Numbered from the stretch's first letter, positions 1 to 64,000 are shown. The stretch: DNA of 64,000 nucleotides from Antedon mediterranea (GCF_964355755.1 NC_092673.1:27719001-27783000), one strand, 5' to 3'. A program made the numbers and translations. The notes: a model not told the origin generated them from the sequence alone.

Positions 1-369
1 CATCATTACGGTAATTTGTTTCTGAAATACAAACACTCAAACTTCAATTAAATTTTTCTCGAAAAGCAACATTTTGTAATTACGTTGTTTTGCCTTGGAA
101 CGGCCGATGGATGATTCATTTCTTGTGATACAGTATGTATTTGTTGAGGGAGTCACGCGTGACTGTATTTCCATTAAATCCTTTGTTCGTGAATGTATTA
201 TTTTAGGCCTGTCTCTGATGTGTACTAATCCTACCACTGCTGGTGCATTTCATTCATTGCGCCTACCAACGTTTTTAATAGTTGGGTTGGGTGGTGGGCG
301 ACCGTATCAAAATGAAGGACGAGGATATACGTAACAGCCGCTGGACGTACAATAGTACAACTACAATGT

Positions 370-530
370 GTAAAACTCGTATAAATAATAAAACTCGTCC
401 TAAATAGTAAAACTCGTCCTAAATAGTAAAACTCGTTCCCAAATTATTAAACTTGTCCCCAAATTATAAAACTCGTTCTAAATAATATTAATAAAACTCG
501 TCCTAAATAATAAAACTCCTCCCACTACGC
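370..530. repeat. Short tandem repeat, about 20-bp unit
   Basis: Degenerate head-to-tail copies of a unit like AAAACTCGTCCTAAATAGT. At least six copies can be read, with units varying in length and sequence. There is no coding signal. It lies upstream of the first TRAF-like gene. Confidence 0.75.
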
Positions 531-1204
531 CACACAGCTGGCTTGCAGAAAATCCATAAATTTCCATAAATAAAAGAACGGAAAAAAGCTAACCTAAATC
601 ACATGTTTTAACATGTGACATCTAAATGCTCTATAATTGGTTGCCTGTTGCGGTACATAAGCATTAACAGTTGTTATACGTACCGCAACTGTCTGTACGT
701 ATAGCCAGTCCCAAAAATGAAATAGCCAACTTTGCGAGCAACATTGTCATTAGGCAGGTGGGGACGCCAAGGGCCCCCGGTTCTGAGTAATTTATAGGTA
801 CGTTTCAATCGATTTCTGAGCACATCAAAATTCCACCCCATTACACACTTTTTAGGCACTGCTGGTCCTTCTGATGCGCCACTTTCTATTTCATTTCAAC
901 AATTTAATGATTTTGCTGTTGAAAGGTGGGGGTGGGGGGACATGTCCCACGTCCTCCCATGTTCCCCCAGGATCTGCGCCGATGGTGGTGCCTACACGAT
1001 TTTCACAGCTACTGTGTACTGTATATTAATAGATAGCGCCATTTTGTACAATAAACAAGATTTCATGTCACTTGTGTTGTGACCTGCCAAGGCCCAAGTC
1101 TTTCATTTTGTACATAGTATATAATATTAATATGGTATATAATATAAGTAGTAAAAAACACTCTTTCTCTCTCCCCTGTGGGGGTGAATTTTGTGTGCAT
1201 CAAC

Positions 1205-1610
1205 AAATTTTGTATTTATAATTAGTGTAAATTATTACTAATGAAGATAAATAATTAATGTAAATGTTGTATTATAATCAGTGTACTTTGTTGTTAATTA
1301 AGATAATTTAAAATCAGTGTAAATTGTTGGTAAATTAGTTAAATGAATATTATAATAAAATATGATAATTTTGTATACAAATTTATTAAATTATAAATAC
1401 AAAAATTATTCAAATTTACATTAATATTTATCTTCATTAGCATTAAGCAATAAATTACACTAATTATAAATGTAAAATGTATGCTACATTAAATATCTAT
1501 TATCAGCAAATTACACTGATTTTAAATACAAAATCATTAAATTTACATTAATTATTTATTTTAACTAGCACAAAACTAAACTGATTATAAATACAAAATA
1601 ATTTCTATAA
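1205..1610. repeat. AT-rich foldback (inverted repeat)
   Basis: The left arm (about 1205-1350) and the right arm (about 1390-1600) are imperfect reverse complements. The block TTATAATTAGTGTAAATTA and the block ATGAAGATAAATAATTAATG both reappear on the other strand in the right arm. It is almost pure A and T. It may be a decayed MITE or an expanded AT-rich palindrome. No protein is encoded. Confidence 0.6.
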
Positions 1611-2033
1611 TAATATGTTGAGGGGTGATCTGTTTAGTTTACGTTTTATTTAGCTTTAAACAATACCAAAACAACCACACAATTTGGTCAAAAACAGAAA
1701 TTATTCATTAAAAAACCCCTGAAATCAGCTGTTATTGTTTGACATCGCGTATCGTTTAATGTGCTGCTAATTAAGATCAATATTTAATGTAATGTTTGCT
1801 ACAATACAAGATAAATATTAAATGTGATATGATATAATTTAATTGTTTTAGTCATTTTTTTTTATTTTATTCCATTTTATGTAAGATGCTGTTAGTCCTT
1901 ACACAGTTATAATAGGGAAAATCAGCATTGTGGTCATATGGTGTTGATTTCCATGACATCATGTGATGTTATGTTAATAATAGTAACTGTTAAAAGTGTT
2001 CTTGGTTTTTATCTACAGCATATTTTTTTTAAA

Positions 2034-4738
2034 ATGAACGGAAATAGTACTGGCGGTTACCCACGAGAACTCTTGAAGGATAAATCTGATTTGACGGAGC
2101 GCATAACATGTGGTGTCTGTGATCTCATCCTAAGGGATGTGGTCCAACATGAATGTGGACATCGTTTCTGCAGCTCTTGTGCTGAAGCATTACATAGGTA
2201 AAATCGGTTCTCGTTTAATTTGATGTTAATTACTGTACCAAGCAAAATAGTCTTTTTTATATTTTTGTCAAATTTTTATATAAAACCTACCATTTTTTTT
2301 AAATAGCAAACCTCAGCCACAGTTTTGTCCAAGGTGTCCACCAGATAGCCAAGAAGCTCCAATAAGAAATGTAAGTCTGAAAAAACTATTACGGTACTGT
2401 ATGTTCACGATAATGGCGGCCAAATATAACTGAGATTGGGTCTTCTCATATCTTTCTAATCTCTGAAATCACTTTTTGACACTTTTGTTTATTTAGATCT
2501 ATCCCGACTTTGCTGGACGGAAAGAAATTAGGTTATTGCGAGTAAAATGTGTGAATTCTGGATGTCCCTTTGATGGAACCCTTTCTGACTACTTAATAGT
2601 GAGTAATTGTATTTAATAATAAATTCCAGTAAATAATATTTATCTCTTAATAAAATACAATTTTGATATACAATTTGTCTAGCCATTTGTTGTTGTTAAC
2701 CTCTGTATGTTTTGATACAGTATACCAGAAAATTTAAAAAAAACTCATTCATTATTTTAAAAATGCGAGAATTACTTATTTTACATTTGTTTTCCTCCTA
2801 GCATCAAGATTCATGTCAGCATTCAAGGGTAGCTTGTGCAGCCTGTGACAAACACATGAAGCGTGTAGAGCTGGAGAATCACAGTTTGAAAGATTGTACA
2901 GAACGTACAATAACTTGCCGTTGGTGTAACAGAGAGTTGATTCATCGGAACATGAAAGTAAATAATGAGATATACAGTATATATATCATTTTATAAAGTG
3001 TAATAGACTTTCATTTTATCTCTACTATTCAACAACAAAAAATGAATGTTTACTTTTTTTTTACAGCAACACAACAGTGTGTGCCCTAAGTTGGAAATTC
3101 TTTGTGAAGTTTGCAAAAAATCAAAGTTGCCAAGAAATGAGGTTGGCTTTTACAGTTTTTCTCAATTTGTCATTAATTAATGTGGTTGAATTTTTTAAAA
3201 ATAATATGAAGATAATTTCTTATGCAGCACTGAAAATGTTTAGATGATTTATAACTAAATACTTTATTTTGCTAATAGAGTAATCTCAAATCAAACTTTT
3301 AAGTTTATTTAGTTGGATGATTAGTTTTTTTTGTGTTAATATTAAAAGATAAAGCTGCATCAAGACCCAGAAAATGGAGACTGCCCTCGGCGTAAAAGAT
3401 GTTGTAAATTTCGAAGGGTTGGCTGTGAGTTTACAGTAAGTATTAAGTTAGAGTTTTATATTATTATTACAATGATAACACTAACTATTTCATAAAATTA
3501 AAACGTTATTTAAAAAATAATCTATTGTTTTGATGAACTTTATTTTTAATATGTAGGCTCCACAGGAGCAGATGCCAGGACACTTGAAAAACAACCAACA
3601 AGAACACATGAATCTGTTACTGGATGACAACATCAATATGAGAACAGAACTGGAGTTTACGAAAAAGAAAATGGAAAAGTATGAATCCATGGAATTGGGG
3701 GAGAAAGGTGCCTCAGCCCTACACTTTGATAACCCAGAAGAAATAGTTAAGATGGTTGTGAAGAACTTAAAACAGAATGGTATTGTAATGGAAAATCATG
3801 AAATAGACTCCTTTAAATCACTTGACATAAATTCAGACAATGGGGGTGCTGGAGCAAGGAAAAAAGTTATGAATATAAACCAGAATGGGAGTTTGAAGGA
3901 AGTTGATGTAAAGAAAGTGACATCTTCAAAATCTTCAGAAATTAGAGAGTTGAAAACTATGGTCCAGAACAATAGTCAGAAGATTAAATCTGTGAAGGAA
4001 ACTCAGGCAATTTTGTTGAAGAAGAATGAAATATTTCATGATGCTCTGGATGTTCTTAACACTGAAATGGATAATGCTGGTCAGAGGACAGTAAACATCC
4101 TTAAAGAGGTAGAAAAGGTAAAGACATCAGTTGAAGAGACAACAAAAAATCTCAAAGCAGTTGATCAAGCAATGGCTGTAAAAAATGTGGTAATAACAGA
4201 ACAGTTCCTGCAGATCAAAAGTCTTGAGAATACATCATATAATGGAATACTTGTCTGGAAGATACCTAACATTAGTCAAAACAGAAGAGATGCCATCAGT
4301 GGAAAGCAGACATCAATTTATTCACCATATTTCTTTACAAGCCGTTATGGTTATCGTGTTTGTTGCAGGATTTACCTAAACGGTGATGGCATGGGAAAGG
4401 GAACCCACATCTCAATATTCTTTGTCATCATGAAAGGCGCAAATGATGCTCTTCTCCAGTGGCCATTTCGAAACAAAGTCAACTTTGTCTTGCTAGATCA
4501 GAACAATCGGGAACACATCATTGATGGATTTCGACCAGATGAAACCAGTAGCTCTTTTCGGAGACCAACCAGTGACATGAATATTGCATCTGGATGTCCG
4601 CTGTTCATCTCAATGTCTGAGCTTGAGGCTAGTCCTAATGCATACATCAAAGATGACACGATGTTTATCAAGGTCATTGTAGACATGTCTGATGTTCAAG
4701 GCCAGCATAGTCTTATTAAAAAAACCTTTAAAACTTGA
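2034..4738 (+). CDS. TRAF3-like RING/TRAF zinc finger/MATH adaptor, copy 1
   Basis: TNF receptor-associated factor, a cytoplasmic adaptor and probable E3 ubiquitin ligase in TNFR/Toll-type signalling to NF-kB and JNK. Seven exons: 2034-2197, 2307-2370, 2497-2598, 2802-2957, 3067-3141, 3349-3435 and 3557-4738. All junctions keep frame and give 609 residues. The C3HC4 RING is complete (C26, C29, C41, H43, C46, C49, C62, C65). Exons 3-6 (77-216) carry Cys/His-rich TRAF-type zinc fingers. Residues about 230-440 look like coiled coil. A MATH/TRAF-C domain (about 445-600) contains YLNGDGMGKGTH and WPFRNKV and resembles vertebrate TRAF3. The start was chosen by comparison with copy 2 (shared STGGYPRELL); an in-frame ATG at 1938 lies before a likely 5' UTR acceptor (CTACAG). 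TRAF2-like is the alternative assignment. Confidence 0.93.
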
Positions 4739-5500
4739 GGTATACTAAAGGTCATTTCAATGTGCACAGAAATGATTTTGTATAAAACGCTTCCTAAAAA
4801 AGAACATTTTAGATTGTAAGAGAATTCTGATTTTGAGAAAGTTTGCAGTATAGTTTGTTTAAAGGCACTATTTGTATCACAGTAAGTAGACAAACCTCAT
4901 TAAGTAATATGATTACAGTATATTTAATATAAGTATAATGTACTACTGTATGTAGTAGTGTACAGTATCATATATTCTGTACACTATAAATATATATGTC
5001 TAGAAATTTGATCATCTTCAGGCAAATTATTTTGGTCCTTAATACTACAGTATATACTACTATAACACTACTAATTATTGTCTAGTCTGGTTTCTAATGA
5101 TTGTATGAAAAGAAAATAAATTGCATGAATGGCATAGAAAGAATGGAAAAGCGAAAAGAAAACTACAGCTCCCATCAAACTCAAATACCTGGTTATTGAT
5201 GAGTTGAATGTGGAGAAATGATGGATTGTTATTTGATTTGATAGTGTATCAATTTTGTAAGGTTGAACTTGTTTACTTGCAGTAGTAAGAGAAAGAGTTT
5301 TGCTTATATCACAAATCTTGTGGAGAAATCCACAAGAAGTGTAAAAAAGCAAAATCTTATAAAATTTCATTACTAAAATAATGAAATATGTAGTACTGTT
5401 TGTATTACTTAAATATCTTCATTTTTCTTTCTAAAATGAATGTACAGTATACTGTAAAGTCATCTTGTGTGGATTCATTCGAACTTATTATGGTAAATAT

Positions 5501-5700
5501 CTGTCTTTATAGACTGTCCAACATAGTTCGCCTCACATACTTCTGTCTTTATAGACTGTCCAACATAGTTTGCCTCACATACTTCTGTCTTTATAGATTG
5601 TCCAACATAGTTCGCCTCACATACTTCTGTCTTTATAGATTGTCCAACATAGTTCGCCTCACATACTTCTGTCTTTATAGATTGTCCAACATAGTTGGTT
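5501..5700. repeat. 42-bp tandem repeat, about 5 copies
   Basis: Five copies of a 42-bp unit containing CTGTCTTTATAGACTGTCCA. Because 42 is divisible by three, one frame stays open and reads a 14-residue repeat (CLYRLSNIVRLTYF). Copies differ mainly by C/T changes. It is probably a minisatellite and not a gene: the open frame follows from the period, and there is no promoter or homology signal. Confidence 0.85.
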
Positions 5701-6001
5701 CGTCTGACATAATTGCTACACCATCTTATTACTACTTAAATATTTTTTACCTCTTTGACTTTAAGTACCGTGACGTGGTGAAGAGGCTTGCTTGCTGCCA
5801 TATTCATTACCAATAGGTTTTGGTTCAAGATGCACGCACATGTGTTTTTATTACATGTATAATTTTATAATCATTAATGGTTATGGCCTAACAAAAACTT
5901 AAAGCTCAGGTACAGGCATGAATTTTAAATATAATATTTGGTCAATTGTACATAAATCAAATATTTGTAACAGAAATCAAGACAAAAAAACATGAATTTC
6001 T

Positions 6002-6080
6002 CTTAATATGGTCAAATACAAAATTTGGCAATATTCTGCCATAAAAACCAGGAAGACCTTTTTTCAGTAGTTAGGTAGTT
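6002..6080. repeat. Dispersed repeat, inverted partner at 10858-10945
   Basis: About 80 bp (containing GGTCAAATACAAAATTTGGC) reappear in reverse orientation at 10858-10945 (GCCAAATTTTGTATTTGACC). The two copies flank the second TRAF-like gene on either side. Family unknown. Confidence 0.6.
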
Positions 6081-7279
6081 AACCTAATGTAATAACATGT
6101 CTGGTGACTCCCTAGAAGGTGAAAAAAGATGATGGATATACGGTGGATAATTTTTGCTATAGCATGAAAATAAAAATATAAAGTTGAATAAAAATATCAG
6201 AAATGTAAAATTCAAGTTATACTACCTATATTTAGTCATCGGATAACATTTTTTACCGCACCGTTTAGTTTTCATAGCTTTTTAAAATGCCTCTCTATTT
6301 ACAAAATTTGTGTACAAAAGAATAGAGATTTTACTGTGTAATTTGGACTATCCCCCCACTGATAAGAAAGTGCTTATTTTCAACAAGCTCGTGTAACACA
6401 AATAAAATCACAAAAATTATGAAACATAGAGGAAACTATAGATCGATAATTATTGGAATGTATAATCAATAGAATTTTTTTGCCCGCACCTGGCCTAGTA
6501 TTCCCAAAATAACTAGACTTGTTTTTCTTTCTAAATAGTTTTCAAAGGTTAAACAAACTACTAAAACTCATATTATAAGTAAATAAGTTGTGCTAAAAAT
6601 GTGTTAAAGTTTTTCATAATTAAAACGAGTGTTTAGAAAACCATATCTTTATTTTCTAGACGCCCAATTAAATATTTTAAAAAGACAATGTTAGAAAATT
6701 GGCATTATGTAAAGTGGTCAAAGAGGCATGAGACCAGACATTTGTAAATACTATGATGTTACATTTTATTAATTGTTTTATTAATACTGTATGTTGTCAT
6801 ATTTGGAATTTAGCAGAACAGTGACTATATTCAGAAAGCTTTTATTTGAAAATATATGTTTACGCCTACATTATTTAGTGTATAGCAGTAGTAGCCAATA
6901 TAGTGTAGGAAATTAAAAATTTCTTTTATTTGAGGATATGGTGTTATAAGATTAACAGATTGTTATGCTATAATTTTGTTAGAATTCTGGTGACTTTATT
7001 TTAAAGGTAATTTTAATTTTGTTTATGTAACAACATTTATCTTTTGTATATTCCATTTATTAAAAATGCGTAAATTCATTCTTTTCCTTATTCTGAGTCC
7101 TTGAGTATCATTAACTTGTGTTTCGTCTTCAGTCTTCAGTACTATAAGGTTTTTTATAAAACACACTTTAGTACATTTATTCAGTATACATGAAATTAAA
7201 AAAAATAAGTACAGTGTATATGGATAATGGTTACAATAAGACAGGCACCTACATTAAGTTGGTGTAAAATTCAGATACC

Positions 7280-7400
7280 ATAAAAACTCCAAAAGAAACC
7301 CATCTCGAAAAGAAGCCTCAGTCTGCGAAAGTAATCTTGAAAAGAAGTCCACCCAAAAGACCTAAAAAAAGAAGAAACCGAATGGCTTCTTTTGTGTTTG
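7280..7400. repeat. Dispersed repeat shared with the UCHL5 intron
   Basis: The text CCCATCTCGAAAAG...CCACCCAA...CCTAAA here recurs at 63125-63190 inside UCHL5 intron 5. A weaker related stretch (TTGGGTGGACTTCTT) is seen near 20166. It is an interspersed repeat of unknown class. Confidence 0.5.
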
Positions 7401-7595
7401 TTTCTTGCTGGTATGGATGTTGCTATCAAAAAACTTTGGTTAAAGTAGGGAACACGATAGAAGAAATACAGTACCGTACCACTTTCCGTTAATTATCGAG
7501 TTCCTCATTTATTCCATTACATTTACACATTTATACCTGTATCTTGTATTTTAGATCCTGAATGGAATTTACATTAAATTTTGTCGTTTTAGAAT

Positions 7596-9998
7596 ATGGA
7601 TAGTATTAGTACTGGCGGTTACCCTCGAGAACTCTTAAAGAATAAATCAGATTTAACCGAGCGCATAACATGTGGTGTCTGTGATCTCATCCTAAGGGAT
7701 GTCGTACAACATGAATGTGGACATCGTTTCTGCAGCTCTTGTGCTGAAGCATTACAAAAGTAAGTCGGGTCTAAAATAATATTATTTATCAGGCATAGTA
7801 GAAGACCTATCTATAAGATAGTGATTTTTTAGTGTTGAAAATTTATTTTGTTTGTTTTAACAGCAAACCTCAGCCACAGTTTTGTCCAAGGTGTCCACCA
7901 GACAGTCTAGAAGCTCCGATAAGAAATGTAAGTGTGTAAAAATAATGTAAGACAACAAACATAATTTCAAGTGAACTGTGGAAACCACACCACTATTCAG
8001 GGGACACCTATTGTACCCTAAATTAGTAGTATTATACATCTAAATATATTGGGTCTTGACTATCCTTGTTGCGTCACACCAATACCATTATTATGGTACA
8101 GATTGGTATCTTTTTTTTAAAATCACTGTTTGGGACTTATTTTATTTTATAGATCTATCCGGACTTTGCTGGACGGAAAGAAGTTCGGTTGTTGCGAGTA
8201 AGATGTGTGAATTCTGGATGTACTTTTGATGGAACCCTTTCGGACTACTTAAAAGTGAGTAATTGAATAATAAATTAAATATTTATCTTTTGTACAATTT
8301 TAAACACTAGTATTACTAATTTTACATTTGTTTTCCTCCTAGCATAAAGATTCATGTCAGCATTCAAGGGTAGCTTGTGCAGCCTGTGACAAACACATGA
8401 AACGTGTAGAGCTGGAGAATCACAGTTTGAAAGATTGTACAGAACGTACAATAACTTGCCGTTGGTGTAACAGAGAGTTGATGCATCGAAACATGAAAGT
8501 AAATTGAGATTAAAATTGTATATGATAAAATAATATGCTTTCATTTCGTCTTTACTCTTCAATCAATTTTTTATAAAAAATTTAATGTTTACTTTTTTAT
8601 TACAGCAACACAACAGTGTGTGCCCTAAGTTGGAAATTCTTTGTGACGTTTGCAAAAAATCAAAGTTGCCAAGAGATGAGGTTGGCTTTTACAGTTTTTC
8701 TCAATCTGACATTAATTAAGTAATGTGGTTGAATTTTTCTTAAATAATATCAACACAATTTCTTATGCAGCACTACTGAAAATGTTTAGATGATGTATAA
8801 TTTTAAAATACTTTATTTCGCTAATGGTGTAATCTCAAATCAATATTTCAGTTTATTTAGTTGGATGATTAGTTTTGTTGTTAATATTAAAAGATAATGC
8901 TGCATCAAGACCCAGAAAATGGAGACTGCCCTCGGCGTAAAAGATGTTGTAAATTTCGAAGGGTTGGCTGTGAGTTTACAGTAAGTATTAAGTTAGAGTT
9001 TTATATTATTATTACAATGATAACACTAACTATTTCATAAAATTAAAACGTTATTTAAAAAATAATCTATTGTTTTAATGAACTTTATTTTTAATGTGTA
9101 GGCTCCACAGGAGCAGATGCCAGGACACTTGAAAAACAACCAACAAGAACACATGAATCTGTTACTGGATGACAACATCAATATGAGAACAGAACTGGAG
9201 TTTACGAAAAAGAAATTGGAAAAGTATGAATCCATGGAATTGGGGGAGAAAGGTGCCTCAGCCCTACACATTGATAACCGAGAAGAAATAGTTAAGATGG
9301 TTGTGAAGAACTTAAAACAGAATGGTATTGTAATGGAAAAGTATGAAATAGACAGTGGTGGTGCTGGAGGAGACCTTCAAGAGGTAGAAAAGGTAAAGAC
9401 ATCAGTTGAAGAGACGACAAAACATCTCAAAGCAATTGATCAAGCAATGGCTGTAAAAAATGTGGTAATAACAGAACAGTTCCTGCAGATCAAAAGTCTT
9501 GAGAATACATCATATAATGGAATGCTTGTCTGGAAGATACCTAACATTAGTCAAAACAGAAGAGATGCCATCAGTGGAAAGCAGACATCAATTTATTCAC
9601 CATATTTCTTTACAAGCCGTTATGGTTATCGTGTTTGTTGCAGGATTTACCTAAATGGTGATGGCATGGGAGAGGGAACCCATATCTCAATATTCTTTGT
9701 CATCATGAAAGGTGCAAATGATGCTCTTCTCCAGTGGCCATTTCGAAACAAAATCCTCTTTGTCTTGCTAGACCAGAACAACCAGGAGCACATTATTGAT
9801 GGATTTCGACCAGATGAAACCAGTAGTTCTTTCCGACGACCAATTAGTGACATGAATATTGCAATAGGATGTCCGTTGTTCATCTCAATGTCTGAGCTTG
9901 AGGCTAGTCCTAATGCATACATCAAAGATGACACAATGTTTATCAAGGTCTATGTAGAGTGTCATGGAGGTGAAGGCGACGGAATTCCACATGAATAG
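7596..9998 (+). CDS. TRAF3-like adaptor, copy 2, shortened coiled coil
   Basis: Tandem paralogue of the preceding gene with the same seven-exon structure: 7596-7759, 7864-7927, 8153-8254, 8343-8498, 8606-8680, 8894-8980 and 9102-9998. It gives 514 residues. RING and zinc-finger cysteines are all kept. About 92 residues of the coiled coil are missing from the last exon (the frame passes from EIDS straight to GGAGGDLQEVEKVK), so the MATH domain sits at about 353-508. The C-terminus departs abruptly after MFIKV and ends YVECHGGEGDGIPHE, where copy 1 has the usual TRAF ending. There are no frameshifts and the introns are intact, so it looks functional, but with altered trimerisation length. The ATG lies three bases after a TTTTAG acceptor, implying a 5' UTR intron. 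Confidence 0.92.
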
Positions 9999-10019
9999 CG
10001 CAAAGGAAGAAATTTTACC

Positions 10020-10440
10020 TTTTTTAGTCGCGACTCTTCGATCGGTTATTTCGACAGTGGATATAAATTTTGGGAGGAAAATATAATGTTTTTATTTAGT
10101 CGCGTGCAAACACGACTCTATAGCTCACAATGTTGGTAAGTCGGTCGGTAAACACTAACTCATATTCATACTTTTTCGTTATTTTGACTGTGGATATTAA
10201 TACTTTGAGGCATATATATATGTTTTAAAAAATGTTTGACCATTTTCTATCATTTTTAGCAATTTTAGTTGGTCGGTCGGTCCGTCGGTCGGTAAACACT
10301 AACTCACGTTCATATTTTTTCGTTATTTTGACAGTGGATATTAATACTTAGAGGAGGCAAATATAAATGTTTTTAAACAAGTTTTAACATTTTTTGTCGC
10401 GTGCAAACGTGACTCACTATGTTCAAATTTGTGCACGCGA
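10020..10440. repeat. Degenerate tandem repeat, about 145-bp unit
   Basis: Blocks such as CGGTCGGTAAACACTAACTC followed by TTTTTCGTTATTTTGAC and GTGGATATTAATACTT occur at about 10142 and 10287. A third, poorer copy lies at 10036. GTCGCGTGCAAACRYGACTC also recurs. It begins just after the stop codon of TRAF-like copy 2, where copy 2 stops resembling copy 1. Confidence 0.65.
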
Positions 10441-10539
10441 CTGCAGCCGTGTATATGGCCTTGTTTTAAATCCACCTGAAATCAGTTTGCTATGTCTCAT
10501 GAGAGAGGCATGACTCATCTTTTCTCTTGACCTTACATT

Positions 10540-10785
10540 TAGTAGCGGTAGAATTGAAAATGGTAAATTGGATGAAAGTCCATCAACATTTTTATATGTT
10601 GCATTGTTTGTCTTTTTTGCTGTTCTTTCAAAGGACCTCATTGGAAACAAGTCCGTAGAGGATTTTATGAGTTATCCTTGGCATCCTTGTTTTATTTTGG
10701 TATTTTTATATTTGCTAATTTTAATTGTATGTCTGTAATATTTTATGTACTGATGCCGAAATAAATCAAATCAAATCAAATCAGG
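10540..10785 (+). mobile_element. Non-LTR retrotransposon 3' end (fragment)
   Basis: The sequence ends CTGATGCCGAAATAAATCAA followed by ATCAA repeats. This is the usual microsatellite-like tail of CR1/L2/RTE-type LINEs in invertebrates. No intact coding sequence remains upstream. The class is inferred from the tail only. Confidence 0.45.
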
Positions 10786-11181
10786 CTGCCCTCAGTATCA
10801 ACCCTCTGCGAGAGGAATCGTGCAGATTGATCTAAAATCCGATTTTAGCGTAGGCGACCTAAACTACCTAAAACTACTGAAAAAAAGTCTTCCTGAAATT
10901 TATAGCAGAATTTTGCCAAATTTTGTATTTGACCATTTTAAGGGAAATGTAGGTCTATGAATGGATGATTAGGTGGGAACACGACCGCTAGTTGATCATA
11001 CCCTGTACCGATTTGATCGTACGATTAATCGGGAAACCACCTCACGAAGTAATTTAAATGTTCTATATAGTCATAAAACGCATTATTAGTTATTACTGTA
11101 CTTATTATCAGAGAGAACAAGCAAGCCAAGTAACCTAAACAACAAGCTGCTATCCCTTCAAACTCAAGTATCTGGTTATTG

Positions 11182-11640
11182 AGACTAAGACTAAATGTTA
11201 TCTATTTAAGAGTTACTGTGTCAGCATGTGTACTGTTCAACCTTATGGTGTAGATATAATAAGAGCACTGCTGAGATCACTGAAAGTATGTTATAACAAT
11301 GCCTTACGTTTGCTGCTGAAGCAGCCTAGACATTGTAGTGCAAGCATGATGTTTGTCTTAAATGACGTCCCATCCTTTGATGAGTTCATTAGAAAATCTG
11401 TTTTTAGTTTTTAAAATCGTGTGAACGCAAGTAGTAATTCCTTGATCATGGCGATTTATCGCCACGTTCTTAATGTGTCAAGAATGCACATACAATGGAA
11501 TGCTTTGTTGCATTGACTTTATATATTTACATATCTTTGTTTTTGTTCTATGAGCTGTTAGATTTTTTTCTTCTCTCTTTTGCTATGGATATAATATTAT
11601 GTCACCATGATATTCTGAAATAAAAAGATAAATGAATGAA
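11182..11640 (+). mobile_element. 5'-truncated LINE inserted in a duplicated flank
   Basis: A reverse-transcriptase C-terminal fragment starts at about 11205 (FKSYCVSMCTVQPYG, then YNNALRLLLKQPRHCSAS and DVPSFDEFIRKSVFSF). It meets one in-frame stop at 11412 and then continues RVNASSNSLIMAIYRHVLN. This is the typical end of the RT domain in CR1/jockey-like LINEs. The 3' end is TGAAATAAAAAGATAAATGAATG. ATTGA occurs on both sides and probably is the target duplication, because the sequence before 11182 and after 11636 is continuous with the paralogous stretch at 5190-5215. A dead copy. Confidence 0.72.
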
Positions 11641-11775
11641 TTGATGAGTTGTGGGGAAAAGTAATTGGAATTTATAGTTACAGTTTTCTGGTGTCACAAA
11701 TCCTGCGGAGAACGAAATCCGCAAGAAGTGTAAAAAAGCAAAATTGTAATTAATTGCATTAGGCCTATTACTAAA
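11640..11775. repeat. Segment paralogous to 5200-5400 (duplicated 3' flank)
   Basis: TTGATGAGTTG... and the block CACAAATCCTGCGGAGA...AAGAAGTGTAAAAAAGCAAAA match the downstream flank of TRAF-like copy 1 (CACAAATCTTGTGGAGA...AAGAAGTGTAAAAAAGCAAAA at 5310-5355). The tandem duplication that made the two genes therefore included at least part of the 3' flank. Confidence 0.7.
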
Positions 11776-12158
11776 TATAATTTCTCGTATGAATAAAATG
11801 AATAAATAAATAAAATAAATATACGGGTTACTGGTATAAAACAATGCAACTCATCTGAACGTGACCGTAGACGACTAGAAAGAACGTATAATATTTTTCA
11901 ACTTGAACTCTCAAACCCAATGGACTTAATGTATCATTTAAATCATTTAGAATTGAGTATTGTACTTTTTGTCTATCTGATTGACATGAGTTATAATTAT
12001 GTAGGCCTAATGCCTTTTGTTTGTCAATGCTTTTGTCAATTTGTTATTTGCTTGTTCATTGTTACGCCGCATATAGCCCATAATAGACTCCTTTGTTTTC
12101 TAGTGTAGGCCTACCCTTTTTCTATGGTATTTGTCTTTTACCAATATTCTATCAGTAC

Positions 12159-12210
12159 CTGATGATGACCTATGTACTGGGTCGAAAGTACTAGTACAAT
12201 AAATATTTTA
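12159..12210 (+). other. Hammerhead-ribozyme-like core before a retroelement tail
   Basis: CTGATGA, a GACC/GGTC stem, then GAAA and a self-complementary GTACTAGTAC, followed by AATAAATATTTTATTTTG. The order CUGANGA - stem II - GAAA is the catalytic core layout of hammerhead ribozymes found at the ends of some retroelements (Penelope-like elements). The base after stem III is A where a canonical U16.1 is expected, so activity is doubtful. It could be just a LINE tail. Confidence 0.35.
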
Positions 12211-12483
12211 TTTTGATTCAGAAACAAGAACTTTGTCTGTTTTATGTTTATACATGATCCTGCCTATGCAGCACCTATTTCTTTTCCTGATATATTTGTA
12301 GGGCTATTGCTTTTGTATTTTTCTGTAATGTTTCGTCTGACCGAAATTGAATAAATCGAAATCAAAGGAGATGGTTGTTGTTTTACTATTATTATTATTA
12401 CTTTTTTGACGAAAGACACGTCGATGACAAACAATGCTGTGTAGGGAAGCGTAACCAACAGAAATAACATAGCACTTTCATTA

Positions 12484-12520
12484 TTATGGGCACATCACAT
12501 TTTTTTCAAAACAGTTTGAC
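12484..12520. mobile_element. Partial MITE, family A
   Basis: TATGGGCACATCACATTTTTT followed by a decayed AACAGTTTGA. This is the inner right part of the foldback element seen complete at 13710-13849. The rest is missing. Confidence 0.5.
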
Positions 12521-12789
12521 CGAGCTTGTTATAATACCTGTTATTGACTCTGAACACGTTGAAGACGGTAGAGGGAGACAGACAAAATCGGTTTCGTCCA
12601 TGTGTTTAATTAAGTGTGATTGCTTTGCCTTCCTTGCAAAAAAAAACTGCTGCTCAGGGCGGTCTGGCTGTTTACCAGACACACTACAGAGTAGGCCTAG
12701 ATAGCACTCTATTTTGGACAAAACTAGGCATAGCCACATAGCCCCAAGGCCCCGGCAGACAAGTAAATGATTTATTTTATTTTCTTAGA

Positions 12790-13035
12790 AATGTATGCTT
12801 ACCCTAGCCTAATACAGCTAGGCTAAGTCTAAATAATCCAACCTCTTTGGCCATTCAATTATTAAGCCTATTCTATTGATTTATAAATTATAATACAAGG
12901 CTAGCTAGGCACCTATCTACCTAACTAAGGCCTTAGTACTACTATCTTAACTATCTAGCCTAAAAATGGCTAGCTAGGCCTGTAGAAGATCTAGCCTAGT
13001 AGGGCCATAACTAGGCCTAGGCTAGTTAGGATATT
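12790..13035. repeat. Low-complexity block rich in TAGGCCTA/CTAGCTAGG
   Basis: Repeated overlapping CTAGGC, AGGCCTAG and GCTAGCTAGG words with no regular period. It lies about 300-550 bp upstream of the PTPA start codon. It may be promoter-proximal or simply a concentration of the palindrome that is abundant throughout the window. Confidence 0.5.
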
Positions 13036-13356
13036 TTTTACTAGCTGAGTTATGTCATGTACAGTAAAGTGTGGTAAATGAATTTATAAAATATGGGAGA
13101 TCCTAAAATGATAGCTCATCTAGACACCACCTGTATTGTATACTATACTACACTAATAATAATAATTAATAAACTGTCTTCTCTCTCTATTAATAGGTCA
13201 GACCATCTCCTCTCTCATCGGTGAGAGCTCACTAGTACTTGCTATCCAGTGCTATAATTATATATTATATGTTATATAATTTTTTTCATTATTTACAAAA
13301 TAAAAATTATGTGAGACGTTATTATTAACACTAGTTTAATGCAATTTCCAGTTGTC

Positions 13357-16300
13357 ATGTCAAGTTCAAGCCATGCTTATGTTCCATTGAAGAAAGAGAT
13401 AAAAACCATGGGAGATGTTGCTAAATGGCAAAAGTCACAGGTTTGTTTGTTTACCCATAAATGTTTATTGTCGCAAAAATGTTATTTAGTAATGCTGTAT
13501 ATAATCAATTTATATCATCTGCATAGATTACTGTACTAACTTTGTATTGGGCAGAAACTAATTCATTATAAATAAATATAATACAATACTCATTGTACCT
13601 TTGTAGTTTTGTGGAAGTTTAACTATCTGGTGCCTCAATACCATTTAGTTGAAATAAACAGAATGCACACATTTGTAAAGTTTAGTTTTCAAAGACTTCA
13701 ACCCTAACGTCCTGTCTACACTATAAAACTAATTTGACAAAAAAGTGTGATGTGCCCAAATATGGTAGTGATATGACATCATCCTGTTCATATATGGGCA
13801 CATCACATTTGTTGTCACATAAAGTTTGATAGTGTAGACAGAGCTTTAGCATACTGTATTTGTTACATTCATAGTTTGAAGATTTTTTTGTACTACTGTA
13901 CTGTATCAGTTTTATTATAGATTATATTATATTGTATATCTGAAACTTATGTTTATTTTGTAGGCTTTTAAGGAATATTTAGCCTTTGTAGAAACATTGA
14001 GTGCGTCTGTCCTAGGCAAGAAAATAACGGACGATATTCATCAAACAGAGGTATTTTAACAATTTCTTTTCAATCTCTAATTCCTCACTTTCAGTTTGTT
14101 AAATGGTAGGGTTTGCAACTTATTCTCAAACAGAAGACAAAGATGAATAACAATACAATTTTTAATTTTTATTTAATTTTCCAGAGTTGTAGCAAACTGA
14201 TTGAAGTTTTAGATGTACTTAGTAATTGGATTGATGCAATTCCGCCAGTAGATCAACCACAACGGTTTGGGAACAAGGCATACCGTACTTGGTTCGACAA
14301 ACTTACAACTGTAAGTGTGTGGTGATTTTTGTGAGTCCAGGGGTCAGATTTATGCTTATTATTTTAGTTTTAAAAACAGCCTATGCTATGCAAATACAGG
14401 TACAGGTAATGTATTTTACCCATAAAACTTACAATGAAGTTCATTCCATAAGATAAAAATTATTTGTTTATGATAAATATAGCCTAAATTTTTCACTTAT
14501 ACAACTTTTAATGTAATATAAAATAAATGTTGTAATATCTGTTTCACTTCCAATAGAATTCAGAAGAGATACTAAAAGGAATGTTAGATGAAAAGGACTG
14601 GCCATCTATCATAGAATTACAAGGTTATTTTAACGATGGCTTTGGGAACAGTACTCGAATTGACTATGGAACAGGCCATGAGATGAACTTTGCAGCTTTC
14701 TTGTGTTGTCTATTTAAACTAAGATATTTAACAGAAGTAGACTATGAAGCAGCTGTCCTCAGGGTGTTTGAAAGGTAAGGTGGTGAATAAAGCTCAGTTT
14801 TCCAACTAATACACTTCATTTGTACAACAGAACCAACAGCTTAACATCCCATCCAAAGATGGTACACAGTTCCTTAAGCTCTGCCTACACTATCAAACTA
14901 GTTCGACAAAAGAATTGTGATGTGCCCATATATGGTAGGGTTATAGCCAAATATGGTAGTGATATGCCCAAATATGGTAGTGATATGATATCATCATGTA
15001 ATATGACAGTGCTTTATATTCATTGTGTCTTGATATTTTTGCACAGATATTTGACTTTGATGAGAAAACTTCAGACAGTGTATATGATGGAGCCAGCTGG
15101 TAGTCATGGAGTGTGGGGACTTGATGATTTTCAGTTTTTACCATTTTACTGGGGAAGCTCTCAACTTAAAGGTAAGGGCGTACTTAAGTTTTAAGGATAG
15201 TAATAAGAAATCTTTTAATTTGAGTGAACCTGCACAAGTTCACGTCCACATAGGTGGTTTTCGACTGGTACTTTTCCACGGATATATGAACATTTTGATT
15301 GAGACACTGTGCCACACGTCCTCACTACAAATTAAAAACCTTGAGTATATACAGCGTATTAAATGTTATACTAAGATGAATACAGTAGTACTATATTTGT
15401 AATTGTTTTGAATGGCTAAGATTTGTGTTATGTTTACCTCTAGGTGGAGCAATAAAACCAAATGCTTTGACAGATCCAGCCATAGCCAAAAACATATCAC
15501 AAGACTTTATGTTCATGGGTTGTGTAGCATATATAAATGAGGTAAGCAGAATTAGGTAAATACAGCAGCAGCAATCGAGAGAGCACAAACCTTCCACCTA
15601 TGCAAATGTAATGCCATGTTTCCATACAGTTATGAAAGCATCCTTTAAAATCTTATGAAAATCGGGTAATAACTTTTTGAGTAATCCTGCTAACTAACAG
15701 ATATAGAAAGGCCTTTTTGGCAAAGGTAATAAGTACCTGAGACAACAGATAATGCCCTCTGTAGACATCTTAACTGCATATATAGCCACTCCTTTAGGCT
15801 GCCAACTACAAATGATAAAATAAAAAGTAAAAATATTATTATTTATGCCTAAAAGAAATTGAAAACCTAAACTGTTAATATCTTATATTTACTTATATTA
15901 TAAGTTTATTTTGAAACTTTCTTTGCAGGTGAAAACGGGACCTTTTGCAGAACACTCTAATGTGCTATGGGGAATCAGTTCAGTTCCTGAATGGTCAAAG
16001 GTCAACTCAGGACTTATGAAAATGTACAAAGCAGAGGTAAATACACTTTTATAATATTATGTTTATAGCACTTTGACAGAATAGTGTGTTTGGTAGTGAT
16101 TAAACATAACATTGACATGTTATTTCTGTATTATATTCAGTAACACTCTTCATACCACCTGTATTAAGGGACCACCTGTATTAAAGGACCACCTGTATTA
16201 AGGAACCACCTGTATTAAAGGGACCACCTGTATTAAAGGGAGCACCTGTATTAAGGTACCACCTGTATTAAAGGGACCACCTATATTAAAGGGACACCAG

Positions 16301-16860
16301 TATTAAAGGGACACTTGTATTAAAGGGATATTTGCATTAATAGGACACCTGTATTAAAGGGACACCTGTATTAAAGGGGCACCTGTATAAAGGGGACTCT
16401 TTCCTGTGAAACAAACACTTTTGAGGATGTCCCCATAAGTAGGATTCTACTTTTTTTTATAAATTTTTTCCAATCTACTGTAATATATTTGTTTTATAGA
16501 CACATAATTATTTAATTGTTAATTTTTCACAAATGACTAGAGCACTGTCTCCACTATTAAACTAGATCGACAAAAAAGTGTGATGTGCCCAAATATAGTA
16601 GTGATATGCCAAAACATGGTAGTGATATGACATCATCATGTCCATATATGGGCACAGCACATTTTGTTGTCACATAAAGTTTGATAGTGTAGACAGAGCT
16701 TTAACAACAGCGTTCAAACTTGACAGTAATTTGTATATTAATTATACAATTATACTGATTGAATTTTGTATCATTTTTTTATAAGGTTCTGTTAAAATTG
16801 CCTGTAATACAGCATTTCTCATTTGGTACCATGTTATCCATCAATCCAGCGGAAGTATGA
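13357..16860 (+). CDS. PTPA, PP2A phosphatase activator (complete)
   Basis: Serine/threonine-protein phosphatase 2A activator, a peptidyl-prolyl isomerase-like chaperone that helps load metal into and activate the PP2A catalytic subunit. Eight exons: 13357-13440, 13964-14050, 14185-14310, 14557-14774, 15047-15171, 15444-15541, 15929-16036 and 16786-16860. Together they encode 306 residues, close to the usual animal length of about 320. Family motifs are present: [63 protein letters not shown] and the C-terminal FPVIQHF-like [11 protein letters not shown]. The start [10 protein letters not shown] follows a possible TTTCCAG acceptor; an in-frame ATG at 13339 is the alternative. Introns 1, 4 and 7 hold family A MITEs. 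No lesion is seen. Confidence 0.95.
13710..13849. mobile_element. MITE family A, complete copy (PTPA intron 1)
   Basis: A foldback element: CTGTCTACACTATAAAACTA at the left and TTTGATAGTGTAGACAGAGC at the right. The middle reads GTGATGTGCCCAAATATGGT and, inverted, ATATGGGCACATCACATTTT. About 140 bp and non-coding. Probably mobilised by a DNA transposase with a TA target (TA flanks are visible in other copies). Confidence 0.85.
14874..15000. mobile_element. MITE family A, right-truncated (PTPA intron 4)
   Basis: Begins AAGCTCTGCCTACACTATCA and contains three copies of the internal AAATATGGTAGTGATATG motif. The right inverted end is missing. It ends about 45 bp before the exon 5 acceptor. Confidence 0.75.
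16150..16400. repeat. Tandem repeat, about 17-18 bp (PTPA intron 7)
   Basis: About a dozen copies of a unit like AAAGGGACCACCTGTATT. The last third switches to a GACACCTGTATTAAAGG variant. A minisatellite. Confidence 0.85.
16540..16702. mobile_element. MITE family A, complete copy (PTPA intron 7)
   Basis: GAGCACTGTCTCCACTATTA at the left end and AGTTTGATAGTGTAGACAGA at the right end, with the internal GATGTGCCC and GGGCACAGCACATTTT blocks. Slightly decayed. Confidence 0.82.
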
Positions 16861-19800
16861 CCTTTGACCTTGTGTACTTGCAATGACTTTAAATGCACAA
16901 TAGACTATTTAGTGAAAGTTAAAATGTATTTCAATTTTTGTAACGAGTTGAGGATGGCTTGTGGTATTTTCAGTTGCATAACCGAATGATGAATATTATT
17001 CCAGTGTAATACTTGTATTTCAAAATGCATGTGTGCCACGGATATGAGCTGCGCATACAAGCTATTGCTTTTTTTTGTTTGGAAGAAAAAATATCGACAG
17101 CCATGCATCTTTTCAAAGTTTTTCACACAATGATGATAATTGTAATTGAATAACTTGCTGCTACCATACAACAGTTTTATGGGGATATACTGCAGTAAAC
17201 ATGTCATTACTGCAGAAACAGCAAGATGAGTAACTTTTGAATAAAAACACCTTTCTTTGAACATATATAGCAGAGTTTCTTAAATGAAACAAAATAGAAA
17301 GAAGTGTTGCCATGGTTAAATTAAACAACAAGTTTAATATATTTGTGTTTTGCAAACTGTGACATATTGAGAAATATAAACGTCATTAAGAAATTACTTT
17401 CTGACAGTACAGTGTCCTATTAGTATTACATACAATTAATTTGACGAAGTTTCCTGTGATGTTTTATTTTATGGATATGTCGCCCTCTATATTCGACGTT
17501 TTTCAACAAAACAGTTTTTTTTTCTATACTGGATAAAAGTGCACAATCAGTAGGCCAATATGGACATAGCGTTCAAATAGAGATGCATACATAAATAAAT
17601 GATAGTTCGTATTAAATTTGTATGAATTTAATTATTTGGATACTCATCTATGTCGGGCCTGACATTTTTTGCTAGTCTCTACACAAGCATGTTTATATGG
17701 TTCACAGGGAGTTCACATAAAACAACTTTGCTGGTCTATGTGTGTTGTAGTGTGAACAAGGGGTACTCCCGTTAGTTCTCCCAAATTTTAATATTCGTAA
17801 CCATTTTTTTGTTTGTCTTTAAAATCATGTTCGTTTTCTTTGTTGTATTTTCACAGAACTTTTCTCTTTGTTCGTTTCGGTATGAGGTTTTAGTTGGATG
17901 TATTTAGTGAACATATGGCGTACAAATAGGTTTGCGCATCAACGGATTTAGGAATTACCAATTCTATTTATGCTAAAATTCGACTGATATGATTATTGTT
18001 TTAATGAACAAGTATAATATCAGCTTTAAAAAGATAATTGTTTGAAATATTTAAAGGTTGTTTATTTAAATGTTTATGAAAGCTATGGATCTTCCCCTGA
18101 CCGAAAATGAATGCAAAGACGTTTGATGGACCTCCACGATGTAGACTGTAAGCTACATTTTGTTTGTTTATTTTAAGGTCTGATTTCTATTCGTGGTTTA
18201 ATTGGTATGTCTGGCATAGCATAACTGATTTTTCAATTTGTAGTCTAGCAAGAACATTATTCAACGTATTTCACAGAAAAGCACGGCAATATCTACTACT
18301 ACTACTACTACTACTACATCTACGTCTATTAAGAAACGAATACTTCTCAACCCCCCCCCCCCCCACCATCATTCCTACCCCTTTGACATAAGGTCGTTAA
18401 ATTTATAGGTCCATGGTCTAATTTAAACCATAGTGTAAAAAATGAACATCCGTGTCACGAGCATTTAAAGAAACATAATTTTAATTGAAAACGTTTTTTT
18501 CTTGATGATTTTATGGACCAATTATATGACGACACTAGTTATATTTAGTAACGTATTGTGTTTTTTGTTTAGACCTAAGTGTTTATGATAAATGTAGAAA
18601 TCGTTATTGTTTGTAGTTGTAACGGTATGTACCATGAGATCACATCTAATTCCGAGTCTATTCAATGTTATGTTAATATTATTCACGTTCTCGCGTTAGT
18701 ATTTAATTTACTGAATAACTTGTGCGTTCGCAAAATATTTTAACACGATACATTTACTGATTGGATTTATAACATGCAAATATAATTATCTGTGCTGAGA
18801 ATACAGTGATTATGTAATAGTTGACGTCATCCAGTTGAATAATGACGTCATCGAACTCAAATGGTCAGAATTGTGGGTGGTACGTTTGTGAGAAGTAGGC
18901 GTGCTAATTATTAGATAATGTGAAGCGGTAATTGAAATTGTCAATTAAGAAGTAGATAGAACATTACTTACAAAAAATTACAGTACAACCCGTTTAAGGG
19001 CACACGTTCGAAACCTAACATAGGTAGGCATATTCCCGTATAAGGTTGTGCCCTGAATATGGGTTGGCCGTATAGTGGTAACACAATTATATTTCCCCTC
19101 GTTCATTTCATAATACAGTTATTAACCTAATGCCAACAATTTCGTTTTGCTATCGTGATAACTGATAATAAAATATAACCTTTACTTGGCAAACAACAAA
19201 GCTAGGCCTCAATACACAGCATTCCGAGAACCGGATCTGGCAGAAGCCCAACAAACAATTCTGATTGGCGGTCAGTTACCCTTCCGATGGAATTAATCGT
19301 TCCTGTATCCTGTCATAGTTTCTGTAAAATGCCCTGAAATAGGGCCAATGTTTACATTCGTGTAAGGCATAATTTTCTAGAAATAATTCAATCGTTTTCC
19401 GACAACCCCCCCCCCCCCCCACCCGCCAAACCTTTTCTTTCCTTCACATGTTTTTCGATCAGACAGGCTGTTTAAAGAATTTTGAGTTGTAGTATAATAT
19501 ACGGTAATTATTTACATTAAGACGGTGATTACTGATAACCGTATTTCTTTTGAAACATAATTATACAGAAACCGACGTCGTTCATAAATGCGATATTAAC
19601 GACAACTGGTAGATAAGAACTCAATTGAAAGAATATTTGATGTCGCGGTGACATCAAAACACTGTCGTTTGGTAGTTATGAATTTATAGAGATAAGACAA
19701 GTGTCATACCTGTAATCAAAAGATCAAATGATGCCGAATTGTAGGTGAACTGAAGTTCACTTATAATGACCGGCCGCAGTTTACATAGAAATTAAACGTA

Positions 19801-21240
19801 CTGCCACGAGAATATTTCGTATTTATGATCTATTGAAATGTTAGATTGACGGCCGGTTTTGTTTTTCTTTTAACTGTGAACAGTACAGTAGCACTAGGTT
19901 AAGATGGACAAGTGCACCCCCCCCCCCCCAACCCTGATTTGGTATGCTAGATAGAGACTTCCCCCTTTGTTTCATTCTTTCCTTGGTCCTGTGTGTCGTC
20001 TATTTAGGACATGAATACGTTGTTACATTTATGTATGTTTTCCTCCCCCCCCCCCCTTCATTCATTTATTTATCCATTCATATCGTGATTTTTAAATTAA
20101 TCTATAGTCTCAATTTTCCCTAAAACAACATACAGAAAAAGCTCGAAAAGATGCCCGTGAAATCTTGGGTGGACTTCTTACTTCGTTGTTTTTGCAAACT
20201 AAAGAGGAGGGAGAGTGGGAGATTCTTTTCGAAATGAATGCTACAGTATACATTTATGAATTGCTTATAATATTGAGACAAACTCAACATTTATAAGACA
20301 AACTGTAAAATAATAAATGTATGGCACGCCATTCGTAACCATCGTCATTAAATCGACCCAACCAACTCTTAACAGTGGGTTTGTATTATACAAAAAAGTG
20401 TTATTATTACATTAGATGCTCCTATATTATTATTGTTGTTTTAAATGGAATGATTTCATTATGTAAACACACTAGCTTTGAAACATACTCGCGGTTTGAC
20501 ATTTATTATTCATTTATTATTTGCCGACTGTTCTTGGCAAGCTAGTTGGCATGGCAATGGAGACACGCAGATCAATAATGATTAGTTTTAAGTTTATGAA
20601 TGAAAAAGAGCGACGACGAGATGAATGGCTATCTATCGGTTGTTATATACACTAAACATATGTTTATTGTTACCATAGAAACGGTGGGAATTCAGATTTA
20701 TTTAACGTGGTCACCTGAAAGTTGCATTTTTGTTGCATTTGTTAATTATTCGTTATTTATTATTATCGTTCGTTATTTATTATTGGTATTAATGATGGAT
20801 GGGCATGGTGTGGTGATTATGATGCCGATGACGTCACCTATTCTAGTGATTGATAATAAGATATGATTATGATGATCTATTATACGAAACTGATGATGAT
20901 GAATTACATCGTCATCGATTAATGTTTTTTGTATTGTTCTGATTTGTGAAAAAATCTCTCTATTTTGTTATTGAGTCCATAGTATGAATACATAACTAAT
21001 AAATATCAACATGATAACAACATACGATATTAATTATGTTGATTAAATGATTATGTAATGATATATAATCGATGACTGTGATATTGAAGATATGATTATT
21101 TCGAATAGTATATCGTCATCATTCAACGTTATTATCATGATATGATTACGTTGGTGATAATCATGATACATTAAAGTATAGCGAATATGATAATGATGAT
21201 TGTGTAAAGATGAATTGTGCTATAATGCCCCGAGGATGAC
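16861..21240. other. Gene-free stretch
   Basis: No exon-like open frame with splice sites and no recognisable family on either strand. Contains a CTA triplet run (18292-18318), four poly-C tracts (near 18350, 19405, 19915 and 20045), two adjacent TGACGTCA palindromes (18832 and 18843) and a third at 20829. Confidence 0.6.
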
Positions 21241-21470
21241 GTCACAGTACGTGACGCGATTGTGTTGTGCTCTCCTGCATACATAATTGGCTTCGTTTAT
21301 GTGTTTATCATTGTCATCCGTAACGTTGTTGTTGTCATTATATTAATCGTGATCATAATCTTTATCATCAACAGTATTGTTATAATTATTAATCTCTTTC
21401 TCCTCATATCGTTTCGTAATCATCACCAATCATTACCATCGTAGTCATCATCATCATCATCATAATCCAA
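20790..21470. repeat. GAT/ATC-rich simple-sequence region
   Basis: Long interrupted runs of GATGATGAT and, further on, ATCATCATC triplets, with TGACGTCA at 20829 and 21237. No gene. Confidence 0.6.
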
Positions 21471-21950
21471 ATTCTTTAGATTCAGATTCGATTTATTAAG
21501 TCATTCATACATATTACACTGATAATTGTTTTCTTGGCAGAAAAACACAAACAAAACAATACACACATAATATTTATATTTATGATCAACATGGAACTTA
21601 ACAACTGATCAAGCAATATAAAATACAAAAGACCTAATGACTTATCTTTGGAACTCTATAATCATCATCATAATCATTGGCATCATCAGTTGTCAGAATC
21701 ATCGACATCTTTCTCAGTGCCATCATTCTCGTCACCACCACACCTTCATCAAAATTATAGTACCGTATGTTATTATAAATGTTATATTAATTACCGCGCT
21801 ATCACACAATGCTTAATTTATAATTACAATTTGTTAGCATGAACTTTTGCACTGTATATGGTTAGCAGATCATACTAACACTAATAACAGTTATAAAGTA
21901 TCACTGTGCACAATGTGTTTTCATGATGAACCATATTGTGATACTAACTA

Positions 21951-22081
21951 GCTCTAGTATGGAAAGCCAAATCCGCCAAAAATACATAATACATACCATC
22001 CACCAATAAATCAATCGTGCAATATTCAAACCATCCAATCTTTTCAATCATTTTTTGGCGGATTTGGCTTCCCATACTCTA
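21951..22081. mobile_element. Short foldback element
   Basis: CTCTAGTATGGAAAGCCAAA at 21951 is mirrored by TTTGGCTTCCCATACTCTAG at the right end. The arms are about 31 bp with a 68-bp spacer. A fragment of the same end (AATATGGGAAGCCAA) occurs at 26565. Probably a MITE. Confidence 0.7.
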
Positions 22082-22561
22082 GCGCGATGCATCAAAGTGA
22101 TAATCCCCATTTGGCATTTTAATGTACTTGTTTCTTGGAAACGGAATGCTTTCGTTGAATTGAGTCTGCTTTTATTAAAAAAGTGTACTGTATTAATTTT
22201 CATTTTCAGCACAATTCTGTATAGTATTTTTCAGAATTTGTCCGGGTTGTTATTAATCTCTACCTCTCTATGGTTTTCCCCATTGCCAGCTCCGTCCATT
22301 CCGTCCTTTCCATTTCTTGTTGGAATGGAAGAAAATTTTCCTCTTTGTAGTTTTAGTGTTATCATAGCATAAATAAACTGTAAATACTCCTTTGATAAAA
22401 TCTAATCAACAGGATTTTTGTTTATTATTCATATTGCAATCATAATAGTAGGCCTATTGAATGATAAATGTTGACTATAAAATATACGATATTCCTATCA
22501 AATAATAAATAGGCCTACATCGAATTAATCAGTATATTTTGAGAAGAATAACTCGCTCTCG

Positions 22562-22727
22562 CCCTGTCTACACTATCAAACTAGTTTGATAAAAACAAGT
22601 GTGATGTGCCTAAATATGGTAGTGATGCCTAAATACGGTAGTGATATGACATCATCATGTCCGTATTATATGGGCACATCACATTTTGTTTGTCACATTA
22701 AAGTTTGATAGTGTAGACAAGGCTTTA
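22562..22727. mobile_element. MITE family A, complete copy
   Basis: CCCTGTCTACACTATCAAAC at the left and AGTTTGATAGTGTAGACAAG at the right. The internal AAATATGGTAGTGAT motif is duplicated. Confidence 0.85.
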
Positions 22728-23069
22728 CAGTAGCATCGGAAATAAATATCACACATGAGTAATTCCGTAAATTCATACAGAATTCATTATAAACAATGCA
22801 ACGCTTCTCCGGCGGATCAAGACGATCGCGCTCTGAACGTTAAATGATAATTAGTTGTACGCACACTAATGCCTTTCTATTTATGGTGTATATTATCGCC
22901 GGTTAGATGCAAATATCACGGCTCCAAATGATTATAAAATGATTTTGAGAAAAACATTTATTTTGATTAAATAAAATTATATTACCAATACTATTATAAT
23001 AAAACCAATAAAATATTTATTGGAGTACTAATTAAAATTAGGTATTTCATAATAAATTTTTATTAGTGT

Positions 23070-23756
23070 AAAGCTCTACACTATCAAACTAGTTTGACAA
23101 AAAAAGTGTGATATGCCCAAATATGATAGTGATATGACATCACCATGTCCATATATGGACACATCACATTTTTTTTGTCGCATACAGTTTTTTTTTTCTC
23201 TCTTTTGTGGCGCAAACACCACTTTTATTCACATTCATATTATCTCATATTACATAAAATCGCATTATTTAACTTGTAAATGTCGTTACAGTTCATAAGT
23301 ACCATTTTTACATATATGAATTCTGTATTACTCCTTTTTTCATTAATTTTCTTATATTTAGTTATACACTTGACAGGATCATCATTATCATCTATCCCGT
23401 TTTAAAATAGTTCACACATTTTCATTTGTTTGTTTCCATTTTACAACCCGGATTATACAATATATTTATATACATGATAAAAAAAAATAAAAAAAAATAC
23501 CTCAGTACCACCAGTAACCCGTATACTGTAATTCTTTTTCAGTTAATCGTATCAAATTAGAAATTATATTATCATAATCTTATTTCTTAAAGCTACCCAT
23601 TTTTCTGTACTTGTTTCTTTATTGTTATATGTTTCACATTCAATGTTATATAACATATTGCTTTTAAATGAATTCCATAAAGATTTACCCACTGGCTTAT
23701 TTAGTGCAGATAACATGTTGTCGCATACAGTTTAATAGTGCAGCTAGAGCTTTAGG
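23070..23756. mobile_element. MITE family A split by a retroelement insertion
   Basis: The left part (AAGCTCTACACTATCAAACT to 23190) and the right part (23718-23756, ending AATAGTGCAGCTAGAGCTTT) form one family A element. It is separated by a 527-bp insert at 23191-23717. The 16-bp sequence TTGTCGCATACAGTTT is present on both sides of the insert (23175-23190 and 23718-23733). Confidence 0.85.
23191..23717 (-). mobile_element. 5'-truncated non-LTR retrotransposon
   Basis: Bounded by 16-bp target duplications and starting (plus strand) with a T-run, so the A-rich tail is on the minus strand. On that strand a short frame reads SALNKPVGKSLWNSFKSNML before stops. This suggests LINE ORF2 debris, but the family is not certain. 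TSD length and tail are typical of target-primed reverse transcription. Confidence 0.7.
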
Positions 23757-24762
23757 TAAAACAATTTACTCGAGCCACTTCGGACATCCTGAATCGGATA
23801 ACTTAGTTTTTTTTCCTCTCAGTAGGCCTACTCGAATAAACGCGATCAGTGTCGACAATTGACAGATGATGACGTCATAATCAGCACGATGTTAAAGCCC
23901 TTCAAAATAACTTAGATGTTTGTTAGTTATTTTTATAGTATCATTATTACAACATAAGTCGACATTAAATATATAACATTTTCAATTCGGAGACGGAGTG
24001 TGCAATTTCCCCAAAGACTTCGTTCTCTTGACAAAGACAATTAAATATTGAAAAGCTTTGTTTAATTGTTGGATTCTGCGTGTTTATACATAGAGAAAGA
24101 AATGTCTTGCTATCTTTGCTCTTGATAACAAAGATTGATGGTGAAGTTTGGTTTTTTTTTTGCTTTGAACCAGGCTTTTTCAGAACTTTAAAACCGCCAG
24201 AAGACCCCATTCAAACGACGCGTGCTCGGTTGCTTTCGTGCTCCTACTATCATCAGTTACAATGGCACGACCCAACGCTGATCAAAACTGCCCTTTAGCG
24301 TTCCATAAGAACCGAACAAAGAGAGATAACAGTTTAAGTGATGATTATTTCGTTAATTGTTTTACGATTCTCCAACAAAATGTTTTTTTTTCGTATTTTC
24401 AAAGTTAAATTACACATTTCCGAGGACAAAGCAGAGTACAGTATCAATTAATGAATTGATTTGAGATGCGAGCACGGAGGATGAAAACTTGGCGTGAAGA
24501 CGATCAAACAAAGCAAAACGTACACAAAGCAAACAAAGACGATTCTTTATCTTGCGACGTTATTATCCGCAAACAATGCTTAGTTCAAAGTCATGGCTAT
24601 GTTTTGTGTCCGTTTAATAACATAACTCTACCTATGTTATTACTAAGTTGGGGGTGGCGCAGACTTTATGTTAATCTTTTCCACGTTTAAATTGAGGGAA
24701 AAAAAAGATAAAACCCCTAATCCATAGGCCTTATACAGGCCGGAACAGAACCGTTTTGAAAG

Positions 24763-24955
24763 AATCACTTTGATGTTTTTGTATTACCAAGTATCATCGA
24801 AATGCACAAAATGGTCTAAACGGTTTCAAATGTGATTTTAAGCTATTCTAAGCATTTTGATGTTTTTGTGTGACCAAGTTTCATCGAAATGTACAACATG
24901 GTCTAAAACGTCTCAAAATGGATTTGAAGCTATTCTAAGCACTTTGGTGATTTTT
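24763..24955. repeat. Tandem duplication, about 95-bp unit
   Basis: Two adjacent copies share CTTTGATGTTTTTGTRTKACC, ATCGAAATGYACAA, ATGGTCTAAA and GAAGCTATTCTAAGCA. Copies are about 85% alike by eye. No coding signal. Confidence 0.7.
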
Positions 24956-25454
24956 TTCAAAATGTTGCCTCATATCCAAATTGTTACATTGGTTATTACC
25001 ATAATGATTGAATGATACTGTTTCTACTCAAGCGAAGAGTCCTGTGACGTCAATATACAACAAACTGACTAATGGATGGGTTAAATTTATCGGAAAATCA
25101 TAATAATATTCATATACTTTTCATAGAAAAGCGGATTGATTGATATGATAAGATCATGTGTCGTTTATTAAACGGATGAAGGGATTAGATTAGGTTAAGG
25201 TCGACAGGTAGGCCTAGTGGTCAATGGAAAGTTAGGGAGGAGGGATCAAGTAGAGACCATACCGCGTAACACAATGACGTCAGAATGTAGGACAGATCTG
25301 GTTAAGTAAACACCCGGATGTTCCGAATGTTTCACTGATCGTAACGCGCTTGTTGTTTTTATACATTTTTTTATGATTTTGTTATGATGTGTTGGTCTCT
25401 GTACAATACATCAACCTGCCTTATTACTTATTACGGAAATTATATCGGACGTCC

Positions 25455-25565
25455 TAAGCTTGATTCCCATCTGACGTAACGCAAGGACGCCGGCACAAAG
25501 TCCCGAAGTGAGTTGATTGACCAATCGAAATAACATCGCCTTGTGTTGGTCAACTTACATCCTTG
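25455..25565. mobile_element. Family B foldback, degraded
   Basis: AAGCTTGATTCCCATCTGAC, then GTAACGCAAGGACG, GATTGACCAATCG and TTGGTCAACTTACATCCTTG. This is the outline of the family B element, but heavily decayed. Confidence 0.45.
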
Positions 25566-25568
25566 TGT

Positions 25569-25733
25569 TAAGACCAATTTTACACAGACGAACGGTAATG
25601 GTAATAAAAATATAGAATCTGTTATTTATTTTAATGACCATTTACACGTAACGCTAGATACACATGCTACGTGGGACAAGCCACGCGGTTTTCCGCTTAC
25701 CGTTACCGCTTGTCTGTGTAAATGCGCCTTTAC
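25569..25733. mobile_element. MITE with 35-bp inverted ends
   Basis: Left end ATTTTACACAGACGAACGGT and right end ACCGTTACCGCTTGTCTGTG are imperfect reverse complements, with AAG/CTT at the outer edges. About 165 bp and non-coding. Not the same as families A or B. Confidence 0.7.
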
Positions 25734-26140
25734 ACGTCGTCCTAGAACAACGATTAAGCAGGCCGGGTTTACGGACGTGGCCGGTTAGATGAGTTTGTTT
25801 TGCGCCTTTTTCCAGACATTGTTTTATACACCACAGCTATTTCTGTGTCGTCAAATTCCATTTTGCTGACTAATGCATGTATGGCTAACAATCGTGCATG
25901 GAGGTATAATACCTCCATGAATAGTGTGTATCTCTGGGTTATTTTTGTCACACTTTTTAATAGTTATTTGTGACGTCGTTATGCTTGAATGTTACCATTT
26001 TACAATGGTTGTTCTTTGTGCAAAAATCAATCCAATGTCATTTTTTATTGAAGACGGTTGATGGTTAGGTATTTACGGGTGTTGACGTCACAAGGTCTTA
26101 ACATGGAGGTATATCACCTCGTAGTAAGCAATCTAACAAC

Positions 26141-26335
26141 ATGATACTCAGGTCCGGAGATCAAAGAGTTTATCTGTGGCTGCGACATAATCAGTTTCAC
26201 GCCCCTTTACACCACGCGCCGCGAAGAATAGGTACTACTGTACATTTAGTACTGCTGGTATTTGTCGCAGCCAGGCATAAGATCAAAGGACTGTTACAAG
26301 TTCTTATCTTGGCAAGGCGAGTACAGTGCTCATGT
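26141..26335 (+). repeat. About 200-bp dispersed repeat, partner at 63690-63905 (-)
   Basis: Shares GATCAAAGRGTTTATCTGTGGCTGC, GGTATTTGTCGCAGCCAG and CATAAGATCAAAGGACTGTT with the minus strand of 63690-63905. The match is collinear over about 200 bp. The repeated GATCAAAG and GTCGCAGCC/GGCTGCGAC words suggest a short element with partial internal symmetry. Class unknown. Confidence 0.75.
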
Positions 26336-27424
26336 TGTGTACTTTATGAAATGTTGTTATCGACCAAAATAGAAATTACATGTATAGTCAATTGTATAAA
26401 AATGGCTTCTCGTATAATGATGCAACATTGTTCTATCACCCCACGTGCGCTCACACAAACAATGTGTGGTTTTGAAGTTAAACGATTACACAAACCAATC
26501 GCCCTGTGACGGAATTTTCCAGCGTTGGAGGTCATCATTTAGTTAGTTTACAATGCTTAACAAAATATGGGAAGCCAATCGATTTCTAAATTACTAATAC
26601 CGTCTGTAGGCCTAAAGTGTTTGTTACGTCATAATGTAATGCGTACCGTAACTGTATTTAGAAATGTCAACCTGGATTGCTGATGTAAAGCATTTCATAT
26701 TTATCACAATTCTGGACCCCCTCCCCCCCCCCCCCCACCAAAAAAAACGTGTTTAAATAAAACTTATTAGAGACAGATAATGCTTGCCAACGGTAAATTT
26801 CATTGTGTAATAATCTATTGGACTCTACACTTATTTATAATAATATTTAGGCTACTAAGTCATAATTACGAACGACTGTGTGAATTATATATTTGTGTGC
26901 ACTAATATTTAAACGATAATTAAATATTCTCTCAAGACATGAATTCCCATTCAATATTCCGGCGTCAAATAGACTTCAAGTTATTCATTAACATATCACG
27001 TGACATCATTGAAACGTCTTCCTCTCGATAATTACCTGTGATCTAAAACGTTTCCATGGAAACGAAGGCTTTTCCTACACACAGGTAGAGACTTGAGCAA
27101 ATTGATAACTATTTATTTGTTTGAACTTAAACCACTTCCTTTTAAGAATCGCGCCATGTAACAAGAACAGTCTTCATTCTGAAGTACGGTAGCCTACATA
27201 AATATTTAAATATAGGCTAAATACAGTAGGCTTAATTGTGACTCGTATGCGCGTTGGGGAGATATGACCTAACTAAGCATTTGGTATGACGTCATTTGGG
27301 GAGGAGAGTGATGAAATCTGTAAATTTTAGAAGCAAATAGATATTGTTAATTTATATAGTAATCCCTTTCAAACGTGGCAATAGAAACAACTCGGCCATG
27401 TGTCTAAAACCTATGCTATTTCAT

Positions 27425-27600
27425 TCATTTATTCTTTATTTAGTATTCAAATGTACATATACGGTACAGCAATACAGATACAAAACTTTTTAACTAACAT
27501 ACATAATTACACAATAAAACAATACAATAATAATACAAAAGGACCATTAAATCTCTGGGAGATAGTTAGTATTCGGGTCCTTACTTTCGTCGCATTCCAT
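27425..27600 (-). mobile_element. LINE 3' end fragment (tentative)
   Basis: TTCATTTATTCTTTATTTAGTATTC, followed on the plus strand by an ACATAATTACACAATAAAAC region, resembles the reverse complement of LINE tails. No open frame survives. Based on the tail pattern only. Confidence 0.35.
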
Positions 27601-28145
27601 ACTCGGAGATGAGTTTGCGTTAGTATACCATGGACCTAAAAGTACGACCTCCACCTTATCAGAGTCAGATGACACCGAAATTACGTAATGTACGCGTGTT
27701 TAGGCGTCCTTAATAACATTGTAACGAATTATCCGACGTGTTCCCTGGAAGTATTGATTTTAGCATAAGCTTGGCGTCTATTGTTTCGTCGCTCAATTTG
27801 TCCGCATCAACAAGCACATTTAAAGTGCATTCTGGGTGTATCAATTTAATTGTCTTTTGACCGTGGATAATATTAATAAACAATACAATGACCTCATGTA
27901 ATTATTAGTACCATTATGTTATGGATATCAATATCTCCATTCCATAATTCATGTTATAGGACTAGTTTATTACAACATAAGCCTAAGATATATTATTGAA
28001 CTCTTATGATCATAGATATTTTCAAATAAGGTTTGTTTATGTAGGCCTACGTTTATGTTTGTCTCAGGTTTATGACAAGATTTTGTACACGTCATTCGAT
28101 GACTCACGCTGTGTTCCGTGCACGCGTTTAAGCTTGTTTTTTCCT

Positions 28146-28475
28146 CACTAGCGACGCAACGCAAGGACGTGACGCAACATAAAGCGTGGTTCCCACTACC
28201 GACGCAACGCAAGGACGTAACGCAACGCAAACGCAAGTGAATTGACCAATCACAAGCGATGGCTTATTCGCTTGTGATTGCTAACTGTCTATAACTTCGC
28301 TTGTCATTGGTTAAAACGCTTGCGTTGCGTTTACGTCCTTGCGTTACGTTCTAGTGGGAACCAAGCTTTAGTGATTTGACCAATTACAAGCGATGGATTA
28401 TTCGCTTGTCATTGGTCAACTCGCTTGCTTTACGCGTACGTCCTTGTGCGTTGCGTCTGTAGTGGGAACCACACT
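28146..28475. mobile_element. Family B foldback, compound copy
   Basis: GTGGTTCCCACTACCGACGC...AACGCAAGGACGTAACGC...GACCAATCACAAGCGATGG, and inverted TTGCGTTTACGTCCTTGCG...CTAGTGGGAACCAAGCTT. A further right arm ends TAGTGGGAACCACACTT at 28475. Two elements appear to be fused or nested. Confidence 0.8.
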
Positions 28476-30097
28476 TAAGCACGACACGTCAACCTGTACA
28501 TTAGCATCAAGTATGTTAGCTGTACTCTACAACCGTGGAATTATGTATAGACAATTTCCGTTATGGTTTTTAATTGACACTGAATAACAAGTCCCTCGTG
28601 CCAAAGTCTACAAAATGTTTTGAGATGTTCAAACATTTTTAAAATACGTATTCGGTTTAAAAAACATTCATTAGATAGGGTACGTTGATCATAAATCATT
28701 TTTTAATCATAGGCGTATATTATTATTCACTTGTGATTAGGCCTACTTTATTGAAGTTAAAGGCACTCGTACTTATGACATGTATTTGAGATTAGATTTG
28801 ACAATATCGAAACATTTTGATATGAATAATGATAACTCATCTTCCATAGATGTTATCTCCGTGATTCAGAAGTTCCGTTGGTCGTTGTGCGCCTCATGCT
28901 GTATTTGAAAATACTGACGCGTGATTGGAGGAGGAGGAAGCGTGGACAATCGACGCCCGCAAAAGGCTAATCGTAATTAATTAACTAGTGACGTAATTTG
29001 GACACGTTTATGTAGGCTACTCTTGGCAACGGTATATCGTGATCTCCTTTAAACCGCCATGTATTGCGTTGTATGATGATATAATATAATTCAACCTATT
29101 ATTAAGTTATTTTAATGGAAAAAAAAATCGCTAAATTTAGCGGATTACCTTCTTCCTATACGTACGTGCACATCCGGAAATCGTCAATGTTCTAAATGTA
29201 AGGCTTATTTTTGTTTTAAAGACAAATATCAATCTATTTTAGTATAATACTATAACGCCTTTAATACTTTAATTCAATTCAATAAAATTTAAATCGTAAC
29301 GCCCTAACCTTGAGTGCGCGTGTGTACGTTTCGTAGGATAAGGTCAGGGATTATGCAATATGAGGTTGCAAGGACGACGTATCGGTGTACAGTTAACAAA
29401 TCTTAAGGCTGTGAAAATACTGTGAAATGTTTGTATTTTTTCTTACATTGACGAAAAATACGTGTTAAGTCCAGTGTTTATTGGTGGGAATCGTGATGGT
29501 AAGGTGGCCATAGACTACTGAATTCGACAAATTATATTAATGCAACAAATTAAATTCACCAAATCATTTCACCCTTTTTAAGGCCTCCCTCCCCCTCTTT
29601 AAAATCTTAGATCCGCCACTTGGACGGTGCGCATATGGTTCCCACGTACCACAATGTCGTAGTAGGCCCAGGACAGGTCATATAGCAGGGAGCGTTACTC
29701 ATCCCCGGTAGAGCAATGGTCAAACCTTTCTTCCTATCTTGATCTGAAATGATTTCAATTTTATAGGATGTTCTATCTTCCTTCCTATTAGATATTGAGT
29801 CATGATTATTCTCTTTTACAGCATCCCCCAAGGACCTTGTCAAATACACCCCGCCGACAAAAGGCACTGACACGTGTACTGACTTGCTTGTTACTTTGTA
29901 TTCTGTTAGGCCTACTACAAGTAAACAAAATACATATTTATGAATCACACAACATGGAAATATTAGTCATTTAACGGGGAGGCGAACCTATCTGAGTACT
30001 TCTCTTCATTAATAGTCTGTTAAGCTATAGCCTGTGTTGATTAATATGTATCATTTGTTTGAATTGTAGGCCTACTTGTGGGTGTGGTGTACTTGTA

Positions 30098-30530
30098 TTA
30101 TAGGAGTCATCTCTTTTAAGAACGCACGCATCATCATCAATCATAAAATATTCATGAGATACACACCCTGCTGCTTTTATGTGTAAAGTTGAAGCTAGTC
30201 TGAAGTGATGCTTATTAAACTATTATTATGGGAGTCGTCTCTTTTAGAACGCACGCAGCATCATCAATACAATGCATATCAAAGGTGATGTTTAACGTTG
30301 AAGCTATAGCTATATATAGCCTATTATGCGCATCATTGTTGTACGTAAGGTGGGGGTGAACTATTACTATGAGAGTCATCTCTTTTAGAACGCATGCGCG
30401 CATCATCATCAATACAATGCATAAGGTTATGAGTGTGACGTTGATAGCGTGCCTATGCGTGGCATCATTGTTGTACGTAGGGTGTGGTGAACTATATAGG
30501 AGTCATCTCTTAACGCATAATATATTCTTG
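30098..30530. repeat. Degenerate tandem repeat, about 130-bp unit, four copies
   Basis: Each unit starts near TAGGAGTCATCTCTTTTAGA, then ACGCACGCATCATCATCAAT and, in the middle two, CATTGTTGTACGTARGGTG. Starts at about 30102, 30228, 30370 and 30496. No coding signal. Confidence 0.75.
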
Positions 30531-30794
30531 ATACACACCCAGAATGTTTGCGTGTTGTAATAAAATTTAAAAATCAAACTTTAAAGGTCAGGTTTTGTCG
30601 GGTAAATTTGATCTATTGTTTTTCTAAATGACATTAAAATGACCTTACAGAATTAGGAGGAACATATCTTTATACAATTATTTACGTTAAACCAGTAATT
30701 AGATACGTACGTTGTCAACAAATCTTCATCTGGTAATGACACTGGTTTAACAAAGAATTGTATATACAATTATATAAATATAAATCCAAAGGCA

Positions 30795-30993
30795 AATAAC
30801 TGAAAAAATGACAATGATGTGGGTATCAGTGGCTGGATCTCAATGGAGATACAAATAAAATAAGCACTGAAAAAATGACAATGATGTGGGTATCAGTGGC
30901 TGGATCTCAATGGAGATACAAATAAAATAAGCACTGAAAAAATGACAATGATGTGGGTATCAGTGGCTGGATCTCAATGGAGATACAAATAAA
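30795..30993. repeat. 67-bp tandem repeat, three near-identical copies
   Basis: Three copies of a 67-bp unit containing TGACAATGATGTGGGTATCA and GTGGCTGGATCTCAATGG. A diverged single unit with TGACAATGCTGCGGGTGTAT lies at 40200-40260. In both places the same order of downstream blocks follows, so the unit is part of a larger mobile element. Confidence 0.85.
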
Positions 30994-30999
30994 AAAAAT

Positions 31000-31340
31000 G
31001 CGAGAAGCTAAATCAAGTAAATCAAAGTAAAACAGCCAGAAAAGTTATCAGAGTTTTCGGGCAACACTAGCCCTTCATCAGTGCATATAATATACAAATA
31101 GAATTGTATATTTAAAAAAAAAACATTTTTCGAAGATAAAGAGGGAATACATCTTTAAATTTAATCCGTTGCGTGAGAAACGTAAAACAATACCAATATC
31201 AGTGCATATATAATATAATATACAAAAAGAATTATATATTTAATATAAAACCATTTTTCGAAGATAAGGAGGGAATAATTATATCTTTAAATTTAATCCG
31301 TTGCGTCAGTAACGTAAAACTATACCTATACCAGGGTGTG
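31000..31340 (-). mobile_element. Probable Penelope-like element 3' remnant
   Basis: On the minus strand a short peptide reads LTQRIKFKDIIIPSLSSK, resembling the region just before the GIY-YIG domain of Penelope-like elements. The same block is repeated in tandem (about 31130-31195 and 31250-31320). It is followed by CTGATGAAGGGC...GCCCGAAAAC (31055-31081), a hammerhead-like core, and by the 67-bp repeats. No complete RT or endonuclease remains. The assignment is by pattern and is tentative. Confidence 0.45.
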
Positions 31341-32419
31341 GTCGATACAACTTGCTGAGCCATGACATGGTATTGTCCATTGGGACAATGGCATTGTTCA
31401 ACAAGCGAGTGTTTGTACAGTATAGGGTTCAGGCTTACTTTGTAAAATGTATTATAAGTCATTGGCTCCCTTCCCCTATCCTGTATTTTTGGGATTGTTT
31501 GTAGGAAGGATGTCGACATTACATCCGTGACAATATTATATCGATGCCAAGTCGCGAGATGCGACCCAAGAACTAATCGATTGCGAAAGGTGATGTGACC
31601 AGAAATAATTGGAGAAATCTGGTGTCCTTGACGTAAAACACGTTCCGGGCTTCCGGGAATGTCTGCCAAGAAAGCGAGGGAAAATCAGAACACGCTCTCT
31701 GTACTGAGATTTAAAGGGAGATACCCCGAGTACACGACAAATTTAGTAAAGAATTCCTTCAAACGATCCAAATTAAAATATTATTTAAACATAGTGTATT
31801 TGGAGTAGTAGTAGTTTGTAGTATAGTGTTTGTATACATCATGAGTCATCTGCGACATATGACTCATTATTTATTATATACTGTAGTAAACAGTAGTAGT
31901 TAAAATTGTTTCGTTTTAAAATCATGATCCAGTCGGTCATTCTATTTTGTGGTTCTCGATGAAATTACGTAGGCCTATTTATGCCGTGGTAATGTTATTT
32001 ATCGTTATGGCTGCCGAAGCAAAAAGGATATATGTTTGGCTTGGTATACTGAATTTGTTATCGACGTCAGAACCGTGGCTTCCACCTACACGTCGTGTTA
32101 ATTGATGGGCACGTAGGCGTAAATTCTATACAACAATTGCTTTATGGGAGTATTCGCTGAATTACTAGATTTGTAGATAACAAATGTTAATCATTAACAT
32201 TTAATAAAATGTGTATGTTTAACAAATACTGTCGTACATTATGATTAGGGCCTAATTGTTTTATCTGTATAATATTTGTGGTTTATCTTACGTTCACCGG
32301 GTTATCATGTATTTTGTACATTACCGTACAAATGTTGTTGAAGATGTTATGAGACCCATGGTGTATTATGGTATCCTTGGTGTATTTATGGGATAACAGA
32401 ATAAAGACGATTGTAAAGT

Positions 32420-32518
32420 AGGTCAACACTGTCATGATGTACCCAAATATGGTAGTGATATGAACATCACCATATATATGCACATAACATTTTTTACTCA
32501 CAAAGTTTGATAGCTTTA
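32420..32518. mobile_element. MITE family A, degraded
   Basis: GATGTACCCAAATATGGTAGTGATATGAACATCA and CACATAACATTTTTT...AAAGTTTGATAG remain; the outer ends are lost. Confidence 0.6.
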
Positions 32519-32835
32519 AATTGTTACAAGAGGATATGTAATACATTTTAAAATATGTATGATGTAATATTTGTCTACGATTGTGATCGCGTGATGAACG
32601 TCCGATATGCCATTAAGTCTCGACCACTTTGAAATGTAGGCCTATGATGATATACCCATAGGCCTATCTATACGAATTTTTTTTATTAAATGGTCGTCAA
32701 TCTAGTACTGTAGTAGTCAGTCAAGGGAAGAGAGTCACATGGTTTGTCTCGCTTTCAAACCCCATATATTTTACAATCCACAAGATAAATAATAAACATA
32801 TTCCAAGTATTTGCAGCAATGGCTGTTAATCGCCA

Positions 32836-32845
32836 TCTTTATTCA
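32836..32845 (-). terminator. Putative polyadenylation signal of the IER5-like gene
   Basis: CTTTATTC on the plus strand gives AATAAA on the minus strand, about 290 bp after the stop codon of the IER5-like gene. It is the first canonical hexamer I noticed in that 3' UTR. Confidence 0.5.
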
Positions 32846-33128
32846 TTTCAAGTACACATTGTACATTTTGTCAAAAGACAAAAACACGGAAATAGGAAAC
32901 AAAAATATAATAAACAGTACGGAAATGACGACAAAAGATTAACATTTGAAAATGCCTGATTAAATAAGTCCATGTATAATTAAGTTAATACATAATTATT
33001 TAAGGGATTCCCCCAGTAAAACCATGTAATAATAATAACTCCATGGCAATATACATAATAAATTATAGTTCATTGAGAAAATAGTTCGTAACGGAAATAC
33101 AGACACGTGACATGTTTTAAAGGGAAGT

Positions 33129-33905
33129 TCAAAATGCGGCGATCGGCCGTTGGATCGCCTGGAATGCTGATGAAATCCCAGAAACATATGTTGAAATTTT
33201 AGCACCATTATTTTCTGACGATTCTTCCGTAGAAAGTCCTGAGAATCCTGCTTTAAAAATGTTCACCAAACTTGTAATAGATTGTTGGTTTTCGGACATA
33301 TCGTTCTTTGTTGATTGGACAGAACAATCGACTCGTGCTTTCTTTGTATTTGATGTACTACTGTCCGTTTGACTATCTCCCGATGAACACCTTCGTTTCC
33401 GACTACAAGAATTGCAATTTGTATTATTTTCCAAGGTGGATGTTTTGACAACATTGTTCGAAATATCAAGAAGTGCTGGTCTGTTGTTGTCTGTGGTACA
33501 TTCCTCTTTTACTTCGCCTCTTAATTCAGGCTGTATAACAACCATTTCAAATTCCTTGTCTGTACCGGTTGTCGGTCGTGACTCAGCGTCCAAGCTATTG
33601 TTTCCCGCCGTTGGCGTCAGGTCACGCGTTGTTTGTGACGCTTCCACTATAGCATTTTCTTCATGATTATCAAAGTTCTCTTCTTCAGCACCTTTGGTCT
33701 CCCGTTTGGTCTCTATTGTCGTTTCCATATAAGACGTTGCTCTAGACATTTTATTGCACATATCCTCGTAATATATTGTCCTTGCCGAATTTAATACACC
33801 GGCTACAAGTAGATTCTTTCGTAGGCATATTCCTCCTTTCTGGTGTCGAGAACCGGCAATTTTTTTGAGTGATACACTGATCAATCTTTGTGCTTCTAAC
33901 GCCAT
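33129..33905 (-). CDS. IER2/IER5-family immediate early response protein
   Basis: Single-exon gene of 258 residues. The N-terminal block [17 protein letters not shown] and [15 protein letters not shown]...[10 protein letters not shown] match the conserved N-terminal domain of IER2/IER5/IER5L. The C-terminus [13 protein letters not shown] and final IAAF match the conserved end. Vertebrate members are intronless, nuclear, serum- or stress-induced regulators that act with PP2A and HSF1. The middle is Ser/Thr/Glu-rich and low-complexity, with a basic KKARVD that may be part of a nuclear signal. The start at 33905 was chosen because family similarity begins at MALEAQRL; an in-frame ATG 45 bases upstream adds residues without family support. 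IER5 is the best match, but IER2 cannot be excluded. Confidence 0.88.
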
Positions 33906-34113
33906 TATTCCTGTTATCGTCTGCTCAAGGAAATTACAAAAGTGTGTCAATAAAAAGCAAGGCAGGTGTCGACCAATAAATCCTTTATGTAACCTTCTAA
34001 AGTATTCAATATAAATATAGTAATCAACAACGATATAAAAACGTTGTTACTACTGTCGACACGGCGTGATGAATAACCGTTGTTTGACAAGGAAATTAGT
34101 ATATGGTGGTCAA

Positions 34114-34121
34114 TGACGTCA
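34114..34121. promoter_or_regulatory. CRE palindrome upstream of the IER5-like gene
   Basis: Perfect TGACGTCA, 209 bp upstream of the predicted start codon. CREB/ATF binding site by consensus. A CCAAT box (GGCCAATCACC) follows at about 34137. Confidence 0.6.
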
Positions 34122-34255
34122 AATAATTGATCGATTGGCCAATCACCGTTCGTTTACTGTAATGACCTCATTGTTCCGGATGCGGTTCTCCACCCGTTGT
34201 TCATCGTCAGCCAATCACAACGCAGTTCGTCATACAAGGTTCTTCTTTGTTATGG

Positions 34256-34263
34256 TGACGTCA
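34256..34263. promoter_or_regulatory. Second CRE palindrome upstream of the IER5-like gene
   Basis: Perfect TGACGTCA, about 350 bp upstream of the start codon, with an AGCCAATCAC CCAAT box at 34209. Confidence 0.6.
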
Positions 34264-34361
34264 TCAGCCAAAACATTGTAGTACTGATCTCGTAGTTAGG
34301 AATGCTCCATTATTTTTAGCACTGACAGCAGGCGATACAGAGGTCAAATCATAATGGCTTT

Positions 34362-34371
34362 CCATATAAGG
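34362..34371. promoter_or_regulatory. CArG box (serum response element) upstream of the IER5-like gene
   Basis: CCATATAAGG fits CC(A/T)6GG exactly, the SRF binding consensus. It lies 457 bp upstream of the start codon. Together with the two CREs it is the expected promoter arrangement of an immediate early gene. Confidence 0.6.
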
Positions 34372-34399
34372 AGAATGTATTTACGCAAGATCTGTTTAT

Positions 34400-37300
34400 T
34401 ATACATCAGGTTTTTCCATTGTGCAAGTCAAAACTTGACCCGATCAGTCATCGGCATTGTCAACAGCCTATTCAGTTATGAAATAATACATCATTATATT
34501 TACATTTACAGATTATATTGATATATATCCGTTTATTTTCATTTTAATAATCATAGAAATGTAAAGTTCTACATGGGGTGATGTTTTATCATAATGGCGA
34601 GAACTGACCTAAGGTTAATACTCTTGTACTTGACCTCCGAATGACCATGACTAAGTAGTTCGGGGTCATGTAGATCACCCTTTATTTTTATAAATTTGTA
34701 GGAAATTACAATAATTTTGTTATGTTCTATTGTCCATTAATCTCGCCAAACAGACAGTTTTTGTATGATTCATTCAATCAGATGATCGTATTTTATGTAT
34801 TTCGTCATTAGTTCGCTGAATTTTTTTCGCGATCCATTTCGATGAATTATGAAATTGCGATCTTAGATATTTCCTTAGTCCCAAGAATATCTATTTGGCT
34901 GGTTTAATTATTGTATGCTATAGTTGAGTTTTTCTGCCAGGAATAAAGTGAATACGGTAACCAAATACTACGAAATGTTAAATATACTTACAATATGGAT
35001 ATTTATATCCTACCAAAACATATTGTTTTTTTTTAAAGTCTTTGTTTCTAGTTTCACGTGATTTTATGTATACAGTATATATTTATTTTATCTTTGTTTT
35101 AGATAAAATTTAACTTTTTTTCTATTCTTCACTACTATATTATTTTTGTTCTAAATTTGTCAGTGATTTCATCCGAATTGTACTTCCACATGGTAGCAAT
35201 TCCTTAGGTTTTTTACAATAATTTAAAATAGAAAGAAAGCTATGTTGCGATGACCGTGCACTGTTTGTTTTTTTATCGAAAATCACGAATTTCGAGCATG
35301 CTTTCGAGGAACCGCAAAAGGAAATCATAACAAAACGAAGGAAGTAGTTCGACAAAGATGGTAGTTGAATATCGAGAAAAAAAAAACCTCACCATCTGCT
35401 CGAAGTTTACAATGGTAGTGGTTTCATAAATAGGGGTCAGGGGTCATAAAACGTACATTTATAATACTCAGAGACAGGTTCATAGAGGGGGAATTGTGAT
35501 TTAGTACTAAAGTAACAGCTATGATTGCATTATTACTCATGAGAGAGAAGTCAAAAGAACAGAAAAATATTAAAAAAGGATACAAAATGATTCGGACATC
35601 ATGTAGACGTAATGGTTAATCATACACGGACACTCCTAACAACACTATATATGACGTGTTTCATCGATCGTTATTTTTTATGTAATTTGAAATCTACTGA
35701 AGTAATAACACAATAATAAAGGTATCAACGTTTATAAACGGTTTATGAGCTATTAACTGAGTATAATAATGGATAATCTTTATAATAAAAGTACGTACGT
35801 GGTTCCGGAATCTGGGACGAAATAGTGCGTTGGATCAGTTCAGTTTAGTGATTAATAATTGAACTATTTATAATATTAATGCTATTTTAAGAACACAACA
35901 CCTTATTGGTATTTCAATCTGTATCTTATATAAGTCAGAGATACTCTCCAGGTGGAATGCCATTCTGAAATGAGTAATTAGTACAATCTTTTTTTTATAT
36001 TAATTTATATGTAATTTTACTTTCTATGGACCAGACATTCCGAAATAAAAGATTGAATATGAATAAAACACAGTATTGGTAATAGAATCCGTGGTCATCT
36101 TAATTCCGTCATCACTACATTTAATTATATATTTTTAAAAATGCGTCATTTTGTATAATAATATACAGTAAACTTGAACATGTATTTTGTGCCGTCGTGT
36201 TGTCGTCCACGTCACGTTGGTCATTGTAGAATTTTTTAAATATGTGGCAATGTGGAGAAATCGATTGAGTGTATTCTTTAAAATGCAGCTAGCTTTCTTT
36301 TGAGTTTTCTTTGTGTTTTCTTAACAAAGAAAGGCAAAGAAAGTAACTGATTCGACGTGCTTTGTGAGGAATTGAAAGAACAAAAACCAAGTTTCACGCC
36401 CAGATGCGTCTCTCAAAATAGCACGCATGCCCACGCCTTGGATAAAAACAAGGAGATGTAGGAAATAATACTTAAGTTTATAATTGCAATAGGCCTAAAT
36501 AGAGAAAAAAATATATACTCTTCTTTTTTTTAAACATTTTTTTTATAATTGTGTCCTCGTAGTTTATAATTGCATAAATAGAGAACAAATATATACTCTT
36601 TTTTTTTGTCTTCTGACATTGACATAGCTTTCCACAATTTGTTTCCAGCACTGTGATAATGTATGTCTGTCTACATTTTCCTCTTTAAATTGTTCTTGAT
36701 TTGGTTCATTCATTTGTTGGTCTTCCATACTGGTCGAGAGGTCGTTTTACTGTACTACTGTTTCTTTCACAGACAAAAATACTACAATATTAAAGTGTTA
36801 ATGTATACTTTAAATTCAAACAGTTTAATATTTCAAATTATTTATTTTAGTAAAACAAAAAAGTAAATACTTATTATTCTGTCCGTGCATAATATAATTA
36901 TAAACGGTAGCTTTAAGACAAAGCTATTCTTAGGTTGAGATGGTTGAGGACGAGGTCAGGTTTAGGTCATGGTATGCTCGCTATGAATGCACACTGTAGG
37001 TCCCTTCTGCTGTTTCCGTTACTATGTACTATAAATACAACCATAATATTTTAATATTATTATAAATAAACAAATTCATGCTGTATACAATGGATTATAA
37101 GAGAGGAAATAATTCAACATTTAACTTCACAATTAATCGAAAAGAATTATATATATATAAGGCAACTGGATACACTGAAGTAAATTTTTTTGGTTTTTTT
37201 TTGTGATTAGGAAAATCATGTCATGATGACCTGGACCTATAAATCGGGTGCATGATATGACGAAGGCGTAATTGTTGATAAGATATTATCTGATGACGAA

Positions 37301-39480
37301 TCATTACGTAACTACAATGGTAAATTATCAATAATTATGAGGGTATTTACAAAGTTGGAAGCCTCGCGAATCAACACGTGAGGTAAAGCTCATGCGTGTA
37401 CTACTATGTACTCATGTGAACTATTCCTTTTCACGATAAGGGTCAACAGTATTTATAATCGTAAATATAAACATTGTTTAACTTGATATATATCCCGGAT
37501 CATTGATGTTTTTTAAGTCAGAAAAGAATATAGGCCACCAAAAAAAAAAATGAATTTAATATTGATAAGTTAGTGTAAATTGTAATTCCTGTCCTTACTC
37601 CCTGATACAATCATGACCTTTGTACAGGCGCGGCGGCCCTACAGTAGTGTGAATGGTACATACAACAGAATTGGAACTTCTGAATGAATGGGCATGGCTA
37701 CTCACGGCTATGGAATGCGAGTAGTACAAGGTCGTGAAAGTGCGTTTGTTCCGACGATGAGAGAACAAAGGAGTGTGAACACCGGGCCTGCATTGTTTCG
37801 TTTTATAAGCATATATAGTAGCTCCTATTACATTCTTGTATCAGACTTACCTTTTAAATATTGTGTACATGCTTTACATTTACATTTCATTTCTTTTTAT
37901 TTGTTTGAGTATAATATGAGTTGAGTGATAATATCTCTATGGTTTGTTTACAAACACTTTATAATATAATATATTAATTAATTAGCAAACTTTATCGTGC
38001 CATTGTTTTCTAACATTCATAATCAAAAACACTGTACAATTTATAATTGTCAGCCCCATCCACCCTCCCAAAATGGTTGTGTTAGTTTTCATGTATAATA
38101 ATATTCGATATAATACGATTCAGGGAAATATTTTGAATTCATTTTTCTCCTAGTTGTTCAAACATTCTAAAGACTGTACCAGGAAAATTATACCTCTGTG
38201 ATACTAGGACTAGCCTCATACAGTTTTCTACTAAAATATCATCGTAATTATATTATTAAGGAATACGTCACATGTATACGTCACAACACCGTGTGTTATC
38301 ACGCTAGTTCAAAATTGATTTTCAGATAGTTATAGGGAATTTCCCTATTTGTTGTTTGACAACACACACCGACACCATAGATGGATATGTTTGTATTCAA
38401 ATTCCGCTCTCATGCTTGAATTCATTTCAGACAATTAAAACTGAAAAATAGTTGTCTCGTGTATGAACATAAATAGAAAATGTATGAAATAAATGATAGT
38501 AGGTTTAATTAAACCTCTATTCACACCAGTGCTAAAAACGTTTGATTGACTTTAGACATCATCAAGGGAAAACAATGAATGATGATGTGTGATTTTTTAT
38601 TAAACCTATACTCTGTTTATAGTATCATATTATGTAGTGTAATAATAGTCCGTTTAGGCCTCCTTAATTTTAGTTTCTGGAGAGATACAAGTGACCCTCT
38701 CCCACCTCGCCTGCGACAACTCGCTATACTGTTTAACACAGGCATAATGATATCAATATGTAATTTTTAATTGTACGTAATAGTTTTTAGGGCAGATTAA
38801 ACATGATATCTGTAGGCCGCTACTCATGAGCCAGTGTTTATGAAAGAGGACGAAACGCGTTTAGTGCGTTGTCTTGTGACTCGAATATGAAGCATCAACA
38901 GAAGCATTCATCATGTGTCATCTGATTCCTAGAAATATCATAAATAGTTGCATCATGTCATTTAAACAGTCAGCATATAAATCATGGATTTTCTTCCATA
39001 AATAAACAAATGCTAGGAAAGCATTCCGAAATGGGAAACGGAAGATAGGCCTACTAGGGTTACGAACGAACGGTGGTTGTCAATTTTTTTAAATCGAAAT
39101 TTTAAAAATTGAAAACATATTAATGTATGCAGCGCCATAATTTCCTCATTACGTTTCACTGGAAATGTTCTGTAGGCCTACGTACAGTAGGCCTACAGGA
39201 TCTCTTCCTCTAATGAGTATCCTGTACGGAAATGAAGGGAGCTATATATAGAGAATGACATACAGCCAGTGCATGTTGCAATCAATTAAGCTAATTTAAT
39301 AGGTGCGGTGAACGTTAATAGCATCCCGTTAAATTAATGATAGGCATATATCAATTAGTATACACTGTAATACAGAAATGTTAAAAATAGACGGCACACT
39401 ATTAATAAACTTTGGGTTTGTTCATGGAGTAAAGAATAGGTTGTAGCCTTGTCTAGGCTGTAGACCAAGTTCTGACTTAA
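34400..39480. other. Gene-free stretch
   Basis: No supported exon on either strand. A LINE-like tail (ATTCCGAAATAAAAGATTGAATATG) is seen at 36038-36065. There are AT-rich simple sequences near 36520-36610 and a poly-A run at 37540. Open frames are short and unsupported. Confidence 0.55.
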
Positions 39481-39483
39481 TAT

Positions 39484-39620
39484 AAAGCTCTGTCTATCAA
39501 ACTAGTTTGACAAAAAAGTGTGATGTGCCCAATGGTAGTGATATGCTTAAATATGTTAGTGCATGACATCATCATGTCCACATATGAGCACCTAAGTTTG
39601 ATTGTGTAGACAGAGCTTTA
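39484..39620. mobile_element. MITE family A, complete copy
   Basis: TAAAGCTCTGTCTATCAAACT at the left and GATTGTGTAGACAGAGCTTTA at the right. The outer TA on both sides supports a TA target duplication. Confidence 0.82.
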
Positions 39621-40189
39621 ATAAAAAGATAAATATTTAGGCACATATGGCGTTTCATACGTATACTATTTTCAAAACAAACATCGAAATACCGACTGGT
39701 GGACTAACATAAAAAACACAATAACTACATACTTGGGGGAAGCCTAAGTTTGTTGTTACAAGTCCAAATACAATATCATTTTCTTTTCTTTTTTACATAC
39801 ATACAAAACACAGGATTTAAGTAACCATGTTATCTATTTGGATGACGGGAAATACCTGTAAATTTATGGGGAATCCCCGAAAGTCACGACACTTCCGTGT
39901 GGATAGCAGCGAACTATTGTATCAAACAATAACACGATATTAAACATGATAGGCCTTTGACTTGTACACGCGTCAATAGAAACTGAAACACTCAATGATG
40001 ACATCATTTTGATCACATGTTCATCGCTAGGTACCCTGGGATGGATTAAACATTACAGGTACCTTATTTATAAACTCTGCGATGGAAAACTGATCGGTCC
40101 CGTACACACCCCATCCCCACTTCCTCCAGCCCGTATTTACAATTATCAACATTTCACTAAGTTCCTATAATGGATATAAGCAAGGGCAA

Positions 40190-40440
40190 ATTACTGAAAC
40201 AGAATGACAATGCTGCGGGTGTATTCAGTGGCTGGATTTCAATGAAAATAAATAAACAAGCTGAGTGACAAAATAAAACGAAAACAGACTTAGAATTAAA
40301 GAAATTAGAGAAAGAATTAAAGTGCTCGGCTTTTGAAAAACGCTCTCCTTCGTCAGGGCGGCTAATGACAGTACTTTTTTAACGAATTTAAGCTTAATGA
40401 TGTAATGTATTGTCCAAAAACATAACAATGAAGATTAATA
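40190..40440 (-). mobile_element. Penelope-like remnant, second copy (tentative)
   Basis: A single diverged unit of the 30.8-kb repeat, followed by CTGACGAAGGAGAGC (minus strand, 40342-40356). This is in the same order as the element at 30.8-31.3 kb. CTGACGA fits the hammerhead CUGANGA core but no clean stem II is visible. Confidence 0.4.
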
Positions 40441-41919
40441 AAATCAGACATAAAATTTAATTTTAAATTTACCTTAACATTAGGACTATAGGCCTATAAT
40501 ATAAAATAGTTAGTAATTATAAGCAATAATTGGCCTACAATTAAACATTTTTTTTTAGAAACTATAAAATCCGTGTATTAAGTCATTATAATTAGTATGA
40601 TATGTGAAGATTGTAGTATTTCTTTTCAAGACATCTCTCATGGGGTAATACATATATTAATGCTACCATGCTATTGTATCTTGACTGTTGACCGGCGTGC
40701 GTAAATCGTCTGATGTTTGTATGGCACGACACTCTTTTTTATGTCTGCAATAATATTCGTCGTCGTATGCCCTTTTCAGATTAAAAGACTACTGTATATC
40801 ATTCCATTATATACACAATTGTAGTGAAGTAGTAAAGAAATAAGCAAATCACTGAATAACAAAAAACAACATAAAGTAGAAATATTATTAGTCGTCATAA
40901 AGCATTTAATGAAAAAGAAACGCGTTATGGTGTCTTCTCTTGTAGAAAAATGCGTTCCTACTTAATGAACATGACCTGGGACATAACCTATCTCAACCTG
41001 ACAGTTCTCATACGGCAGGATGTGTGATTTTTATTGATTAAAGTAATTTTCTTAGATATTTCCTTGTTCGGGTATTGTCACGAGTCACATCAGACGAAGT
41101 GTGCCTAGAGAGATACGTCGTGTTTGCAGGTCATGGAAGGGGCCCCGAGGCCTGATAAGGCAATATTGCAAGGTTAGGCTATACGAACACGACCTGGTCA
41201 TTTATGAATATAAATCATTAGTGAGAGTGAATGAATGAAAATATGATATTAATTCTTGTGTAATCATGAAGTTCTTACTTCCGGATGTCTCGAGATTTCA
41301 ACCCAGTTAAAATAAATTTGTTTCATAACTTGTATTACTGTAGTTCTTGTGAAAATAATGATTATAATAACAAACCTATTAAACTTAGAATTGCGTACTG
41401 CGTACACGTACATTACATTGCGAACATTACCACGTGTATTCCGAATTTTCATTCAGTCATTGGAAACCCTCAAGAGAGAGGAATTTAACCCCCCTCCCCT
41501 CTTTTTTCATACGAGGCAGGTAGTTTTACAAGCTGACATTAATAGTATTACACTTGTGGCTGTGTGCCCAGTTCGTTTGTGTCCAAGGGATGTTTATTAC
41601 CGTCTAGTCGCTCGGGTTCCGCAATCGCGCACACGAGAGAACCGCCAACTCACGTATCAACTCTATCCACGAGCTATTTCTACACGTGTGAAGTGATATC
41701 TGGCAGACATAGGTGGGCGAACACAGATTTATCAGATTTACATTGATTTGCCGCATTAACGGTCGGACGACCGGGCTCTTAATTCGTATTAACGCGCCAA
41801 TTGCGCGCGTTGTTAATTGCATTAGAAATTAACACTAAGCATGTGGATAAAGTCAATGGCCTGGTGGTCGTAAGTTCGAATCGTTTCTGGTCATCCAAAT
41901 GGTACCGTACCTAAACCTT

Positions 41920-42066
41920 ACTTTCCACTACAGACGCAACACAAAGACGCCACGCAATGTAAACGAGTCGACCAATCACAAGCGATGGGTTATTCGAACA
42001 GTCATTTGTCATTGGTCATCTCACTTACGTTGCGTCTACGTCCCGTGTTGCGTCCTAGTGGGAAGG
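41920..42066. mobile_element. Family B foldback copy
   Basis: TTCCACTACAGACGCAACACA...GACCAATCACAAGCGATGG at the left and TTACGTTGCGTCTACGTCCC...CTAGTGGGAAGG at the right. About 147 bp and non-coding. Confidence 0.8.
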
Positions 42067-43439
42067 AATAAGTTAAATATGCATTGTTGATGGGGTAGCT
42101 ATTGGTCCTCAGTACGTGTATCGACCAAGGGGCTCTGCGTTCGTTTTTTTTTTTTTTTACATGCGAAACGAAATTACATAACCTAATTAATACTTCTGTA
42201 TTAATATGTGAGACAATAGTATTAGTAGATCCGGATTCCGTGTACAAACACGGTTCGAAGCGAACTAGGACATCCTATGTCAATTGCTTTCGCGTGGAAC
42301 GAGCCTCTCGGGGTCTGTTGGTTGGAAATCCGCATAATTAAATGTCAACGTTTAAAACTAACGAATCATGATCTATATAAGTTGCGAAGTACTGTATATA
42401 AATATTTAGCATTATAGTTCAGTCAATGTATACATACATAAGTACATAGGCCTATGGTGCAAATCAGTTTGATATCGGGTCCGCTAGTTTTATTCGGCCG
42501 CAATTAAATTAATACCGGAGTTGTATTATAAAATAACAACAATGAACGCGTTTTTTCTATGTAGGTGGTACGCCTCCCTCCCCCATCCACTCAGCTCTCT
42601 CATATCATCCCTCTTGTGTAAGTCAAGATCATAAGTGAAGCCGGTCTAATTCCTGTGCTCAATGATGAAGTGAGTAAAGCCGGCCTAACCCCTGTAGGCC
42701 AACTCAATAAAACGAATAAAGAAGATGGTGCAACCACCGTTGATGACAAAAAAAGGCCTGTACATAATTTCCACAGACCTTTAGTGAATGTAGGCCTATA
42801 CCTCTTTATACCTTTTTTTATATTTCAAGATTCATAACTAAAACACAAACGGGATACATATTCTGTTCTCAAATTGTTTTCTCTAGTCTATTACTCTATA
42901 GGCTATATAGATAATCACTCCAGTTCCGTGGAACTAATAAATCGCCTGGCCAGTTTATATTTAGACAGTTTCGTGGTGGTACTCTAATATTATATAACAC
43001 GTCGGGTTCACCAAACGGTCGTCATTTTAGAATCGAGAGAAGGCCGATAAAAAGCAAACGTGAGTGATACGACGCAACAACACAAAGCCAACCCCGTGTC
43101 AGGGACGCGTTAGGGTCGGGGAAAATTACCCAACTTACGCATAAAATTATGAAAGATTCCGTTGTCAATTATGAATGTTGAGTCAGCTATTAGAATTGGA
43201 AACCAATGGATGACGAGGTTTCCGCGTATAATGACTGTCATCCGTCTGTGCGTCCGTCGTCAGAATAGTACGCGCGACAGCTGCTGCCCCAGGTGCAGTT
43301 GCCCCACAATCGGACGGAGATGACGGATGCATAAAAAGGTATAATATGAGTGGGAATTATGAGGATAAACGATGAGCAATGAATAGATGTAAACTGTGAA
43401 CAATTCGTTTATATGGACTGCAGGACCGAAGTTGACAGT

Positions 43440-43625
43440 TAAAACTACTTTCGATATCTAGTTGCGCGCTCAGTTAGTCCTTGCGTTGCGTCCATAGGGA
43501 CGAGGCTTAAACGCCATGGTTACCACCGTAAGCGGCGAGTTGACCAATGGCAAGCGACAGTTCGAATAATCCATCGCCTGTAATTGGTCAGATTACTTGC
43601 GTTGCGCTTACGTTAAAGCATAAAA
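43440..43625. mobile_element. Family B foldback, degraded
   Basis: TCCTTGCGTTGCGTCCATAG, GACCAATGGCAAGCGACAG and ACTTGCGTTGCGCTTACGT remain in mixed order. Probably a decayed or rearranged copy. Confidence 0.5.
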
Positions 43626-43734
43626 GCTATTTAGTTACAGTATTTGTTGTCCTAGTTTAAGCTCATTATTAAGAAATGAGCGTTATAACGCTAATACACA
43701 TTGAGGGCGCAGTTCCGTAAATAACCTCCAACAT

Positions 43735-43780
43735 TCATTCATTCATTCTGATTCATTCATTCATTCATTTATTTGATCAA
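43735..43780. repeat. ATTC microsatellite
   Basis: Runs of ATTCATTCATTC interrupted by one CTGATTC. The following ATTTATTTGATCAAAATC suggests that it is the reversed tail of a LINE. Confidence 0.7.
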
Positions 43781-44679
43781 AATCACATAAAAACAAGTAA
43801 AAAAGGTTCATGAATAAAACAGTATAAAAACAACATATAAAACAATGATAAAAATATTTGTGATGTTTTTATGCGTGGAATGGTTAATATCATTAGGTGC
43901 ATACAAGAAATCAGGACCAATTAAATTAATTTAGTCACTGTGGCTGTAGCATTTCTATCTGACCTATGTGTTATTTTTACAGATTAAATTATTATTAGGC
44001 CCTCTCCTTGTAGGCCTACATCGTTAATACGGAGGCTTCTTTTTTTTATAAATTTTCCAAAACGGTACATTTTATTCGCTTATCGTTCATATAGCCCAGC
44101 ATTTTGTGAAATTCTGTATACGCGTATTATAAAGAATGACGTAGGCAATTTGAAATGACGTCAGCTGGATTTCAATTTTCTGTGAATCGGTGCATTGTAT
44201 ATAGATGGCGCTACGCTAGAAATAAAAATAAACCACAATCGTATTCGATTATAATACAGTAAATAAATGCATTATTCAGTTTTGTGTACCTGGTGAACAT
44301 CCAGGACCCGATGTTTCAAGTTATTTATCCGGGTATGGTTGTGGCCTCAGCCTGCCCGCCAAATTTAGCAATAATTGGCCTAAAAACCGACCCTGAATAA
44401 TTTGGGCCGTGCTCTAACCAAATATATGTACGTTTGTTTTTCTCTTAGGCCTACTAAGATGACAAATGGTAAACTTTGCATTGTATAAACATATTAATTT
44501 GAACAAAAAAGAAAAATAGTAAACTTTTAGGGCCTGCTAAAATAATATATCGAAATGTGTTAAGACTACTTCAATATAAATGTATAAATAATAATGTTGT
44601 AGTGTCATTGCTTTGTATTAATAATAAAGCTTAATTGCTACATAGTCCTTGGCTTAAGTTACTATTCCAGGTCACGTTT

Positions 44680-44855
44680 GCAAAGTAATGAACGGATCGT
44701 TAAAGATTGCAGGAGCAAAAGCTTGGAAAGAGATCCCTGTAAAAATTCAAGAACGTTTGTCTGTAAATAGTTTTAAAATTAATTATAAAAAGCATTTCTT
44801 AAAAAATAATTGTATTTCCCACGTATTATTATTATTAACGTTCTATACTCACTGA
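44680..44855 (+). pseudogene. LINE ORF2 C-terminal fragment
   Basis: The open frame from 44688 reads KIAGAKAWKEIPVKIQERLS and VNSFKINYKKHFLKN, which fits the typical end of LINE reverse-transcriptase ORFs (G-x-WN-x-P-x-x-I...FK-x-x-LK). It stops at 44855. No RT core is found upstream. A fossil. Confidence 0.6.
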
Positions 44856-45591
44856 TTGTTATATTTTTTCAATTTTGTTTTGTATAGTTTTTGTTTCATT
44901 GCACGACCATATTGAAAAACAGAAATGTTGTGATCTTTTCTTTTCTGAATTGTGTTATCCTGCCTAAATCTGTTAAGAAAAAATTAGTTTACAAAGTATG
45001 CGTACAACAAATGAAATTTTCTGTTGGTTAAAAAAGTGTCACCTAAAATATCCCCTGTTATAATCCAAATTAAATTGGATAATAACACTAACAAATTACA
45101 CTACGTACGATGTAAACTATATCCTTATGTGGGGCTATCCATATCGCATAACATTCAACACCAATACTTTGGGAAATTCCATTTGTATTGGTTTCACCGA
45201 AGCTGATTTATAAAGTTCAGTGAAAGCATTAATTATGCATATTGATTTAGAAGTTCAAGGTAAATTTAAATGCGAAAATTATCTAAGTTATGTGCGCATC
45301 ATATCCCATACAATATACTCTAGGTATATGCCTCCAATAACAAATAACCAAAATGCATCGAAGTCTGAAATTAACATAACGTGTTTTTAAAGGTCAGAAT
45401 AGCGGGCGTATTATATTTGATTTGGCTGTTATTGTTTAATTTCAATTGTGATAAATATAGGTTTTTATGAACCGGTGACGTACGCCCAAACATAAACGTG
45501 AGTGAGTAGAGGAATTGATGTGACACTGCAGATAATATTCTCTGATTAGGCCTACCTCTATCGTGTAGGCCTGATAACTACTGTGGCATGT

Positions 45592-45991
45592 TAAGGCCCA
45601 TTTACACTAGGACGGTAACGATCGACGATAAATAGATAATCATGCGTTTTTCTTACATAAAACAAAAGAATTTAGTAAGGTGTTCGTTCTAAAATTATAG
45701 AATACTCATTAATTATGCCGTTCTTTGATAATAATATTTTTAAAAATCCAATCAAATGACGTCATGATCGATAAATTTGATTTGTCACGATATTATTTCT
45801 CTTACTAATCATGCCGTCATTTGATTGGACGTGTGATTGTGAAAATATCATTTTCATCCAAGGAAGCATAGATGGTTCCTAAATAGTTCTAGAATAAAAA
45901 CTTTTTAGATTTCTTTTGTTTTATGTATGAACAATGCATATTTGTTTATTTATTGTCGATCGTTATCGCCCTAGTGTAAAAGGACCTTTAG
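45592..45991. mobile_element. Foldback element, about 400 bp
   Basis: AAGGCCCATTTACACTAGGA with CGGTAACGATCGACGATAAA is mirrored by TTTATTGTCGATCGTTATCG and CCTAGTGTAAAAGGACCTTT. Inner arms also pair (CCAATCAAATGACGTCATG against GCCGTCATTTGATTGG). TTAA at the left and TTTA at the right edge may reflect a TTAA-type target. Non-coding. Confidence 0.75.
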
Positions 45992-46117
45992 ACATACAGA
46001 TCGTCCGTTTTAGTGCAGTAAATTGACGTTACACGGCTCGAAGAAGAGCATAACAAGTCTTATGTAGAGCTCTGGGCCATTTACATTTAAAACTGCGTCA
46101 CTGCACTATGATGTGTT

Positions 46118-46126
46118 GGAATTTCC
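46118..46126. promoter_or_regulatory. kB-like site, distal, ERI1-like copy 1
   Basis: GGAATTTCC, the reverse complement of GGAAATTCC and a RelA-type 9-mer. About 640 bp upstream of the copy 1 start codon. Confidence 0.4.
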
Positions 46127-46316
46127 AGATTGCCTACCCGTCGGACTGTTTGTATTTGAATAAATGAATCGGTGTCGTCTCTTCTTCCACCGTATTGTTA
46201 AATTGAATTGATTACAATGTTTGTATGTTTAAAAGGCCTTATTATTTCCTCAATTCAAAGAAAATAATGTTTAAATAGTATAGGTAACCAGGCTACAGCT
46301 GGTAGTGTATGTAACT

Positions 46317-46380
46317 GGAAATTCCAACTTCTTAACTTCCTGGAACTATTTTGATCATCAATGCAATGCAAAGTATATAA
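46317..46380 (+). promoter_or_regulatory. Predicted promoter of ERI1-like copy 1
   Basis: GGAAATTCC at 46317-46325, then TATATAA at 46374-46380. A possible UTR donor (AAAAAG|GTATGA) lies at 46490, pairing with the TTTTTTTAG acceptor that touches the ATG at 46754. The arrangement is repeated in front of the other copies. Confidence 0.5.
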
Positions 46381-46753
46381 CGTCGTCAATGACAGAGATT
46401 CGTTGACAACGGTGTGTCGTACTCAACAAGTCAACGGCTTTATCTGATCAGAAACCTTTAGGCCTACACAACATTCTTTGTTAAAAAAGGTATGATAACT
46501 TTAGTCTATATAATAATGTTGGCTCAATTTAATTTATTTAAAGTATCTTTGAATTATATGTATCGATAGGAACCGGAAACTGTTTTACTTGATGTATGCA
46601 TGTTTTATTAACAGGTTTTAGCCTATAATGTCTGACCACTACCTCCAATATTAGAGATCAAGTGGACATCCCGAATTTGTTTAACTTTACCGTGAGCAAA
46701 TTATATTATTATATTATCAATTATTGTTCTTAAATCTTATTTTGTTTTTTTAG

Positions 46754-49040
46754 ATGGTGCGCTATTTTATGGTTATTGATCTTGAGGCGACGTGTGTTTA
46801 CCCTCGACAACATGACTGGCAGCCGGAGATAATCGAGATAGGGGCGATTATCCTGGATTCAAAGCTAAACGAGGTACCTTAGGCCTACAACAAAACATCA
46901 TAGCCTACTAATATAGTTTACTTTACTACTTTACTAATGTTAACACAATTATTATGCCCTAAAGCTCTGTCTACACTATCAAACTTGATCCCAAAAAAAT
47001 GTGATGTGGACATGGACATGATGATTTCATTCACTACCATATTTGAGCATATCACTACCATGTTTGGGCATGTCACATTTTTTGACAAACTAGTTTAATA
47101 CGGTAGTGTAGACAGAGCTGTAAACCTTGATATGGATTTAAATGCCAGTTCTGTCGTTACAGATCAGTGAATTTCAGGAGTTTGTTCAGCCAGTGGTTAA
47201 TTCAACGCTGTCATCGTTCTGTCTAGACCTTACGAAAATTACACAGGTAATTGCACCTACCAGCATAACACAGGTAGACTTAGCTGAATCACTGATGTGA
47301 ATGAATCAATGATATGTATAAACAAACGTACTGACTAGAATGAACGAATAAAATAACAACGTTACTAAAATTATAAATAATCATGACTTAATTAGAAGTA
47401 ATTTGTAAAAAATAAATTGAAATAAATAATAAAATAGAATAAATAAATAGACTTACTAAAGTGCTGATGTGGTACTCGGTAACACTGGCGCTTAACATAG
47501 TCATACTAGTTCTATTTTTTTGTTTCCTGCCACTTAGGCTACTTTGTGGTTGTTCTTTGTTGTTGTGTTTGTGTTGTTTTTTGTCAATAAATAATACGAA
47601 TAAAGCACTTCTCTATTTGATCCAGGCTAACGTTGATAGAGCTGATACCTTCCCAGACGTCTACGAACGAATGTTGACATGGATGAGAAGTAACGGATTG
47701 AATACCACATCTAGATCAGGAAACTTTACACTCGTCACGGATGGGTTAGTAGATTAGACTTTACTTAGGCCCTACTAATGATTGGTTGGTGGTGACTTAC
47801 CTGAAAAACACGTTGCATTCGTCGTCATTGTACGATGCAAGATTAAAATTATTGTAATCTTTGTACTGTACATTTATATTATTGCATTTATTAAAATCAT
47901 ACAAAAGTAAATACTCCTCAGGGTCAATTATATCATCGTAAAGTGCGACATTTAATGCATCTTGTACGAACGCCATGATGATTGTTTACAAACATATCAA
48001 GCCGAGCGTGACGCGACGTCGTCGTCCCATCGCGTATCGTAAACGAACTTTTTAAAGTGGACGACAACCAGCTTTTCACGCATCAGCGCGCACTGGTAAT
48101 CCGTCGTCGTCCCTCTCCGTCGTGTTTCGTAAACTCTCTAGTATTAAAGTAGAACTCCTCCTTTGGACACTGATATTCAGGAGACACCGCGATTAAGGGG
48201 ACGTTCCCACGCGTGCAACGGACTTGTCACCTTTTGACCAACCTCTATTCGAGGACACCCCTATTAAATAGAAACTTTGTTGGGTGGGTCCCGAAGGCGT
48301 TCCTTTAAATAGACGTTCTAATATTTTGTAATACTGTATTATGTTATGATATAAGCACACTAATAGTTAAGCTTGGTTCCCACTAGAGACGCAACGTACG
48401 TAACGCTACGTAAGTGATTTGACCAATCACAAGCGATGGATTATTCGAACAGTTGCTTGTCATTGGTCAACTCGCTTGCTTTTGCATCTACGTCCTTGTG
48501 GGAACCAAGATTTAGTTTATAATGAAGTAGCACCAATGTAACCGAAACGTAATAATATAAACTTTATTGAATTGCCATAGAGCAGACAATTATTTGTATT
48601 TTTCAGAATTTTTGATTGTAATCAATATATACAACACCAGTGTAAACTCTGCAAGTTGGAATACCCGGAATGGGCTAAAAGTTTCAGCAACATAAAATCA
48701 CATTTTATGTACGTTCTGCGCGCGCGCAAAGCTAACGGCAGAACGCACAGCATGAGTGAAATGACGGAAAAGCTCGGTACGTAATAATAATAATGATAAC
48801 AATAATAGTTTTAATTATTTAATCTTAGCAAATCATTTCATTACCATAATTTGACTGGTTGAAATGTAGTTATTTTTTATTTTAGGAATTGAAATGGACG
48901 GTCAGTTACACAGAGCTTTAGATGATGCTAAGATTATCGTCAAGATAATGAAAGGTATTCGAGGAAGACGTCCGGGGTTCCCGTTCAATACCAATGCAAC
49001 ATACAGGCCTGATTGGACATTGAGGTTTTTCGACGACTAA
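46754..49040 (+). CDS. ERI1-like 3'-5' exoribonuclease, copy 1 (intact)
   Basis: DEDDh-family RNA exonuclease of the ERI1/ERI2/ERI3 group, which trims 3' ends of histone mRNA, rRNA or small RNAs. Five exons: 46754-46873, 47163-47246, 47626-47744, 48607-48776 and 48886-49040. All phases match and give 215 residues. The catalytic set is complete: D9 and E11 in VIDLEAT, D107 in LVTDG, H173 and D178 in HRALDDAK. There is no SAP domain as in ERI1 (349 residues in human), so the protein is just the nuclease core, closer in layout to ERI2/ERI3. An AG acceptor abuts the ATG, so a 5' UTR exon, or an upstream coding exon, is implied. Intron 1 holds a family A MITE; intron 3 holds a family B MITE and a transposase exon. 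Confidence 0.92.
46961..47120. mobile_element. MITE family A (ERI1-like copy 1, intron 1)
   Basis: AAAGCTCTGTCTACACTATCA at the left and TAGTGTAGACAGAGCTG at the right. It is inverted internally relative to most copies. Confidence 0.85.
47801..47976 (-). pseudogene. Harbinger-like transposase first exon (fragment)
   Basis: On the minus strand an ATG at 47976 opens 58 codons (MAFVQDALNVALYDD..., then ASYNDDECNVFF) and runs into a perfect donor, AG|GTAAGT, at 47800. The DDEC-x-x-FFR end resembles the N-terminal region of HARBI1-like transposases and their derivatives (...DDEC...FRF). No downstream exon can exist on this strand, because the next sequence is ERI1-like exon 3. It is a truncated element in intron 3. 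The family call is by pattern, moderate. Confidence 0.45.
48369..48514. mobile_element. Family B foldback (ERI1-like copy 1, intron 3)
   Basis: AAGCTTGGTTCCCACTAGAG at the left and ACGTCCTTGTGGGAACCAAG at the right, with the inner GACCAATCACAAGCGATGG and CTTGTCATTGGTCAACTCG. A clean copy of about 145 bp. Confidence 0.85.
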
Positions 49041-49343
49041 GCAGAATGTGTTTGCGGTAACACCACGTAATACGACAACCCGTTTACGTTCTTATGTATT
49101 GATCCAGAAAAGTATTTTCGGTATATCCATTATCTCGATCATCATGTGGACCCAGATGTAATTGTTTTCATATATTATATGTTGTTTTTATTTTATGTAA
49201 GAACTATCACATACATTTTGAGTTATGTAAGATTACGGTCTTTGCACCTTAAAAATTACTTGTAAAAACGGAATGCAGTTATGCGGATTTGTATATTAAG
49301 TTTACGGATTAGTTTCCTTTTGTTTTCCACAATTTATTTTGTT

Positions 49344-49349
49344 AATAAA
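49344..49349 (+). terminator. Putative polyadenylation signal, ERI1-like copy 1
   Basis: AATAAA in GTTAATAAATC, about 300 bp after the stop codon. Confidence 0.4.
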
Positions 49350-49779
49350 TCTTATTATTATTATTATTGTTATTACTGATATTATTTTATTTATTTTATT
49401 GGCATGTGCGTCACTACAGGAGCATGACATACCCGCAACTCCTGAAACGAGAAGAAAATTTTAAACACTGAATGTGAAATTTAATAGTACTGTAAAAATA
49501 GAGTATTACACTTTGTTTTATGTATATAATATTATAAGTAATAAACAAATGCCTGCGGTAACACCATAAAAATAGTTATAATAACAATCTTTAGACAACT
49601 ATTTACGTGTGTACATATTTGTTATATTTAAAAACAATTACAGTGCTCTATTAGATTTTAAAATTGTGATTTTTTTTTTGTGGACGAACCGATTATTAAT
49701 TATAATTCGTTACCATTCCATTACATAAATTCATGATTGTTTTATTTAAGACTACATTTTAATATACAATAATAATGTG

Positions 49780-49945
49780 ATGTTGACATGACGTCATGTT
49801 TATTTGTTGCCAATGATGCGTTGGTGTTGGAAAATCGAAGGAGATGCTGAGCTGCTCGATGACGTCATCAAGTTCGACATACGCAGTGTGACATTGGACG
49901 GATGATATCATCCGAATTGTAGTTTGTGATTGGTCAAACTATTTG
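49780..49945. repeat. Duplicated 3' flank, partner at 53820-53990
   Basis: TTGACATGACGTCATGTTTATT, GATGCGTTGGTGTTGG, GAGCTGCTCGATGACGTCA and AAGTTCGACATACGCAG match 53820-53990 collinearly. The repeated block lies about 750 bp after the stop of copy 1 and 300 bp after the stop of copy 2, so the tandem duplication included the 3' flank. Confidence 0.8.
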
Positions 49946-50209
49946 TGTTCCGCGTACGTACGCCATTGTCTTAATTTAATCTCCATTAATGTTTTATCAA
50001 TACATACGCCTACATATTGATCGTTTATCATATAATTAGTAACTTGTTAATTTCTCTGGAAATTCCAAAGAGTGCAGTAATAATATATTATACGGTTTTT
50101 CTAGATTATTCACTTTAATCATTTCATGCGTCATTTTAACGTTTTATAAAACATTTTGTTACTAAATTGATATCTTATCGCAATGTAGTTCCCACTTTTG
50201 ACGCAGTAT

Positions 50210-50960
50210 TAAAGCCCCATTCCCTACGTTTTTTAGATCTAATTTAAGATCACAAACTATATTTAATGTAAAAATAATACTATATGGTCCTATTGCGATA
50301 ACTTTTTTCGTCTTTAAACGGTTAAAAATGTGAAAAATAAGTCGATTCTAATAATTATAGCGGCCCGCTATAAATCCCAAAATGAATTGCGCGCGGATGG
50401 ATATTTTTGTTTTTCACCTGTAATTCGCCCACTTTTCGATCGATCGTGAGGCCAAAACAAATGGAAGACTCCTAACTTTTCAGCGAAAATACCGGGTTTT
50501 CCCCAATTTGTATCAACGGAGTCTGGCAAAAATAGAAAGACAATTAATGCAGCAACTATACAACGTCAGGCTAGGTATATAGGCCCGCGTACGATGTTCG
50601 TACGTTACCGATGTTTACCAGCTAGGCCTACAAAACTAAGCCTAGCTAGGCTAGGCCTTAAGCCGATTTTCCACTAGGCGAATTTGTTCGCGCGAATCGA
50701 AGGCGTCAGCTAATACGCATGCGTAGAGAAGGATTTGGAAGACGTAAACATGAATACACATGCGTACGACGCGTGGATTTACGGTAATCGCGTCGCAAGT
50801 TTTACCAATCACGACACGATGGATCATGCAAACTGTCGCTTGTGATTGTCACGTTGTCGCGCGCGTTAACTCATTTCTGTGCGTCCGAGTGGAAACGCGC
50901 AATTTACTTGCGTTGCGCTAACGTCTTTGTGCGTTGGATTTCGTCGTTGAGACCACCAAA
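50210..50960. other. Intergenic block with GC-rich mixed repeats
   Basis: Starts AAAGCCCCATTCCCTACG, later contains GCGCGCGGATGG and a TAGGCCTAGC-rich stretch (50575-50660). The last part (50660-50960) has family B-like words (GATTTTCCACTAGGCG, ACCAATCACGACACGATGG, TTGCGTTGCGCTAACG). Probably mosaic transposon debris. No gene is supported. Confidence 0.45.
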
Positions 50961-51201
50961 CTTTATCCATCCATCGCTATATTGTGGGAAATTGCTGATG
51001 TCCTGTATGTTTACAATTGTATACTACGTCATGACTGACTTTGTACCAACTTGCTTATCGCTATAATAACTCTTTACATTTATTATTAAATTAACATTTA
51101 TAAAAAGAAACTGAGTGTAAAACTCCAAATACCAGTAGTATTTGTTTATTTTGATTGTTTATTTTAGTAGTAGGCCTAACCAACCTGGAAAAATCCAAAT
51201 T

Positions 51202-51285
51202 GGAATTTCCAAAATGATTGTGTAATGTTTTAATTATTATAGAATCATTTAGGTTATCGATGATGAAAGTCAGAGGACTATAAAT
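51202..51285 (+). promoter_or_regulatory. Predicted promoter of ERI1-like copy 2
   Basis: GGAATTTCC at 51202-51210, TCGATGATGAAAG at about 51258 and a TATA-like CTATAAAT at 51278-51285, 281 bp before the start codon. A further GGAAATTCC lies at 50058-50066. Confidence 0.45.
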
Positions 51286-51565
51286 TAGGTTGTGAATCGT
51301 GCGACGAGTCATTTTCATTTCTTGATTGTGTCACCTCTAAACAGAGTTTAGTCTCTTACATTACGGTATACAGTATAGACTAATAAATACAAAGTAAGGT
51401 AGGCTATACATGCACACAATAACATTGTAGAATTAGGTAGAATTGGTTTGTTACATAGGCTACAGCAATTGCTTAATAGAAATACATTCATTTTAATTTA
51501 TACTGCACATCTTAAGGGTTATTATTTTTGTTATTAATTAATTTACAATGTCTTATTTTGTTTAG

Positions 51566-53526
51566 ATGGCGTGCTACTTTTTGGTTATTGATCTGGAGGC
51601 GACGTGTATTTACCCTCGACAACAGGACTGGGACGCGGAGATAATTGAAATAGGGGCGGTTATACTGGATTCGAGACTGAAACAAGTAGGCATTGGACTT
51701 GTTTGTTTGATTTTAAGCATTTAGATCTTGTAATTAAAATCATACTTGGTACCATATGACTCGCCGTCACCAACCCACCCGTCCTTCTCCTAACATCTAT
51801 TTTCGAAAATGTATTACCAGTGTGATTCTTATTTCAGATCAGTGAATTTCAGGAGTTTGTTAAGCCAGTTGTAAACCCGATATTATCGCCGTATTGTCTG
51901 GATCTTTTGAAGATCACTCAGGTAAGAAATGAACATTTTATCCATACTTTATCCATACTCCCCGTCTCTTAGTGGTAGATTTAAAAAAAAAAGATAAAGG
52001 CCCGAGTCCCGTGTTCATTCTCTGAACGTAGGGAAATAAGATGTAAGAGGAGCTCATTGTACTAACCTCGGCATTGGTGATGTACCTCATAGGTACTCGT
52101 TTACAGCTGAGTGGACTGGGAGTTGTCGGGAATTGAACCCGGGTCTCTCTGTATGACAGTTTGTTTGTTTGTTTTTTATTGATTTCCACACAAAATGAAT
52201 ATGATAATTAAGTAACAATAGACATATTATATATAAGAAAGATGTGTGGCTGGTGGGCAAATAAGTTCAAAGAACTTTAAGGCTTACCCACCACAAAAGA
52301 TACAATAAACATAATCAAGTATGACGAGTAAGAATATAAAATAAGAAGTAAAAAGACATAAATAAAATAAAAAATTAAAAAGTAAATAAATTTAAAAAAA
52401 ACAATAGTATAAATTATTAAATAAATGAATCATAAGTGTTTAAACTTTAACATTTGCATAAGTAATAATAAGTTACGTAGTATTTAAGTTCAGTTAAGTG
52501 TCCTAACCACTCGGTCTAGATAATACAAATTTTAAAAAGTTAATCAAAATCAAATGTGTTTTCTTGAGGTTGGTATTTAACATTTTATTCTGCAAGGGTG
52601 ATGTTGATACCGCAGATACATTTCTGACGGTTTATGAACGGATGTTGACGTGGATGGAAGCGAACGGATTAAAGCTCACTGGCTACCAAAACTTTGTTCT
52701 CGTCACAGACGGGTAAGCTTAAGGTTTATCTATTAACTTAGTCCTAGCCCAACCGCAATTACACCTAAATAAATACATTAATAATATTGACCGAATAATG
52801 TGACCATTTTGTAACATCATCAGTTGAAAAAAAATTATTAAATGATGATAGAAATTCAATTTTCATTTTGAGTCTATTTTACTAAAGTAGGCCTAGATAC
52901 ATGGATTAAACGTGTTATGCTATGTTCATAATGTTGTGTTTTGTTTAATGTGATGGTACAATGTTATGTTTATGTAATGTTGTATGCTATAGTTTTTGCT
53001 GACTCTTGTGGTAACCCACCGGAATGTTTTTAATTTGAATATATTTGTTCTTTTTTAAGAATCTTTGATTGTAATCAGTGGATACGTAATCAATGCAAAA
53101 TCTCTGAAATTGAATATCCGGGATGGGCTAAAAGCTTTAGCAACATAAAGAAACACTTTATGTATGCTCTGCGCACGCGCAAAGCTGACCGCAGCTCCTT
53201 TACCATCAGTGAAATGACGGAGAAGCTAGGTAGGTCTAATGCTCTGTCTACACTATCAAACTTTATGTGATGTGCCCATATATGGACATGATGATGTCAT
53301 ATCACTACCATATTTGGAAAATAAAAAATATAGTGCGGTGTCTATATTTGCTAAACGTATTTGTTTATTTATAGGAATTAGGATAGACGGTCAGCTACAC
53401 AGAGCTTTAGATGATGCCAAGATTGTCGTGAAGATTATGAAAAGCATCAGAGGAAAACGTTCAAATTTTCGTTTCGATGTGAATGCTCAACTAAAGCGTG
53501 AATGGACCATGACGTTTTACGAATAA
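51566..53526 (+). CDS. ERI1-like 3'-5' exoribonuclease, copy 2 (intact)
   Basis: Exons 51566-51685, 51838-51921, 52597-52712, 53060-53229 and 53375-53526, all in phase, give 213 residues. Catalytic residues are kept: D9, E11, D106 (LVTDG), H172 and D177 (HRALDDAK). It uses AAG acceptors at exons 3 and 4 where the other copies use CAG/TAG. Differences from copy 1 are spread along the protein, heaviest near the C-terminus (KRSNFRFDVNAQLKREWTM). As in copy 1 there is no SAP domain, and a TTTAG acceptor touches the ATG. Intron 2 contains a tRNA-derived SINE broken by another insertion; intron 4 a partial MITE. Likely functional. Confidence 0.92.
51965..52161 (-). mobile_element. tRNA-derived SINE, body and B box
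   Basis: On the minus strand GACCCGGGTTCAATTCCCG is a pol III B box in tRNA context, followed by ACTCAGCTGTAAACGAGTACC and a tail toward 51980. Its A-box part is found at 52496-52524 on the other side of a 329-bp insertion. Confidence 0.75.
52162..52490 (-). mobile_element. Retroelement inserted inside the SINE
   Basis: CAGTT borders both sides (52157-52161 and 52491-52495), and removing the insert restores a continuous tRNA-like head. The plus strand starts with GTTTGTTTGTTTTTTATTG, so an A-rich tail (AATAAAAAACAAACAAAC) lies on the minus strand. The body contains inverted words around GTGGCTGGTGGGCAAATAAG and CTTACCCACCAC. No ORF. Confidence 0.7.
52496..52524 (-). mobile_element. tRNA-derived SINE, A-box head
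   Basis: The minus strand reads TAGACCGAGTGGTTAGGACA, a tRNA 5' half with A box. It continues at 52161 after the insertion. Together they give a SINE head of normal spacing. Confidence 0.75.
53241..53320. mobile_element. MITE family A, partial (ERI1-like copy 2, intron 4)
   Basis: GCTCTGTCTACACTATCAAAC, then GATGTGCCCATATATGGACATGATG and TATCACTACCATATTTGG. The right end is lost. Confidence 0.75.
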
Positions 53527-53990
53527 AATATTTGCGGTAACACCACGTAATAAAGATCGTTCGACGTTTCGATTAATGTTTGTTAGTGCCTCGATCTAAT
53601 AAACTCTGGTCGGACAAATAGTCGTTTACTAACTTTATACGTATATATATATATAGTCAGTCTAGAAGTATTATGCCTAATTATAGGCTGGCATACATAT
53701 ATAATATATCATAGTATTGTATTGTATAAATAGTGTATTAAATTGATTACTGGAGTACAGTACTAATTGAAATTGTTTTATTGATGACTACATTCTAATA
53801 TCAAATGATAAATAAATGTGATGTTGACATGACGTCATGTTTATTGATTGCCGATGATGCATTGGTGTTGGGAAATCGAGGGAGATTCTGAGCTCCTCGA
53901 TGACGTCAACAAGTTCGACATACGCAGCATGAAATTGGATTGGATGATTTCATTCGAATTGTAGTTTATGATTGGTCAGCACCTGTTAAA

Positions 53991-54980
53991 TAGACCGGGC
54001 GCCCGGAAGATTTATTCATGTGAAAAGATACAAAAGGTTTGATGATGTAGTTAGGTGCGTATTAGGGCGAGATGCAATATTCGACATTGCTGCCGGGTCA
54101 CAGCCTGTACATGGGGCCTGTGGGGATCATAACATAGGGGGGTAAAAATGCATTTATTCATGTGAAGCGATACAAGGATAAACTTTTTTGGATATCATTC
54201 GCAGTGGGCTATACTAACTAACTAGTAGCTATACTACTAATGATTACATCACCAATGACAGCAACTTTATCCTGTACGGGGCGCCAAACAGCAACATTTT
54301 AGGGCCACGCCCAAATGGGTTTATTCATGTGAAGCGATACAAGGTTGAATCTTTTTTTAATGGCAGCAATACATATTGGGGATGAAAAAAAACACCAATG
54401 ACAGCAACTTTATCCTGTACATAAGCTCAGACAGCAGCCCGAAAGGTCTCTTTATTGTTTTAGCATTCTACTGTGTATTTATTGTCAGTTCGAGTCCGTA
54501 TCACGTATTTCTAACTCAGCTGAACGCCATAAGACGACATACGCGCCGAGTATATAGCCGAATAAGGGGAAACTGCGGACCTTTCGTGCTGCTGTCTGAG
54601 CTTATGTACAGGATAAAGTTGCTGTCATTGGTGTTTTTTTCATCCCCAATATGTATTGCTGCCATTAAAAAAAGATTCAACATTGTATCGCTTCACATGA
54701 ATAAACCAATTTGGGCGTGGCCCTAAAATGTTGCTGTTTGGCGCCCCGTACAGGATAAAGTCGCTGTCATTGGTGATGTAATCATTAGTAGCCCACTGCG
54801 AATGATATCCAAATAAAATTTTATCCTTGTATCGCTTCACATGAATAAATGCATTTTGCAAATGCATCATTGACCCGGCAGCAATGTCGAATATTGCATC
54901 TCGCCCTAATACGCACCTAACTACATCATCAAACCTTTTGTATCTTTTCACATGAATAAATCTTCCTGGCGCCCGGTCTA
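53991..54980. mobile_element. Large foldback element, 990 bp
   Basis: Terminal ends TAGACCGGGCGCCCGGAAGA and TCTTCCTGGCGCCCGGTCTA. Arms of about 400-450 bp (to about 54447 and from about 54577) are near-perfect reverse complements around a 125-bp centre. Each arm contains repeats of TTTATTCATGTGAAGCGATAC. The minus strand has an open frame of 103 codons (54640-54951), but as part of a palindrome it is not good evidence for a gene. It lies between ERI1-like copies 2 and 3. Confidence 0.85.
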
Positions 54981-54986
54981 GAAGTT

Positions 54987-55068
54987 GGAAATTCCAAAAT
55001 GGTGAAATTTTACTAATTAAAACTATTTTTAATTATTGATGATGAAATACATTATCAATATATATTAT
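54987..55068 (+). promoter_or_regulatory. Predicted promoter of ERI1-like copy 3
   Basis: GGAAATTCC at 54987-54995, TATTGATGATGAAATA at about 55036 and a TATA-like ATATATATTATAG at about 55057-55070. An imperfect second site (GGAAATTCT) lies at 55100-55108. The foldback element ends only 6 bp upstream of the kB-like site. Confidence 0.45.
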
Positions 55069-55276
55069 AGACCATGACGGTGGTGATTTTTCATACGTTG
55101 GAAATTCTCAACTAAACAAGTCAACTCAACAATTTGAAAGTATGTTATTATAATGTTTTGTCCAAATAGATGTAAATAGGAGATGTATTTTAATAGGAGA
55201 TTTTAAAATACAACTCGTCCTTATTATTGGGTCTTTCTTAAATTTTTTGAATAATGTACAGTATGTATTTTTTTAG

Positions 55277-56569
55277 ATGGCGCGTTATTTTTTGGTTATT
55301 GATCTGGAGGCGACGTGTGTTTACCCGCGACAACATACTGGCAGCCGGAGATAATCGAGATAGGGGCGATTATACTGGATTCGAGACTGAATCAAGTAGG
55401 CATTGGATTTCTATTTTGTTTGAAAAATATCTCATTAAGAGAAGACAAAACGCTTGTAATATGTTCCATGACCACTACCCCTTTTTCAGCCACTTTTTTA
55501 AACGTTTTTTTTTATAAGGTGACCGATGCCTCATCGTATGTATGTGATTTTATTTCAGATCAGTGAATTTCAAGAGTTCGTTAAGCCAGTTGTAAACCCG
55601 ACATTGTCGCCGTATTGTCTGGATCTTTTGAAGATCACTCAGGTAAATAAGCCTATTTTTAAAAACTATGTCATTTACATCTTTAAAAATAATCAAAAGA
55701 AAACTGGTAAATCAAAAAGGGCCATAAATACACTAAAACTGGGTTTTTTCAAAGTTGAAAAGTTTACAATTGTTTTTGGTTCAGGCTGATGTTGAAAATG
55801 CGGATACATTTCCTGCGGTTTACGGACGTATGGTGTCGTGGATGGAAGCAAACAGATTGAGGCTCACTTGTTACCAAAACTTTGTCCTAGTCACTGACGG
55901 GTACGTAATGCCATAAGGCCTACTGTTTATAGTCGTCATTTTTTCATCAATATTTGGTAAATAACAATATTTTGGTGTTGTTTTTAGAATCTTTGATTGT
56001 AACCAGTATATACGCAATCAATGCAAACTGTCTGGTTTGGAGTATCCAATATGGGCTAAAAGTTTTAGCAACATAAAAAAACACTTTATGTTTGCTCTGC
56101 GCACGCGCAAAACTGATGGCAGATCATACAGCATGAGTGAAATGACAGAAACATTGGGTATGTCGTCACTATTTATAATTATCATTATTGCGAAGTGAAA
56201 GAATAATGGTCCTGTTTTAGTATAGTAAGGCCTAAATTACTTTAGACCAATTAAATATGACAGCAGGCTATATATTTCAACGTGTCTTTTTATTGGGACC
56301 TCGACTCTTGCTGGTTATTATGGTTATCATTATTATTACTAAAAAAATATTACGATTGATTGAATAAAGTTTACAAATTTACAAGAATTATAATATAAAT
56401 GTGTTTTGTCATTATAGGAATTAGAATGGACGGTCAGTTACACAGAGCTTTAGATGATGCCAAGATTGTCGTCAAGATAATGAAAGGTGTTCGAAGGAAG
56501 CGCCCGGGGTTTGACTTCAATGCGAATGCACAGTTAAAGAGCAATTGGACTCTTAAGTTTTTCGACTAG
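55277..56569 (+). pseudogene. ERI1-like exoribonuclease, copy 3, one-base frameshift
   Basis: Exons 55277-55395, 55559-55642, 55785-55900, 55988-56157 and 56418-56569. Exon 1 is 119 bases where copies 1 and 2 have 120: CAACATACTGG lacks a G found in CAACATGACTGG, near 55336. The frame from MARYFLVIDLEAT therefore meets a stop (TAA) at once. Everything after the lesion is intact: exons 2-5 are in phase, with LVTDG, HRALDDAK and a normal C-terminus. All splice sites are good. It is either a very recent pseudogene, a sequencing error or a polymorphism. No alternative in-frame start upstream restores VIDLEAT together with the rest. Confidence 0.8.
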
Positions 56570-57649
56570 GTTTGCGGTAACACGTAAAAAAAACGTATCG
56601 ATGGTTCGATTAATAATCATTTGTATATTAATCTGAATGAAATGTATCACATTTTCTAATTGGACACATCGTTCTATTTATTACTAGTGGCAAAATAAAA
56701 TTATAAACCCCAGCAGGATTTGAACCATTTAAAGCTAATACATTAAGCAAAAAAATGTATCTTTCAACATGCGCCCTCTGTGGCAATATGTTGCCAAGTA
56801 CTACTTCACTCAGTTTCTGAGTGCTTTCATTATTATATTGTGCGTTATATTAGAGCTACTTGGGGGTAAATGTGAGTTCACACGCGAATGACACACTGTC
56901 CATCGTGCAATTCAACAGTGTCTTTATTTCTGGTATCAGGTTTAATTTTGGATATTGGAAATTATTGGTAAACTATTCATTGTGGTGTAGGGTCTGTATC
57001 CCAGATAGGCGCGGCCTCTTCTTTAAAACGAATGATTTCGGTACACCATGATAATAGTAAAATGTAAAGTCGGGAAACTCAACAGTTCTTTTTATAACTA
57101 TACGTGGTGTACCGCAAACTATACCGTATATCAACATAACAGTTACGGGGAAAATGGCTGTTACAGAGTGACATAAGAGTTGTCAAAACAATAGGCTATC
57201 TGTATGACTATCTGATAACTTAACCATATAAAACTCATAGAAAGTGGGAAGCTTTTTGCCATGTTCCCCTGGACTGAAAAGGTGTTGTTGTTACTCATTG
57301 CTGATATGGAATTAATTAATACAGGGTCTATTTATTTTTATAATATTATTACCGTAATTACGGTAAACAATGATCGGTTACAGGAGAGTTATTACGTAAT
57401 ATATAATAAAACATAATAATATTATAATAATCTGTCTTGTCATTTGAAATTGTTAGAAACAATAATTAGATTTTTAGCAGTTTATCAGGTAGATACATCT
57501 ATCTAAAAATACGCTGTTGACTATATCTCGATGCATTAATGAATTTGTGGACTTGTATCTGAGATTTATTGCTCAGTATTTTTAAATCTGCTGATCCGGA
57601 AAAATGAGATATTAATGGCGAAAACAATTTCATAATGATTGTGATTCCA

Positions 57650-57790
57650 CTTACAACGGCGTTTTCCTACGACGCAAAGCAAGGACGTGCGCAAAGTTAG
57701 GACTTGCGCAAAGTAAGGACGTGCGCGAAGTATTTCACAATATGGCATCATCGGAACTTCTCGTGATTAGTCAACTCGCGTTGTGCTATG
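57650..57790. mobile_element. Family B foldback, degraded
   Basis: GACGCAAAGCAAGGACGTGCG is repeated three times in short form, then CTCGTGATTAGTCAACTCG. The right terminal arm is missing. Confidence 0.5.
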
Positions 57791-57889
57791 TTGTTGTCAA
57801 CTTTCGTCATTTATGGAATCTATTTATAACTTTCAAATAGAGGCGGGCCTATTCATGTCGTTTGTTTATTTATTAGTATTGTTGGTAAT

Positions 57890-57978
57890 CAAGGTTGGTA
57901 TAAGGTTGAAAGAATGTTCTTTCATACCCTGAAGGGTCGATAAAGAAATAAATAAATCATTGTCATTGTCATTGTCAA
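57890..57978 (+). mobile_element. LINE-like 3' tail
   Basis: CATACCCTGAAGGGTCGATA followed by AAGAAATAAATAAATC and ATTGTC repeats. A typical retroelement end. No coding sequence. Confidence 0.4.
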
Positions 57979-57993
57979 CCCATATAAGCCTAT

Positions 57994-58050
57994 GGAAATT
58001 CCCAAATTATTAGCATTGATGAGGAAATAATATAGAGTACGGTATATAAA
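57994..58050 (+). promoter_or_regulatory. Predicted promoter of ERI1-like copy 4
   Basis: GGAAATTCC at 57994-58002, GCATTGATGAGGAAATAAT at about 58013 and TATATAAA at 58043-58050. A donor-like AAG|GTAGGT at 58144 could pair with the acceptor at the ATG. The layout survives although the coding part is dead. Confidence 0.45.
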
Positions 58051-58241
58051 TTGACTATCGATTGGATATTTTACACTGTTGATAAATACTCATCAATCAA
58101 GTTTATCTGAACAGAAGTTTATTACATTATTATAGAATAAGAAGGTAGGTTATGTAAACAATTGTATTGGGAAAATTTTCAATCTAACTCATCTTCTAAA
58201 TGAAAGATGATCTGAGCAGATTGTATTATGTTTTCTCAGAA

Positions 58242-58386
58242 GCGTGGTTCTCACTAGAGACTCACAAAATGACGTACGCGCAACGCAAGCGAATTTACTA
58301 ATGACAAGCCACTGTTCGAATAATCAATGGTCAAATCACCTATGTTGCGTTACGTCCTTGCGTTGCTAGTAGGAAACCAAGCTTTA
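58242..58386. mobile_element. Family B foldback in the 5' UTR intron of copy 4
   Basis: GCGTGGTTCTCACTAGAGACT at the left and TGCGTTGCTAGTAGGAAACCA at the right. It ends 35 bp before the start codon of ERI1-like copy 4. Confidence 0.75.
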
Positions 58387-58420
58387 GGCCTAATGAAATC
58401 TACAATGTCTTTTTGTTTAG

Positions 58421-59793
58421 ATGGTTCGCTACAAGTTTCTAGTTATTGATCTGGAGGCGACGTGTAATCAACCCCCGCAGCCACCAGACATGGGACCCGG
58501 AGATTTATATTGAGATCGGGGCAGTCTTACTGGATTCAAGACTGAATCAAGTAAGACTTCAAACATTTTAAAGTAAAACAAGCATAAAGCACAGGTTCTT
58601 TCCATTATGACGGACGGCCCCCTCCCACTTACCATTCTTAGAATGATTTTTTCTTCAGATAAGTGAATTTCCGGAGTTCGTTAAGCCAGTTGTAAATCCG
58701 CAATTGTCGCCGTTTTGTCTGGATCTTTTGACGATTTATTACACAGGTAAGCCAAGGCATTGTATATCGCTGTGTATATAAACTAAACAATGCTAGCATT
58801 TTTCGATATATTCATTATGTTTGTCGTTTGAAATCACGACAATGTATATAGTTTTGATACCACTGCATTATACGTTTCCAAATTTATTACCATTTGTTTA
58901 GACACTTCTTTCTTTTCCAGTCTGTTTTAATTTCATAAATTATTTGTAAATTGAAAGATATGCTTTTTAATTTATTGCTAAGTTATTTGAAAGAAATAAA
59001 TGTTAACTTTATTGATTGATTTGTACATTGGTCATCTTTTTTCAGGATGACGTTGATAATGCGGATACATTTCCAGAGGTTTATAGTCAGATGTTGGCGT
59101 GGATGAGAAGTAGCGGATTGCTCCTCGAAGACAAAAACTTCATTCTAGTCACAGACGGGTAATGATCTAACTCTAGATTCAGATGCATGTCTTAAATATT
59201 ATGTTTGAATTTAAATATTCGTTAAATTTCATGAAATAATTAAAAGTAAGTTATTAATAATTTATATCAATTGATTTATTATTGTATCGTAAAATTATTA
59301 TAATTTTTCTTACCCTTTTTTCTCTCCAGACTCTTTGATTGTAACCAGTGGTTACAACATCAATGCAAACTCTCTGAAATCGAATATCCGGGATGGGCTA
59401 AAAGTTTTAGCAACATAAAAAAACACTTTATGTATGCTGTGCGCACGCGCAAATCTGACCGCAGCTCTTTTACCATAAGTGCAATGACAAAGAGGCTAGG
59501 TATGTGATAATGTCTTCTTGTAGATGCATGATATCATCGCTTCAAAAGATTAGGTATAGAGTTTTTCTATCCGCTGATAATAGACACCAAACTATTACTA
59601 AATGAAATGTTTGCTAAAGTAACGTAGAGGTTTTATTTAATTTTCGGAATTGAAATGGACGGCCAGCTACACAGAGCTTTAGATGATGCCAAGATTATCG
59701 TCAAGATAAGAAAGGTATTCGAGGAAAAATTCGGAGTTTCCGTTCAGTACCAATGAGCGATTCCAGCGGAAATGGACATTAAAGTTGTTCTAA
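58421..59793 (+). pseudogene. ERI1-like exoribonuclease, copy 4 (pseudogene)
   Basis: Exon relics: 58421-58550, 58659-58746, 59046-59158, 59330-59499 and about 59647-59793. Four independent defects are visible. Exon 1 has 10 extra bases, putting GDLY and a stop after the DLEAT motif. Exon 2 has 4 extra bases (TTATTACACAG where others have ATCACTCAG). The exon 5 acceptor AG is CG (TTTTCG before GAATTG). One base is missing in AAGATAAGAAAGG near 59707, leading to an early stop. Exons 3 and 4 remain well conserved (FILVTDG, EYPGWAKSFSNIKKHF). It cannot make the nuclease. Confidence 0.88.
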
Positions 59794-60153
59794 TAAATAT
59801 TTTTCGGTAAACACATTTAGGCCTAGAGTATAATATAATAATTATAATTATAGGCCTAATTGCTCATGTTGTGGGCCCAATCTTCATGATCCGGCCAGCA
59901 ATCGTCATCTAGGCCTAGTATCATAATATTTCATGACTAATGTAAATCTTATTGAATAAAATTTAAAAATTTGGTACATTTTTAAGTTGATTTACTTTTT
60001 AAGATTGTATTCTAAGTTTAAACTTTTGGTAGTATTAATACATAAATTACAGTATGAATAAAATTGTGACGTTTTGATGATGATGATGGATGATGGTGTA
60101 GTGATGGATTTGCGATATGATTATAGGTGGCGCACTCTACAAAAACATTCAAA

Positions 60154-63100
60154 ATGTCGGCAGCAGCGGGAGATTGGTGTCTGATTGAAAGTGATCCTGG
60201 TGTATTTACTGAATTAATCAAAGGATTTGGTAAGTGCACATATATTTTTGTCTTGTATTAATGTTAGTATCTATGCAAACAGTTTCTTAGCTTAAGCACT
60301 GACCAAGATAAATAGTATATATGCTAGGCCAGGCAGGGTCATGCATGCTGCAGCAGAAGAAGCATGCATCATCATCATCATCTGGATGGTAGATGGAACA
60401 CACGCGCGAGCTCATACTTATACACAGTTGGTCTTCCTTGCTGCTAGGCCTAGCTTATGATAGTCGGGCTAGGCAGGTATTGTGCCATATTCCTTTATTT
60501 TGACACTATTCTATTCTGTATGTCAAATGTATTAGGCCTAAGGCTATGAATAATGATATCCGGGTCAGTCTAATTACCGAAAACAACCGAAAACAAACCG
60601 AAAAAAAAATGTAAAAAATCTAAATACCGAAAACAAATTTTGTATAATATTTTTTTTAATGTCGCCCTCTATTGATGGGTGTTTCTAAAGCTAAGACCAT
60701 ACAGAGGCGCAAAAGTCATGGAAGACCCTAAGAAATGTGCACAAAATACAACTCAAAATCGTACAAATTCAATGAAATACACTGTAGATTACATTTACTT
60801 ACAAAATCTATAAACACCTTTCGTTTTTAGTCTTTTCAAAAACAAAGCATGATTTTACCTTAACTTTGCGTTTTCGTCCCCGGTTTTCGTCACTTATTAA
60901 GTGAATACTGAAGCGATTAAGGATAAATTTTATTTACTCGACTACGGTAATTTTACTGAATAGATTTTATTGTGAATCCTTTATAGTGAGCTTGTTTTAA
61001 GTATACTTTATAGTCCCTAGTATCTTTGTATAATTATCTTTGAAAATCTATAATTAAATCGATCATGATTAACCATAGTCAATTTACTTTCTCTACTATG
61101 GATTAACATATCACAATTATTGTAAGGAGTAATGCGCTGGTTTCTGGATCAAAAATCGAAAGACTAAAATTAAAATATTTTTATAGATTCTGTAAGTAAA
61201 TGCGATGTTATCATTGATTGATTGCACGATTTTTAGTTGTATTTTGTGCACACTACCATCGTAGGGTCTTCCTTGGCTTTTGCGCGCGCGGTTTTGTCTC
61301 GGTTATGGTCTTAGATTTAGAAACACCCATCAATAGAGGGCGACATTTAAAAAATATTATACAAATTTGTTTTCGGTATTTATATTATTTTATTTTGTTT
61401 TCGGTTTGTTTTCGGTTGTTTATGGTTGTTTTCGGTTGTTTGTGGTTGTTTTCGGTTGTTTATGGTTGTTTTCGGTTATTTTCGGTTGTTTTCGGTAATT
61501 AGACTGACTGTGATATCCTATGCCAAATATTATCTGTCGTACTACTTTCCATGCACTGCCTCTCATCATAGAATACATCATTCATACTCATAGGCCTAGT
61601 GATAGAATAGAAGGGCAGGCTCTTCTTTTTAATATTATTTGACTTTTTTGGTTCAATTAAACTAGGCTAGGGTACTTACCTTAGGTTATGCTTACCAAGT
61701 GTTGGGCTTGTGAAACAATGTGATAAGGTACTGCACTGTATGTAGTCTATACATGTATGGTTACAAATAATAGGTTTTTAAAACCCATTTAATTCAACTA
61801 ATAAATGCTCTTGGTTAGTTATAAATTAATTATTATACTTAGTTTGATTTGAACGCTAATACTATTATTATATCTAAATGAATATCATTTTAATACAATA
61901 TTTCATTAACATTCATTAAAATTATACAATTGTTATTTAATTACTTTTTACAGGAACCACTGGTGTTCAAGTAGAAGAAATATGGAGTTTAGATGAAACA
62001 AGTTTTGCAGATTTAAAGTGAATACATTGTATTTTAAATGCTACATTCATAATTGATACAATCATTGTAATCACTTACATTTAATAGCTTTAGCTTCTTT
62101 CTTTGATATACTGTACCTATCATAAATTAATTACCTTACCACATTGTTTCAAACTCAACACTCAACACTTGTAAATGAACATAATAACTCGCACATAAAA
62201 ACTATGAGAAGAGGCAGCCTATAGTATACGAGTAATACTCTTTGCCTCCTTGTTTAACTTAAGCATCATCACTTAAGGTAAGTACTTTGAAGACAACATT
62301 AATTACCAGACCAATTAATTACTAGGTTTTGTCTTACTTTAATTTTATTTCTCTTCTTAACAGACCAGTACATGGATTAATTTTTCTTTTTAAGTGGAAG
62401 CCAGGCATTGAAGGAGCAGGGAGCATTGTAAGAGATGACCGACTCAACACAATCTTTTTTGCTAAACAGGTAAACAAAACAGAATAACAAATTAATTTTT
62501 GCTTTGTAAACTCTAATTTACCGTGTTTATTAAATCTAAGTCTCATTTAACCACCAAGCTTCCACTAAGGCTCCACACTATTTTATATGCACGTTTTGTT
62601 TAGGTTATTAACAATGCGTGTGCGACTCAAGCCATCTTAAGCATCCTACTCAACTGTAAACACAAAGATTTCAACCTAGGCACTACACTGACAGACTTCA
62701 AGCAATTCTCACAGTCGTTTGACCCCACTGTAAGTTAATAAGAACATATTTTGACCTTTCTAGATGTATAAACTTGAATGGGTTTGAGAACTATATCATA
62801 CTTGGAAATGCTGACCACATTATCTATGTTTCATTACATAACTTGGCATACCATGTCATAGGTCATCAACAATTATTTCATTTTATATTTTATACACATA
62901 CTGTATTTATACTTTAAATGGATCATTCTGAACTCTAGAACTGTCCGGATTTTAATAATTTTTATTCTCTCTTTCAGATGAAAGGTTTGAGTATAAGTAA
63001 CTCAGACACTATTAAACAAGTGCACAACAGCTTTTCAAGGTACAGTATTTAATTCTACATATACAAAAAAAACACATCTTATCTACCGTAAAACAATACG

Positions 63101-64000
63101 TTTGCAAAAGTATTCTCAATTAAAAGCCCATCTCGAAAAGGAGCCCACCCAAGAGTCCTAAATAAAAAGGAGCCCTTATTTTCAAGGTTTTATAGTATTT
63201 TAATTGAATAAGCCTAAAAATAATCTTCATTTAGTAATTATTGCAAAATATAAAATACCTATTGATATCCTGACCTCTTGACCTTTACTTCCACCCCGTC
63301 ACCTATTGATAGCCTGACGTCTTCTTGACCTTTACTTCCACCCCTTCACCTGTTGATATCCTGACCTCTTCTTGACCTTTACTTCCACCCGGTTCACCTA
63401 TTGATATCCTGACCTCTTGACCTTTACTTCCACCCCTTCACTTATTGATATCCTGACCTCTTCTTAACATTTAATTCCACCGCTTCATTTAATCCAATAT
63501 TTATTTGTTATTTTCCTAGGCAACAGATGTTTGAGTTTGACAAGAGTATGTCTAAAGATTCTGATGCGTTCCATTTTGTGGGTTTCATGCCGATTGATGG
63601 TAGACTCTATGAGCTGGATGGGTTAAAAGATGGCCCAATAGACTTAGGTAAGACAAACATTATTTTATACAAACTGATGGTAGTCAGCATCTCACCAGTC
63701 TGATCACTGCAATCAACAAAAGGACTCTGAGCTCGCCTTGCCAACATAGAAACTTGTAACAGTCCTTTGATCTTATGTCTGGCTGCGACAAATACCAACA
63801 GCACTGTACTAGTTACACATTTTCCGTGGTGCACAGTGTCTATGTTAAGGGGTGTGGAACTGATCATGTTTGCAGCCACAGATAAACCCTTTGATCTCAC
63901 GAGATCAGCATCCTGTTGTTGGATTCCCTTTGTCTGATGTCAATGAACTTAGGTTGTGTTCTTACAACATATACATATTATATATTCTATATGCTAGATT
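60154..64000 (+). CDS. UCHL5 (UCH37) deubiquitinase, 5' part
   Basis: Ubiquitin C-terminal hydrolase of the proteasome 19S particle (via ADRM1/RPN13) and of the INO80 complex, trimming ubiquitin chains. Exons seen: 60154-60229, 61954-62017, 62364-62469, 62604-62729, 62978-63039 and 63520-63647, all in phase. The start [20 protein letters not shown] matches the family N-terminus. Catalytic C88 is in [11 protein letters not shown], at the same number as in human; the His is in DAFHFVGF and the Asp in GRLYELDG. The UCH domain is complete to GPIDL; the C-terminal ULD/KEKE part lies beyond the window. Intron 1 (1.7 kb) carries a foldback transposon, intron 5 a tandem repeat. It starts 360 bp after ERI1-like copy 4, same strand. 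Confidence 0.95.
60562..61510. mobile_element. hAT-like foldback element with 8-bp target duplication
   Basis: The 8-mer TGATATCC is found at 60554-60561 and 61511-61518. Inside, the ends GGGTCAGTCTAATTACCG and CGGTAATTAGACTGACTG form an 18-bp inverted repeat with two mismatches. Arms continue inward for roughly 280 bp (GTCGCCCTCTATTGATGGGT against ACCCATCAATAGAGGGCGAC). TTTTCGGTTG repeats are expanded at the right end. An 8-bp duplication with a CAG-type end is typical of hAT elements. No transposase is encoded. Confidence 0.8.
63125..63190. repeat. Dispersed repeat shared with 7280-7400
   Basis: AAGCCCATCTCGAAAAGGAG, CCCACCCAAGAGTCCTAAA. In UCHL5 intron 5. Confidence 0.5.
63258..63480. repeat. 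Tandem repeat, about 50-55 bp (UCHL5 intron 5)
   Basis: Four to five copies of a unit containing TATTGATATCCTGACCTCTT, GACCTTTACTTCCACCCC and TTCACC. Copies differ by a duplicated CTTCTT. Confidence 0.85.
63690..63905 (-). repeat. About 200-bp dispersed repeat, partner at 26141-26335
   Basis: Reverse-complement partner of the 26-kb copy, with AACAGTCCTTTGATCTTATG and CTGGCTGCGACAAATACC. It lies in UCHL5 intron 6. Confidence 0.75.

Follow-up and report, generated by a model that had tools for sequence, protein, structure and literature searches.

Nucleases of the ERI1 type restrain RNA interference and also take part in the processing of histone mRNA and 5.8S rRNA. The window analysed here, a stretch of 64,000 nucleotides of Antedon mediterranea DNA (C4:27719001-27783000, in a genome of 354 Mb), raises the question of whether this genome holds a further kind of ERI-like nuclease beside ERI1, ERI2 and ERI3, and how such genes might be used. 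An earlier note had described four head-to-tail ERI1-like copies with a common exon plan. Gene models rebuilt from the sequence with their splice sites agree, giving four five-exon genes on one plan between 46754 and 59793, with exon lengths across the four of about 120, 84, 113–119, 170 and 147–155 nt and identical phases:

46754-49040, plus strand: copy 1, intact, predicted DEDDh exonuclease of 215 aa without a SAP domain; exons 46754-46873, 47163-47246, 47626-47744, 48607-48776 and 48886-49040
51566-53526, plus strand: copy 2, intact, 213 aa; exons 51566-51685, 51838-51921, 52597-52712, 53060-53229 and 53375-53526
55277-56569, plus strand: copy 3, exon 1 short of a single nucleotide near 55337, the rest intact; exons 55277-55395, 55559-55642, 55785-55900, 55988-56157 and 56418-56569
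58421-59793, plus strand: copy 4, a pseudogene with indels in exons 1, 2 and 5 and a lost exon-5 acceptor

Copies 1 and 2 are intact, as had been claimed: their reading frames are open, every splice border is AG/GT, and D9, E11, D110, H172 and D177 are invariant when they are aligned with the human ERI1, ERI2 and ERI3 and with those of the same genome. The RNase_T profile (PF00929) scores them at 99.5 and 90.4 bits against a cut-off of 24 (E=3.9e-28 and 2.4e-25), and the nearest solved structure to the array proteins is human ERI1 (E=2.3e-37), so that chance resemblance is excluded and the two are assigned, by profile, to the DEDDh 3'-5' exonuclease class. Judging from the family, they would encode active exoribonucleases that trim RNA 3' ends, with D9, E11, D110 and D177 binding two metal ions and with H172 as the base. 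The deletion in copy 3 is its one lesion, as the note had it, and the "at least four" given for copy 4 are found as four frame-breaking indel regions (exon 1, net +10 nt; exon 2, +4; exon 5, -1 and -1) together with a change of the exon-5 acceptor from AG to CG.

Collapse or haplotype duplication in the assembly, which would have made the array an artefact, is ruled out by the divergence of the copies, whose exons are 66–95% identical and whose introns cannot be aligned, no similarity being detectable in any of the four. A genome-wide search found strong matches to the array copies only within the array itself. Between copies 2 and 3 lies a long foldback of about 1 kb (53991-54980), with arms 98–99% complementary, which is probably a mobile foldback element.

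The proposed history of selection followed by loss is supported by the substitution rates. With lesion codons masked, dN/dS is 0.21 for copy 1 versus copy 2 (the comparison that had been suggested, at dS 0.96), 0.18 for 1 versus 3 and 0.22 for 2 versus 3, and 0.36–0.41 for copy 4 versus copies 2 and 3. These values indicate that copies 1–3 have long been under purifying constraint and that copy 4, which is also broken, is relaxed. As copy 3 shows no relaxation, its lesion is best read as an error, or else as a change that is recent or polymorphic. The exons are unlike in their site patterns (permutation p 0.026), which suggests segment exchange between copies.

The array copies are not the ordinary ERI1, ERI2 and ERI3 orthologues, since all three are present elsewhere in the genome: ERI1, SAP exons included, on the same contig (C4:77-80 kb), ERI2 at C1:20.15 Mb and ERI3 at C6:25.31 Mb. 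The local expansion of a bare nuclease core that had been proposed is thus distinct from all of them. Human ERI1 (3'hExo; PDB 1w0h, 4l8r, 1zbu) shares the DEDDh core, with 31–35% identity over the nuclease; the array differs from ERI1 in lacking SAP, in being tandem, in an additional intron before IEMDG and in the flanking motifs, EIIEIGA against EIIEFP and HRALDD against HCGLDD. Further structure matches were to ERI3 (7e-24), CRN-4 (1e-19) and ERI2 (5e-15). ERI2/Snipper also has the DEDDh core, but its identity is 27% and it has no intron before xxEF; insect members of that subclass likewise lack SAP (PMC2395250). ERI3/Pint1 (PRNPIP) has the same core at 32% identity, but its intron positions differ. 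Caenorhabditis elegans CRN-4 is, like the array, an ERI-like nuclease of DEDDh type that has no N-terminal region of the ERI1 kind (PMC2395250), but it is very divergent.

Gene structure points to ERI1, because three of the array's four coding introns are identical to those of the same genome's ERI1 in position and phase (two in phase 0, one before xxEF and one after ITQ, and a third in phase 2, within the G of DG). Exact sharing with ERI2 of this genome is limited to the ITQ intron, and comparison with its ERI3 brought out no shared intron position. The array genes appear to lack the SAP domain that marks ERI1, to judge from an ATG that follows an acceptor, a promoter-like element no more than 450 bp away and the absence of any SAP-like frame upstream. 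By score and by the three introns, the array is nearest ERI1, and we read it as an ancient duplicate, lacking SAP, of either ERI1 or ERI1's ancestor.

Trees were built from the array copies, human and own-genome ERI1, ERI2 and ERI3, CRN-4 and environmental relatives; the rows for human ERI2 and ERI3 agree with solved structures, the ERI1 row agrees with the structure-search alignment, and no conclusion rests on the CRN-4 row. The array copies form a single clade (100/98-99) placed outside the ERI1/2/3 group. The ERI2 and ERI3 ortholog pairs are starred clades from which the array is excluded, and we take it to be neither an ERI2 (Snipper) nor an ERI3 orthologue. The best tree puts the array outside ERI1/2/3, and in AU tests a grouping with ERI1 was not rejected (p 0.35); nor was a grouping with CRN-4 (p 0.35).

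A plainer account would be that the family is an ordinary invertebrate group of ERI1-like paralogues that exists already in many phyla, the array being just a local change of copy number without a role of its own. The nuclease core is standard, the gene structure is ERI1-like, and published surveys have found several Eri-1-like subclasses in animals (PMC2395250). That survey names just three metazoan subclasses, however, each of which is separately present here, and the array makes its own clade in the trees; we hold this account to be unlikely. The array, as judged from its gene models, is a fourth kind of ERI-like gene in this genome, SAP-less, beside ERI1, ERI2 and ERI3.

The placement outside ERI1/2/3, together with motifs of the DLEATC, EIIEIGA and HRALDDA type that the array has in common with bacterial and viral relatives, could also be accounted for by horizontal transfer of a bacterial or viral KapD-like exonuclease that gained introns later. 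Bacterial KapD is a 3' exoribonuclease (PMC11736430). It has no introns, however, and transfer would not explain those of the array, three of which match ERI1 exactly. The best scores are to human ERI1, the KapD scores of 62 and 63 bits fall far below the NCBIfam equivalog cut-off of 169, and a 98/98 branch separates the array, together with the animal ERI proteins, CRN-4 and a single viral contig, from the remaining environmental rows. A single-protein search of viral contigs gave no close relative of the array, and an alignment search gave distant relatives only, which served as tree rows. Transfer is thus very improbable, and the KapD-like motifs may be ancestral states retained in a family that would derive from ERI1 or its intron-bearing ancestor. 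Without SAP, its products would act on short or structured RNA ends, minus ERI1's recognition of the histone stem-loop. A fourth kind that lacks SAP, is under selection and has expanded in tandem would show, as a natural experiment, how the core works when its RNA-guiding domain is absent.

How the genes might be controlled is suggested first by their upstream regions. The 9-mer GGAAATTCC (as a 10-mer, TGGAAATTCC; either strand) occurs within 500 bp upstream of all four copies, in each case with a TATA-like box 41–69 bp downstream of it:

46317-46325, plus strand: GGAAATTCC of copy 1, TATA-like box at 46374-46380
51202-51210, minus strand: GGAAATTCC of copy 2, TATA-like box at 51279-51285
54987-54995, plus strand: GGAAATTCC of copy 3, TATA-like box at 55059-55065
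57994-58002, plus strand: GGAAATTCC of copy 4, TATA-like box at 58043-58050
46421-46488, plus strand: presumed end of a non-coding first exon of copy 1, which has a block in common with copy 4 (58088-58116)

TGGAAATTCC/GGAAATTCC resembles a kappaB site, as in NF-kappaB/Rel target genes, and with the TATA-like box makes the promoters look inducible. The window contains GGAAATTCC eight times against 0.37 expected, and of 1000 dinucleotide shuffles 4 produced a 9-mer shared by all, none with the GC content of GGAAATTCC; the motif was picked after the promoters had been viewed, and its sharing may partly be inheritance, tandem copies being related. Since an AG acceptor stands immediately before the ATG of every copy, the first exon is expected to be non-coding; for its presumed end in copy 1, AAG|GTATGA and AAG|GTAGGT are candidate donors.

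Genome-wide there are 67 TTGGAAATTCCAA sites against 24 for a reversed control. Genes of the TRIM-like, MYND-DUF4470 and TIR-domain kinds are found close to others of these (C1:36.72 Mb, C11:6.63 Mb, C3:30.77 Mb). That GGAAATTCC/TTGGAAATTCCAA sites mark a common immune-type regulon is only suggestive, because the site clusters have often arisen by recent duplication and reverse transcriptase fragments adjoin some of the sites. Upstream of the array, the window also carries a TRAF-like gene with RING and TRAF/MATH domains and a second TRAF-like copy (together at 1896-2198, 3557-4735 and 9102-9995), the pair lying about 37 kb from the array, as well as a single-exon gene of the immediate early response (IER) family on the minus strand (33132-34046).

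A second indication of control lies just downstream of the coding regions, where the copies carry a short element:

49051-49072, plus strand: 22-nt 3'UTR element TTTGCGGTAACACCACGTAATA of copy 1
49554-49571: partial second TTTGCGGTAACACCACGTAATA site of copy 1
53531-53552, plus strand: 22-nt element of copy 2, identical to that of copy 1
56571-56587, plus strand: the element of copy 3, with a 3-nt deletion
59800-59819: degenerate element of copy 4

In copies 1 and 2 the element stands 4–10 nt past the stop between unrelated flanks, and conservation ends at 22 nt. A search of the 354 Mb at up to 2 mismatches found, as the sole further matches to TTTGCGGTAACACCACGTAATA, the two arms of a hairpin at C10:10405491-10405565, and in the reciprocal search at the same threshold the hairpin arm matched only copies 1 and 2; a reversed-pattern control gave two matches per search at up to 3 mismatches, and by our own estimate about 0.1 is expected at up to 2. 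The hairpin is present once in the genome and has a 32-bp perfect stem, an 11-nt loop and a folding energy of -60 kcal/mol (z -13); its upper arm has no homology to the array beyond 22–24 nt. A strand of its 3' arm would pair with the copy 1 and copy 2 sites at -29.6 kcal/mol, the 1% background being -18.5.

In stem-loop size and stability of fold the hairpin is like a miRNA precursor, and hairpin and 3'UTR sites together are built as would be expected if a miRNA-like precursor had these sites as its targets, the small RNA itself being putative. Its stem, perfect over 32 bp, is unlike those of most conserved animal miRNAs. A perfect let-7 sequence is present in the genome and marks the animal as a bilaterian; no Rfam family was found for the C10 hairpin.

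It is quite possible that no small RNA is made, and that the 22-nt element and the hairpin match only through common origin from a mobile element not yet recognised, or from an inverted duplication that arose by chance. Young foldbacks have perfect stems such as this one, and next to the hairpin are tandem repeats of 325 nt and a frame that has an OTU-like motif. Yet the hairpin is single copy, with no family, the conservation between copies 1 and 2 ends at 22 nt, just past both stops, and the decaying copies lose the element. Genome searches for the 3'UTR element as a mobile-element family likewise gave no family.

The reading that we prefer, with some confidence, is that the array is an old tandem family of SAP-less ERI1-type RNases, inducible, possibly under small-RNA control, and now contracting: ancient in origin, with segments exchanged between copies and present shrinkage, and with mRNAs bearing a site nearly complementary to a small RNA whose source might be the C10 hairpin. 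The use of the genes would be regulated, possibly immune, because of the shared kappaB-like promoter element and the small-RNA-like hairpin matching the 3'UTRs, both of which are indirect indications. A role in RNA silencing or antiviral decay, as the note had suggested, is conjectural. We put forward only as a speculation, and a doubtful one, that these private ERI1-type nucleases, potentially degrading small RNAs, are controlled by their own near-complementary hairpin small RNA in a feedback loop, with kappaB-like induction besides. Were it true, small RNAs would stand in a feedback loop with a nuclease that may destroy them, and the pair of hairpin and 3'UTR site yields a concrete and cheap prediction on small-RNA control of a small-RNA nuclease.

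Two repeats remain to be described. Within the ERI1 of this genome, at C4:78689-79626, a 72-nt tandem repeat of 13 copies duplicates one exon's end and splice donor, so that 13 candidate donors follow one another within a single open frame. Beyond copy 1 of the array there is a further non-coding repeat:

49774-49940, no strand assigned: 167-nt non-coding segment downstream of copy 1, with a 90% repeat at 53815-53978, downstream of copy 2

A genome search found only those two copies of this segment of about 165 nt. Its amino-acid changes are too numerous for constraint, and a coding exon was accordingly rejected. The first copy holds two TGACGTCA palindromes, and the segment is 90% conserved although the array introns are unalignable.
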